From: a virus
Length of the DNA stretch: 47,062 nucleotides
Virus record (IMG/VR): IMGVR_UViG_3300047562_003516
Coordinates: 1-47,062 of that record
Strand: one strand, 5' to 3'
Position 1 is the stretch's first letter. Every line of letters begins with the position of its first letter. Both the position numbers and the translations under genes were made by a program. Positions 1 to 47,062 of this stretch are shown here, one piece after another. The notes beneath the pieces were generated by a model. It was given only the letters and a program-made list of their open reading frames with translations, was not told the DNA's origin and searched no databases.

Positions 1-1
1 C

Positions 2-559
2 GCCTTTAATGCGTATTTCCCCCAAGGATGGGAGAATCATCCCTTCAATGGATTAAAAGACGGACCAAAGAGTGTAGAATACATTCACACAAAAGGACCT
101 TGGAATCAATACCAACGTGCCCATGTTAAAAAAGTCGTAGAAACTCTTGAACCTTATAATAATGTAATCTATGAGGTTGGAAATGAACTTCATAGATATA
201 GTGTTTCTTGGTTTCAGAAGAAAGTCATCTCCTGGGTCAAGAAGTGGACTGATAAACCAGTTGGTGCTTCTTATGCATCAAGAGTAAAACCTTCTGCCGG
301 TAGAACTCAGGATTGGTTGACCCGTGTGGATGCCGACTGGATCGCCCCCTCAGGACCCTCCAGAATCGCCAGATTCAGGGGTCCGCAGGTTTTGGACACC
401 GACCATGCCTGGGCACTCACCAGCAACGTTACAGGTCTTCGTAGGGCGTGGTCAGAGGGTAGAAACCTTTGGGTCATGGATGGTCTTACTGGAACTATAC
501 TAAAAAATCGTGATAACCTACAACCAGATCGAGATTTGATTACCGGGTTGATTTCTTGA
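2..559 (+). CDS. Glycoside hydrolase-like protein, C-terminal part (5' end outside window)
   Basis: The reading frame is open from the left edge (position 2) to the TGA at 557-559, giving the last 185 residues of a longer protein. It contains IYEVGNEL, which resembles the Asn-Glu signature at the end of strand 4 in TIM-barrel glycosidases, where Glu is the acid/base. Further on are DADWIAPSGP and VLDTDHAW and several Trp residues, as expected for a carbohydrate-binding barrel. A cellulase-like fold is an inference from this motif; the second catalytic acid is not obvious. It could act on host or capsule polysaccharide, or be a structural relic. The TGA stop lies inside a TTGACC that resembles a -35 element. 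Confidence 0.55.
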   Translation, partial: AFNAYFPQGWENHPFNGLKDGPKSVEYIHTKGPWNQYQRAHVKKVVETLEPYNNVIYEVGNELHRYSVSWFQKKVISWVKKWTDKPVGASYASRVKPSAGRTQDWLTRVDADWIAPSGPSRIARFRGPQVLDTDHAWALTSNVTGLRRAWSEGRNLWVMDGLTGTILKNRDNLQPDRDLITGLIS

Positions 560-600
560 CCTCTTTGTGCTACTATAAAACATTATTGTCTATTATAACT

Positions 601-837
601 ATGAAATTTACTGTATATTCAAAAAATGGTTGTCCTTATTGTGTAAAAATTAAAGATGTTTTAACTTTGTGTAATCAATCTTTTGTTGTTTATAAGTTAA
701 ATACTGATTTTACTAAAGAAGAATTTTATAATGAATTTGGTAGAAGTGCAACTTTCCCACAAGTTGTCTGTGATGAACAAAAATTGGGAGGTTGTAATGA
801 CACAATTAAATTCCTAAAAGAACAGAAAATTGTTTAA
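601..837 (+). CDS. Glutaredoxin
   Basis: A 78-aa protein with the dithiol active site CPYC at residues 11-14 directly after strand 1 (MKFTVYSKNG), a TFPQ cis-proline motif and a following GGCND that fits the glutathione-binding end of the fold. It would reduce disulfides, most likely as electron donor for phage ribonucleotide reductase; glutaredoxins are common in T4-like cyanophages. The ATG at 601 is chosen rather than the in-frame TTG at 556, which would add an unrelated leader overlapping the upstream gene. Its TAA overlaps the ATG of the next small gene (TAATG). Confidence 0.9.
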   Translation: MKFTVYSKNGCPYCVKIKDVLTLCNQSFVVYKLNTDFTKEEFYNEFGRSATFPQVVCDEQKLGGCNDTIKFLKEQKIV

Positions 838-1013
838 TGACACACCTAAATAAAAATATCCAGGTTAATCGTGGACTTGAATTGTTTCTTAATGGAGGAA
901 AAAGAAAGCAACCAAAAACCTACCATGTCAATTTAAAAAAGGTGGTTAGCTTTCTAAAAAGGGAGGTTACCATCAATTTTGAATTTTCTCTTAATATTAA
1001 GAAAAATAAGTAG
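837..1013 (+). CDS. Small hypothetical protein (58 aa)
   Basis: The ORF starts at an ATG overlapping the glutaredoxin stop (TAATG at 835-839) and ends at TAG 1011-1013. The product is basic (MTHLNKNIQVNRGLELF... ending IKKNK) with no recognised motif or membrane segment. Coupling to the upstream stop and the tight fit before the next gene support translation; no strong ribosome binding site is visible, so start-stop coupling would be needed. Function unknown. Confidence 0.5.
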   Translation: MTHLNKNIQVNRGLELFLNGGKRKQPKTYHVNLKKVVSFLKREVTINFEFSLNIKKNK

Positions 1014-1030
1014 TTTCCCGAGGAAGAACA

Positions 1031-1255
1031 ATGTTAGCAACAAGTTTAGTATTTGGTTCATTTTTAACAGTATTGTTTTTTATAGTTGGAATTATAGGTG
1101 GTTGGGTTGCTAGAGAATATATGATGAATTATAGAGAAATCCCTGTAATGCATCCTGAGATGTATGATATAAATGGGAATGTTATACCAGACGAAATTTT
1201 AGCCGTGAGGTTTGAAAACGATTATGACTACGAAGACGACAGCGAAGAAGACTGA
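1031..1255 (+). CDS. Small single-pass membrane protein (74 aa)
   Basis: Residues 5-27 form one hydrophobic segment (LVFGSFLTVLFFIVGIIGGW...), followed by a hydrophilic tail that becomes very acidic (DYDYEDDSEED). A Shine-Dalgarno-like GAGGAAG precedes the ATG. The predicted topology is one N-terminal membrane anchor with a charged cytoplasmic tail. The 3' end overlaps the start of the next gene by about 30 bases in another frame. Similar short membrane proteins are frequent in cyanophages; function is unknown. Confidence 0.7.
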   Translation: MLATSLVFGSFLTVLFFIVGIIGGWVAREYMMNYREIPVMHPEMYDINGNVIPDEILAVRFENDYDYEDDSEED

Positions 1256-1847
1256 AACTAAACCAAGAGCAAATACTTCTACAAAAAAAACACCAGCTAC
1301 TGTAGTGGAACTTCCAGCAAATCCTTTTGCATTTGAAGTTCTTGCTCTTGTATCAAAGCAAAGAACTAAGGAAAAAAAAGTTGAAGTTCTTAAAAAATAT
1401 GAACATCCATCCTTAAAATCGATTTTTATTTGGAATTTTAATGAATCTATTCAATCTTGTTTGCCTGAAGGTGATGTTCCTTATGCATCTGCAGATCAGC
1501 AAACATCTTTTAGTGGAACTTTAAGTGAAAAAATTGAAGATTCTGTGAGTAAGATGGATGAATTAAAATCACATTCTCTTGGAACTGCTAGTGAAGTTGG
1601 CCGTCAAGTTACTACCATTCGTAAAGAATATCCTAAATTTTATAATTATGTTAATGGTGGAAATGACTCACTATCAAAATTAAAAAAAGAAACAATGTTT
1701 ATTAATCTTCTAGAAGGATTACATCCTCTTGAAGCTGAAATTTTAATTCTTGTTAAAGATAAAAGGCTGCAAAATAAGTATAATATTACAAAAGAAATTG
1801 TGAGTGAAGCGTATCCTGATATTGTATGGGATAATCGTAGTCGCTGA
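1224..1847 (+). CDS. Conserved cyanophage protein, DUF6433-like
   Basis: A 207-aa protein. The ATG at 1224 is preferred over the in-frame TTG at 1212 because it removes a short leader overlapping the upstream gene. The first 30 residues are Lys/Thr rich and probably disordered; the rest is a helical domain with the stretch SIFIWNFNES, a PEGDVPY turn and the end PDIVWDNRSR. The IWNFNES...LPEG pattern resembles the family I know as DUF6433 in T4-like phages, whose role is not established. It lies between a membrane protein and another cyanophage-specific gene in the early region. Confidence 0.65.
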   Translation: MTTKTTAKKTETKPRANTSTKKTPATVVELPANPFAFEVLALVSKQRTKEKKVEVLKKYEHPSLKSIFIWNFNESIQSCLPEGDVPYASADQQTSFSGTLSEKIEDSVSKMDELKSHSLGTASEVGRQVTTIRKEYPKFYNYVNGGNDSLSKLKKETMFINLLEGLHPLEAEILILVKDKRLQNKYNITKEIVSEAYPDIVWDNRSR

Positions 1848-1862
1848 TCTTATAAATTTATT

Positions 1863-2240
1863 ATGGGAAATAAAAAAATGAACGCCGAAAAAGAAATGCA
1901 AGTAGAAAATTCTGAAATAATCAATGAAGATTTTTCTGCTCCTATTTGGACTAAAGAAGAAAAAGAACTTTCAAAAACACTTTATGGTTGTGAAATTATA
2001 CAAGAGAAGTGTACCAAACTACAGTTAAAAAATACACAACTTCCTAGCGATACATATATTATCTCTTATTATCAAAATGGATCTCTTTTTCACGACTTAG
2101 TTAGGGGCAAAAGAGTTCGTATTTTTGATATGTATTATGATAAGATTGGTAATTGTATCCACAACATTGATTTTGGATACGGAAGAATTAGTCCTAAACT
2201 TTGGGGATATCAAGCACCAAAATCTAAAAAAAGAAAATAA
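1863..2240 (+). CDS. Conserved cyanophage hypothetical protein (125 aa)
   Basis: The N-terminal 30 residues are charged and Glu rich. A compact C-terminal domain contains GKRVRIFDMYYDKIGN and FGYGRISPKLWGY, then a basic tail PKSKKRK. This C-terminal pattern is one I associate with cyanophage proteins of unknown function. The ATG at 1863 is used; an in-frame ATG at 1878 is possible and neither has a clear ribosome binding site. Seven bases separate it from speD, so co-transcription is likely. Confidence 0.65.
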   Translation: MGNKKMNAEKEMQVENSEIINEDFSAPIWTKEEKELSKTLYGCEIIQEKCTKLQLKNTQLPSDTYIISYYQNGSLFHDLVRGKRVRIFDMYYDKIGNCIHNIDFGYGRISPKLWGYQAPKSKKRK

Positions 2241-2246
2241 TCGAAA

Positions 2247-2573
2247 ATGGGTAAGCACTATTTACTTAACTTATATGGGTGCTCATTCGTTCTTTTAAAC
2301 GATGAGCACCTTCTTATTGATTTGCTGGAGAATGCTGCTGCAGCAAGTGGAGCTACAGTGTGCCAAACAATATCAAAAAAGTTTGATCCACAAGGAGTTA
2401 CGGTATTGTGCTTACTTTCAGAAAGTCACATTAGTATTCACACTTGGCCTGAAGAAGGTAAAGCGGCAGTAGATGTTTATACCTGTGGTGATTGTAATCC
2501 AAAGATTGGGTGCGATATAATCATCCATCAACTTTGTTCCACAAACCACACTCTGAGCTACATTGAAAGGTAA
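2247..2573 (+). CDS. speD: S-adenosylmethionine decarboxylase proenzyme
   Basis: A 108-aa protein of the short bacterial SpeD class. It carries the processing motif LSESHISIHTWPE: self-cleavage between Glu59 and Ser60 would make the pyruvoyl cofactor. His65 and Cys80 lie at the spacing (+5 and +20 from the serine) of the catalytic His and Cys in bacterial enzymes. It decarboxylates SAM for spermidine/spermine synthesis. speD is a recurrent auxiliary metabolic gene in T4-like cyanophages and may support DNA packaging charge balance or host polyamine supply. An inverted-repeat terminator candidate follows at 2606-2632. Confidence 0.93.
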   Translation: MGKHYLLNLYGCSFVLLNDEHLLIDLLENAAAASGATVCQTISKKFDPQGVTVLCLLSESHISIHTWPEEGKAAVDVYTCGDCNPKIGCDIIIHQLCSTNHTLSYIER

Positions 2574-2605
2574 AATCAAAATTGACTTTTTATTTTAAAA
2601 ATAGG

Positions 2606-2632
2606 CGAAAAAATTTTTTGGAAATTTTTTCG
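2606..2632 (+). terminator. Candidate terminator hairpin after speD
   Basis: A perfect 11-bp inverted repeat, CGAAAAAATTT (2606-2616) and AAATTTTTTCG (2622-2632), with loop TTTGG. The stem is AT rich, so stability is modest, but the T-run in the 3' arm and the position after speD suggest the end of the 1-2573 transcription unit. It could instead be a protein-binding dyad. Confidence 0.45.
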
Positions 2633-2652
2633 GTCCTTAAGATTTTAAAAAA

Positions 2653-2668
2653 TGTAACAAATGTTACA
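2653..2668. promoter_or_regulatory. NtcA-like box (GTA-N8-TAC)
   Basis: The dyad TGTAACAAATGTTACA contains GTA-N8-TAC, the consensus of the cyanobacterial nitrogen regulator NtcA. It lies 8 bp upstream of the -35 at 2676. The distance from the box to the TATAAT -10 is 31 bp, more than the roughly 22 bp of typical class II NtcA promoters, so direct activation is uncertain. The following glutamine-riboswitch candidate makes a nitrogen link more plausible. Confidence 0.4.
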
Positions 2669-2675
2669 AAAATAC

Positions 2676-2704
2676 TTGTCTATATATGATATTAGGGGTA
2701 TAAT
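2676..2704 (+). promoter_or_regulatory. Sigma70-type promoter before the riboswitch
   Basis: TTGTCT (2676-2681), a 17-bp spacer and a perfect TATAAT (2699-2704). The start site would be near 2711, directly before the structured leader at 2713-2775. Confidence 0.75.
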
Positions 2705-2712
2705 ACCCATCT

Positions 2713-2775
2713 ATCGTTCATCTGCTATTTGCAAATAGCGAATAGAGACGGAAGTACCGAAAGGGAAGGAACGCA
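2713..2775 (+). ncRNA. Glutamine-II (downstream-peptide) riboswitch candidate
   Basis: The leader contains, in order, CGTTCATC (from 2715), a 6-bp hairpin GCTATT-TGCA-AATAGC (2724-2739), GACGGAAGTA (2747-2756), CC-GAAA-GG and GAAGGAACGC. CGTTC and GAACG pair as P1. These blocks match what I know of the downstream-peptide/glnA RNA class, whose core is CGUUC...GACGGAAGUA...GAAGGAACG, a pseudoknot that binds L-glutamine in marine cyanobacteria and their phages. As in that class, a short ORF follows (2806-2907) after its own ribosome binding site. Identified from sequence memory; no covariance search was run. Confidence 0.82.
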
Positions 2776-2805
2776 AATTTACTCATTTAGTAAAGGAGCA
2801 ACCTT

Positions 2806-2907
2806 ATGAAAATCACTTTCGTACAATACTTAAAAGAAAAGGATAAAAGGCAGAAAAAACTTCACAACGCCGAAATTAATATGGCTAAAAAGCCACAAGT
2901 GGCGTGA
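2806..2907 (+). CDS. Riboswitch-controlled micropeptide (33 aa)
   Basis: The ATG at 2806 has a strong AAAGGAG eight bases upstream; the product, starting MKITFVQYLKEKDKRQKK, is short and very basic and ends at TGA 2905-2907. It is the first gene behind the glutamine-II riboswitch candidate, the place of the conserved downstream peptide of that RNA class. In cyanobacteria the same RNA class controls a small protein inhibitor of glutamine synthetase; no clear similarity to such inhibitors is seen here, so the function is open. The stop overlaps the GTG start of the next ORF (GTGA). Confidence 0.65.
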   Translation: MKITFVQYLKEKDKRQKKLHNAEINMAKKPQVA

Positions 2908-3062
2908 TTAGTGAAGACTATTACCATGAAGAAAATATTGATGGAAGAGAACCTGCTTGTTATCTTTTAACATATAGGGGTCAAAATTATTGGCACTGCT
3001 ATGGTATTCATTTAGTTGAGTGGTTTGAGCAAATTTATGACAAAAACCTTGAGGGGGGTTGA
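2904..3062 (+). CDS. Small hypothetical protein with GTG start (52 aa)
   Basis: The ORF begins at a GTG overlapping the micropeptide stop (GTGA) and ends at TGA 3060-3062 inside the terminator hairpin. The product contains GREPACYLLTYRGQNYWHCYG, aromatic and Cys containing, looking like a folded beta protein rather than random sequence. There is no independent ribosome binding site, so translation would be coupled to the micropeptide and hence also under riboswitch control. Function unknown. Confidence 0.5.
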   Translation: MISEDYYHEENIDGREPACYLLTYRGQNYWHCYGIHLVEWFEQIYDKNLEGG

Positions 3063-3078
3063 CTTCCCCCCTTTTTTT
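3052..3078 (+). terminator. Rho-independent terminator
   Basis: Stem AGGGGGG (3052-3058) with CCCCCCT (3066-3072), loop TTGACTT, then a T-run to 3078. It ends the riboswitch transcript. The loop itself holds a -35 hexamer (see promoter at 3059). Confidence 0.85.
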
Positions 3079-3087
3079 GTGTATGAT
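3059..3087 (+). promoter_or_regulatory. Sigma70-type promoter nested in a terminator
   Basis: TTGACT (3059-3064), a 17-bp spacer formed by the C6-T7 arm of the terminator, and TATGAT (3082-3087). It would drive the 3109 and 3261 genes and thyX. The -35 lies in the terminator loop. Confidence 0.7.
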
Positions 3088-3108
3088 GGTCAAGTGAGAA
3101 ATTGAGGT

Positions 3109-3261
3109 ATGGACCAAGAAAAATTAAAACTCATTATCAGATCTATGGAACTTCTTCTTGATTCTTTGAAGGTGGAGATTTATGGGAAAAACAATCATAT
3201 GACATTTGATGATGTTGAATATTATGAGGAAGAAGATGATCATTATGATTGGGGGCAGTGA
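3109..3261 (+). CDS. Small acidic hypothetical protein (50 aa)
   Basis: The ATG at 3109 follows a GAGG three bases upstream and lies about 16 bp after the predicted start site of the nested promoter. The product starts MDQEKLKLIIRSMELLLDSL, a likely amphipathic helix, and ends with a very acidic stretch (DDVEYYEEEDDHYDWGQ). The stop overlaps the next ATG (TGATG at 3259-3263). No family is recognised. Confidence 0.55.
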   Translation: MDQEKLKLIIRSMELLLDSLKVEIYGKNNHMTFDDVEYYEEEDDHYDWGQ

Positions 3262-3452
3262 TGACAAGAAGAAATAAATTAGTAAAGATTCTCAAAAGAT
3301 TGTTGAAACAAGAGCATCTTTTTTCACCTGAAAAACTTCGGGAAATGAAAGTCCAACTGAGACAGTTGGAGGAAGAATTATCCACACTAGAACAAAAAAC
3401 ATCAAAAGGATTTGGAAAATATGAAACCTGTAAAAGCAAAAGATCTTCTTGA
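3261..3452 (+). CDS. Small basic coiled-coil protein (63 aa)
   Basis: Starts at the ATG overlapping the previous stop; an in-frame TTG at 3249 is rejected because of the TGATG junction. The protein is Lys/Arg/Leu rich (MTRRNKLVKILKRLLKQEH) with a Leu/Glu helix (REMKVQLRQLEEELSTLEQK) likely to form a coiled coil. Its last 11 codons overlap the start of thyX. The acidic-basic gene pair directly before thyX suggests a possible partner relation, but this is inference. Confidence 0.55.
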   Translation: MTRRNKLVKILKRLLKQEHLFSPEKLREMKVQLRQLEEELSTLEQKTSKGFGKYETCKSKRSS

Positions 3453-4173
3453 ACTAGATCCTCGTCTTCAAGTTGTAAAACTCCAAAGCTATCCTATTCC
3501 AGAGCAAGTTATCTACCAAGCAGGTAAAAACGATTACTCTGAGATTCCAATTCACGACCAAGAAATTCCTTCTCCACAAAAATGTGGTGAGTGGATTGTA
3601 GAGCAACTTCTTGCAAATGAACGTGGTCATTATGGACCTTTAGAGCATCCAGGCATTACATTTTCAGTTTCTGGATATGTTCATAATGTTGCGATGCAAG
3701 CAAGAACTCATCGTGTTGGTGTAAGTTTTGATGTGCAGTCACAACGATACACTGGAAGGAGAGTTATCAAAGTTGCTAAGAATGAACTTCCAGTTGATGA
3801 TGTGTTCTACATTCGCCCTCCAGGGTACTACACCAACCGTAAGGGTAAAAAGTATGAATGGACTCTTTCGGACTATAATGACGAGCTGGACTTCATCTAT
3901 GAAGGATGTAAGAGGTATGCTGCAAAGTATGAAAGGGGTATGTGTGAAGAACACATTCGTGACTATCTTGCCCAAGCAATTCGTCAGAATTTTGTAGTTT
4001 CATTCAATCTTCGTTCTGTTCTGCACCTTCTTGATCTTCGTGCTAAAATGGATGCTCAACTTGAAATCCAGGCACTCTGCGAACAGATTGCCCCAGAACT
4101 AGAGAAGTGGGCACCAAATGTGTGGAGATACTATGAGGAAAAACGCTTACATCGTGCTCGTTTAAGTCCATAA
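3421..4173 (+). CDS. thyX: Flavin-dependent thymidylate synthase
   Basis: A 250-aa protein from the ATG at 3421 (AAGGATTTGG upstream); the in-frame TTG at 3412 is not used. It has the ThyX signature in its cyanobacterial/phage form: RTHRVGVSFDVQSQRYTG, residues 95-112, one residue longer between the Arg and Ser than the classic RHRX7S. GHYGPLEHPGITF (residues 69-81) and NLRSVLHLLDLR near the C-terminus are further family blocks for FAD and dUMP binding. It makes dTMP from dUMP with folate and NAD(P)H, feeding phage DNA synthesis. The 5' end overlaps the upstream small gene. Confidence 0.95.
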   Translation: MKPVKAKDLLELDPRLQVVKLQSYPIPEQVIYQAGKNDYSEIPIHDQEIPSPQKCGEWIVEQLLANERGHYGPLEHPGITFSVSGYVHNVAMQARTHRVGVSFDVQSQRYTGRRVIKVAKNELPVDDVFYIRPPGYYTNRKGKKYEWTLSDYNDELDFIYEGCKRYAAKYERGMCEEHIRDYLAQAIRQNFVVSFNLRSVLHLLDLRAKMDAQLEIQALCEQIAPELEKWAPNVWRYYEEKRLHRARLSP

Positions 4174-4176
4174 ATA
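4169..4176 (+). promoter_or_regulatory. Late-promoter-like motif CATAAATA
   Basis: Matches the NATAAATA late motif of T4-like cyanophages and overlaps the thyX stop, 41 bp before the next ATG. A single short AT-rich match, so tentative. Confidence 0.3.
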
Positions 4177-4216
4177 ATTTTGTTCGTATATCCTGACATT
4201 TGCGTAATTTCTAATA

Positions 4217-4465
4217 ATGGCAACTTATCCTGTAATTAATAAAGTAACTGGTGAGCAAAAGGAAATAGTTCTTAGTGTTCATGACTGGGACCAGTGGAAA
4301 AAAGACAATCCTGACTGGGATCGGGATTGGTCAGACCCTTCAACTTGCCCAGGTTCTGGAGAGGTTGGCGATTGGCAAAACAAGCTAATTGCCAAAAATC
4401 CTGGATGGAATGATGTTTTAGGACGTGCGGCAAAAATGCCTGGTTCAAGAGTAAAGAAAATCTAG
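4217..4465 (+). CDS. Conserved cyanophage hypothetical protein (82 aa)
   Basis: Starts MATYPVINKVTGEQKEIVLSV and continues with a Trp/Asp-rich stretch (HDWDQWKKDNPDWDRDW), PSTCPGSGEVGDWQNKL and NPGWNDVL. I recognise this pattern from many T4-like cyanophage genomes, where it has no assigned function; it usually sits beside phoH. The N-terminus recalls short regulatory or zinc-ribbon proteins, but only one Cys is present, so no zinc site is proposed. Confidence 0.75.
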   Translation: MATYPVINKVTGEQKEIVLSVHDWDQWKKDNPDWDRDWSDPSTCPGSGEVGDWQNKLIAKNPGWNDVLGRAAKMPGSRVKKI

Positions 4466-4466
4466 T

Positions 4467-5219
4467 ATGGCAAGAAAAAGAAGAGCAGAACAACCAATTG
4501 GAATTGGACTTACAGCAAAGCAAATGAAGAGGAAAAAACCTCTCAATTATGATTTTCTGATAGATATCGACCCTCTTACAGAAAATCAAAAGAAGTTTTT
4601 TTCGTCGTTTAAAGAGGGAAAATCAATTGTCGCTTATGGATGTGCGGGTACAGGTAAAACATTTATAACTCTGTATAACGCACTCAAAGAAGTTCTTAAT
4701 GAAAGGAGTCCATATGAAAAGGTTTATATTGTTCGTTCTTTAGTTCCTACTAGAGAAATTGGTTTCCTTCCTGGCGACCATGATGACAAGTCAGCACTTT
4801 ATCAAATTCCATACAAGAATATGGTGAAGTACATGTTTGAAATGGCATCAGATTCGGATTTTGAAATGCTTTATGGAAATCTTTGTGCTCAAGATACAAT
4901 CAAATTCTGGAGCACTTCATTCCTAAGAGGTGTTACATTAGACAATGCTATTATTATTGTTGATGAATTTCAAAACTTGAATTTTCATGAACTTGATAGT
5001 ATAATGACAAGGGTTGGAGACAACTCAAAGATTATGTTCTGTGGGGATGCTACTCAAACAGATTTAATCAAAACGAATGAGAAAAACGGCATAGTTGATT
5101 TTATGAAAATTCTAAGAAATATGTCATCCGTTGACATTGTTGAATTTGGAATTGATGATATTGTCCGCTCTGGATTCGTTAAAGAATATATTATTTCAAA
5201 ACTAGAAGTAGGTATGTAA
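4467..5219 (+). CDS. phoH: PhoH-like P-loop ATPase
   Basis: A 250-aa protein. Walker A GCAGTGKT is at residues 58-65, Walker B IIIVDEFQN at 163-170, and CGDATQTDL matches the PhoH sensor/RNA-helicase-like motif. PhoH proteins are ATPases of the UvrD/RNA-helicase-like group and are almost universal in marine T4-like phages. Despite the name, a phosphate role in phages is unproven; RNA or DNA metabolism is more likely. It starts one base after the previous stop and its own stop overlaps the next ATG (TAATG), suggesting one operon with the nuclease. Confidence 0.93.
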   Translation: MARKRRAEQPIGIGLTAKQMKRKKPLNYDFLIDIDPLTENQKKFFSSFKEGKSIVAYGCAGTGKTFITLYNALKEVLNERSPYEKVYIVRSLVPTREIGFLPGDHDDKSALYQIPYKNMVKYMFEMASDSDFEMLYGNLCAQDTIKFWSTSFLRGVTLDNAIIIVDEFQNLNFHELDSIMTRVGDNSKIMFCGDATQTDLIKTNEKNGIVDFMKILRNMSSVDIVEFGIDDIVRSGFVKEYIISKLEVGM

Positions 5220-5911
5220 TGTTTCAACATGTTAATATTTCTCTTCCCCAACTTGAGAGAGAAACCATTGATGGAGTTCGGTATTATAAAGTTCCCTTTG
5301 AAGAAGGTATTTTAAAATTATTTTCTATTACTTCAGTTACTAGTCATTTTAATAAACATATTTTTGAGAACTGGAGAAAAAAAGTTGGGGAAGAGGAGGC
5401 CAACAGAGTAACTAAGCAAGCAACCAGTCGTGGTACTGATATGCACACACTGGTTGAACATTATCTCCAAAATATGGATTATACTTCTCAAGTGCTTCCA
5501 ATTTCTAAATTTCTCTTTCAAATTTTAAAACCGGAATTAAAAAAGATAAATAATATTCATGCCCTTGAAAGATCTATGTATAGTAGAGAATTGGGCATTG
5601 CTGGAACAGTTGATTGTATTGCAGAATATAATGGTGAACTGGCAATCATTGACTTTAAAACTTCAAAAAAACCAAAGCCAAGGGCTTGGGTAGATCATTA
5701 TTTTGTTCAATGTATGGCATATGCCTGTATGCTATATGAACTTACTGGAATTAAAGTCAAAAAACTTGTAATTATAATGGCATGTGAAAATGGAGAATCA
5801 ATTGTTTATGAGGAATATGACAAATCAAAATATTTCAGAGAACTCACCAAGTATATTAGAAAGTTTGTTAGAGATAAATTGGAACTCTATGGAGAATCAC
5901 AAAGAAGATAA
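5219..5911 (+). CDS. PD-(D/E)XK (RecB-like) exonuclease
   Basis: A 230-aa protein with the RecB-family core: GTVDCIAEY (Asp132), then IIDFKTSKK (Asp145 and Lys147) and a helix with Gln164 (YFVQCMAYA), the order expected for a Mg-dependent nuclease. TSRGTDMH near residue 70 matches the helical motif with a conserved His seen in phage and mitochondrial Mgme1-like members. It probably processes DNA ends in recombination-dependent replication or host DNA breakdown. It overlaps phoH (TAATG) and its 3' end covers the start of gene 33. Confidence 0.88.
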   Translation: MFQHVNISLPQLERETIDGVRYYKVPFEEGILKLFSITSVTSHFNKHIFENWRKKVGEEEANRVTKQATSRGTDMHTLVEHYLQNMDYTSQVLPISKFLFQILKPELKKINNIHALERSMYSRELGIAGTVDCIAEYNGELAIIDFKTSKKPKPRAWVDHYFVQCMAYACMLYELTGIKVKKLVIIMACENGESIVYEEYDKSKYFRELTKYIRKFVRDKLELYGESQRR

Positions 5912-6161
5912 TGTAAATATTGAAAAGGCTATACAAAATAAATTTTTAACACCCACAAAATTTGCCCTTGAAATAGAAAAAATTGTCGCAGAGGAAAATG
6001 TAAATTATATTGACGCAATAATTAGTTATTGTGAATATAATAATTTAGAAATAGACTCTGTAACTAAACTTGTCTCTAAACCATTAAAAGAGCGTTTAAA
6101 GTGGGATGCAGTTAGACTAAATTTTATTAAAAAAACTACCCGTGCAAAACTTCCCCTTTGA
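5889..6161 (+). CDS. gp33: gp33 late-transcription coactivator
   Basis: A 90-aa protein from the ATG at 5889, a start supported by length; an upstream ATG at 5784 would overlap the nuclease by 128 bases. It contains NKFLTPTKFALEIEKIVAEE, YIDAIISYCEYNNLEIDSVTKL and the ending IKKTTRAKLPL, a pattern I associate with cyanophage gp33. In T4, gp33 links RNA polymerase to the sliding clamp gp45 so that the gp55 sigma factor can fire late promoters. Its presence fits the NATAAATA motifs before structural genes in this window. Confidence 0.8.
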   Translation: MENHKEDNVNIEKAIQNKFLTPTKFALEIEKIVAEENVNYIDAIISYCEYNNLEIDSVTKLVSKPLKERLKWDAVRLNFIKKTTRAKLPL

Positions 6162-6165
6162 TTGA

Positions 6166-6765
6166 ATGGTTAAAGTGACACCTTTTGAAACATATCAAAC
6201 ATATTTGTCATTGAAAAGTCACTTTACAAATAAAAAGTATGACTTTTTTAAATATGGTGGCAAGTCTAGGGCTACCGTAACTTCCTTTAATAAAAGGCGT
6301 GACAAATACTTTTTTGAAAAAACGAGTAGAAAAATGGGCGATGAGCAAATCATTGAATACTTTGTATCCAATTTTGTTGCATCCGATAATCCTTCCAATT
6401 TATGGATTGGGGAGATTATAAATTCTGGAGAACAAAATTATACTGCATGGAAAAAAAGAAAACAAAGCATGTCTTATATCTTTAAGCAAGAAACAGAAAA
6501 TTTACTTTCTTTTTCTGATATTAGAGAAATATTTGAATATTCATCTGGACATCCTAAAGTATTAAAAAGATTTTTAGCAGGTGATCTTTCGCCAGAAACT
6601 TTAGTAATTTTTGAAAGAATATTGAAATTTAGTGAAATTTATGATAAAAATCTTTTAGATCCTGCTTGGGAAACAGTAAGTTTAAAAATAAAAAAATATT
6701 CATCCTTCCTAAATATTGATGTGTTACAGTACAGAAAAATTCTGAGGGAAATTATAAATGCCTGA
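6166..6765 (+). CDS. gp59: gp59 helicase loader
   Basis: A 199-aa protein (T4 gp59 has 217). Typical blocks are MVKVTPFETYQTYLSLKSHF, KYDFFKYGGK, FNKRRDKYFFEKTSRK and SDNPSNLWIGEI; the whole is basic and helical. In T4, gp59 binds forked DNA and gp32 and loads the gp41 helicase, coupling recombination to replication. It lies between gp33 and a small gene ahead of gp32, consistent with clustering of replication functions. Four bases separate it from gp33. Confidence 0.88.
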   Translation: MVKVTPFETYQTYLSLKSHFTNKKYDFFKYGGKSRATVTSFNKRRDKYFFEKTSRKMGDEQIIEYFVSNFVASDNPSNLWIGEIINSGEQNYTAWKKRKQSMSYIFKQETENLLSFSDIREIFEYSSGHPKVLKRFLAGDLSPETLVIFERILKFSEIYDKNLLDPAWETVSLKIKKYSSFLNIDVLQYRKILREIINA

Positions 6766-7087
6766 TTTCTTTGATTCTGATATTATCCAAAATGAACTGA
6801 AGAACATTAATAGTCTTCAAGAAGACATTTATAAGAGTGTATTAAATTTTGGGTATATGAATCGTGAAGATAAACTGAAACACATTGAAAAATTAAATAT
6901 TTTAATTGAAAAACAAAAAATTATGTATACTCGCCTTTCACTTTCTGATGACCCAAAGGCATTAGAAATGAAAGAGAATATACGGAAATCAATTTCTATT
7001 ATGGGGTTCTCCCCAGACACAAACATTAACATATTATTTGATAGTATGAAGAAGACGATTAATTCTCTCAAGGAATATCTTGGTTGA
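6758..7087 (+). CDS. Conserved cyanophage protein resembling cyanobacterial DUF1825
   Basis: A 109-aa helical protein that overlaps gp59 by 8 bases. It starts MPDFFDSDIIQNELKNINSL and continues with REDKLKHIEKLNILIEKQKIM and TRLSLSDDP. The FFDSEIVQ-type start, a central KxxIExxxxLxxxxxxMxxR helix and a Leu-Ser-Asp turn recall the cyanobacterial family I know as DUF1825, suggesting descent from a host protein; this is from memory. The TGA stop lies inside the -35 hexamer of the gp32 promoter. Function unknown. Confidence 0.65.
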   Translation: MPDFFDSDIIQNELKNINSLQEDIYKSVLNFGYMNREDKLKHIEKLNILIEKQKIMYTRLSLSDDPKALEMKENIRKSISIMGFSPDTNINILFDSMKKTINSLKEYLG

Positions 7088-7112
7088 CAACTGATCCAAA
7101 ATCTACTATACT
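7084..7112 (+). promoter_or_regulatory. Strong sigma70-type promoter for gp32
   Basis: TTGACA (7084-7089), 17 bp, TATACT (7107-7112). The upstream gene's stop codon is inside the -35. The predicted start near 7119 leaves a 35-nt leader before gp32. Confidence 0.85.
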
Positions 7113-7153
7113 ATCCAAGTAATCTAACAAATCCATTTTATCCGAGGTATCTA

Positions 7154-8083
7154 ATGTCCTTTTCCGATCTTAAAAAGCAATCCAAACTTGGTTCACTGAC
7201 TGAAAAACTTGTGAAGCAAGTTGAAAAAATGAATAATTCTTCTGGTGCTGCAGATGACCGTCTTTGGAAACTAGAGTGTGACAAAGCTGGAAACGGTTTT
7301 GCAGTCATTCGCTTCTTACCAGCACCAGAGGGTGAGGATATGCCGTTTGTCAAGACTTATTCTCACGCTTTTCAAGGAACTGGTGGTTGGCTAATTGATA
7401 ACTGCCTTACCACTCTCAATCAAAAGTGTCCTGTTTGTGAGCACAATTCTTCTCTTTGGAACTCTGGAATTGATGCAAACAAAGAAATTGCAAGAAAGCA
7501 AAAGCGTAAACTGTCTTATATTTCCAACATCTATGTTGTGAAAGACTCAGCAAATCCTGAAAACGAAGGTAAAGTCTTCCTGTTTAAGTATGGTAAGAAA
7601 ATCTTTGATAAGATTCTAGAAGCAATGAATCCCGAGTTTGAAGACGATGCAAAAATTGATCCTTTTGATTTTTGGACTGGTGCTGATTTTAAACTAAAGG
7701 CAAAGAATGTTGCTGGTTATCGTAACTATGATTCTTCTTCTTTTGCACCAATGTCAGTTCTTCATGGAGATGATGAAGTTCTAGAAGCAATTTGGAAAAA
7801 ACAGTATTCTCTAAACGAATTTGTTGATCCAACCAACTTTAAATCATATGAAGACCTTAAGAAACGTCTAGATAATGTTCTAGGTATTCAAGGTTCCACC
7901 TCCCGTCCTCGCCTTGACCTTGAAGTACAAGATGAAGATGAAGGTTCCGCCCCTCCTCTGACTGATGATTTTCGTAGTGAACTTAACAGTCTCAGTTCAA
8001 AATCATATTCTTCAAGTTCTTTTGACGATGATGAAGATGATGATGAACTCTCAAAGCGGTTTGCTAGTCTAATGGACGACTAA
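7154..8083 (+). CDS. gp32: gp32 single-stranded DNA-binding protein
   Basis: A 309-aa protein (T4 gp32 has 301). The N-terminus is basic (MSFSDLKKQSKLGSLTEKLVKQ) as in the cooperativity domain. The core has RLWKLECDKAGNGFAVIRFLP and the zinc-type cluster CPVCEH followed by LWN. The C-terminal 40 residues are Ser and Asp/Glu rich (SSSSFDDDEDDDELSKRF), matching the acidic tail that contacts gp59, polymerase and other partners. It coats ssDNA in replication, repair and recombination. It has its own strong promoter (7084) and is closed by a terminator at 8091-8117. Confidence 0.96.
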   Translation: MSFSDLKKQSKLGSLTEKLVKQVEKMNNSSGAADDRLWKLECDKAGNGFAVIRFLPAPEGEDMPFVKTYSHAFQGTGGWLIDNCLTTLNQKCPVCEHNSSLWNSGIDANKEIARKQKRKLSYISNIYVVKDSANPENEGKVFLFKYGKKIFDKILEAMNPEFEDDAKIDPFDFWTGADFKLKAKNVAGYRNYDSSSFAPMSVLHGDDEVLEAIWKKQYSLNEFVDPTNFKSYEDLKKRLDNVLGIQGSTSRPRLDLEVQDEDEGSAPPLTDDFRSELNSLSSKSYSSSSFDDDEDDDELSKRFASLMDD

Positions 8084-8090
8084 TTATTTT

Positions 8091-8117
8091 AACCTCCCTT
8101 TAAGGGAGGTTTTTTTT
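8091..8117 (+). terminator. Rho-independent terminator after gp32
   Basis: Stem AACCTCCC (8091-8098) with GGGAGGTT (8104-8111), loop TTTAA, T-run 8110-8117. It separates gp32 from the convergent gp53; the T-run contains the gp53 stop. Little U-rich sequence follows on the reverse strand, so it mainly serves gp32. Confidence 0.9.
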
Positions 8118-9234
8118 ATGCCAATCTATTTACAATAATTTCTGTTGGAGATGGTCTTTTAAAATTACTTCCATATACAATATTAGTTCTCGTATTTTCG
8201 GTGCGAATAATATCATTACCATTTTCATCATCAACTAATTGTGAAGACTTTTTGTATCGCATAATACTTCTAGTGTCGCGTAAAAATTCTTGCAGATACC
8301 TTGGCTTTAAAACATAAATTGATCTTTTTTCGTTATTTAAATTTATTTCATGAGTATAATTTGTTATTGCTGCAAGTAAATTTGTATTGGTAATATAGTC
8401 ATTTTTAGAGTCATCAAAATATGTCATGTAAGAAATTTCATTAGAATTTATGTTGACATTTATTGTAGTTGTTATTCCTGGATTAGTTTTATCTACAACT
8501 ATATTAATTGTAAAAGTTTTCAAATAACCATCTATAGCAATATATTCTATTTTATCATTTACTGATGCCACATCATTTGTGAAAGAGAGATCTTGTAGTT
8601 TTGAAATGTCTAATTGATATGTCCAAGTTCCACCATAACCAACTTCGCTAGATTCTTCAATGATAACATTTCCATACTTTAAATCTTCAGAAAAGGTACT
8701 TATGTTGTGAATATATAAATTTCCTTTCACTATATTTTGTTCTTCAATAACACCAATATTGGGATAGCTAAAAAATAGTACCGGATTTATTTCACCTTCG
8801 TATGATGGCTGGGGAATCTGTAATATTTTACTAGCCACTTTTCCAGCATCTAATATTACTCTACCTTCAGAATCTTTTTGTTCATTTGTGATATAATGAT
8901 GTACCCCGTAAAGTTCATCGCCATATTTTTCATATGAATATCTATAAACATCATTGTCTGATATTGGCCATTCATCTCTTACATTAATTATTCCAGCAGT
9001 AATCAAAACTACCCAATCATATTGTGGACTTCCATATAATTCTTCGGCAACATTATCCGGCCTATATCCATCAGGTATTTGATATTTGTCAAATACCAAT
9101 AATGGATTTGCAATATCTTCTCTTAACTTTGCTCTTCTAAAGATATTTTTTGCCCTTACATATTCATCAGAATTTTGTCTGTCCGTCAAAAACGACAAGT
9201 ATTCTATATCCGGGATTTCTCTAAAGTATGACAT
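8116..9234 (-). CDS. gp53: gp53 baseplate wedge protein (enlarged)
   Basis: A 372-aa protein. The N-terminal 110 residues match the gp53 family: MSYFREIPDIEYLSF, ANPLLVFDKYQIPDGYRPDNVAEELYG, SPQYDWVVLITAGI, ISDNDVYRYSYEKYG. T4 gp53 has 196 residues; the extra length lies between about residues 120 and 310, a beta-rich insertion, before a conserved-looking C-terminus (YVLKPRYLQEFLRDTRSIMRY). gp53 is the last wedge subunit added before the hub. The start codon overlaps the gp48 stop (TAATG on the - strand), so the two are co-translated. Confidence 0.85.
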   Translation of the reverse strand: MSYFREIPDIEYLSFLTDRQNSDEYVRAKNIFRRAKLREDIANPLLVFDKYQIPDGYRPDNVAEELYGSPQYDWVVLITAGIINVRDEWPISDNDVYRYSYEKYGDELYGVHHYITNEQKDSEGRVILDAGKVASKILQIPQPSYEGEINPVLFFSYPNIGVIEEQNIVKGNLYIHNISTFSEDLKYGNVIIEESSEVGYGGTWTYQLDISKLQDLSFTNDVASVNDKIEYIAIDGYLKTFTINIVVDKTNPGITTTINVNINSNEISYMTYFDDSKNDYITNTNLLAAITNYTHEINLNNEKRSIYVLKPRYLQEFLRDTRSIMRYKKSSQLVDDENGNDIIRTENTRTNIVYGSNFKRPSPTEIIVNRLA

Positions 9235-10106
9235 TAGTAGCTAATTGAGGTTGAAGTGTCTTCTGCGTAATCTTCTCTGTATATTGGAGTTAGTTCTTGG
9301 AATTCTAAACTTAACGTCATTGTTACTGGAGTTGCGTCATTATATGTCGCATAGCCTTCAGGGCTTAAGTCAAGTGAAAGACCTTTCAATGCACATAATT
9401 TAAATTTATTCAGAAATGGGTGTGCGGCTTTTCCTTTTTTATATTCAATTTCAAATAAATTTGGGGCACTTAAAAATATACCACTCGCTGAAGTAGCTGC
9501 ATTTCTAGCTGGAGACATATTTTGTTTTAGAGTTTTTATAATGGCTTTAATTACATCAGATTCTCTTTTATTTCTAGGTGCTAAATTGAAATTAAACATA
9601 TGGGATCCTCTAAGATCAATTCCATTGAATGTTAATTCTACATTTTGATTAAATGCAATCCCTCTTGTTCTTGATAGCACTTGTGCCGTTGATGGGGCAT
9701 TTTCTCCTAATAATGCTTTTACTGCTTCATTAGCTATTCCTTCTTGTATGGTATTGATTGTAGATCCAGTTTGCAATGTTGATGTAGCACTATTAACAAC
9801 TGATGATAAACTCTTCATAAGGCCTTCAGCACCTCCACCAACTGTTGCACTAGCTACTCCACCAGTAGCCGCTGCAAGGGCATTCATAGTACTTCCAGTC
9901 CAGTCTGCTGATAATGTGTTTCCTGGAAGATTTTGGGGCATTGGTAAAATTATTGTTTCTATCAAAGAACCTTTTCCTTGTGGAGAAGGGGAAAATGGGG
10001 AAGAACCTGATCCAGTAGCTGCTCCACCCGGCTTATATTCATAAATTGATATACTAAACCAATCATCCGATTCTTCTAACTTTTTTTGTGGATATTTTAA
10101 TGCCAT
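9234..10106 (-). CDS. gp48: gp48 baseplate tail-tube cap protein
   Basis: A 290-aa protein. IILPMPQNLPGNTLSADW near residue 52 matches the LPMPxN block of the T4 gp48 family. The C-terminal half (VELTFNGIDLRGSHMFNF, APRNKRESDVIKAIIKTLK, FEIEYKKGK, VTMTLSLEFQELTPIYRED) has the strand pattern of tail-tube-fold proteins. A central Gly/Ala/Ser-rich region (residues 60-130) is low complexity. In T4, gp48 caps the hub and starts tube assembly with gp54. gp48 rather than gp54 is chosen from the LPMP block and pairing with gp53. A - strand GATAAATA motif lies at 10127-10134. Confidence 0.78.
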   Translation of the reverse strand: MALKYPQKKLEESDDWFSISIYEYKPGGAATGSGSSPFSPSPQGKGSLIETIILPMPQNLPGNTLSADWTGSTMNALAAATGGVASATVGGGAEGLMKSLSSVVNSATSTLQTGSTINTIQEGIANEAVKALLGENAPSTAQVLSRTRGIAFNQNVELTFNGIDLRGSHMFNFNLAPRNKRESDVIKAIIKTLKQNMSPARNAATSASGIFLSAPNLFEIEYKKGKAAHPFLNKFKLCALKGLSLDLSPEGYATYNDATPVTMTLSLEFQELTPIYREDYAEDTSTSISY

Positions 10107-10126
10107 TTCTAATGGTGGTTTAAAAG

Positions 10127-10134
10127 TATTTATC
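10127..10134 (-). promoter_or_regulatory. Late-promoter-like motif GATAAATA (- strand)
   Basis: TATTTATC on the + strand reads GATAAATA on the - strand, matching NATAAATA. It overlaps the end of the upstream gene and would start transcription about 10 nt before gp48. Confidence 0.4.
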
Positions 10135-10540
10135 TACTAATTTGAAATTTTCCGTATGGTAAAGTGCGAAGATCATTTAATTCTATAGATCTCACTGTAT
10201 ATAAATTTCCAATAACTTCATTCCAAGTGTATTGTCTTACTCTTCCCCAATGATAATTTATTCCTCTAAACCCCCATTGAAAAACGCCAGTTACAGCAAC
10301 TAATGGATGGGCATCATATTGTATGTTGCTTGTTTTGGGTGAGTATATAAATGTGTAAAATTTTCCAATATCTGGAACTGGAGTAACTTCATCTTTTAAT
10401 GCATCCATTATTTCCAACATTAAATCATCTGGATCTTCTATACCAATTAGTGGATTTAGAATTGGTGCAATTCTATTTTTACTATTGTAAATAATCCCTT
10501 GGTTTTTTTCTTTTCTTTGTTTTAATGTTTTTCTTGGCAT
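10130..10540 (-). CDS. Conserved structural-region protein of unknown function (136 aa)
   Basis: The N-terminus is basic (MPRKTLKQRKEKNQGIIYNSK). A compact C-terminal domain contains KFYTFIYSPKTSNIQYDAHP, LVAVTGVFQWGFRGINYHWG and YTVRSIELNDL. The YDxxPL...GFxGxNYHW pattern recalls a small virion-associated protein family in which the phrase appears as NLHYL; this is recalled, not searched. Placed between gp4 and gp48 and overlapping gp4 by one base, it probably acts in head completion or head-tail joining. A small beta-barrel is a reasonable guess. Confidence 0.6.
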   Translation of the reverse strand: MPRKTLKQRKEKNQGIIYNSKNRIAPILNPLIGIEDPDDLMLEIMDALKDEVTPVPDIGKFYTFIYSPKTSNIQYDAHPLVAVTGVFQWGFRGINYHWGRVRQYTWNEVIGNLYTVRSIELNDLRTLPYGKFQISR

Positions 10541-10977
10541 TAATTAATACCTAACTCATCTTCTGTAAGAATTTTAAATTCCCAATTTCTATCTTTACAA
10601 TATTCCTTTGCAGATTCCCATTTTGCCATGTTTTTTGCATATTCATAAACTTCCCTAATATATCCTTTAGTTTGTCTTTTAGGAACCTTTGGCTTTACTG
10701 TCTGTTTTTTTGGTTTAACTTCAATTAAGTATTTTTTAATATTTCCATTATTTTCTTGTACCTTAATATAAAAATCTGGAAAATATCTATGTATTTTTCC
10801 ATCAACAGGGGATCTATATGGCAAAGCAAGTTCTTCACTTCCCCATTCAAGTACATTTGCATTAGTATCACAGTAAACCATAAACTTTCGTTCCCATAAA
10901 GAGCGATAGATTATGTTGGTTGGGTCACCTTTGTATTTTTTTGGAAATGAAGGTTTGTATTTTCCTTTATATGCCAT
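10540..10977 (-). CDS. gp4: gp4 head-completion protein (TnsA-type nuclease fold)
   Basis: A 145-aa protein (T4 gp4 has 150). The start MAYKGKYKPSFPKKYKGDP at 10977 is chosen; longer upstream starts add a non-homologous leader. YRSLWERKFMVYCDTNANV, then YFPDFYIK and KYLIEVKPKKQ give the E...PDF...ExK arrangement of TnsA/PD-(D/E)XK nucleases, as known for gp4/gp50. It finishes filled heads before tail attachment. It is transcribed divergently from the tail gene at 11013. Confidence 0.88.
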   Translation of the reverse strand: MAYKGKYKPSFPKKYKGDPTNIIYRSLWERKFMVYCDTNANVLEWGSEELALPYRSPVDGKIHRYFPDFYIKVQENNGNIKKYLIEVKPKKQTVKPKVPKRQTKGYIREVYEYAKNMAKWESAKEYCKDRNWEFKILTEDELGIN

Positions 10978-11012
10978 TATACATATTATAGATTCCATAG
11001 TAGTATTTAGAA

Positions 11013-11708
11013 ATGCCTCAGGGACCAGGCCCATTTGAATGGGAAAAGAATAAAAACACTAGTGAGTGGGAAGCAAAGGAATTAGAGCCAGAAAAATATG
11101 ATGGACGGAAGACAATTAGTGATTTTGCTCCTTTATTCAGAAATTTAGCTCAAACATCTCATTATGAAGTGAAGTTTGGTGGTCTACCTTTAGGACTGAC
11201 AACATTTTTGGCGGCAAGGGGGGTTGATAGTGATTTCATTACTGATGATTTTGGATTATTATGTACTGATGCTTATATCCCAACTTCTTATCTTATGACT
11301 AGTACTGTTAGGGGAAATTATACTGGAATGATTGAAAAATTTGCCCAAGCTAGAAATTATGGAGAAAATTTATCTCTAACTTTTTATGTAGATAGAAACT
11401 ATAAATCTATAATGCTTTTGGAATCTTGGATTGAATATATTTCTAGTGGTTCTTATACTTCAACAAACTCTTCAATAATAACTCAGCCTGGATATTTTTC
11501 TAGAATTCAATATCCTGATGATTATAAAAGCGATAAGAGTTCTATAACAAAATTCGATAAAGATTATAAAAAACTATTGACGTATACTTTTATCGGATTA
11601 TTTCCTTCGCAAATGGATCCAATTACAGTATCTTATAATGAGTCTCAAATATTAAAAGTGTCAGCAACATTTTCATATGATAGATATATTGTGACGCCTG
11701 TTGGATAA
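11013..11708 (+). CDS. Tail-tube-fold protein (gp54/gp19-like)
   Basis: A 231-aa protein. LSLTFYVDRNYKSIMLLESW, a linker, then YTFIGLFPSQMDPITVSYNE and VSATFSYDRYIV follow the strand order seen in T4 gp19 and gp54: a beta sheet beginning with a 'x-F-x-V-D' strand, a W-containing helix, and a final V-x-F-x-Y strand. It probably forms or initiates the tail tube. gp54 (initiator) is favoured from position beside gp4, gp48 and gp26, but a tube-protein paralogue cannot be excluded. Only 35 bp separate its ATG from that of gp4 on the other strand. Confidence 0.65.
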   Translation: MPQGPGPFEWEKNKNTSEWEAKELEPEKYDGRKTISDFAPLFRNLAQTSHYEVKFGGLPLGLTTFLAARGVDSDFITDDFGLLCTDAYIPTSYLMTSTVRGNYTGMIEKFAQARNYGENLSLTFYVDRNYKSIMLLESWIEYISSGSYTSTNSSIITQPGYFSRIQYPDDYKSDKSSITKFDKDYKKLLTYTFIGLFPSQMDPITVSYNESQILKVSATFSYDRYIVTPVG

Positions 11709-11713
11709 TTGCC

Positions 11714-11722
11714 CTATAAATA
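11714..11722 (+). promoter_or_regulatory. Late promoter CTATAAATA
   Basis: CTATAAATA at 11714-11722, followed by more A/T. The predicted start about 13 nt downstream falls just before the ATG at 11745, supporting that start for gp26. Confidence 0.6.
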
Positions 11723-11744
11723 TAAAACAGTTATTGATTTAAAT

Positions 11745-12461
11745 ATGCCATTACCTAAAATTGCAACTCCAACTTATGAGTTGACTTTACCATCAACTAA
11801 AAAAACAATAAAATTTAGACCTTTTTTAGTTAAAGAAGAAAAAATTCTAATTATTGCTCAAGAGTCCGAAGACCTTAAACAAATTAATAATGCAATCAAA
11901 AATGTAATATCTAATTGCATTTTAACTAGGGGAGTTAAAGTTGATAATTTAGCAACTTTTGATATTGAATATTTGTTTTTAAATATTCGTGGAAAATCTG
12001 TTGGAGAATCTGTAGAGGTTCTAATTACTTGCCCTGATGATGGAGAAACCAAAGTTCCTGTTGAAATTAATTTAGACGATATTAAGGTAAAAATTGATCC
12101 AAAGCATTCTAGAGACATTAAACTAGATGATTCCTTTACACTTAGAATGAAATATCCTTCAATGAATGAATTTATTAAAGATAATTCTATTCAAGATCAA
12201 ATGGATATTACTCAAACTTTTGATCTCATATCTTCTTGTATTGATACTGTATATAATGAAGATGAATCATGGTCTGCTGCAGAATGTACTAAAAAGGAAT
12301 TATTGGAATTTTTGGATCAACTTAGTCCAGCTCAATTTAAAGAGGTTGAATTATTTTTTGAAACTATGCCAAAAATATCTCATGAGTTAGTTTTAACAAA
12401 TCCAAAAACAGGTTTTGAAAATAAAATAACATTAGAAGGGTTATCATCTTTTTTCGGCTAG
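11745..12461 (+). CDS. gp26: gp26-like baseplate hub / tail assembly protein
   Basis: A 238-aa protein starting MPLPKIATPTYELTLPSTKK; the upstream TTG at 11709 is rejected because it lies over the late promoter. Blocks KFRPFLVKEEKILIIAQESED, FDIEYLFLNIRGKSVGE and LITCPDDGETKVPVEI match the T4 gp26 baseplate family. The gene ends with TCT TTT TTC GGC TAG, which includes a T-TTT-TTC slippery heptamer; the -1 frame stays open into the next ORF. A longer gp26 fusion is therefore likely (see 12449-12488). Its place just ahead of the tape measure resembles gene G in lambda. Confidence 0.83.
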   Translation: MPLPKIATPTYELTLPSTKKTIKFRPFLVKEEKILIIAQESEDLKQINNAIKNVISNCILTRGVKVDNLATFDIEYLFLNIRGKSVGESVEVLITCPDDGETKVPVEINLDDIKVKIDPKHSRDIKLDDSFTLRMKYPSMNEFIKDNSIQDQMDITQTFDLISSCIDTVYNEDESWSAAECTKKELLEFLDQLSPAQFKEVELFFETMPKISHELVLTNPKTGFENKITLEGLSSFFG

Positions 12462-12488
12462 GAATGTCGCATGAGAGTCTTGCGACAT
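12449..12488 (+). promoter_or_regulatory. Programmed -1 ribosomal frameshift signal
   Basis: The slippery heptamer T TTT TTC is in the zero frame of gp26 (12449-12455). After an 8-nt spacer comes a perfect 8-bp hairpin: ATGTCGCA (12464-12471) and TGCGACAT (12481-12488), loop TGAGAGTCT. The zero-frame TAG is at 12459. The -1 frame is open from 12425 to 12640, so slippage would add 63 residues from 12452 on. Heptamer, spacing and stem fit the classical -1 PRF layout. The hairpin also holds the ATG at 12464. Confidence 0.6.
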
Positions 12489-12640
12489 ATTATCAAGTAA
12501 ATTTTGCCCTTGTCCAGCATCATAAATATTCTTTGACAGAGATTGAAAATATGATTCCCTGGGAAAAAGAAGTTTATGTATCATTATTGCAGCAATATAT
12601 TGAAGAAGAAAATTTAAAAAATAAGAATAGGGCATCATAA
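12464..12640 (+). CDS. Small tail-assembly chaperone-like ORF (-1 frame extension of gp26)
   Basis: A 58-aa product MSHESLATYYQVNFALVQHH, then YSLTEIENMIPWEKEVYVSL and a Glu-rich helical end. It begins 3 bases after the gp26 stop, in the -1 frame, with no ribosome binding site; its ATG is in the base of a hairpin. It may be made alone, or as a C-terminal extension of gp26 by frameshifting, like the T part of lambda G-T. The 'MIPWE' helix recalls tail assembly chaperones and the small gp28/gp51-region proteins of T4. It directly precedes the tape-measure candidate. Confidence 0.68.
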   Translation: MSHESLATYYQVNFALVQHHKYSLTEIENMIPWEKEVYVSLLQQYIEEENLKNKNRAS

Positions 12641-12643
12641 TAA

Positions 12644-14509
12644 ATGGCACTACCATTATCCTCTATTGCATCGGGAATAAGAAACATTGGTTCCGCATTC
12701 AGTAGAACCAATGTTTCTTCGACTGCAATTAGAGGAACGCAGCCACTTACAAGAAATGAGTTTGTTCAACAATCTCAACAATTTGCACAAAATCAGCAAA
12801 AAAATCAAGCTGCTATTGGTGGAATTCAGCAACAATTCCAAGGATTGCAGCAACAAATCACAGTTTTGGCAAACGGAATTAATAACGTTGCCAAACTAAT
12901 ACAACAAGATACTACTTCAGAACAACAATTACTTAATAAGCAACAGCAAGAAGAAAAGGTATTTACCACAAGAAAAATAAGACGTGGTAGGGAAAGTGAA
13001 TTAGAGCAAAGAATTGAGAGTGCCGTAATGGCACCAGTTCAGGCAGCTGCAGCAAAAACTCAAGACATATTTGGAAGAGTTGGAAGGGCTCTCCAAATAA
13101 TGTTCTTTGGATTTCTTGGTGTCCAAGCATTGAAAATGCTTAAGGCCCTACGAGAGGGTGATGAGAATCTTCTTCAACAGATTAAAGATTTGATATTGAG
13201 GAACATTGGGTATGCTTTAGCAGCTTTAGCTGCAGTAAAAATTGGATTGCCTTTAATTGGTCTTGCCTTAAGAACTCTAGTAACAAAAGTTGTTGGATTT
13301 TTATTTAAAGGAATTTCCTCCATTTTGAAATCTGCTGTGACAAAAGCGGGCCAATTTATGGGGTCTATTGCAAGTAAAGTCATACCTGGATTAGGTGGAA
13401 GTACTAAAGCTGCTGGGGCAGGAACAAAATTAGCTCAAGAAGGGGCAGAAGCTGCTGCAAAGGGTGGGGCAAGAACTGCTGCAGCAGGATTTGGAAAATC
13501 TGCAGCAAAAACTGCTGGTAGAGGTATTTTAGGTTCTTTGCCTTTTGTTGGAACTGCATTAGATACCTGGGGTGCTGCTGAAGAATTATCTAAGGGTAAC
13601 CTCACTGGTGCTGGTTTATATGCAGCCGGTGCTGTAACAAGTTTAATCCCAGGAATGCAATTAGTATCTGGTGGTCTCAGTGTTGCTGCTTTAGGGCAAT
13701 CTTTAACATATAATCCAGAAGAAGAAAAGAAGAAAAAAGAACAATCTCCTCAGTCACAATCACAGCCACAAAGCACACCAAAATCAACTGCAACATCAAC
13801 AACGCCAACACCTTCAAGTCCACCAAAAGCTTCAACGCCACCAATAGCAATGCCCACTACCCCGGCATTGCCAAATTTGAATATGCCTAAAATGGGTGAA
13901 GAGAAAGAAGAGGAGGGTTCTACTTCACCAAAACCAATTCAGGGTATTATTACCCCAATTGAAGATAAAGATAAAAAGAATAAAAAGACGGAGAATGTTT
14001 CTTCATCACCTTCTCCATCAGTGCAGATTAATCAAAATATTCCAGAATCTTCTCCTCAAACATCTATGCTGCCGACAAAATCAGATTTATCTATAAGTCC
14101 TTCAGCAAATGGTGCGGTAAAACAAGATCCAGATTATTTAATGGCAGAATCTGAAATGTGGGGTGCGATTGCTGATGGATTAGAAATGGGGTTATCCTAT
14201 GAAGAATTGGGTATGGATCAGGCACAGATAGATTATGTGGAAGGTAAGACTAAAAACATTCCATATCTTGTAGATCAGATGGGTATTGAATCTGCAGGTC
14301 TGATAGAAACGCCTCAAAAAAAATTGCCTCAAATAAAGCCATTGGAAGAGCCATCTCCAAATGTAGTAGTTACTGCACCACAGCCATCAGGTTCCCAACA
14401 AGAACCACAAACGCAAATGCCCCAATCTGATATTCCCTTTATACCTTCAGCAAACCCTGATAATTTTTATGTGTTATATTCAAAATTAAACTATAATGTA
14501 ACGATGTAA
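12644..14509 (+). CDS. Tape-measure / gp29-like tail protein
   Basis: A 621-aa protein. Residues 40-90 are Gln-rich helix (QQSQQFAQNQQKNQ, GIQQQFQGLQQQ), then an Arg-rich segment, a long hydrophobic stretch (about residues 150-235, including IMFFGFLGVQALKM and ALAALAAVKIGLPLIGLAL), a Gly/Ala-rich part, a Pro/Ser/Thr-rich linker (about 360-490), and a C-terminal domain ending NPDNFYVLYSKLNYNVTM. Helical ends and a hydrophobic centre fit a tail-length protein such as T4 gp29 (590 aa), and it follows gp26 and its chaperone-like ORF. Direct homology to gp29 is not shown. The next protein shares its overall plan. Confidence 0.65.
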   Translation: MALPLSSIASGIRNIGSAFSRTNVSSTAIRGTQPLTRNEFVQQSQQFAQNQQKNQAAIGGIQQQFQGLQQQITVLANGINNVAKLIQQDTTSEQQLLNKQQQEEKVFTTRKIRRGRESELEQRIESAVMAPVQAAAAKTQDIFGRVGRALQIMFFGFLGVQALKMLKALREGDENLLQQIKDLILRNIGYALAALAAVKIGLPLIGLALRTLVTKVVGFLFKGISSILKSAVTKAGQFMGSIASKVIPGLGGSTKAAGAGTKLAQEGAEAAAKGGARTAAAGFGKSAAKTAGRGILGSLPFVGTALDTWGAAEELSKGNLTGAGLYAAGAVTSLIPGMQLVSGGLSVAALGQSLTYNPEEEKKKKEQSPQSQSQPQSTPKSTATSTTPTPSSPPKASTPPIAMPTTPALPNLNMPKMGEEKEEEGSTSPKPIQGIITPIEDKDKKNKKTENVSSSPSPSVQINQNIPESSPQTSMLPTKSDLSISPSANGAVKQDPDYLMAESEMWGAIADGLEMGLSYEELGMDQAQIDYVEGKTKNIPYLVDQMGIESAGLIETPQKKLPQIKPLEEPSPNVVVTAPQPSGSQQEPQTQMPQSDIPFIPSANPDNFYVLYSKLNYNVTM

Positions 14510-14510
14510 T

Positions 14511-16589
14511 ATGGCACAAATAACCAGAATCCCAACAAGATCTTTAGATATAAGTGGAATATCGAAATCATTTCAGATTTCGCAAAAAACATTAGCACAA
14601 ACACAAAAATCTATACAAAATATTAGTCAAGTACTTGTAAATCGTACTAAAGTTAGAAAACAATATTTTTCATCTATTTCCGAATCAAAACGGAAAAGAA
14701 ATATTAATACACTGAGAAGTGAAAGAGAGTCTGAATTAGAAGCAAAAAAAGTTGTTTTAGGTTCTTTATCTAATGTCACAAATGCAGTTTCTTCTGCTGG
14801 TGGAAGTTTACTTGGACGAATATTAAAAGCATTGGCATTTCTTGCGGCTGGATGGCTGTTAAAATATCTTCCTAGATGGATTGGATATGCAAAAGAATTT
14901 ATAGTGAGGGTAACTAAACTTGGTGAAATTATAAGGAGTTTTGTTGGCAATATTACTGGAATATTTCAATCAACTGGAAGATTATTGGGTGCAGTTAAAG
15001 ATAATTTATTAAATTTTGATTTATTTGATAGTGAAAAGAAAGTATCTACAACATTTAATGAACTTCGCACAAGTATTGATGGTGTTGGTAAAAATTTTGA
15101 AGAAGCAATAAATGTTTTTACTACAGACTTTACTAAGCAAGTTGATGGTGTTGAAGTTGGAACTTATAGTGAAGAGCCAATTCCGCCAGAAGGTGGTTAT
15201 CAGTCCGCAGGAAGAGGTATATATGCCCCAGGCAAGATACCTGAAAAAGTAAAATCTGATACTGCATTCACCCAAGGTGTAACTGAATTAGCTAAAAAGT
15301 ATAAAATTCCTGAGGATTATTTGTATGCTGTTATGGGATTTGAAACCGGCGGAACTTATGATCCAGCACAAAAAAATATGGCTGGTTCTGGTGCAACTGG
15401 ATTAATCCAATTTATGCCAAGTACTGCCAGGGGTTTAGGGACAAGTACAGATCAATTGTCAAAAATGTCAAGGGCAGAGCAATTAAAGTATGTTGACAAA
15501 TATTTTTCTGGAAAGGGTATAGAAGGTGGTTCTTTAAGTGATGTTTATATGTCGGTTTTATTTCCCGCAGCTGTTGGAAAGCCTGATGATTATGTTTTAT
15601 TTGGTAAAGGTGCTATGTCCGGATATACTGGAACTGCTTATGAACAAAATAAGGGATTAGATTTAAATAAAGATGGAAGCATCACCAAAGCTGAAGCATC
15701 TTCAAAAGTTGCAAAGTATTTGCCAAAAGATTTCGTTGCTCCAGAATCAACATCATCTCAGCAACCTGGGGGAAAAATTACAGCACAGGGAAGTACAACA
15801 AATACTAGTAAATTGCTTGCTGGTAATAAAGTTAGTGGATTTGAAGTTACTTCGCCATATGGACCTAGATGGGGTGGGTATCATAAAGGAGTTGATATTG
15901 GAACACCTGTAGGAACTTATATATCTTTAGGGGTTCCCGTAGAAATTTTATTTTCTGGATTGCATGGAAGTCCTGGTAAAGGATATGGAAACGTAATTGA
16001 TGCGTGGGCTCCAAGTCTGGGATTACAATTTAGAATGGCACACTTACAATCTTTAATTGCAAAAAAAGGACAAAAAGTTGCAGCAGGAGAAGTTCTTGGA
16101 AGAACTGGTGGTGCTCCAGGAGATCGTGGTGCTGGATCTTCTACAGGACCTCATGTCCACTTTGAAGTTGATAATGTAAAGGGAAGACCTAACTATGGTG
16201 GTATGGGTGATCCATCAGCATATGCTAAGTTCTTAGTATTGACTTCAAAAAAACCATCCCCAGAATCTATTTCTCAAGTAACTTCTACCCCCGTTTCTCC
16301 ACAACCTAAAGCACCATCGTTAACTCCAAAAGCACCATCACCTACAGTTCCACAACCTCAAATATCAGCAACCCCAACCCAACAAAAACAACAGGCAGTA
16401 GCCCAACAAATTGCACCTGAAAGAAAGGCACAAGATATTTCTGTTGTTATTCCACCACAACAGCAACAACAAGCACCTCAAGGGGGTGCAGAAGCTCCAC
16501 CTCAACAACCAGCAGCAGCACCATCCATTGGTGAACTGTTAAATAGATTTATGAAACAAAAACTCCTATTAGATCTTAGTTTCCTATAA
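14511..16589 (+). CDS. Tail lysin: transglycosylase plus EF-hand loop plus M23 peptidase
   Basis: A 692-aa protein. The helical N-terminus (1-190) is similar in style to the upstream tape-measure candidate. Residues about 250-400 form an SLT domain: YAVMGFETGG with catalytic Glu278, then GATGLIQFMPSTARGLG. Residues 384-395 (DLNKDGSITKAE) are a canonical EF-hand calcium loop. Residues about 440-580 form an M23/LytM peptidase with His458 and Asp462 (HKGVDIG), His511, and His548-x-His550 (GPHVHFEV). The C-terminus is Pro/Gln-rich. It can cleave both glycan strands and peptide crosslinks of the cyanobacterial wall during injection, replacing the lysozyme of T4 gp5, which is absent here. Confidence 0.88.
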   Translation: MAQITRIPTRSLDISGISKSFQISQKTLAQTQKSIQNISQVLVNRTKVRKQYFSSISESKRKRNINTLRSERESELEAKKVVLGSLSNVTNAVSSAGGSLLGRILKALAFLAAGWLLKYLPRWIGYAKEFIVRVTKLGEIIRSFVGNITGIFQSTGRLLGAVKDNLLNFDLFDSEKKVSTTFNELRTSIDGVGKNFEEAINVFTTDFTKQVDGVEVGTYSEEPIPPEGGYQSAGRGIYAPGKIPEKVKSDTAFTQGVTELAKKYKIPEDYLYAVMGFETGGTYDPAQKNMAGSGATGLIQFMPSTARGLGTSTDQLSKMSRAEQLKYVDKYFSGKGIEGGSLSDVYMSVLFPAAVGKPDDYVLFGKGAMSGYTGTAYEQNKGLDLNKDGSITKAEASSKVAKYLPKDFVAPESTSSQQPGGKITAQGSTTNTSKLLAGNKVSGFEVTSPYGPRWGGYHKGVDIGTPVGTYISLGVPVEILFSGLHGSPGKGYGNVIDAWAPSLGLQFRMAHLQSLIAKKGQKVAAGEVLGRTGGAPGDRGAGSSTGPHVHFEVDNVKGRPNYGGMGDPSAYAKFLVLTSKKPSPESISQVTSTPVSPQPKAPSLTPKAPSPTVPQPQISATPTQQKQQAVAQQIAPERKAQDISVVIPPQQQQQAPQGGAEAPPQQPAAAPSIGELLNRFMKQKLLLDLSFL

Positions 16590-17905
16590 TGTCAGATAGT
16601 AAATCGAAATATGAAATATTAACTATTGAAGCAAATGATCAATCTCAGGTGATTGATCTAAAGCAAGGTGCAGCATCCTTTGATTATTATGAAGACATAT
16701 TTTCACCAACAATAACTGCAAAATTAAAAGTTATAAATGTTGGAAATGTTGTCGAAAAGGGTGGAAAAAAGCAGTCAATTTATAATGGCCTACCTTTAAG
16801 AGGAGGTGAACGGGTTGCATTAAAAATACTCCCAAATAGTGAAACTATCTCTTCATCACTAGATTTTTCTACTCCGGAAAAGTATTTGTATGTTTCTGGA
16901 ATTACAGATGTCATCTCTGAAACTGGTAGAGAAAGTTTTACTTTAAATTTAACTTCCAGAGAAGCTATCACTAATGAAACTACTAGGGTTTATAAAAAAT
17001 TTCCCAAAGAAGTTTCTATAGATCAATCTGTAAGAGAAATACTGGAAGAAAATCTTCTCTCAGAGCAAATTAATATTATAGATAGAACTTCAAATCAATA
17101 TGGATTCATTGGAAATCTTAAGAAGCCTTTCACTATTCTAGTTTGGTTAGCGTCAAAGGGAGTTCCTGATGGCCAAGATGGGACAGCTGGATTTGTTTTT
17201 TATCAAACTAAAGAGGGCTTTAATTTTAGATCTTTAGATGCCTTAACACAACAAGAAGCTAAAGCAACATATACTTATTCAGATTCTTCACCATCTTATG
17301 ATGGAACAACAAAACAGGATAATGATAATAAAATAGTAACTTATTTTGTTGATAAGAATGAAAATTTAATTGAAAAACTTCGTCTTGGGGCATATGCAAG
17401 CGTTAGGATGTTTTATAATCCACTTACATTTACTGTTACTTTTCCAGAATCGGGTCAATATAGTGCAGAAGACTATAAAAGAAGTGTCAAAACTTTGGGT
17501 GGAAGATTAAAACTTCCAAAAATTACTGCAGATTCAAATGAAACTCTTGGTGACATTCCAACTAGAATCTTTAGTCAAGTTTTGGATGTTGGTACAATAA
17601 CTCAAGAAGTAACTAAAGACAATAATTCAAATCCTGCAGAATATCAATCACAATCTTTAATGAGATATAATTTACTTTTGACACAGGCTTTAAGTGTTAT
17701 GATACCTTGTAACTTAGATTTAAATGCTGGTGATATAATTGAGTGTCAGTTTCCTCAAGTTACTGAATCTGTAGATGAAAAGGAATATGATGAAGAAATA
17801 AGTGGACTATATATGATAAAAGAGCTTTGTCATCATTTTGATTCTGGGAGTTCATACACTTCATTAAAATTGGTAAGAGATACATTTGGAGGCAGACAAG
17901 AATGA
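16589..17905 (+). CDS. gp27: gp27-like baseplate hub protein
   Basis: A 438-aa protein beginning at TAATG overlap with the upstream stop. Features: a beta domain with ASFDYYEDIFSPTITAKLKV, YVSGITDVISETGRESFTLNL, then TSREAITNETTRVYKKFPKE, and a second domain ending GDIIECQFPQV and GLYMIKELCHHFDSGSSYTS. The 'YEDIFSPxI' start and 'SGxYxIKxxxHxF' end match hub proteins with duplicated tube-like domains (T4 gp27, gpD of P2). It joins the tail tube to the central spike. ATGA overlap with the next gene fits a gp27-gp5 pair. Confidence 0.8.
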   Translation: MSDSKSKYEILTIEANDQSQVIDLKQGAASFDYYEDIFSPTITAKLKVINVGNVVEKGGKKQSIYNGLPLRGGERVALKILPNSETISSSLDFSTPEKYLYVSGITDVISETGRESFTLNLTSREAITNETTRVYKKFPKEVSIDQSVREILEENLLSEQINIIDRTSNQYGFIGNLKKPFTILVWLASKGVPDGQDGTAGFVFYQTKEGFNFRSLDALTQQEAKATYTYSDSSPSYDGTTKQDNDNKIVTYFVDKNENLIEKLRLGAYASVRMFYNPLTFTVTFPESGQYSAEDYKRSVKTLGGRLKLPKITADSNETLGDIPTRIFSQVLDVGTITQEVTKDNNSNPAEYQSQSLMRYNLLLTQALSVMIPCNLDLNAGDIIECQFPQVTESVDEKEYDEEISGLYMIKELCHHFDSGSSYTSLKLVRDTFGGRQE

Positions 17906-20106
17906 TTGAAGAATCTTTATTGCGAAGTAATTTTATTGGAAGAGATGGATTTAGGTGGTGGATTGGACAAGTAGCACCTTTTTCAGGAGAAGGTCAAGGT
18001 GATCAAAGTAATGGTGGAGGATGGGGAAATAGGACCAAAGTAAGAATTATTGGATATCATCCATTCAATGAAGAAGAATTATCCAATGAAGATTTACCTT
18101 GGGCACAAGTTCTACTTCCAACTACTTCTGGTTCTGGTGCTGGAAGTGTTGCAAGCAATGCAAAGCTAAGGCCATCGGATTCAGTATTTGGATTTTTTCT
18201 TGATGGTGATAATGCACAGCTTCCAGTAGTAATTGGTGTATTTGGAAGAACTTCTGAAGTTTCTTCAGAAACTTATTCTCTTCCATTTACACCATTTACT
18301 GGATACACGGGTAGAATGGAAAAACCAGATCCTTCTACTTTAGTTCCAAATGAATCTAATGAGCAAAGTACACAAACACAAAAATCTCCAAGAGATGCTC
18401 CTAAGGAGGTAATTGATAGTTTAAATCAAAACACTGAAAATATAAATGCAAACCTTCCCCCAAATACGCCAAAATTTTGGGCTGAAACTGCATCTTATAC
18501 TGGAATAGGAAAGAAAGTTGTTTTAGCTAATACATGTGAGGATACATCTATTAGCTCAATTATTGGAACCGTTAATAATTTGTTTGATTCATTAACTGGA
18601 GTTAGCTCAGCATTTTTAAATGTTGATCTTGAAATTAGTAGGGCTGTTAGTTCTATACAAGCTGCCGCTAATAGTATTGTTGGAAGTATGTTCACATCTC
18701 TCTCCAACACTTTAATTGGATCACTTCATGAGGGACTAGCAAATTTATTTAATGATGTTTCTGCTGGATTTTCTGATGAAGTAACTGGAATTTTAGCTGG
18801 AATTGCTGCCCAAGCTGAATTTGTTTCTCCTGTAGCTGAGTTACAAAATGCGATGTTTTGTGGTATTGGTTCTGTTACTAATGGTCTTGGTGATATGATT
18901 GAGGAGCTTCTTAAATCTGTTATTGATAATGCACAAAATTTTGTATCTTGTATTGGTACACAATTTGTTGGTTCATTAATTAATAGCATTGCTACTCAGA
19001 TAGAGGGATTTCTTGGTCCTGTTCTTGGGGGAATTGAAGCTATTTCTGGAGGAGCACTTGATGTTTTTGGTGCAATGACATCTGGAGTATCAGCAATATC
19101 CAATATTGCATCGGTTTTTGATTGTGGACAATCAGATGATAAGTGTGGTGGCGTTGTTAAGGAATATACTATTGGAAAGGGTGTAATAGATTCTGTTAAT
19201 GATGTTGCTGCTATATTAGAGAACGCTAAAATTGCACATGAAATTGGAAATATTGCTGTAGCTATTGGTACTGATATTAATAAAAAACTTGAAGAAATTG
19301 GTTTATTAGAAGCTGGTCAAGAATCAGGTCTTCCGGAATGTGATACAACTCTCTCGTTTGACATACCACAAATTCGTATATTTGGTGGTGGAGGAGAAGG
19401 TGCAGAAGCTGAAGCAACATTAGGAAATTTTGTTAAAAATGTAGATGGTAGAATTACTGCAAGCGTAATTGGAGTAAACTTAATCAATAAGGGATCTGGA
19501 TATAAATATCCACCATTTGTCGAGATTGTTGACAACTCAAGAACTGGTATTGGTGCAATTGCAAGAAGTAAAATTAATGTTGAAACTGGAGAAATTGATT
19601 TCATCTATATGAATTCTATTGGAGAAAATTATCCAATAGGTGATACTATAATTGATGATGAGAATATACCAATAACAACACCTGGAGGAAGAATACTCAA
19701 TCCAGATACTTATGACCCATTTGATCTTCCCCCAAGAAGATTGCGAGATTTGAGAGTTGGCATTGGTACTAGTATTGCTGTAGGAATTAGTAGCATTGTT
19801 ATTGTTGGTCCAGGTATAGGATACTCATTTGGAGATATTGTTGTAGATCCTTTTGATATTCCAATTAATACTGGATTTGGTGATAGTGTTGGCTTTGCTA
19901 CTGGTCCTAATGGAGGCATATCTCAAGTTATTGCAATATCTGCAGATGGGTCTGGATTGCCGACAGGATCTCCTGTAGTCATAGCAGCACCAGATTATCC
20001 TGAATTTAGAATAAGAACAATAACTGGTTTTGGTGCAATATTAAAACCATCAATTGGAATTGTAACTTTTGTAAACAAACTAACACAAATTATCGACTGT
20101 ATCTAA
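17902..20106 (+). CDS. gp5: gp5-like central spike protein, OB-fold part, no lysozyme
   Basis: A 734-aa protein. Residues 1-130 contain FRWWIGQVAP, WGNRTKVRIIGYHPFNE and DLPWAQVLLPTTSGSGAG...PSDSVFGFFLDGD, the OB-fold signature of T4 gp5/VgrG-type spikes. Residues 190-480 are a hydrophobic Ala/Gly/Ser-rich helical region. From about 530 are beta modules of a 'GSGYKYPPFVEI' type, also found in two fibre genes here. There is no lysozyme domain and no C-terminal beta-helix; the helix is in the next gene. It should sit in the hub above the needle. It starts with ATGA overlap with gp27. Confidence 0.78.
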   Translation: MIEESLLRSNFIGRDGFRWWIGQVAPFSGEGQGDQSNGGGWGNRTKVRIIGYHPFNEEELSNEDLPWAQVLLPTTSGSGAGSVASNAKLRPSDSVFGFFLDGDNAQLPVVIGVFGRTSEVSSETYSLPFTPFTGYTGRMEKPDPSTLVPNESNEQSTQTQKSPRDAPKEVIDSLNQNTENINANLPPNTPKFWAETASYTGIGKKVVLANTCEDTSISSIIGTVNNLFDSLTGVSSAFLNVDLEISRAVSSIQAAANSIVGSMFTSLSNTLIGSLHEGLANLFNDVSAGFSDEVTGILAGIAAQAEFVSPVAELQNAMFCGIGSVTNGLGDMIEELLKSVIDNAQNFVSCIGTQFVGSLINSIATQIEGFLGPVLGGIEAISGGALDVFGAMTSGVSAISNIASVFDCGQSDDKCGGVVKEYTIGKGVIDSVNDVAAILENAKIAHEIGNIAVAIGTDINKKLEEIGLLEAGQESGLPECDTTLSFDIPQIRIFGGGGEGAEAEATLGNFVKNVDGRITASVIGVNLINKGSGYKYPPFVEIVDNSRTGIGAIARSKINVETGEIDFIYMNSIGENYPIGDTIIDDENIPITTPGGRILNPDTYDPFDLPPRRLRDLRVGIGTSIAVGISSIVIVGPGIGYSFGDIVVDPFDIPINTGFGDSVGFATGPNGGISQVIAISADGSGLPTGSPVVIAAPDYPEFRIRTITGFGAILKPSIGIVTFVNKLTQIIDCI

Positions 20107-20107
20107 A

Positions 20108-20917
20108 ATGGCTGAAAGAGCGAATCAAAATTGGGAGTCTAGAAATTTTTGTACATATGGGCCTAATTTTCGTATGGATTTTGGAAATCCTCAAATGGGA
20201 ATTAGTGGAGAAAATGTATATCAGATGTATGGTGTTACTGATGAAAAAGATCAATGTTTTTTAAGTTTATCAAAATCTGGTCATTATAAAATTCTTAATG
20301 ATAGAAGTATTGAAATAACCGCAGGTAATAAATCCAAGGAAGAGGGTGTTGACATTGCATTTAATGCAATGAATGGGGGAATTTCTTTGACATGTATGTC
20401 TAATGGCTCCATACAACTTAAAGGAAGAAATATAATTATAGATGCTTCTGAAGATGTTGATATTAAAGCAGGAAGAAATCTTTCCCTAACTGCAGGAAGT
20501 ACTTTAAAATTAAAAGGTATGAAAGTGCAATTAGATGAATCTTCTATGTTGGGAAATATTGTAGATACTGTATTAGGTTCTTTTGGTATGAGAGTTTTTG
20601 ATGGACTCCCTATTAGTGTAAGTCCATTTAGTAATATTGGAACTGATGTTCTTGGGCAAGTATTTTCTGAAGCTTCTGGTGTTACTGAATTTGCTGGAGA
20701 AGCTGTTTCAAATATTGCTGCCCAAGGTGCTGGGGTAGTTAATGCTGCTGCTCCTCAGGCTGTGGCAGAAGTTCCTGTTGCAGGATCTATTGAGGCAGTG
20801 ACCGCTGCCGAAGATGCTGCTGTTCAACAAGCACTTGGTAATAATGCTTTTGAGCAAGGATTAAATGATCCTACAGCAACATTTGATAACCCAGATTCTG
20901 GATTGACATTATTTTAA
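20108..20917 (+). CDS. gp5-like spike needle (C-terminal beta-helix)
   Basis: A 269-aa protein starting 1 base after the OB-fold gene. Residues 50-140 have short alternating strands: GGISLTCMSNGSIQLKGRNI, IIDASEDVDIKAGRNLSLTA, GSTLKLKG, typical of the triple-stranded beta-helix of gp5-C, VgrG and gpV. An Ala-rich region and a short tail follow. It most likely forms the membrane-piercing needle as a trimer with the preceding protein, so the T4 gp5 function appears split over two genes. An N-terminal domain (residues 1-50, RANQNWESRNFCTYG) may dock to the hub. Confidence 0.75.
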   Translation: MAERANQNWESRNFCTYGPNFRMDFGNPQMGISGENVYQMYGVTDEKDQCFLSLSKSGHYKILNDRSIEITAGNKSKEEGVDIAFNAMNGGISLTCMSNGSIQLKGRNIIIDASEDVDIKAGRNLSLTAGSTLKLKGMKVQLDESSMLGNIVDTVLGSFGMRVFDGLPISVSPFSNIGTDVLGQVFSEASGVTEFAGEAVSNIAAQGAGVVNAAAPQAVAEVPVAGSIEAVTAAEDAAVQQALGNNAFEQGLNDPTATFDNPDSGLTLF

Positions 20918-20925
20918 TAACTTAA

Positions 20926-20933
20926 AATAAATA
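20926..20933 (+). promoter_or_regulatory. Late-promoter-like motif AATAAATA
   Basis: AATAAATA followed by TAAAATATA, 25 bp before the 20958 ATG, which has a GGGGAG ribosome binding site. It would open the adhesion-gene block. Confidence 0.4.
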
Positions 20934-20957
20934 TAAAATATATCTGGTGGGGAGTAT

Positions 20958-21578
20958 ATGGCAGAATTAAAAAAATTTATTATAGGTGAAGAAGCCTGGT
21001 TTTATAAAAAGTCCAGGTTCTTTAGAGGATTAACTTCCCATGAAGCCATTGAAGGTGATATAAGTTCTTCAGGAATATCAACTTTTAGTGATGTAAAAAT
21101 TATTGGAAAATTATTAGATAAGTATAATTCATATGGAAATCAATTTGACTCTTTAATTTCTGATGGTCAAGGTGGTTGGTATTGGGATGTTGGGGGAATT
21201 AGAGTTTATCGCCAATCAACACCACCAACATCAGCAAGAGTCGGAGACTTTTGGATTGACGATACTGATGGTACGCAATATTTGAATTTTGATGATGGAA
21301 ATAGTATCCAGTGGGTTGAATTTGGACCAACTCCTAGAGCACAATTACTTAATGGGATTTATGTTGACAGTGAAACTTTAGGTGGTCAGTTGCCAAGTTA
21401 CTATCTGGATTATAATAATTTTACAAATACGCCAAATATTATAACGGGAACTGGCTCACCTGAAGGTGTTATAGATGCACCAGTTGGTTCAATGTTTTTG
21501 AGGTCTGATGGTGATGTTGGAACAACTCTTTATGTTAAAGAAATTGGAACAGGCAATACTGGTTGGTCTGCAAAATAA
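20958..21578 (+). CDS. Tail fibre-associated structural protein (206 aa)
   Basis: The start is supported by GGTGGGGAG upstream. Residues 75-115 (GWYWDVGGIRVYRQ, RVGDFWIDDTDGTQYLNF) and 165-206 (GSPEGVIDAPVGSMFLRSDG, then TTLYVKEIGTGNTGW) are the short beta modules repeatedly found in T4-like cyanophage fibres, where 'GsPeGvv.ApvGSlY.r.dG' is a familiar pattern. It is the first gene of the adhesion block and may be an adaptor or short fibre. No enzyme motif is visible. Confidence 0.6.
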   Translation: MAELKKFIIGEEAWFYKKSRFFRGLTSHEAIEGDISSSGISTFSDVKIIGKLLDKYNSYGNQFDSLISDGQGGWYWDVGGIRVYRQSTPPTSARVGDFWIDDTDGTQYLNFDDGNSIQWVEFGPTPRAQLLNGIYVDSETLGGQLPSYYLDYNNFTNTPNIITGTGSPEGVIDAPVGSMFLRSDGDVGTTLYVKEIGTGNTGWSAK

Positions 21579-21580
21579 AT

Positions 21581-21588
21581 AATAAATA
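21581..21588 (+). promoter_or_regulatory. Late-promoter-like motif AATAAATA
   Basis: Two AATAAAT blocks in tandem (21574-21588) end in ATAAATATAAC, 19 bp before the start of the 1723-aa fibre gene, which has no clear ribosome binding site. Confidence 0.4.
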
Positions 21589-21606
21589 TAACAATTTTTA
21601 AATAAA

Positions 21607-24600
21607 ATGTATATTGAATTTCCATCAAATCCCACTATAGGGCTTACTACTTCTATAGGGGAAAAAATTTGGGTCTACAGTGGGAAAGGGTGGAAACTTC
21701 AATTTATTCCAGCTGCACAAGGTACTCAGGGAACTCAAGGACCTTTAAGTAATTTTCAAGGCACTCAAGGTCCACAAGGATTGCAGGGATTGCAAGGTAT
21801 GCAGGGCCTTGGTTCTCAAGGAACACAAGGAACGCAAGGTCCATTAAGCAATTTTCAAGGAACACAAGGCAATCAAGGAAATCAAGGTGTTCAGGGTCTC
21901 CAAGGCATTCAAGGACCTTTAAGTAACTTTCAAGGAACACAAGGCACACAAGGACTTCAAGGCACACAAGGACTTCAAGGTCTTCAGGGACCTTTAAGTA
22001 ACTTTCAAGGTACTCAAGGTACTCAAGGTGTACAAGGATTTCAAGGTACTCAAGGTACTCAAGGAATTCAAGGTACTCAAGGTACTCAAGGATTACAAGG
22101 ATCTCAAGGTATACAGGGCATTCAAGGTAACCAAGGATTACAAGGTAATCAAGGCACACAAGGACTACAGGGTATTCAAGGTACTCAAGGACTTCAAGGC
22201 AACCAAGGTACTCAAGGTAACCAAGGACTTCAAGGTAATCAAGGTACTCAAGGATTACAAGGACTCCAAGGTACTCAAGGTCTACAAGGACTACAAGGTA
22301 CACAAGGATTACAAGGCTTACAAGGTACACAAGGATTACAAGGCTTACAAGGAACACAAGGATTACAAGGCCTACAAGGTACACAAGGAATTCAAGGAAC
22401 TCAAGGAATCCAAGGATTACAAGGCACTCAAGGATTACAAGGCACTCAAGGTCTACAAGGACTCCAAGGTACTCAAGGATTACAAGGTAATCAAGGCAAC
22501 CAAGGATTACAAGGTAATCAAGGTAACCAAGGATTACAAGGACTCCAAGGTACTCAAGGTACACAAGGATTACAAGGCACTCAAGGTACACAAGGAACCC
22601 AAGGTAACCAAGGATTACAAGGCACTCAAGGATTACAAGGCACTCAAGGTCTACAAGGACTCCAAGGTACTCAAGGATTACAAGGTAATCAAGGACTCCA
22701 AGGTACTCAAGGTTTACAAGGATTACAAGGACTCCAGGGTACTCAAGGTTTACAAGGATTACAAGGACTCCAAGGTATTCAAGGATTACAAGGACTCCAG
22801 GGTACTCAAGGTTTACAAGGATTACAAGGACTCCAAGGTATTCAAGGTCTACAAGGACTCCAGGGTACTCAAGGTTTACAAGGATTACAAGGACTCCAGG
22901 GCACTCAAGGTTTACAAGGATTGCAGGGTACTCAAGGTCTGCAAGGATTGCAGGGTACTCAAGGTCTGCAAGGATTGCAGGGACTACAAGGTGTTCAAGG
23001 TGCATCCAATTTAGGTTTTTATATTGAAGAAGATACTTCTTTAGAAACAAAATATGTTGGATTTTTATCAGAAACTGTAGGAACTTCTAGAACAGTATAT
23101 GTAAATTCTTCTGATGATAATTCTTTTGTTTTTATTCCTGGCAATGGTAGAGTTGGAATTGGTACAACAATACCAACTGAAAAATTAAATGTTTCTGGTA
23201 ATATTGAAGTATCAAATAATGTAAATGCACTTCAATATTTTGGTAATGGTGTAAATTTAACTGGAATAGTTACTCAAATTGTTTCTGGAATTGGAATCAA
23301 TATTAATGAAACTGAAGTTCCAGGAAAAGGTGTAGTAACAATTGACGCATATAAGCCAGTAGGAAAAACAATTTATGTTTCCCAAAACGGCGATGATAAT
23401 AATACAGGTTTTTCAGAAAATCATGCTAAAAGAACTATTAAATCTGCAGCTTCAGTTGCAGTATATGGCGATACAGTTAAAGTATTTCCTGGGGTTTATG
23501 TTGAAGAAAATCCAATAGTACTTCAAAAAACTGTTTCAGTTGAAGGTACTGAATTGAGAAACTGTGTAATTACACCAAAATATCCAAATATTGATTTGTT
23601 TTATGTAAATAATGGATGCCATATTACAGATATTAGCTTTATTGGACCAGAAATGGGTAATGGTGCATCAATAATATCATTGCAACCCTTACTTGGAGTC
23701 AATACTGATAGATATTTTGATGCGGCCAGAATGATTAGATATAATTTAGATTATATTGCCCATGAGGCTGTAGGATTTTTAACTAGTGGATTTAGTGGTT
23801 TTGCAGGAAATCATAGGCATCAAGATGGTGCAAAATTAATTGATGCAAATTTAGATTTTATTGCTGCAGAGGCTGTCGGATTTATTACCAGTACAGACTA
23901 TCAAAATCCACCATTCGTTATTGTAAATTCTTCTGGAATAGCTACAGATCCTTCAAATTGTTCTGACGATATTAGAGATATTTTTAAAGCTATATCATAC
24001 GATTTAAAAGCAAATGGGAATCGTAAATCAGTTGGGGCAGCTCTTTCATATTTCAATGATTCTGGAGCACTTGTTCATATCACTGGAGCGGGGGTTTCTG
24101 AAGCAACAATTGCCGCTTTAGACTATGCTGCAGGAATTACTACTTATATTATCAATAAGCAACCAATACCATCTCCATCATATCAAGTTGGTATTGCCCA
24201 ATCATTTGGAGATCCAAATACTATTATTGATCCAAATGGTTGCATAGTTGTTGGAAATACGATGAAAAGTTTAGCCCAAATTATTACAGATACAATAGGT
24301 GCTGGAAATACATCTAACCTTCCTAATATAAATTATGGCGTAATTCTTGAACCAGATGCCTGTGTAAAGGACCTTAAAAATATTTGGAAAGGAATTTGTT
24401 TTGATATTACTAGAGGGGGAAATTCTAGATCCGTAAAATCTGGAAAAGCGTATTATGATGAAAATTGGACTCTTATTCCAGAAATATTAAAAAATCCAGA
24501 TGAAGTAAATCAGACAGTATCAACAATTGAATACTCATTTAATATTGCAAGATCTGTGGTTAATAACTGCACCTGGGGAAGCTATCCCATAGGATTGCCA

Positions 24601-26778
24601 ATTAATGTATCGACTGCAGATTATAATAATGCAATTGGTATAGTAACAATAACTGCGTCAAATCATGGAATAACCAATCAAGATGTTTTATTGGAAGATG
24701 CTGCTATTAAAATAGTTGGATTGGAATTTACATGTCCTTCTGGCCCTGGAATAGTTACATATCCAAGTGGAAAATATGGTTATATTTTTCCAGTAAAATC
24801 GGTTATTGACACAGATAAAATTGAAGTAATAGTAGGTCAATCGACACTTCCTCACACCTATTATAATGGTGGAACCATACAAAAATATAAAAATATACAA
24901 TCCAATTTTAGCCAATTAAAAGATTTATCGATACAATTTGATCCAGAAACTAAATTTAATGATTCAATCGAATCATGTGCAGACGTTGTTTCTTCAATAA
25001 GAAATTCTGTCGGAATTATAACCACTATTTTATTGAATGGTCAAAACTCAGGAATTATAACAACATACCCTGGCAATAGTGGAATAGGATTTACAAATAT
25101 AGTTCCAATAGATAATGCAATTTATGATCATATTACTGGAGATACGATTATTACGGCATCAAATTTTCCAGTTAAACTTGGTGATTTAATTGAATTATAT
25201 GACTTAATTTTTGAGTGTTCTTCTGGATCTACACCTTCAACTCAAATATTCCCTTCCGGAAAGTATGGTTATGAATTTTATGTTAATAAAATTGTCGATG
25301 ATCAGACCTTTAAAATTAATGTTGGCTCTTCAATATTTCCACATACTTACATTACTGGTGGATATATTGTTAATAGGTCAGTTAAAGTTACATCTGCCAC
25401 ATATGATAATTTAAGTGGAATTGTTACAATTACTGCACCTGGGGCTTATGTAAAACCCGGAGATGATATAGAATTACGTGATTTAGAGTTTTCTTGTCTT
25501 AGTGGAGCTGCAACGACAACGTTATATCCCACTGGAAATGCAGGATTTATTTTTAAAGTTGAAAATGTAATTTCCACGGGAAATACCTTCACAACAAATG
25601 TGGGGGCATCAACGATTCCTCATGATTATGTAACTGGCGGCTTAGTTTTTCCTTCATATTCTAAAGGTGTGGGACCAATTACACAAGGTCCGTATATTAG
25701 AAATTGTACCAATTTTATACCAAAAAGTATTGGAATGAAAGTTGATGGTTTTGATGCAGAACCTGGATATGAAGATGATATTGGTGTTACTGGAACAATG
25801 AGTGTGGATTCATATACCCAATACAATCAGGGAGGTATTGGGGTATCTATCACGAATGGTGCGTATTCACAGTTAGTTTCTATTTTTACTATTTGCGATG
25901 ATATTGCAATCTTCACTGGATCTGGAGGTCAATGTGACTTAACAAACTCCAACTCATCTTTTGGAAACATTGGATTATGGTCAGATGGTGTTGGTGATGA
26001 GACAACAAAATCTATATACAGATATACTGGAAAAGTTTTATATGATGCTGAACTTGAGCAAGATACTGTAGTTATTACCGGAATAGGCTCATATAGACCT
26101 TATGATGGTCAAGCATTGTACTTTGATAAATTATATTATTTTGTTGATAGAATTGAAGTTATCAATGGTGGAGGAGGATATACCAATGTGCCAGATGTAA
26201 TATTCAGTGATCCTGAAGGAGAAAATGGCATTCGTGCTGAAGGTAGTGCAAATATTGATCAGTTTGGTAGAGTTACTTCTATAGATGTTATTAATACTGG
26301 AACTCAATATTTAAATCCACCATCAATAACTATTAGTGGTGGAAATGGTGTTGGTGCTGCAGCAACTTCTGTAATGTATCCAATTTTTTATTCAATTGAA
26401 AGTGCTTCTCTCCCTTCTTCAGGAATATCTACTGTAACTTTACTATCCAATCTAAATAATAACGTTAGCGTTGGTACAACAGTATATTTTACTAGAGTAA
26501 GTCTACAAATTACTTCATCACACTCATTTGAATGGGTTGGTGCTGGTGTAAATATTAATACTGCAAAACCGGCTTTAGGCGGAGTAGTAATTCAAGAAAA
26601 TGAAGTTGTTAGAACTAATGGTGGAATTGTGGTTTATACAAGTACTGACCAAGGAGGAAATTTTAAAATTGGAGATGATGTGACTATTAATCAAGTAACT
26701 GGAACTATTAGTGGAAGAGCTTTTAGTCAAAGTTTGTTAAATACAGTAACCCCATTAGTTATAGCACTTGGAAGATAA
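21607..26778 (+). CDS. Giant collagen-like fibre with beta-helix domains (1723 aa)
   Basis: Residues 1-36 form a small docking domain ([28 protein letters not shown]). Residues about 38-466 are Gly-X-Gln triplets (X mostly Thr, Leu, Asn, Ile), broken four times by [24 protein letters not shown] follows. Residues about 586-700 ([31 protein letters not shown]) look like a parallel beta-helix of the pectate-lyase type. Three related domains of about 80 residues lie near 1013-1095, 1179-1257 and 1272-1348 ([10 protein letters not shown]...PHTYYNGG), and a [13 protein letters not shown] module near 1521. It is probably a long adsorption fibre with a trimeric collagen-like shaft; no proline occupies the Y position. 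Confidence 0.8.
21718..23005. repeat. Gly-X-Gln coding tandem repeat
   Basis: About 1.3 kb of 9-bp periodic sequence (GGN-NNN-CAA), with longer units such as CAAGGATTACAAGGACTCCA recurring between 22430 and 22920. Coded within the 1723-aa fibre. The periodicity also creates long open frames in other frames and on the - strand, which are artefacts. Confidence 0.95.
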
Positions 26779-27126
26779 ATGGCAAAAATACCTCTTAATA
26801 AATTTAGAACTATTAGATATTCCGTTACTACCGATTCAGTTGGAATATATACATGTCCGATTGGTGTTGCTTCAATTATAATTTTATCTCAAGTTACTAA
26901 TGTATCTAATGGAATATCTAGTGTGACTGCAATACATTCTAGAGCAACAGAGCCACAAGTTGACTTTAGATTGGCTAAAAATGTACCAATTCCCCCAGAA
27001 GATAGTTATACAATAGTTTCTGATGGAAGACTTGCCTTAGAAACTAATGACGTTATAAAAATACAAGCTTCTGAAAATGGTACTTTGGAGCTAGTTTTAA
27101 GTGTTTTAGAAAGTGCAAAGCAATAA
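26779..27126 (+). CDS. Small virion structural protein (115 aa)
   Basis: Starts directly after the fibre stop (TAA ATG). MAKIPLNKFRTIRYSVTTDS, VGIYTCPIGVASIIILSQ and VIKIQASENGTLELVLSVLE give a beta-sandwich-like pattern. Similar 'IPLNKFRTV...vGiYtaPvGv' proteins sit between fibre genes in other T4-like cyanophages, and I expect a virion component, possibly a fibre collar or connector. No catalytic residues are visible. Confidence 0.65.
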   Translation: MAKIPLNKFRTIRYSVTTDSVGIYTCPIGVASIIILSQVTNVSNGISSVTAIHSRATEPQVDFRLAKNVPIPPEDSYTIVSDGRLALETNDVIKIQASENGTLELVLSVLESAKQ

Positions 27127-27134
27127 TTAAATAA

Positions 27135-30100
27135 ATGACAAAGTATAATTCTGGCAGAGTAAAAAAATTTCCTCAATCTGGAATAACATCGGATAGATAT
27201 GATTTTCTTGCTCTAGAGCAAGCTGAACCTGATTTGGGAGATCCTAATGTAGGAGTGTCTTCTATAGGAACAAATCCGTTTACTCCTGGTACTCCAGAAA
27301 ATCCAGTAAAGGTTCCAGTAGAGCATTATGTATTAATTGCTGCAGATGGGTATGAGGGAAAAAGATTTTGGGTTCCTTCTAGGGATGTTGTAACACAAGG
27401 TATCCAAGGTGTTCAAGGTTCACAAGGATTTCAAGGAACGCAAGGTACACAGGGTTTACAAGGAACTCCTGGTCAAGCAACTATCATTATTGGAAGTGTA
27501 GAAGATGTTAATGTTTCCGGAAATCCATCACAAACATTAAGCTCTTCTTTTCCTAATGCTGAAACTGGTAATGGTGTTATTGATAGCCTAACAAAAGATC
27601 TTTGGATTTATCAAGGAAGTGGTGTATGGGTAAATATTGGAAATATTAGTGGACCTCAAGGTACTCAAGGTTTACAGGGAAGTCAGGGAATTCAAGGTAC
27701 GCAAGGATTTCAGGGAAATCAGGGAAGTCAAGGGCTACAAGGAAATCAAGGAAATCAGGGCCTTCAAGGAATACAAGGATCTGGATCTCAAGGAGTACAG
27801 GGAAACCAGGGTAATCAGGGTGTTCAAGGAATACAAGGACCATTAAGTAATTTTCAAGGAACACAAGGTCTTCAGGGTAGACAAGGTAATCAAGGTCTAC
27901 AAGGTCGTCAAGGTTCTCAAGGCCGCCAAGGAACTCAAGGATTGCAAGGATTAAGCAATCAGGGGAATCAAGGTCTACAGGGTACACAGGGATTACAAGG
28001 TAATCAAGGTACACAAGGTCGTCAAGGTAATCAAGGTAATCAAGGACTCCAAGGTTATCAAGGAAATCAAGGTCTCCAAGGTCGTCAAGGAAATCAAGGA
28101 TTGCAGGGGTCTCAAGGACTCCAAGGTTATCAAGGAAATCAAGGTCTCCAAGGTCATCAAGGAAATCAAGGATTGCAGGGGTCTCAAGGACTCCAAGGTT
28201 ATCAAGGAAATCAAGGTCTCCAAGGTCATCAAGGAAATCAAGGTCTACAAGGAACGCAAGGAAATCAAGGTCTAAGTAACCAAGGAAATCAAGGTCTTCA
28301 AGGTAGTCAAGGTAGTCAAGGTAATCAAGGATTCCAAGGAACACAAGGTATTCAGGGAAATCAGGGTATTCAGGGAAATCAAGGTATCCAAGGTCGCCAA
28401 GGAACACAAGGTATTCAGGGCATTCAAGGTCGCCAAGGAACACAAGGAAATCAAGGTATCCAAGGTCGCCAAGGAACACAAGGAATTCAAGGACTGGGCA
28501 ATCAAGGAAATCAAGGACTTCAAGGACACCAAGGAAATCAGGGTGTTCAGGGACTAAGTAATCAAGGAAATCAAGGTTTGCAAGGCAGACAAGGTAATCA
28601 AGGATTGCAAGGTCGTCAAGGTAATCAAGGAATTCAGGGGATTGCCGGATCTGATGGGGGTGGTTTAACAGTATTTGATACTACTCTCAATAACGATTTT
28701 TACGTTGGATTTTTATCAACAACTTCAGGAATTGCAAAAACTGCATATGTCTCATCATCTAGATTAAAATATAATCCATCTACAGGAACCATTAATTTGG
28801 TCTCAACTGGAACGGATCCTGTAATAACAATAGATGGTTCTGGGCCAAATTTTATCAGATTTTTGGATAATGGTACGATTACAAATGGACTTGATTTAGT
28901 ATACAGAACTACACCAAATACTTTAGGTATTGAAAAATCAAGCAATTCTGATATATTTTTTACTGTTGATGCCGACACTGCATCAGGAAGCATTACACTT
29001 AGAGGTGGAACTAATAATCCAGATCCCGTAAAAGTTGAACGTGGATCTCCAACTGCGGATCAAGTTTCCATACAATTTTCTGCTTCAAATAGTAGATGGT
29101 TTGGAAAAGGAACAGATAATAATCCTTATTGGAGTGAAAATAGTAATATTACTAATGGCAGTAAAATATGGTATGAAGGCAATGATGGTGCCAATTCCGG
29201 ATTAGATGCTGACTTACTTGATGGTCAACAAGGATCTTATTACTTAGATACAAGTGCAACTGCACAAACTAAGGCTGGAAACTTAACCATAAGTGGCTCA
29301 TTAGAACTAGATAGCACACTTATTGATAGTGTTGGCAGCCCTGGAAGCAATAATCAGTTATTAAAATCCACTGGCACAGGTGTTGAATGGGTAACAACTG
29401 GCTCTGGAAGCTTTTTAGACGCAGATACTCTTGACGGCATTGATTCTCCAAGATTTGTTTATGGTGGAAATTTAACTGCCACTAATCAAGTTACTGATTT
29501 TGACGCAATCGCTAAGAGTGGATTTTATGATGGATCTGCCACTGCAACAGGAAATCCTTCAGGAACTGATTGGGCATGGGTAATCCATCACGAACATTCT
29601 AATAATAATGGATATGGTTTTCAGTTAGCAGTAGATAATGGAAGTCCTGAATTAATGTGGATTAGGACACAATCAAATAATTCATGGGGAAGTTGGGTAA
29701 ATTATTTAAATTCATCATCATTATCGCAGACAAAGACTGGAGATTTAAATATTCTTGCCAATTTTAAAGCAAATGCTTATAAAGGAAATCCTTATGATGT
29801 AGTTCCTGCTTATAATAATAGTGATTATGAAACCATTTATTGGGACACTACAGAGTCTGCAATTAAATTATATAGTGCAACTGATTCTACTATTGGAATG
29901 GCATTCCCAGCATTCCGTGTAAATATTAATGGTGGAGATGCGTTTAGAATCGCAGTACAAATTAGAGCATCTGCAGCCACTGCTAATGGTGTTTACATTC
30001 GGGTCTATGAATACGATGGAGCACTACCTGTAGGTAAAACCCATGTATCAAATGATGCAATAAATCCTGTTGTTCAAGAAGATACAAGATTGGGTTCAAT

Positions 30101-33068
30101 TTCTCCCAATTATGAGAATCAGGCAGGTAATACTTCATGGCAAACTATAGAATTTACATATACACCAAACTCTAATGCAACTTGGGCATCTGTAGTTGTT
30201 CTTAATTGGAGTGGTCTTGGCATTAATGCACTTTATATAAGAGATTACAAGAGAGAACTTATTCTTTCTGGAAGTAGTGTGGGTGATGCAACTACATTAG
30301 ATGGGTTAGATTCCACACAATTCTTAAGGTCTGATGTTAATGATACTGGAACTGGTAGTTATTTGTTCAATAGAAACAACCCAGCAATATCAAATACATC
30401 TTATGCTCAGGGAAATAGTACTATTGAACTTAGAACATCAGATGCTTCAAATCCAATATTAGGATTCCATAGATCTGGATTTAGTGCATCAGCATTATAT
30501 CATTCTGGATATGGAGTAAATTCTCTAAGAATTAGAAATGCAGATGGTACTGATGGAAATATCTGGTGGTCTGGATACATGGGAGCCAATTCCGGATTAG
30601 ATGCTGACTTACTTGATGGTCAACAAGGATCTTATTACTTAGATACAAGTGCAACTGCACAAACTAAGGCTGGAGCACTAACTCTTAGCAATTCATTAAG
30701 ACTTAATAGTACTCTTCTTGATTCTGATGGTGATGCTGGAACTTCTGGGCAAATTTTAAGTTCTACAAACACTGGAGTTAATTGGATAGATCCTCCAGCA
30801 GCTGCTACATTTAATGTTAGTAATTCAGTAACCAATTCTCTTTATTATCCTGTATTTGTTTCCGGAACTGGAGCACAAACTCCATTAATAAGAACTACTA
30901 CAGTTCCTTTCACATATAATCCTGCCTTAGGACAACTCAAAACCCCTGGAAATCTTGTTGCCGGTTCTGGAAGTGGTTCTATCGCTCTTACTGTTAATGA
31001 TGGTTATGGTAATGCAAACCTAACATTTAACCACGAATCTGGAATTCCAGATGTTACTGGTTCTTCTGCTAGAATTGAAACTAGTGTCGATTTAGCTACT
31101 GCATCATTCAGTTTTGAATTGGGTGATAGTACAACATCGGGTGTAGCAGTAGGATTATCTCAGATAATGTATATGACAACTGGGGCAATTCAAACACAAG
31201 TTCCATTAGAACTCAATAGTACTCTTGTTGATATTAATAATAGTGCTGGAACTTCTGGGCAAATTTTAAGCTCTACTGGTACTGGTGTTGATTGGATTGA
31301 TACAAATACCATCTCTTTTGGTGATGCCGATACTTGGGATGGGGCACAGAAAAGTACTTTTGTTCCAAGTATTCGTTCAAATCATAATATTACTGGTGGG
31401 GGAATTATAACTTTTGCTGTTGGTGCTTATTTAAAAAATAGTACAAGATTTATCGTAATGTCAAATGGTAGAGGTAGTGATTTTGCACTTAACGGATATT
31501 TTGACATTAATATTCCACTTTCTGGATTAATTACTGGACTTGGTGGTGCAGTATCTAGGTCTGCTGATTCAAATGGAATTTATATTAATCCTTGGGAGGC
31601 ACTATATTACATATTGCCCATCGGAGGTTCTAATGTTTCAGTTGCCAATAATTTTAGAATTGTTAGTTATACGTCAGATATTGAAATTCCTGAAGATTGG
31701 GTATTAATTGCAATTAGAAATGGAGATCCTGGACAGAAAACTTGGGTAATTGGAAAATATGCATTAGAGCCAGGAGAATCAATTGATACTACAATATATG
31801 ACTCCATATATTCCATAAATTCAAATCTTCTTGATAATTTAGATTCAACACAGTTCTTAAGGTCTGATGCTAATGATACTGCTTCTGGGGCATTAACATT
31901 CAGTAGTGGTTTGTTAATTTCTAATGGTCCAGGAACTATTAGTGGTGCAACATTTGATAATGGTTGGTTGAGAATAGGATCTTCATCTTCAGGATGGACA
32001 TTTGATAATAATGAACTTTATGTTGCTGGAGATGGTATTATTGGCACATTGTCAGGAGCTACCCTAACATTTAATGCAATACCAGCATTTGTTGGTGGTA
32101 CTTCTGGTTCTACATCACCATTTACGGTTGATAGTAATACTTTAGTAACTAATTTGAATGCTGACCTACTTGACGGTCTTCAAAGTGCAAGTTTCTTAAG
32201 GTCTGATGTTAATGATACTGGAACTGGTAGTTATTTGTTCAATAGAAACAATCCGACAATATCAAATTTATCTTATGGTCAGGGAAATAATCATATAGAA
32301 CTTAGAACATCAGATGCTTCAAATCCAATATTAGGATTCCATAGATCTGGATTTAGTGCAGTTGCATTATATCATTCTGGATATTCAAATAATTTATTGA
32401 GAGTGAGGGGAGCAGATGGATTGGATGGTGAAGTATTTTGGGGAGGTACAAATTATTGGCAAAAAAGTAGAGAAGGTCAAAATAGAATTTTTTATGCCGC
32501 AAATGGAAGATCTTACTATGGGTCTGGAGCTGGTCATGAATGGAGGAGTAGTAATGATGCCAATATAATGGAACTTAATAATGCTGGCCGACTTACAATA
32601 CCAGATGTCATTAGACCGAGAGGGTATATATGCAAACAAGGTACTAATGGAAATGTATATGGAAATGTATTCAATAATTGGTGGACTGGTAGTGCTGCAA
32701 TTTATTATATTGACGTTACATCATGGGGATGGCAATCAGTACCTTCCGACTATAGAATTAAGAGAAATGTTCGGAATCTTTCAGAAACTGATGTATTGCA
32801 AAGACTTATATCACTTAGACCAGTTGAATACAACCCTGCAAAATATGCTATATTTGAGGAAAGTGATGAAGAAAAAATAGGATTTATTGCACATGAGGTT
32901 CAAGAATTATTTCCAAAAGCAGTTGAAAATGAAAAAGATGTTGGAGATGATCAAATACAATCAATTAAACAAGATGCATTGATCATGTATATTGTAAAGG
33001 CAATTCAGGAGCAACAAAAGATGATTCAATCACTGAGAGATGAAATTGAATTACTCAAGATGCGTTGA
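27135..33068 (+). CDS. Giant collagen-like fibre with C-terminal S74 chaperone (1977 aa)
   Basis: Residues 1-85 are an N-terminal attachment domain. Gly-X-Gln triplets occur at about 88-115 and 173-503 (with GLSNQGNQG breaks and Arg/His in X). A long beta-rich shaft follows with modules such as SGLDADLLDGQQGSYYLDTS (twice) and a pyocin-knob-like segment (KSGFYDGSATATGN...NSWGSWVNYL). The last 110 residues are an intramolecular chaperone of the endosialidase type (peptidase S74): VPSDYRIKRNV with Ser1871-Asp1872, GFIAHEVQELFP and a final coiled coil. It would trimerise the fibre and then cut itself off before Ser1871. Confidence 0.87.
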   Translation: MTKYNSGRVKKFPQSGITSDRYDFLALEQAEPDLGDPNVGVSSIGTNPFTPGTPENPVKVPVEHYVLIAADGYEGKRFWVPSRDVVTQGIQGVQGSQGFQGTQGTQGLQGTPGQATIIIGSVEDVNVSGNPSQTLSSSFPNAETGNGVIDSLTKDLWIYQGSGVWVNIGNISGPQGTQGLQGSQGIQGTQGFQGNQGSQGLQGNQGNQGLQGIQGSGSQGVQGNQGNQGVQGIQGPLSNFQGTQGLQGRQGNQGLQGRQGSQGRQGTQGLQGLSNQGNQGLQGTQGLQGNQGTQGRQGNQGNQGLQGYQGNQGLQGRQGNQGLQGSQGLQGYQGNQGLQGHQGNQGLQGSQGLQGYQGNQGLQGHQGNQGLQGTQGNQGLSNQGNQGLQGSQGSQGNQGFQGTQGIQGNQGIQGNQGIQGRQGTQGIQGIQGRQGTQGNQGIQGRQGTQGIQGLGNQGNQGLQGHQGNQGVQGLSNQGNQGLQGRQGNQGLQGRQGNQGIQGIAGSDGGGLTVFDTTLNNDFYVGFLSTTSGIAKTAYVSSSRLKYNPSTGTINLVSTGTDPVITIDGSGPNFIRFLDNGTITNGLDLVYRTTPNTLGIEKSSNSDIFFTVDADTASGSITLRGGTNNPDPVKVERGSPTADQVSIQFSASNSRWFGKGTDNNPYWSENSNITNGSKIWYEGNDGANSGLDADLLDGQQGSYYLDTSATAQTKAGNLTISGSLELDSTLIDSVGSPGSNNQLLKSTGTGVEWVTTGSGSFLDADTLDGIDSPRFVYGGNLTATNQVTDFDAIAKSGFYDGSATATGNPSGTDWAWVIHHEHSNNNGYGFQLAVDNGSPELMWIRTQSNNSWGSWVNYLNSSSLSQTKTGDLNILANFKANAYKGNPYDVVPAYNNSDYETIYWDTTESAIKLYSATDSTIGMAFPAFRVNINGGDAFRIAVQIRASAATANGVYIRVYEYDGALPVGKTHVSNDAINPVVQEDTRLGSISPNYENQAGNTSWQTIEFTYTPNSNATWASVVVLNWSGLGINALYIRDYKRELILSGSSVGDATTLDGLDSTQFLRSDVNDTGTGSYLFNRNNPAISNTSYAQGNSTIELRTSDASNPILGFHRSGFSASALYHSGYGVNSLRIRNADGTDGNIWWSGYMGANSGLDADLLDGQQGSYYLDTSATAQTKAGALTLSNSLRLNSTLLDSDGDAGTSGQILSSTNTGVNWIDPPAAATFNVSNSVTNSLYYPVFVSGTGAQTPLIRTTTVPFTYNPALGQLKTPGNLVAGSGSGSIALTVNDGYGNANLTFNHESGIPDVTGSSARIETSVDLATASFSFELGDSTTSGVAVGLSQIMYMTTGAIQTQVPLELNSTLVDINNSAGTSGQILSSTGTGVDWIDTNTISFGDADTWDGAQKSTFVPSIRSNHNITGGGIITFAVGAYLKNSTRFIVMSNGRGSDFALNGYFDINIPLSGLITGLGGAVSRSADSNGIYINPWEALYYILPIGGSNVSVANNFRIVSYTSDIEIPEDWVLIAIRNGDPGQKTWVIGKYALEPGESIDTTIYDSIYSINSNLLDNLDSTQFLRSDANDTASGALTFSSGLLISNGPGTISGATFDNGWLRIGSSSSGWTFDNNELYVAGDGIIGTLSGATLTFNAIPAFVGGTSGSTSPFTVDSNTLVTNLNADLLDGLQSASFLRSDVNDTGTGSYLFNRNNPTISNLSYGQGNNHIELRTSDASNPILGFHRSGFSAVALYHSGYSNNLLRVRGADGLDGEVFWGGTNYWQKSREGQNRIFYAANGRSYYGSGAGHEWRSSNDANIMELNNAGRLTIPDVIRPRGYICKQGTNGNVYGNVFNNWWTGSAAIYYIDVTSWGWQSVPSDYRIKRNVRNLSETDVLQRLISLRPVEYNPAKYAIFEESDEEKIGFIAHEVQELFPKAVENEKDVGDDQIQSIKQDALIMYIVKAIQEQQKMIQSLRDEIELLKMR
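27651..28640. repeat. Second Gly-X-Gln coding tandem repeat
   Basis: About 1 kb of 9-bp periodic sequence. Higher-order units of about 80 bp, for example around 28050, 28130 and 28200 (GGACTCCAAGGTTATCAAGG repeated three times), indicate recent unit duplication. A short outlier block is at 27395-27480. Confidence 0.93.
29190..29279 (+). repeat. 90-bp direct repeat, copy 1
   Basis: Identical to 30585-30674. It codes for a SGLDADLLDGQQGSYYLD-type module in the 1977-aa fibre. Complete identity over 90 bp, with divergent flanks, suggests recent duplication or gene conversion. Confidence 0.85.
30585..30674 (+). repeat. 90-bp direct repeat, copy 2
   Basis: Identical to 29190-29279. A second, longer and slightly diverged pair lies at about 30321-30510 and 32193-32382 (FLRSDVNDTGTGSYLFNRNN module). 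Confidence 0.85.
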
Positions 33069-33076
33069 TATAAATA
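33069..33076 (+). promoter_or_regulatory. Late promoter TATAAATA
   Basis: An exact T4 late -10 consensus (TATAAATA) just after the fibre stop and 41 bp before the coiled-coil gene at 33117. Confidence 0.5.
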
Positions 33077-33116
33077 AAAATGAAAAATTTATAATTCTAT
33101 ACAATAATTATTAGAT

Positions 33117-33311
33117 ATGGAAAAGCAAAAAAAACATCTTGAGAATGTTATTTCTCAACAAAAATCTTTAATTTCAGAGATTGAAGAACTTAATAAGGAA
33201 ATGACTTTAAAAAGAGAGAATGCAATCAAATTGCAAGGAATTATTGAATATTTGAATACTATTATTAAAGAAGAGGAAGAATCAAAAGAAAAATCTATAG
33301 AAAATCAGTAG
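33117..33311 (+). CDS. Coiled-coil protein, candidate gp57A-like fibre chaperone (64 aa)
   Basis: Almost entirely helical: MEKQKKHLENVISQQKSLIS, EIEELNKEMTLKRENAIKLQ, then GIIEYLNTIIKEEEESKEK. Heptad-spaced Leu/Ile and no Cys, Pro or Trp. T4 gp57A is a 79-aa coiled-coil chaperone for trimeric fibres with a KILQG-like block in its centre; the IKLQGIIEYL here is similar, and the gene follows directly on a trimeric fibre gene behind a late promoter motif. The assignment is inference from size, composition, one short block and position. Confidence 0.55.
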   Translation: MEKQKKHLENVISQQKSLISEIEELNKEMTLKRENAIKLQGIIEYLNTIIKEEEESKEKSIENQ

Positions 33312-33318
33312 AAACCCC

Positions 33319-33347
33319 TTGACAGAAGTTATTTTAGATGCTACTCT
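33319..33347 (+). promoter_or_regulatory. Sigma70-type promoter abutting a start codon
   Basis: TTGACA (33319-33324), 17 bp, TACTCT (33342-33347). The -10 is followed immediately by ATG 33348, so the predicted start of transcription (~33354) lies inside that ORF. Confidence 0.65.
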
Positions 33348-33581
33348 ATGAATCCCTACCAAATCAAGTATAGTATGTTTCTTAAAGAACCAGTGAAGAC
33401 AACTCCACAAAATGTTCAAGAGGCAAATGAATCTTTGTTTTATTGTAAAATGACTCTTCCTGCTGCAGCAGAACACTGTGGAATGACTCAGAAAGAAATG
33501 AAGATGACCTTTACTGAGTATCTAAAATATAATCCAGCAAATTATGGAATTAATCAAGGCGATAGCACACTGGACATCTAA
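33348..33581 (+). CDS. Conserved-looking hypothetical protein (77 aa or shorter)
   Basis: MNPYQIKYSMFLKEPVKTTP, then NVQEANESLFYCKMTLPAAA, EHCGMTQKEMKMTFTEYLKY. The middle reads like a helix-turn-helix (LPAAAEHCGMTQKEMK, as in repressor-type recognition helices), so a small DNA-binding role is possible. If the promoter at 33319 is the only source of mRNA, translation would begin at the in-frame ATG 33375 (68 aa); read-through from the upstream gene would allow the ATG at 33348. Neither start has a clear ribosome binding site. Confidence 0.6.
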   Translation: MNPYQIKYSMFLKEPVKTTPQNVQEANESLFYCKMTLPAAAEHCGMTQKEMKMTFTEYLKYNPANYGINQGDSTLDI

Positions 33582-33594
33582 TCATACATATATT

Positions 33595-33684
33595 ATGGTA
33601 GTTTTGGGGGGATTTATCACTGCCCCCATCACTTACTTTATGATTGATAGTATGACTCATCCAGAAAGATATAATCACAAATAG
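33595..33684 (+). CDS. Very small membrane peptide candidate (29 aa)
   Basis: MVVLGGFITAPITYFMIDSM followed by THPERYNHK: a short hydrophobic segment with a polar tail. ATG 33595, TAG 33682-33684, lying between a stop codon and the tRNA promoter. No ribosome binding site is visible. The region also contains a 6-bp GC hairpin (TGGGGG/CCCCCA), so the reading frame could be incidental. Confidence 0.3.
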   Translation: MVVLGGFITAPITYFMIDSMTHPERYNHK

Positions 33685-33687
33685 TAC

Positions 33688-33716
33688 TTGACAATCATAG
33701 CAAGACCTACTATGAT
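33688..33716 (+). promoter_or_regulatory. Sigma70-type promoter for the tRNA
   Basis: TTGACA (33688-33693), 17 bp, TATGAT (33711-33716). The predicted start is about 8 nt before the tRNA 5' end. Confidence 0.8.
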
Positions 33717-33730
33717 TCTTAAGTCACAAT

Positions 33731-33805
33731 GCTGGTGTAGCCCAATTGGCAGGAGGCAGCAGACTCAAAATCTGAACAGTGTCGGTTCAAATCCGACCAC
33801 CAGTA
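33731..33805 (+). tRNA. tRNA-Leu (anticodon CAA)
   Basis: Acceptor arms GCTGGTG and CACCAGT (one G-T pair at the end) with discriminator A; D arm GCC/GGC around AATTGG; anticodon arm CAGA-CTCAAAA-TCTG with CAA at 33766-33768; T arm GTCGG-TTCAAAT-CCGAC. CCA is not encoded. The variable loop has only about 5 nt, shorter than in normal bacterial tRNA-Leu, and the first anticodon-stem pair (G-A) is mismatched. It would read TTG codons. Identity is assigned by anticodon only. Confidence 0.82.
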
Positions 33806-33809
33806 TTAA

Positions 33810-33817
33810 AATAAATA
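33810..33817 (+). promoter_or_regulatory. Late-promoter-like motif AATAAATA
   Basis: Lies 22 bp before the ATG at 33839 and directly after the tRNA. Confidence 0.35.
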
Positions 33818-33838
33818 TAAGAAGTATAGAGATTTCTT

Positions 33839-34123
33839 ATGAAATACAAAATCACACAAGCATATTGTTGGTATAACAAAGGCACTATGCTTGTGAGAAT
33901 GTATTTCATAAACAATATTCCATTTACTTTTGATGATCTTCCAGACGAATGTAAGAATGATTTGGAAATCATCAAAAAGGCAGACGAACAAATTAGATGG
34001 GAACCAGAAGATCTATATAAAAAATCCTTTTATCTTATAGATGAAGAAATTCATCCTTGCTTGTTTGAAGTTGAACTAGAAAATCCTGAGGATATGCCAA
34101 TGGATGACGAAGAATTTGTCTGA
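33839..34123 (+). CDS. Acidic hypothetical protein (94 aa)
   Basis: MKYKITQAYCWYNKGTMLVR, then MYFINNIPFTFDDLPDECKN and a very acidic C-terminus (ENPEDMPMDDEEFV). AGAAGTATAGAGA precedes the ATG. No membrane segment. It sits between the tRNA and a giant fibre gene and probably belongs to the late block judged by the motif at 33810. No family is recognised; the acid content would suit a DNA mimic or chaperone, but there is no direct evidence. Confidence 0.6.
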   Translation: MKYKITQAYCWYNKGTMLVRMYFINNIPFTFDDLPDECKNDLEIIKKADEQIRWEPEDLYKKSFYLIDEEIHPCLFEVELENPEDMPMDDEEFV

Positions 34124-34129
34124 TAAATA
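34122..34129 (+). promoter_or_regulatory. Late-promoter-like motif GATAAATA
   Basis: Overlaps the upstream stop codon and lies 34 bp before the 1994-aa fibre gene. Confidence 0.45.
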
Positions 34130-34162
34130 AAAGAAGACAAATTATTAAGAAGTCATAATACC

Positions 34163-37100
34163 ATGCCTCTGAATAAATTAGACAATTTTATAAAGAATAC
34201 AGAGGGTCGTATTCTTTATGTTAATCCTAGCGACCTTGATGCGTCAGATTCTATAGATAATCAAGGTAATTCACTTGCTCGCCCGTTTAAAACGATTCAG
34301 AGGGCAATCATTGAAGCGGCAAGATTTTCATATGTGAGAGGAAATAATAACGATTTAATCGAAAAAACTACTATTCTTTTATTTCCTGGAGAACATGTTA
34401 TTGATAACAGACCCGGATGGGCAATTTATGACAATAATGGTGTTGCATATGCTGTTCCTCCTAGTGGTGGTACTGGTGTTCCAGCACAATCTGCTTTATC
34501 GTTAAATTTAAATTCAAACTTTGATTTGACACAAGAAGATAATATCTTATATAAATTTAATAGTGTCTATGGTGGAGTTCCTTTACCAAGAGGAATATCT
34601 TTAGTTGGTTTAGATTTAAGAAAGACTAAAATAAGACCAAAGTATGTTCCAAATCCAACAGATAGTTCTGTAAAAAAATCAGCAATCTTTAGATTAACCG
34701 GAACATGCTATATTTGGCAATTGTCATTTTTTGATGGAGATGAAATTGGAACTGTTTATACAGATCCTAGAAATTTCTCAGAAGAAAGAAAATCTACACC
34801 ATTATTCAGCCATCATAAATTGAGATGTTTTGAATATACAGATGGTGTGAATGATGTAATTTTGGGATCTTCATTTTATGGGTTGACAGATCTTGATATG
34901 TATTATAGCAAATTATCAAATGCTTTCAATACATATCGTGAAATTGTTGAAATTGATAGATATCCAGAAAATCCTGATGGATTCTCAAAAAGAACTCCAG
35001 AATGGGAAATTGTTGGTGCATTTGCTACAGATCCAATTGATATTACAAATATTATTTCCGGAAATGGAACTACAGCATCATCTAGAATTACTGTAACCAC
35101 AAATAGACCCCATGAATTGAACGTTGGAACCCCAATTAAAATTCGTGGGGTTTCTACATTAAATTATAATATTTCAACTAAAGTTCAAGAAGTTTTAGAT
35201 GAAAATACTTTCACATATCTATTACCATCATTCCCAATAAATTTAAATGCAAATCCAAGTACTTCTGGGGCAACAGTTATTGTTGAAACAGATACTGTAA
35301 CTGGTGCATCACCATACGTTTTCAACTGCTCATTACGTTCCGTCTGGGGAATGAATGGAATGTTTGCAGATGGTTCAAAGGCATCTGGCTTTAAGAGTAT
35401 GGTTGTCGCCCAGTTTACTGGAGTATCATTACAAAAAGATGATAGGGCATTTGTGAAGTATGATCCTGTATCAAGAACTTATAATGGCGTTCCAGTAACA
35501 CCTGTTTATGGTTCAGATTTACCTTTAGGTGCCTCCCAAACAAATCCAAACAGAATTTATCACTTAGATTCTGATGCAGTATATAGAACAGGTTGGGATT
35601 CTAGCCATATAAAAATAGCAAACGACGCATTTATTCAGGTTGTATCGGTATTTGCTATTGGATTTACAAAACATTTTGATGCAGAGTCTGGTGGAGATTT
35701 TAGCATTACAAACTCAAACTCAAACTTCGGTCAAATTGCATTAAGTTCTTCAGGATTCAGAAAAGAAGCTTTTGAAAAGGATAACAAGGGTTATATAACT
35801 TCAATTATTCCACCTAAAGCTATTGATACATCAATAGAAGAAAATATTCCATGGCTTCCTTTAGATGTTTCTTTAACTTTGTCAGTAGGAAATAGTGCTA
35901 GATTATACTTAGCTGGATTTACATCTAGGGAAGATTCTGCATCAGAAATTGTTCAAGGATATAGAATTGGTGCTAGACAAAATGATGCATTGTTTGTAAA
36001 TATCAATGCTACTCCATACTCTGCTAATATATTAATGTCCGGAGGAGGCTCTGCTTCATCCAAAAAAGAATATTCTGTAGTAGGTAGCCCATCAAATAAT
36101 ATTTTTGATATTGGAACTCATAATTTATCTACCGGAGAAAAAGTAATTATCAGAAGTGATATTGGAGATCTTCCTGAGGGGTTATTTCCGGAGACAGTAT
36201 ATTATGTAATTCAAGATGCAATTCCAACAAGAATTAAACTAGCATCTACATTGAGAAATTCTCAAATTGGTGATGAAATTAACGTTTATGGTGGATCTAA
36301 TTTAAAAATTCTAAGTAGAGTATCTGAAAAAGCTTCTGGAGAAATTGGCTCTCCAATACAGTATGATGATGCCAATCAAAATTGGTATATAAACGTAAGT
36401 AGTAATAATTTAATTTATTCAACTTTCCAAAGTCTTGGTGTAGCTGGAATTGGAGAATCCACTAATTTGACATATATTAAAAGAGTTAGTGACGAAAGAA
36501 GTATTGATGAAAAGATTTATAAATTGCGTATTGTAATTCCTAAGGAAGCAACTAATGCAAAAGATCCTGAAGCTGGTTTCATTATTCAAGAATCTAGTTC
36601 TACAGGTTTGCGTAATGATAATGATTTTACAATAACACAAATAACAGCAAATGATCATGATTATAAGAGAAATCCTAGATATATAAGCACTTGTACTTTT
36701 GACTCTCAAACAAATCTAGTTACAGTATTATCAGAAAAACCCCATAATCTTAATACTGGTGATATTATAATAATAAAAGGAGTTAGAAGTACTACAAATG
36801 TTGTTGGAATTGAAAACTTAGGTTATAATGGAACATTTAGAGTATCAAATATTGTTGACGATTTAATCTTTAGGTATAATGCCATAGATGTAAATGATAT
36901 TAGTCATAATGTTGGCAATTACACAAATAATATAAATGTACGTCAAGTTAACTCATTGGGGAGATTTGAAAAGCAAGATAATAAAACGAATATTTACATA
37001 TATCGAAATGAAGTTGCATCAAAATATAATGAAAATATTCAAGATGGAATTTATTATGTTTATGCATTAAATGCCAGCAATTCTATTTCACAAGAATTTA

Positions 37101-40100
37101 CAAGTTTAAATTTCTCACAAAGTCCTGTAAATCTCTATCCCCAATTAGACAGGGATAATGTTGACGATAATCCATTACCAGCAACAACTTATGCTAAGAG
37201 ATTTCCTATTGGTGATGTTGAAACTAATGATCTCAAAAAAAGTATTACAAGAGAAACTGCAAATAAATTCTTATTATCATCTGGAATAGGACTTAAAATT
37301 TCTTCAATTACCTCTCCAACATCAACTACCCCAATAATTACTTTCAATCGTCCACATGGATTTGGTAGGATAATTAGTGGAACTGTATCAAATGGTGGTT
37401 CAGGTTATGTAGTAGGAACACATTATAATGTAAAATTATTGATTGGCGGAACAGATCCTAATTTAAATACTTGGAATGGTGCATTAGCTACAGTAACAGT
37501 AAACTCTAGTGGTGTTGTTACGAATGTAATTGTTACTAATGGGGGTTATCATTATGCTCCAGGTTCTTTATATTTTGATTTTACTAGAATTGGAACTGGC
37601 AATAACGCTGCAAGATTTACAATAACATCCGATACTATTTCTAATAATCTAGGAGATGTTATTCAATTTACAGGTTCAAGCACAGAAAATGATACTTACC
37701 ATAGAATTTTATCTATTGTTTCTCCTACATCAATTACAATTGCTAGAAATACAAGCGATCCAATAATTACAACTTCTCATTATGCATTTTTAGTTGGTCC
37801 ATCTACACAAATAGTTGATTCATCATTTAATGGAACAACTTTAAATCAAACTATTAATTGCACTTCCCCACATGGTCTTTTAGTTGGGAATAGAGTAAGA
37901 ATTATTGACCAAGCAAGTGATAATTATGCAAATATGGGAGATTACTTGGTAGTATCTGTTCAAGATGCTGACACATTTACAATCAAAACTTTTGGTTCAT
38001 TTATTGGTGAAATTGCAAACGGATATGTATTAAAACATGGATTGTCTTCTAATAATTCCTCACTAGATTCAAGTGAAGAAAATTTTGGAGTGAGAAACAC
38101 TGTATTTTATGATAGAGAAGTTGCAAGATTAAATACTGCAATTTTATCTAATTCAACCACTTCTATATCTGTTAGCCTTTTTGGTACAAATTTATCACTA
38201 TCTAGAAGATTTCCTATAGGTTCATATATTCAAATTGATAATGAAATAATGAGAATTACCAGTAATCCTAGCGATACGGAATTTACAGTTATTCGTGGTG
38301 CTTTGGGAACTAGACCTAGTAATCATTTGATAAATTCTTTAATTAAGAAAATTAAACCATTCCCAGTAGAATTTAGAAGACCTTCTATTCTTCGTGCATC
38401 TGGCCATACATTTGAATATCTTGGTTATGGTCCAGGAAACTATTCAACTGCATTACCTCAGGTACAAATTAAAACTTTAACAGATAGGGAATCTTTCTTA
38501 TCACAAGCACAGGAAAGAAGTTGTGGTGTTGTTGTATATAATGGCATTAATAATAGTGGTGATGTTTTTGCAGGAAATACAAAGACATTAGCATCTAGTG
38601 GAGAAGTTGTATCATACGATATACCACAACCAACAGTTACTGGACAAGATGCTTCGGCACTGACTGTTGTATTCGATGAAGTTACAATCAAACAAAAATT
38701 GCTTGTTGAGGGTGGAACTTCTGGAACTATTTTATCCCAGTTTGATGGTCCTGTAACGTTTAATAATGATATTAGAGTTAAAGGAAACTTTAATTTGGAA
38801 GGAAATTTTGGAGTAAGATCTAATCAATCAATTACCTTTGAAGCCAATTCAAATGTTGATGGGGATCTTACAATATCCGAAACACTTACAGTTACAGGAA
38901 CTTCAAAATTAACTGGTGAAGTGACTGTCGATACTGGAATAGTTCCAGATATTGATGAAGGTGCATATCTAGGATCTTCCGCAAAACCATTTAGTGAAGC
39001 CCACATTGGTGAAATTGCGATTGCTTCAGGCACAACCGACGAAGATGATAGAACAATTTCTGCAGTAACTGGAGATTTAAGATTAACTGCAAGTACCCAA
39101 ATTGAACTTTTAAAAGATACTAATGTTACTGGCAATTTAGTAGTAAGTGGTGATATATCGTCACCTTCCGGAAATTTAACTATTCCTGGTACGATTACTG
39201 CAGGAAAATTAAATGTTCCAAATATTTCTCCTGTTGGAAGTATTATGATGTGGCCTGGGGATATTGGAAGTCTTCCTCCAGAATGGAAGCTTTGTAATGG
39301 GCAAATACTTACAGTAGGAACTACATATACTGAGATAAGAGATGTTCTTGGAAATCGTTATGGTGGAGATGGTACAACCACAATAGGTCTCCCTGACCTA
39401 AGAAATTATTTTATATTGGGTGCAGGAAATAATTACGCAATCAGCGATTCTGGTGGATCTGCAACAGTAACTTTAAGTAGTACTGAAATTCCAAGACATA
39501 CTCATGGATTTACACTCGATCCAAACGGAAGTCATAATCATGATCCAAATCCAACAACAGCTCCAGGACAAACTGGTGCTGCTGGAGGACACAATCATGG
39601 ACCTACACAAACACCAAATCAAACTGCTGCTGCCGGTGGTCATAATCATAGTCCACAAAATAATGGAACTGTTGGTTCTGTTGGAAATCATAATCATGCT
39701 CCAAATCCAATAGCAGCTCCAGGACAAACTGGTAGTGATGGTGGGCATATTCATACTATGGGATCAAGTGGTAATCATACTCATGCCTATACAACTTATC
39801 AAACTAACTCATATCGAACAGGAAACAATACTGCCCTTGATAGGTCTAATACAACAACAGGAAATACTCAGCCTGCTGGAGATCATACTCATACAATAAA
39901 TCAAAATGGAGCACATAGACATGTACTTGCTGACGCTGGAGCACATACACATACAATAGCTGCTGTAGGAGATCACTCCCATGTATTAACTCCAGCAGAT
40001 AATCATAGACATGATTTAGCAACTGCTGGAGATCATAGTCATTCATTAGTAATAGATACTGCTTTTGGAACTGCTACAGGTGTAACAGCAGCACACGAAA

Positions 40101-40147
40101 ATATGCCACCATATATTGCACTCTATTACATCATTCGCGTTCTTTGA
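34163..40147 (+). CDS. Giant tail fibre with collar domain and His-X-His tip (1994 aa)
   Basis: The N-terminus (MPLNKLDNFIKNTEGRILYV, ARPFKTIQRAIIEAARFSYV, TILLFPGEHVIDNRPGW) begins a beta-helix typical of cyanophage fibre or wedge-attached proteins. Beta-rich modules follow, including GGSGYVVGTHYNVKL near residue 1078. The C-terminal domain from about 1690 is a phage tail collar domain (PVGSIMMWPGDIGSLPPEW, KLCNG, GLPDLRNYFILGAG). It is interrupted at about 1778-1963 by 13 His-X-His motifs (HTH, HNH, HSH, HRH) in Gly/Pro/Thr-rich sequence, then ends MPPYIALYYIIRVL. In T4 gp12 and gp37, such histidines coordinate metal in receptor-binding tips. Likely a trimeric receptor-binding fibre. Confidence 0.83.
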   Translation: MPLNKLDNFIKNTEGRILYVNPSDLDASDSIDNQGNSLARPFKTIQRAIIEAARFSYVRGNNNDLIEKTTILLFPGEHVIDNRPGWAIYDNNGVAYAVPPSGGTGVPAQSALSLNLNSNFDLTQEDNILYKFNSVYGGVPLPRGISLVGLDLRKTKIRPKYVPNPTDSSVKKSAIFRLTGTCYIWQLSFFDGDEIGTVYTDPRNFSEERKSTPLFSHHKLRCFEYTDGVNDVILGSSFYGLTDLDMYYSKLSNAFNTYREIVEIDRYPENPDGFSKRTPEWEIVGAFATDPIDITNIISGNGTTASSRITVTTNRPHELNVGTPIKIRGVSTLNYNISTKVQEVLDENTFTYLLPSFPINLNANPSTSGATVIVETDTVTGASPYVFNCSLRSVWGMNGMFADGSKASGFKSMVVAQFTGVSLQKDDRAFVKYDPVSRTYNGVPVTPVYGSDLPLGASQTNPNRIYHLDSDAVYRTGWDSSHIKIANDAFIQVVSVFAIGFTKHFDAESGGDFSITNSNSNFGQIALSSSGFRKEAFEKDNKGYITSIIPPKAIDTSIEENIPWLPLDVSLTLSVGNSARLYLAGFTSREDSASEIVQGYRIGARQNDALFVNINATPYSANILMSGGGSASSKKEYSVVGSPSNNIFDIGTHNLSTGEKVIIRSDIGDLPEGLFPETVYYVIQDAIPTRIKLASTLRNSQIGDEINVYGGSNLKILSRVSEKASGEIGSPIQYDDANQNWYINVSSNNLIYSTFQSLGVAGIGESTNLTYIKRVSDERSIDEKIYKLRIVIPKEATNAKDPEAGFIIQESSSTGLRNDNDFTITQITANDHDYKRNPRYISTCTFDSQTNLVTVLSEKPHNLNTGDIIIIKGVRSTTNVVGIENLGYNGTFRVSNIVDDLIFRYNAIDVNDISHNVGNYTNNINVRQVNSLGRFEKQDNKTNIYIYRNEVASKYNENIQDGIYYVYALNASNSISQEFTSLNFSQSPVNLYPQLDRDNVDDNPLPATTYAKRFPIGDVETNDLKKSITRETANKFLLSSGIGLKISSITSPTSTTPIITFNRPHGFGRIISGTVSNGGSGYVVGTHYNVKLLIGGTDPNLNTWNGALATVTVNSSGVVTNVIVTNGGYHYAPGSLYFDFTRIGTGNNAARFTITSDTISNNLGDVIQFTGSSTENDTYHRILSIVSPTSITIARNTSDPIITTSHYAFLVGPSTQIVDSSFNGTTLNQTINCTSPHGLLVGNRVRIIDQASDNYANMGDYLVVSVQDADTFTIKTFGSFIGEIANGYVLKHGLSSNNSSLDSSEENFGVRNTVFYDREVARLNTAILSNSTTSISVSLFGTNLSLSRRFPIGSYIQIDNEIMRITSNPSDTEFTVIRGALGTRPSNHLINSLIKKIKPFPVEFRRPSILRASGHTFEYLGYGPGNYSTALPQVQIKTLTDRESFLSQAQERSCGVVVYNGINNSGDVFAGNTKTLASSGEVVSYDIPQPTVTGQDASALTVVFDEVTIKQKLLVEGGTSGTILSQFDGPVTFNNDIRVKGNFNLEGNFGVRSNQSITFEANSNVDGDLTISETLTVTGTSKLTGEVTVDTGIVPDIDEGAYLGSSAKPFSEAHIGEIAIASGTTDEDDRTISAVTGDLRLTASTQIELLKDTNVTGNLVVSGDISSPSGNLTIPGTITAGKLNVPNISPVGSIMMWPGDIGSLPPEWKLCNGQILTVGTTYTEIRDVLGNRYGGDGTTTIGLPDLRNYFILGAGNNYAISDSGGSATVTLSSTEIPRHTHGFTLDPNGSHNHDPNPTTAPGQTGAAGGHNHGPTQTPNQTAAAGGHNHSPQNNGTVGSVGNHNHAPNPIAAPGQTGSDGGHIHTMGSSGNHTHAYTTYQTNSYRTGNNTALDRSNTTTGNTQPAGDHTHTINQNGAHRHVLADAGAHTHTIAAVGDHSHVLTPADNHRHDLATAGDHSHSLVIDTAFGTATGVTAAHENMPPYIALYYIIRVL

Positions 40148-40177
40148 TATTCTAAATACTTAAAAATCTCATAGCTA

Positions 40178-42391
40178 ATGGCAAGTATAAGGAAGTCATT
40201 TAACTTTAGGAATGGTGTACAAGTTGATAATGATAATTTTATCGTTAATGCAAATGGTTTGGTTGGAATTGGCACTTCAATTCCAACTGAAGTTCTTGAT
40301 GTTTATGGTGGAAATATTAAATGTGATCAAAATATTTACTGCGAAGATTTAAACTCTTCAAATTTAAATACATCTGGTTTGGGAACAATCAATAATTTAT
40401 TAATTGATTCGTATATTAATGTTGGTATCATCTCAATCACATCTGGAATAATAACTGCTAGTAGTGGTGTTGTTACTTATTATGGTGATGGTGGGAGGTT
40501 ATTAAATCTACCAACATCTCAGTGGTTAGATGTTGATGTTGGTTTGGGATTTACAAGCATCTATGCCCAAGGATTTGTTGGAATAGCCACAACAAATCCA
40601 CTTCATTTATTACAAATAGGTGGAACATATTTATTAGAGTCAAATCCAGAATCCCTAATAAACGGTATAGGAATAAACAGCACTGGTGATATACTAGCTA
40701 CGGGTATAGTTACAGCAGGAAAATTCGTTGGAATTGGTTCTTTAATTACTCAGATTGATGCCACAAATATTACTATTGGAACTTTAGATACAAATATATT
40801 ACCCACACAAATAGAAACAAATAATATTAATTTATCTGGTGTTATAACCGCAAGTGAATTTAAAGGTGGTTTATTTGAAGGATCTATATTCAAAGGTGAT
40901 TTAGTTGGAGTGGCAGATACTGCCAATGATTTAACGTCAACATCAAATATTACCATAGAAGGACTGAGTGTAGGTGTTTCCACTGTAAGAACATCCTTAA
41001 ATGTTCAAGATAGTATTGGGATTGGCACTAATCAGACGAATGCAGATTTACATATAGTAAAACCAACTTCTTCTACACTAAGATTAACTGGAAGTAGTAG
41101 CAATTCTTCTATAATTTTTGGTAGAAATAAAGTAACTCAAGATGAAAATGCCGAATTAAGATTTGGAAATAACAATCCCAATTATCCAAATAGCAGTTCA
41201 CAATCTTTAGATATAATTAATTATGATAATGGAAACATTAATTATTATAATAATGTTTCTGGTGGAACTGGCAATTTTAATTGGATTCGTGGATTGAATA
41301 ATGTCTACATGACATTAACTTCTGATGGAAATCTTGGCATTGGAAAAACAAATCCATTAAATTCCTTAGAAGTTGTAGGTACAACATCAATAACTTCAGA
41401 TTTATATGTTGGGGGAAGTCTTGATGTTGATGGTGATGTTACATTTACTGGATTTTTAAATGTAGGAACTGATATTATAATTCCAGGATCTGTAAATGCC
41501 GGATCTATTGGTGTTGCAACAAATTCTGTAACATACGATTTACAAATTGGTGGAAGTCCATTTATCAATAATGGTGGGGCTGCAATCACTAGTGATGGAA
41601 ATATTTTTCTTAATAAAGATATTATATTAAGACATGTAAATTCTTCTGGAGTAGTTACATGCTCATCAATCGATGCAATCTCAACAATTGAGGCTGGTGG
41701 TAGTGTAACAGCAAATAGCTTTATAGGGGATGGTAGCTCTCTTACAAGTCTGAATGCGGATAATATTTTATCTGGAACTTTAATTAACTCACTATTCCCC
41801 GCAGATATTACATTATCTGGAAATTTTTCAGCATCTTTAATTACAGGATTAAATTTTAACACACCTGGAGAAATATCTGCAGCATCTGCAATTATTTCAG
41901 GAATTGTTACTGCAAATTCATTTGAGGGACAATCTATAACACTTAGTTCAACATTTACTGGTGTTGGTGGAACATTTACTAATATTTTATATGGAGTAAG
42001 TTTATCATTAACTGGGGATATAAATTGCCAAAATGTAACAGGAAATCAAGCTGATTTTAATCAAATTAATACAGGAACATTTAATGTGACTGGTGGAACA
42101 TCGTTTACCGATATTTCAGTTGCCAATTTAGCCTCTAATAATTTGAGTGTTAGTGGAATTGCTACAATTTCTAATTTAGACATAGTTGGAAATTTAAATG
42201 TTGATTTTGGCAATTTTGTTAGTGTTTCTGCACAATCCCTTACGATACCTTCAGGGGCAGATGGGGATGTATTTAACCCAACTGGTACAATTCCACTTAC
42301 AATATATTTTAATACAACTAATTTTGAATTAAGCTTTGTTGTTGATGATCCAGTTGCTGGTATTAAGAGTACGACTCTCAGTTTAGCATAA
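40178..42391 (+). CDS. Beta-helical tail fibre protein (737 aa)
   Basis: Starts MASIRKSFNFRNGVQVDNDN and has repeated VGIGTxxP-type turns (LVGIGTSIPTEVLDVYG, FVGIATTNPLHLLQIGG, NLGIGKTNPLNSLEVVG), as in fibre shafts of many phages. Gly/Ser/Thr/Asn-rich strands continue to a small C-terminal domain (NPTGTIPLTIYFNTTNFELS, then GIKSTTLSLA). No chaperone, enzyme or collagen-like segment is seen. It is the last gene of the adhesion block and is followed by a promoter and terminator. The related [16 protein letters not shown] in the 1723-aa fibre suggests shared ancestry. Confidence 0.72.
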   Translation: MASIRKSFNFRNGVQVDNDNFIVNANGLVGIGTSIPTEVLDVYGGNIKCDQNIYCEDLNSSNLNTSGLGTINNLLIDSYINVGIISITSGIITASSGVVTYYGDGGRLLNLPTSQWLDVDVGLGFTSIYAQGFVGIATTNPLHLLQIGGTYLLESNPESLINGIGINSTGDILATGIVTAGKFVGIGSLITQIDATNITIGTLDTNILPTQIETNNINLSGVITASEFKGGLFEGSIFKGDLVGVADTANDLTSTSNITIEGLSVGVSTVRTSLNVQDSIGIGTNQTNADLHIVKPTSSTLRLTGSSSNSSIIFGRNKVTQDENAELRFGNNNPNYPNSSSQSLDIINYDNGNINYYNNVSGGTGNFNWIRGLNNVYMTLTSDGNLGIGKTNPLNSLEVVGTTSITSDLYVGGSLDVDGDVTFTGFLNVGTDIIIPGSVNAGSIGVATNSVTYDLQIGGSPFINNGGAAITSDGNIFLNKDIILRHVNSSGVVTCSSIDAISTIEAGGSVTANSFIGDGSSLTSLNADNILSGTLINSLFPADITLSGNFSASLITGLNFNTPGEISAASAIISGIVTANSFEGQSITLSSTFTGVGGTFTNILYGVSLSLTGDINCQNVTGNQADFNQINTGTFNVTGGTSFTDISVANLASNNLSVSGIATISNLDIVGNLNVDFGNFVSVSAQSLTIPSGADGDVFNPTGTIPLTIYFNTTNFELSFVVDDPVAGIKSTTLSLA

Positions 42392-42400
42392 GTGCCCCAC

Positions 42401-42430
42401 TTGACACAACCCCCATAATGTTGCTAGAAT
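42401..42430 (+). promoter_or_regulatory. Sigma70-type promoter upstream of the helicase
   Basis: TTGACA (42401-42406), 18 bp, TAGAAT (42425-42430). A start near 42437 gives about 98 nt of RNA before the end of the terminator at 42534. Confidence 0.75.
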
Positions 42431-42499
42431 CTGCTTTGTCAGGGTTGGATGAGAAATAATAATTAATATATAAGAACCACTTTAATAACTGGCACAAGA

Positions 42500-42534
42500 C
42501 CCCCTTGCAGGATCCCTGTGAGGGGGTTATTATT
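42500..42534 (+). terminator. Terminator hairpin before the helicase
   Basis: Stem CCCCCTTGCAGG (42500-42511) with CCTGTGAGGGGG (42515-42526), 12 bp including two G-T pairs, loop ATC, tail TTATTATT. It ends the late block, or attenuates the promoter at 42401. Confidence 0.8.
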
Positions 42535-42554
42535 CGTACATACGAAATTTGACC

Positions 42555-43781
42555 ATGTTTCAGCTTCGCCCCCACCAACAGAAAGCCCTTGAAGCCCTCC
42601 TACAGAACCGTAAGGGTATCTGCGTATTCCCTACTGGTGCTGGCAAAACTAATATTGGCATCTTCGATGCTTTGAGGGTTTTTAAGTCTTCTACCCCCAA
42701 AACTATTGTAGTTGTTGCTCCTCGCATTCTTCTTGCTGAGCAACTTTCTTCAGAGTACCTTGAATTTATCACTGAGGCTCATGTTATGCATGTGCATAGT
42801 GGTGAGACTAGTCATTTTCGCACTATGAGTCCCAATACTATTAGTGCATGGGTAAACATGCTTCCTGGTCATAAAATTATTTTCACGACGTATCATTCAC
42901 TTCGTCGTCTAATGGAGTCTAAAATCCCCGTGGACACCATTTATTTTGATGAGGCACACAATAGTGTTCAGCGTCGTTTCTTCCCTGCTGTAGAGCATTT
43001 TAGTGTAGAATCCGGGCGTTGTTACTTCTTTACTGCAACCCCCAAGCACTCTACTGTGAACGGAAAGCCTGGTATGAATGATGTAGATGTTTATGGTCGC
43101 ATCATTGCTACTGCTTCTGCTGTCGATCTTGTCAACAATGGCTACATCATTCCTCCTAAAGTTTCTGTAAAAGAACTTTCACTATCTTCTGAGTATGGCA
43201 GTGTTGCGGAAAGGGATTGTGCAAACCTTCTTCAAATTCTCAATGAGAATTCTGTAAACAAAGTTCTCATTTGCGGAAAGTCTTCTGCGGACATTAATGG
43301 TCTTCTTTCTGAAAGTAATTTCTGCAGTGAGGTTTATAATCTTGGGTATTCTGTAATGCACATTACTTCTAAGTATGGTGCTATTATTGATGGTCGTAAA
43401 GTTGATCGTGAAGTATTCTTTTCTACTCTGAATGCCTGGGGTAAGGATCCAAGTAAAAAGTTTATTGTTCTCCATTTCAGTATCCTTGCTGAGGGAATTA
43501 ATATCTCTTCTCTTGAAGCCGTAGTGTTTATGCGGAATATGGATGTTGTTGGTATCGGTCAAACTATTGGTCGGACTCTTCGTCTTCATCCTGATGATGC
43601 TGAAGGTATTCGTAATGGAAGTATTACTCCTGGCAAACTTGAAGAATATACTAAGTCCTTTGGCCTTGTGGTGGTTCCAGTATTTTCTAAGGCAACTGCT
43701 ACAGCTGCGAACAAGATCCAGGGTGTAGTAGATATTGTGTTCAACAAAGGAGAAATCGCAGTGAGCACCATCACCCGCTGA
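42555..43781 (+). CDS. SF2 DEAD/DEAH-box helicase
   Basis: A 408-aa protein from the ATG at 42555 (the in-frame TTG at 42549 is not needed). Motifs in order: Q-motif-like FQLRPHQQKAL, Walker A FPTGAGKTN, Ia VVAPRILLAEQ, DEAH box YFDEAHNS, motif III FFTATP, and motif VI QTIGRTLRLHP. The domain pair is complete but lacks the N-terminal extra domain of T4 UvsW, so it is named only by family. It may resolve branched DNA in recombination or act on RNA. It is preceded by a promoter-terminator pair; its stop codon is in the loop of a small hairpin. Confidence 0.88.
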   Translation: MFQLRPHQQKALEALLQNRKGICVFPTGAGKTNIGIFDALRVFKSSTPKTIVVVAPRILLAEQLSSEYLEFITEAHVMHVHSGETSHFRTMSPNTISAWVNMLPGHKIIFTTYHSLRRLMESKIPVDTIYFDEAHNSVQRRFFPAVEHFSVESGRCYFFTATPKHSTVNGKPGMNDVDVYGRIIATASAVDLVNNGYIIPPKVSVKELSLSSEYGSVAERDCANLLQILNENSVNKVLICGKSSADINGLLSESNFCSEVYNLGYSVMHITSKYGAIIDGRKVDREVFFSTLNAWGKDPSKKFIVLHFSILAEGINISSLEAVVFMRNMDVVGIGQTIGRTLRLHPDDAEGIRNGSITPGKLEEYTKSFGLVVVPVFSKATATAANKIQGVVDIVFNKGEIAVSTITR

Positions 43782-43804
43782 GGCGGGTCTTGGTCTCACT
43801 GAGA
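43773..43804 (+). other. Tandem small hairpins at the helicase stop codon
   Basis: ACCCGC (43773-43778) pairs with GCGGGT (43783-43788); the TGA stop forms part of the TGAG loop. A second small dyad TCTC-ACT-GAGA follows at about 43794-43804. No clear U-tract, so termination is uncertain. Confidence 0.4.
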
Positions 43805-43819
43805 TCCCAGTCGGGCACT

Positions 43820-43963
43820 ATGGGCAAAACTAAAATTTCTGCAGAATCTGCTTCCAACACCCTTAGACACCATCAGTCCACCAAAACTTCTAAAAGATCA
43901 GTTTTTATAGTTTTGGTGGACTCAATTATTTTTATCGGCATCTTCGTAATCTGCATCCTATGA
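43820..43963 (+). CDS. Small C-terminally anchored membrane protein candidate (47 aa)
   Basis: MGKTKISAESASNTLRHHQS, TKTSKR, then one hydrophobic segment to the C-terminus (SVFIVLVDSIIFIGIFVICI). A short basic cytoplasmic part and a terminal membrane helix are sensible for a phage membrane peptide. Against it: no ribosome binding site, and the ORF contains a 14-bp perfect inverted repeat (43875-43922), so the constraint may be on RNA. Function unknown. Confidence 0.4.
   Translation: MGKTKISAESASNTLRHHQSTKTSKRSVFIVLVDSIIFIGIFVICIL
43875..43922. repeat. 14-bp perfect inverted repeat
   Basis: AGTCCACCAAAACT (43875-43888) and AGTTTTGGTGGACT (43909-43922), 20-nt loop. It could be a long RNA hairpin ending the helicase transcript or a processing site. 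It lies within the 47-aa candidate ORF. Confidence 0.8.
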
Positions 43964-43991
43964 CCACATCAAAAACTGTCACAACCTTCTA

Positions 43992-44020
43992 TTGACTTTT
44001 TTCCCCTTCTACTCTATACT
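43992..44020 (+). promoter_or_regulatory. Strong sigma70-type promoter for the small-gene cluster
   Basis: TTGACT (43992-43997), 17 bp, TATACT (44015-44020). The start near 44027 leaves a 20-nt leader with AAAGGAG before ATG 44047. Confidence 0.85.
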
Positions 44021-44046
44021 ATATAAGTAACCAAAGGAGATTAATC

Positions 44047-44199
44047 ATGGCTTCTCTCATGTGGGATGTTAAGTTTATTATCAACGGATCTCTTTATGAA
44101 ACTAAGGTTCCGGCGTTTTCATGGAAAAGTGCTGAAGACGTGGTTAAGGCCCAACATCCAGAATGTAGAGTTAGTTCAGCTAAGCCATGTCGATCATAA
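44047..44199 (+). CDS. Small hypothetical protein (50 aa)
   Basis: MASLMWDVKFIINGSLYETK, then VPAFSWKSAEDVVKAQHPEC and VSSAKPCRS. It has the best promoter and ribosome binding site of the cluster (AAAGGAG, eight bases before the ATG). The shape, two strands and a helix with AEDVVKAQHPE, resembles small alpha/beta phage proteins with a 'A..V...yPg' helix. The last 4 codons overlap the next gene. Function unknown. Confidence 0.65.
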   Translation: MASLMWDVKFIINGSLYETKVPAFSWKSAEDVVKAQHPECRVSSAKPCRS

Positions 44200-44426
44200 T
44201 CCCAGAAAATTGTACAATCCTTAACCCAGTCTGTTATTGGCCTGGCTTTTTTACAAAAGACCTAGAGTGGGCGGTTGTTCCATATGGAAGCCGCTTTATG
44301 CTAATCCACAAAGGTCAGCAAGTCCAAATTGCCAACACAATAAGTAGTGCAGTCAATCATGTTGAAAAGTATCTAAAAGAACAAAAAAAGAACAAAAGCT
44401 CTGCTACTCTTAATCAATACATATGA
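44187..44426 (+). CDS. Hypothetical protein (79 aa)
   Basis: MSIIIPENCTILNPVCYWPG, FFTKDLEWAVVPYGSRFMLI, then a Lys-rich helical tail (HVEKYLKEQKKNKSS). It overlaps the upstream gene by 13 bases and the next by ATGA, so it is translated within a coupled chain. No known domain; the N-terminal half appears beta-rich. Confidence 0.6.
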   Translation: MSIIIPENCTILNPVCYWPGFFTKDLEWAVVPYGSRFMLIHKGQQVQIANTISSAVNHVEKYLKEQKKNKSSATLNQYI

Positions 44427-44623
44427 ATCGTTTTATCCCACTAGTTTTGGTTTTTTTCACTACACCTGTCTTTGCAGAATCTATGCTTATTAGAATTAAT
44501 CCAAATAGGATGTGTGCAGCTATTGTAGGCATTCCCTATGCTTCTGATAATTTTTCTAATGAAGAATGGGAAAAATTTAAAGAATGTGTAAATTATTTTT
44601 ATCAATACAAAGATATTGAATGA
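44423..44623 (+). CDS. Small exported protein with signal peptide (66 aa)
   Basis: Residues 1-18 (MNRFIPLVLVFFTTPVFA) are a textbook signal peptide with one Arg, a hydrophobic core and a V-F-A cleavage site before Glu-Ser-Met. The mature part is about 48 residues with two Cys (CAAIVGIPYASDNF, FKECVNYFYQY), which could form a disulfide in the periplasm. Exported small proteins are uncommon among early phage genes; possible roles are superinfection exclusion or envelope modification. It is joined to both neighbours by ATGA overlaps. Confidence 0.65.
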   Translation: MNRFIPLVLVFFTTPVFAESMLIRINPNRMCAAIVGIPYASDNFSNEEWEKFKECVNYFYQYKDIE

Positions 44624-44832
44624 CTGAAAATTTTACTCAAACCTGTCACAAACCATACGATAGGCATAGTTATACTGTAAATCTGAAAAATGGAAAATCT
44701 ATCAATTTTGATGACTTTGAATCTGCCAGAGAGTATTGGTGGTCTTTTAGAGAAATTCCCAATTACCTTGATTTTATTGTTGTTAATGATAGAAAAAATA
44801 TTAGACAGAAAGGTGGAAAAGGATTTGCATAA
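44620..44832 (+). CDS. Conserved cyanophage-type hypothetical protein (70 aa)
   Basis: MTENFTQTCHKPYDRHSYTV, NLKNGKSINFDDFESAREYW, WSFREIPNYLDFIVV, and a basic tail. A strand followed by 'G.s..F.dFe.aR.yW' and a further strand suggests a small alpha/beta fold. ATGA overlap with the exported protein. Function unknown. Confidence 0.62.
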   Translation: MTENFTQTCHKPYDRHSYTVNLKNGKSINFDDFESAREYWWSFREIPNYLDFIVVNDRKNIRQKGGKGFA

Positions 44833-44856
44833 TAAATAGCAAAAAGGAGAATCTAA

Positions 44857-45093
44857 ATGAATACCTTTCAGTCAATATTTCTCATTGTATTTGGTGTTGT
44901 TGCCTATATGATGATTGTAGATAAGAACGTTGGAGAATATCTAACTCTTATCTTCAAAATAATAAAGATTAAGACTAAAAGGTTCATTTGGATGATTCGA
45001 TTTAACCCACGCAATCCAATTATAAATTTGATTAAGAAGTGGGAATATGAAAAACTTGCAAAGGAACTTGAGAAAGAATTTGGAGAATCTTGA
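44857..45093 (+). CDS. Small membrane protein, basic tail (78 aa)
   Basis: Residues 4-21 are a membrane segment (FQSIFLIVFGVVAYMMIV), followed by DKNVGEYLTLIFKIIKIKTK, then IRFNPRNPIINLIKKWEYEK, a basic amphipathic region. AAAAAGGAGA provides a strong ribosome binding site and AATAAATA at 44831-44838 precedes it. I recall similar 'RFHPRNPITNL' proteins in other T4-like cyanophages. Likely an inner-membrane-associated protein of unknown role. Confidence 0.68.
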   Translation: MNTFQSIFLIVFGVVAYMMIVDKNVGEYLTLIFKIIKIKTKRFIWMIRFNPRNPIINLIKKWEYEKLAKELEKEFGES

Positions 45094-45314
45094 AAAAATA
45101 TAAGACTACTGCTTGGAGAATCATCGCCAAGTCTCTTGGAGAAAAGTCTGGAAAAACTGATAGTGAGGCGGATAAAATTGCTGTTATCCGCCTTTTAATC
45201 ATGCTACAGCTAATTGTGACAAATGGATTTATTATTGCAAATTCTATAAGACACTGGAACGATATTGACTATGCAACTACTCAAACGAAAGTGGAATGTT
45301 CAAGAACTGAATAG
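45090..45314 (+). CDS. Small membrane protein with TTG start (74 aa)
   Basis: The TTG at 45090 overlaps the upstream stop (TTGA) and has TTTGGAGA just before it. The sequence KKYKTTAWRIIAKSLGEKSG continues with a membrane segment IAVIRLLIMLQLIVTNGFIIAN and the end SIRHWNDIDYA. The short hydrophilic domain and single helix, and position after another membrane protein, suggest the pair works together. The end overlaps the next gene by 44 bases in another frame. Confidence 0.62.
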   Translation: MKKYKTTAWRIIAKSLGEKSGKTDSEADKIAVIRLLIMLQLIVTNGFIIANSIRHWNDIDYATTQTKVECSRTE

Positions 45315-45456
45315 AACTCTTATCGCAAGACTGATAGGGGAGTTGGAAGGTGTATCATATTTACTTGACTGCTTAGACGAAGAGGACTATAATACGGTTA
45401 GAGACCTGCTCTCTAAATACTATGATTATTATTTTTCTTTGCCTATAAATGAATGA
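45271..45456 (+). CDS. Small hypothetical helical protein (61 aa)
   Basis: MQLLKRKWNVQELNRTLIAR, LIGELEGVSYLLDCLDEEDY, NTVRDLLSKYYDYYFSLPIN. Helical and acidic in the middle. The ATG at 45271 is used rather than the TTG at 45265. It overlaps the previous gene and is joined to the next by ATGA. No family recognised. Confidence 0.55.
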   Translation: MQLLKRKWNVQELNRTLIARLIGELEGVSYLLDCLDEEDYNTVRDLLSKYYDYYFSLPINE

Positions 45457-45653
45457 ACTACCAACCATATTCGCCTGAGTGGCATCGCAAAAGGTATCTT
45501 AAAGATGCATTAGATTCTTATCTTGATAATTATGTTGATAATGAAGTAATTCTAAATGATATTTTGGATATTCTTTATGAAAGATCAGAGTGCTCTTATA
45601 ATGATTTCAGTCGCACATTAGACCTTGAAAGTCGCATACACGCAAATAAATAG
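45453..45653 (+). CDS. Conserved cyanophage-type hypothetical protein (66 aa)
   Basis: MNYQPYSPEWHRKRYLKDAL, DSYLDNYVDNEVILNDILDI and LYERSECSYNDFSRTLDLES. Tyr/Asp/Glu rich and helical. The 'YSPEWHRKRYLKEAI' start is familiar from T4-like cyanophages. Coupled by ATGA to the previous gene. Unknown function. Confidence 0.6.
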   Translation: MNYQPYSPEWHRKRYLKDALDSYLDNYVDNEVILNDILDILYERSECSYNDFSRTLDLESRIHANK

Positions 45654-45672
45654 TACATATCTGGAGACACAA

Positions 45673-45996
45673 ATGCTTTCCACACAATATCGTATAAGAA
45701 TGCAAAGAATTTGCGAAGCAATTGAGTTGGGGGAACCTGTTCAACTTCATGAAATGATATGGGCAGAGAAACTTGCAAAAGCAAATGGACATGCCCGTAC
45801 TATGCTGAATCAAGCAAGAAGAAAGGCACAAAATCCAGATATGGACCAAGATGGTTTGGACGGATTCCTAAATGGCCTTGATTTAGGTGACCCAGACCCA
45901 AGCAATCATCGCACAGGATTTAGTAGTGCCGATGAAATTGCTGATTGGTTTACAAGAGATGATACTGATACTGATGAATGGAGGAGACGTGACTGA
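45673..45996 (+). CDS. Conserved hypothetical protein (107 aa)
   Basis: The ATG at 45673 follows CTGGAG; the upstream start at 45625 would overlap the previous gene. MLSTQYRIRMQRICEAIELG, EPVQLHEMIWAEKLAKANGH and ARTMLNQARRKAQN form a helical, basic N-terminal half; the second half is acidic and Gly/Asp rich (DQDGLDGFLNGLDLGDPDPS) and ends WFTRDDTDTDEWRRRD. No metal-binding or catalytic motif is obvious. Unknown. Confidence 0.65.
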   Translation: MLSTQYRIRMQRICEAIELGEPVQLHEMIWAEKLAKANGHARTMLNQARRKAQNPDMDQDGLDGFLNGLDLGDPDPSNHRTGFSSADEIADWFTRDDTDTDEWRRRD

Positions 45997-46020
45997 AAAA
46001 AATGTAAAGAAATGGTCAAA

Positions 46021-46134
46021 ATGACTTCAGACTGGATTGAACTTGCTTCACACGAACTTTACTTATTTGTAAGTTTTATGTGTGGTCTTTTACTTGGTTA
46101 TCTTGTTGGTAGAAGAGATGATTCTGAGATGTAA
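46021..46134 (+). CDS. Very small membrane protein (37 aa)
   Basis: MTSDWIELASHELYLFVSFM and then CGLLLGYLVGRRDDSEM: one membrane helix (about residues 14-30) closed by Arg-Arg, a normal inward stop. An in-frame ATG at 46012 would add three residues. It overlaps no other convincing gene and ends 1 base before the next ATG, fitting the packed cluster. Confidence 0.52.
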   Translation: MTSDWIELASHELYLFVSFMCGLLLGYLVGRRDDSEM

Positions 46135-46135
46135 A

Positions 46136-46351
46136 ATGATGACCGAAAAAGACAAAATTTTCCATAATATATGGTGCTGTGCTTATCAACGAGCATATGA
46201 ATACAAAAACACTCCTAGAGGAAATAGAGAGTGGGAAACGGTAAAAATGTGTATTAAACATGCAAAGTGGTGGAAGTACGAAGAAGACCGTAGGACAGTT
46301 CTCAATCCGTCACATGCAGTTGACTTTTCAATCAGTTCACCCCTATACTAA
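46136..46351 (+). CDS. Small hypothetical protein (71 aa)
   Basis: MMTEKDKIFHNIWCCAYQRA, YEYKNTPRGNREWETVKMCI, KHAKWWKYEEDRRTVLNPSH. Helical, basic and rich in Trp/Cys. The start is ATG 46136 (or 46139); the longer frame from 46082 overlaps the previous membrane gene. Its last codons contain the promoter for the next gene (46320-46349). Confidence 0.55.
   Translation: MMTEKDKIFHNIWCCAYQRAYEYKNTPRGNREWETVKMCIKHAKWWKYEEDRRTVLNPSHAVDFSISSPLY
46320..46349 (+). promoter_or_regulatory. Sigma70-type promoter
   Basis: TTGACT (46320-46325), 18 bp, TATACT (46344-46349), inside the end of the upstream gene. The start near 46356 lies 14 nt before ATG 46370. Confidence 0.8.
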
Positions 46352-46369
46352 ACCAGTTATTTAATCATT

Positions 46370-46945
46370 ATGTACAAAGCAACCGTAAAACTTCAGTTCG
46401 ACTCCAAGTGGGAATCTAATCATTACAGTAGTGGTTATGAGGATGGTTTACTTCCAGAAGAACATATTGTAATGGAAGTTCCTGCCCATGACCTAAACAC
46501 AAAGCAACTTTTCAATCTATTTGAAAAGTTTCTTTTGTCTATGGGACATACAGAAAAAGGTATTTGTGAAGGTGCTCTTTACCTTTCCGTTAATGAAGTA
46601 AGGTCAAATGAACTTGTGAGAGAACTCTGTAGGGAATTTGACCTCACGATGAATGAGGATATGGGAGATCTTGATGAATGGAAGAATCGTGCTAAAAAGT
46701 ATGAGGACCTCTATTGGAATCTTCATAAGAAAGTAAAAGAACAAGAAGCAATTATTTCCCGTCTTCAGAATCCAGACAACCCCCAATACACTGAAGAAGA
46801 AATGGATGTAATGTTGACTCCTTGGGGACATAGTGATATGGAAGCACTTCGTTACAGCCAAGAAGAACTGAATGAGATCTGTATGAAACAAGAACCCGAA
46901 AAAACAGGTCCAAAGTGGTGGGAGAAACAAATCTCTCAAAAATGA
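46370..46945 (+). CDS. Conserved cyanophage-type hypothetical protein (191 aa)
   Basis: The N-terminal domain (residues 1-90) is alpha/beta: MYKATVKLQFDSKWESNHYS, EEHIVMEVPAHDLNTKQLFN, LFEKFLLSMGHTEKGI. The middle is a coiled coil (DEWKNRAKKYEDLYWNLHKK, VKEQEAIISRLQNPDNP) and the C-terminus is acidic with MDVMLTPWGHSDMEALRYS. It has its own strong promoter, unusual for the cluster, which suggests early high expression. No family with known function is recognised. Confidence 0.68.
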   Translation: MYKATVKLQFDSKWESNHYSSGYEDGLLPEEHIVMEVPAHDLNTKQLFNLFEKFLLSMGHTEKGICEGALYLSVNEVRSNELVRELCREFDLTMNEDMGDLDEWKNRAKKYEDLYWNLHKKVKEQEAIISRLQNPDNPQYTEEEMDVMLTPWGHSDMEALRYSQEELNEICMKQEPEKTGPKWWEKQISQK

Positions 46946-46952
46946 TTATATC

Positions 46953-46960
46953 CAATAAAT
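46953..46960 (+). promoter_or_regulatory. Late-promoter-like motif AATAAATA
   Basis: First of two AATAAATA motifs in the 46946-47041 gap (the second is near 47024). Between them is a small 6-bp hairpin GAAAGT/ACTTTC (46980-46999). One or both may serve the gene starting at 47042. Confidence 0.35.
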
Positions 46961-47041
46961 AAGTAATAACTGAGGTCTTGAAAGTACAGGACAACTTTCC
47001 TTTGGGTTTTAAACATATTTTTGAATAAATAATTAAAAAAA

Positions 47042-47062
47042 ATGAAATCATACGAACAATTC
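47042..47062 (+). CDS. Start of a gene cut by the right edge
   Basis: ATG AAA TCA TAC GAA CAA TTC gives MKSYEQF; the rest is outside the window. An 'MKSYxxFI'-type start is common to several cyanophage structural proteins, and AATAAATA about 18 bp upstream would fit a late gene. Too short to identify. Confidence 0.45.

Follow-up and report, generated by a model that had tools for sequence, protein, structure and literature searches.

Comparative evidence for a programmed −1 frameshift joining gp26 and gp51 in T4-like cyanophages

Does the gp26 gene of T4-like cyanophages give rise to one protein or to two? In a marine cyanophage-like viral sequence of 47,062 nucleotides (IMG/VR record IMGVR_UViG_3300047562_003516, positions 1 to 47,062; hereafter the window), gp26 ends on a run of T and is followed in the −1 frame by a small open reading frame (ORF), the counterpart of cyanophage gp51. 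A first-pass annotation of this DNA had proposed that a programmed −1 frameshift fuses the two. We conclude that a −1 programmed ribosomal frameshift at the end of gp26 very probably yields short and long tail assembly chaperones (we put the probability at about 0.92), because the anatomy of the junction, its conservation, covariation in a downstream hairpin, homology to T4 gp51 and the split between single-copy and two-copy phages all point that way.

Anatomy of the gp26–gp51 junction

The features of the locus, in window coordinates, are as follows.

11013..11708, + strand: tail tube-like gene upstream of gp26 (PF23849 Phage_TTP_2, E 2e-12; phrog_45 tail tube, E 4e-37)
11745..12461, + strand: gp26, the short chaperone (TAC-N), 238 aa (PF12322, phrog_150); stop TAG at 12459-12461
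12449..12455, + strand: slippery heptamer T_TTT_TTC, by direct reading; TTTTTTC in 203 of 205 non-redundant relatives
12456..12463, + strand: 8-nt spacer GGCTAGGA, which holds the gp26 stop codon
12464..12488, + strand: putative stimulatory hairpin, from folding and from covariation in its own clade, with other stems elsewhere; arms ATGTCGCA (12464-12471) and TGCGACAT (12481-12488), 9-nt loop (12472-12480)
12464..12640, + strand: small ORF, cyanophage gp51, the C-terminal extension (TAC-C), 58 aa from ATG 12464
11745..12640, + strand: predicted long product TAC-NC, about 298 aa, with T4 gp51 as full-length homologue; path 11745-12455, slip, 12455-12637; junction ...SSFF-RLG-MSHESLATYY...
12644..14509, + strand: protein of 621 aa, a tape-measure candidate from its position alone

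The last codons of gp26 are ...TTA TCA TCT TTT TTC GGC TAG, which places T_TTT_TTC in the X_XXY_YYZ phase of the zero frame. Direct reading confirmed the elements described in the first-pass annotation, namely this heptamer in the phase of gp26, the spacer of 8 nt, the perfect hairpin of 8 bp and the open −1 frame ending at 12640. That frame is free of stops from 12425 to 12637 (its stop is 12638-12640), and base 12455 together with the spacer reads R-L-G in it. The start of gp26 is probably ATG 11745 (238 aa) and not the listed TTG 11709, because MPLPKI is conserved in relatives.

The gp26 protein matches PF12322 (T4_baseplate) over positions 1-218 of 219 (E 1.3e-73) as well as phrog_150 (E 1.5e-78). 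The small ORF, which tblastn located in 578 phage records, matches phrog_634 (E 5e-27), annotated as gp51 ‘baseplate hub assembly catalyst’, and the C-terminal part of phrog_150 (E 1.4e-6). No Shine–Dalgarno-like sequence occurs at a usable distance upstream of ATG 12464, because the bases there are the T run; this is a weak argument, since such motifs are sparse in the surrounding region anyway.

The structural model of gp26 is good (pLDDT 87.6). Its resemblance to HK97 gp13 (TAC-N, PDB 2ob9) is weak (E 4.4-4.6, probability up to 0.28, 62 columns), a fold search of the PDB with the model gave no significant match, and a gp26 profile had no matches among the sequences of solved structures. When models of viral proteins were searched by fold, the named top matches were mostly gp26-like and baseplate proteins.

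From the G/GT-type gene order, the window has the tail tube-like gene upstream and the second ORF in the −1 frame; the 621-aa protein encoded downstream has no match to a tape-measure family in Pfam and is weakly similar to the corresponding protein of P-SSM2. Its identity as the tape measure, just before which the first-pass annotation had placed the pair, is suggested by gene order. Across 12644-16589, both genes past gp51 (621 and 692 aa) are weakly similar to one P-SSM2 protein, and the 692-aa protein, which carries SLT and M23 domains, is weakly similar to an internal part of a single long S-SCSM1 protein; a split or duplicated tape measure is possible in the window. Elsewhere, the window carries a tRNA-Leu gene with anticodon CAA (33730-33806).

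Conservation of the slippery site

We collected 241 loci from viral contigs and phage records, of which 205 were left after removal of redundancy; counts over these 205 are raw and include relatedness. In the larger set, the TTTTTT heptamer is present in 238 of 241 loci, and among the 236 loci in which gp51 is detectable, it occupies the −1 frame in 234. The hexamer TTTTTT occurs in all 205 non-redundant relatives, and the two that depart from TTTTTTC carry TTTTTTT or TTTTTTG. The codon that precedes Phe-Phe varies (Ser, Ala, Asn, Asp or Gly), and its third base is T in 205 of 205, where codon usage predicts 0.64 per genome. The Phe-Phe pair itself is written TTT TTC in 203 of 205, where about 0.2 is expected. 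Third-base conservation along the whole of gp26 peaks at the three positions within the heptamer (1.00, 1.00 and 0.99; the next is 0.91 and the median 0.58).

The surroundings of the site are similarly constant. The gp26 stop stands one codon past the heptamer in 200 of 205 relatives, and the −1 frame is open through gp51 in 204. A −1 stop abuts the heptamer in 6 of the 205, which confines the shift there to the heptamer. Loss of the heptamer and closure of the −1 frame had both been sought as evidence against the proposal; the former is essentially absent and the latter is found once. The relatives’ junctions, once aligned, keep the heptamer, constrain synonymous positions and keep a hairpin with compensatory changes, and the programmed −1 shift joining gp26 to the small ORF is thereby strongly supported by the comparison.

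The one closure is in Synechococcus phage S-SCSM1 (L085 1484-1520), in which an 11-nt insertion follows the gp26 stop; the heptamer is intact, there is one copy of PF12322, and gp51 has an ATG of its own in the +1 frame. In a 236-kb contig (L047 3200-3391), a 2-nt deletion turns TTTTTTCGG into TTTTTGG, and gp26 and gp51 are in frame with each other, leaving no short form. Either change may be a sequencing error; the contig represents either such an error or loss of the short form. The predicted fold of its natural in-frame fusion is of low confidence.

A hairpin that differs between clades

In the window sequence taken by itself the stem folds and is moderately unusual (z −0.95 over 81 nt and −2.7 over 38 nt). 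Because this single-sequence fold is not exceptional, the significance of the hairpin rests on the relatives, in which the 38 nt past the heptamer fold with a mean of −9.6 kcal/mol and a median z of −2.8, compared with about −3 to −6 kcal/mol and median z of −0.9 to +0.6 in six control windows from the same genomes. Some relatives, a minority that includes S-RIM2 and ACG-2014d, have no strong hairpin directly after the site. An Rfam search of the junction returned a chance match only.

A single stem common to all clades failed when tested, because the stems differ by clade; stems were then tested clade by clade. The clade of the window has ATGGCKCA(9)TGMGTCAT plus outer pairs, a second has GGUCC(AUAU)GGACC, and a third has a stem like CUCUUCCA(8)UGGAAGGG. 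Compensated changes exceed those of slid or shuffled pairings in all three, under shuffle controls for folding and covariation that leave relatedness in; covariation in the third consists of a single compensated pair together with wobble changes. Within the window’s clade, the residue five codons on can be predicted from the silent third position of one Ala codon (GCT with Glu in 38, GCG with Ala in 23 and GCA with Val in 10), a coupling that is explained by the predicted RNA pairing and not by protein selection. On the gp26 tree this pair changed about 13 times and its single bases 11 and 12 times, so that most changes were joint. Few of the pair changes sit on well-supported branches, too few for the phylogenetically independent pairs there to reach significance, and nearly all run in the same direction.

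We lean, by a little, towards the reading that marine T4-like phages share one fixed slippery site, and that the stimulatory hairpin beyond it has given way, clade by clade, to at least three stems that are unrelated to one another and covary internally. Such a stimulator would be previously undescribed; each lineage would have retuned it for cyanobacterial ribosomes, and, as it lies within coding sequence, its silent bases would evolve in concert with residue changes in the long chaperone.

Weighing other explanations

The small protein could instead be made independently, by termination and reinitiation at ATG 12464, with the T run and the hairpin kept for another purpose. This ATG sits two bases past the gp26 stop, an ATG at +5 from that stop is found in 129 of 205 relatives, and S-SCSM1 has no other option, although conservation of the ATG in the window’s clade is not independent evidence, because the ATG also forms part of the stem. 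Against reinitiation, the conserved gp51 core is preceded by no in-frame ATG in 51 of 205 relatives and by none of ATG, GTG and TTG in 30, so the conserved independent start that was sought as a refutation of the frameshift is missing from many of them. The first −1 codon after the slip, between the heptamer and the gp26 stop, encodes Arg in 197 of 205 despite an overlapping gp26 residue that varies between Ala, Gly, Val, Ser and Glu. In addition, synonymous constraint within gp26 is strongest at the heptamer, and T4 carries both parts fused in one gene; we consider reinitiation very unlikely.

Runs of six T are possible sites of RNA polymerase slippage, and the fusion could in principle arise on the transcript and not on the ribosome. 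The run at the junction is nonetheless short, and its seventh base is C in 203 of 205 relatives even though TTT is the commoner Phe codon (73%), the opposite of what selection for a longer run would give; the X_XXY_YYZ phase and a covarying hairpin at ribosomal spacing fit the ribosome. Slippage by the polymerase thus seems less probable still. The pattern might also follow from conservation of Ser-Phe-Phe in the protein with no recoding, as FF at the end of gp26 is invariant at the protein level. Nine other conserved Phe columns of gp26, however, use a mixture of TTT and TTC, which the heptamer does not; changes at a silent base are matched, across the stem, by changes at a base that alters the residue; and −1 coding constraint is present between the heptamer and the stop. 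We give this explanation almost no weight.

The programmed ribosomal frameshift therefore remains our preferred reading, and on it, events at the junction would run as follows. Ribosomes translating gp26 would arrive at T_TTT_TTC, and most would add one codon and stop, giving the 238-aa TAC-N. A minority would be held by the hairpin 8 nt downstream, so that the tRNA-Phe in the P and A sites slip back by one base; these ribosomes, now in the −1 frame, would read past the gp26 stop and extend the chain by 61 residues to a TAC-NC of about 298 aa. That ribosomes do slip here is what we infer from comparison of the sequences. Both forms may serve as tail assembly chaperones on the tape measure or hub, in the manner of lambda gpG and gpGT, and a set ratio of short to long protein and binding to the tape measure would likewise be expected by analogy with lambda G/GT.

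One gene or two in T4-like phages

T4 would obtain the same pair from two genes, the short form from gp26 and the long form from gp51. T4 gp26 (208 aa) has PF12322 but lacks the extension; T4 gp51 (249 aa), encoded separately and on the opposite strand, has PF12322 followed by the extension, and spans positions 13-280 of 282 in phrog_150 and 2-103 in phrog_634. By sequence, the predicted joined product resembles T4 gp51, and the short form resembles T4 gp26. Two copies of PF12322 are found in T4, RB43 and phiKT1024, none of which has the frameshift layout, and one copy in the other 17 of 20 whole records; the −1 ORF is present in all 17 single-copy records (in S-SCSM1 as a displaced relic). 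T4 gp51 is essential for assembly yet absent from the particle, and is grouped with gp26 among the hub assembly chaperones (PMC3004832), which fits a chaperone role.

In Vibrio phage phiKT1024 (L096 811-2153) and in RB43 (L103 2001-3294), the short and long PF12322 genes are adjacent on one strand, unlike the divergent pair of T4, which suggests that phages with two genes arrange them in more than one way.

A −1 ORF past gp26 with the same MPW-type C domain also occurs in Ackermannviridae (Kuttervirus, Taipeivirus, Limestonevirus and Miltonvirus), for which we read the sequence just past the gp26 stop in L100, L247, L248, L249 and L251. ORFs of this type have tblastn matches in 282 phage records, are often unannotated or overlaid by other gene calls, and, in three of the five loci read, lack a start codon upstream of the core. 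The site there, NTT TTC ATY TAA, does not form a canonical heptamer, and expression through P-site slippage at TTC is possible.

Relation to known systems

The slippery site of lambda differs from T_TTT_TTC. Phage P2 E/E′ (Christie et al. 2002) reportedly has a T-rich heptamer and a −1 shift in the two ORFs preceding the tape measure, and an abstract on T4-like chaperone genes is said to state that several T4-like groups keep frameshifting and that T4 uses genes 26 and 51. The gp26/gp51 pair of T4-like phages (TAC-N/TAC-NC) belongs to the same families as the pair described here (PF12322/phrog_150 and phrog_634), T4 differing in its use of two genes instead of a shift. Lambda G/GT (Levin et al. 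1993; Xu et al. 2004) likewise comprises a short protein and a −1 frameshifted long protein encoded just upstream of the tape measure; its products are not in the virion, and we liken it to the present locus by layout. The TAC locus of Vandenendeviridae/Andersonviridae (phage Adele, PMC12846349) is from other phage families, and we found no claim of a covarying hairpin in the parts of that text available to us.

The first-pass annotation held that a G/GT-like pair in T4-like cyanophages was not described. The mechanism is borne out by the comparative evidence; the novelty is not, as T4-like tail assembly chaperone genes were identified earlier by Vladimirov, Gautam and Davidson (Virology 2022, 566:9-15), a study represented here by papers that cite it: PMC10885494, on the use of two genes by some T4-like phages, and PMC12846349 (2025), on poly-T signals for a −1 shift in the TAC-N genes of T4-like phages. 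The frameshifted chaperone pair is accordingly not new in kind and is a well-supported case of a reported mechanism. The covarying, clade-specific hairpin may be a new element; it does not appear in the available literature texts, which include Vladimirov et al. by way of those citing papers.

Implications for cyanophage gp51

Cyanophage gp51 was described as only about 20% of the length of other gp51 proteins, lacking the first ~200 residues (Sullivan et al. 2010, PMC3037559). A frameshift would explain this short gp51, with gp26 supplying the ~200 residues that it lacks. In cyanophage records, gp26 and gp51 are annotated separately, and gp51 is started at an internal codon or missed altogether; these records should have a joined coding sequence for gp26–gp51. 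Together with T4, the cyanophages would present one protein pair reached by two routes, recoding or gene duplication, and would offer a clean test of why the ratio of short to long protein matters.
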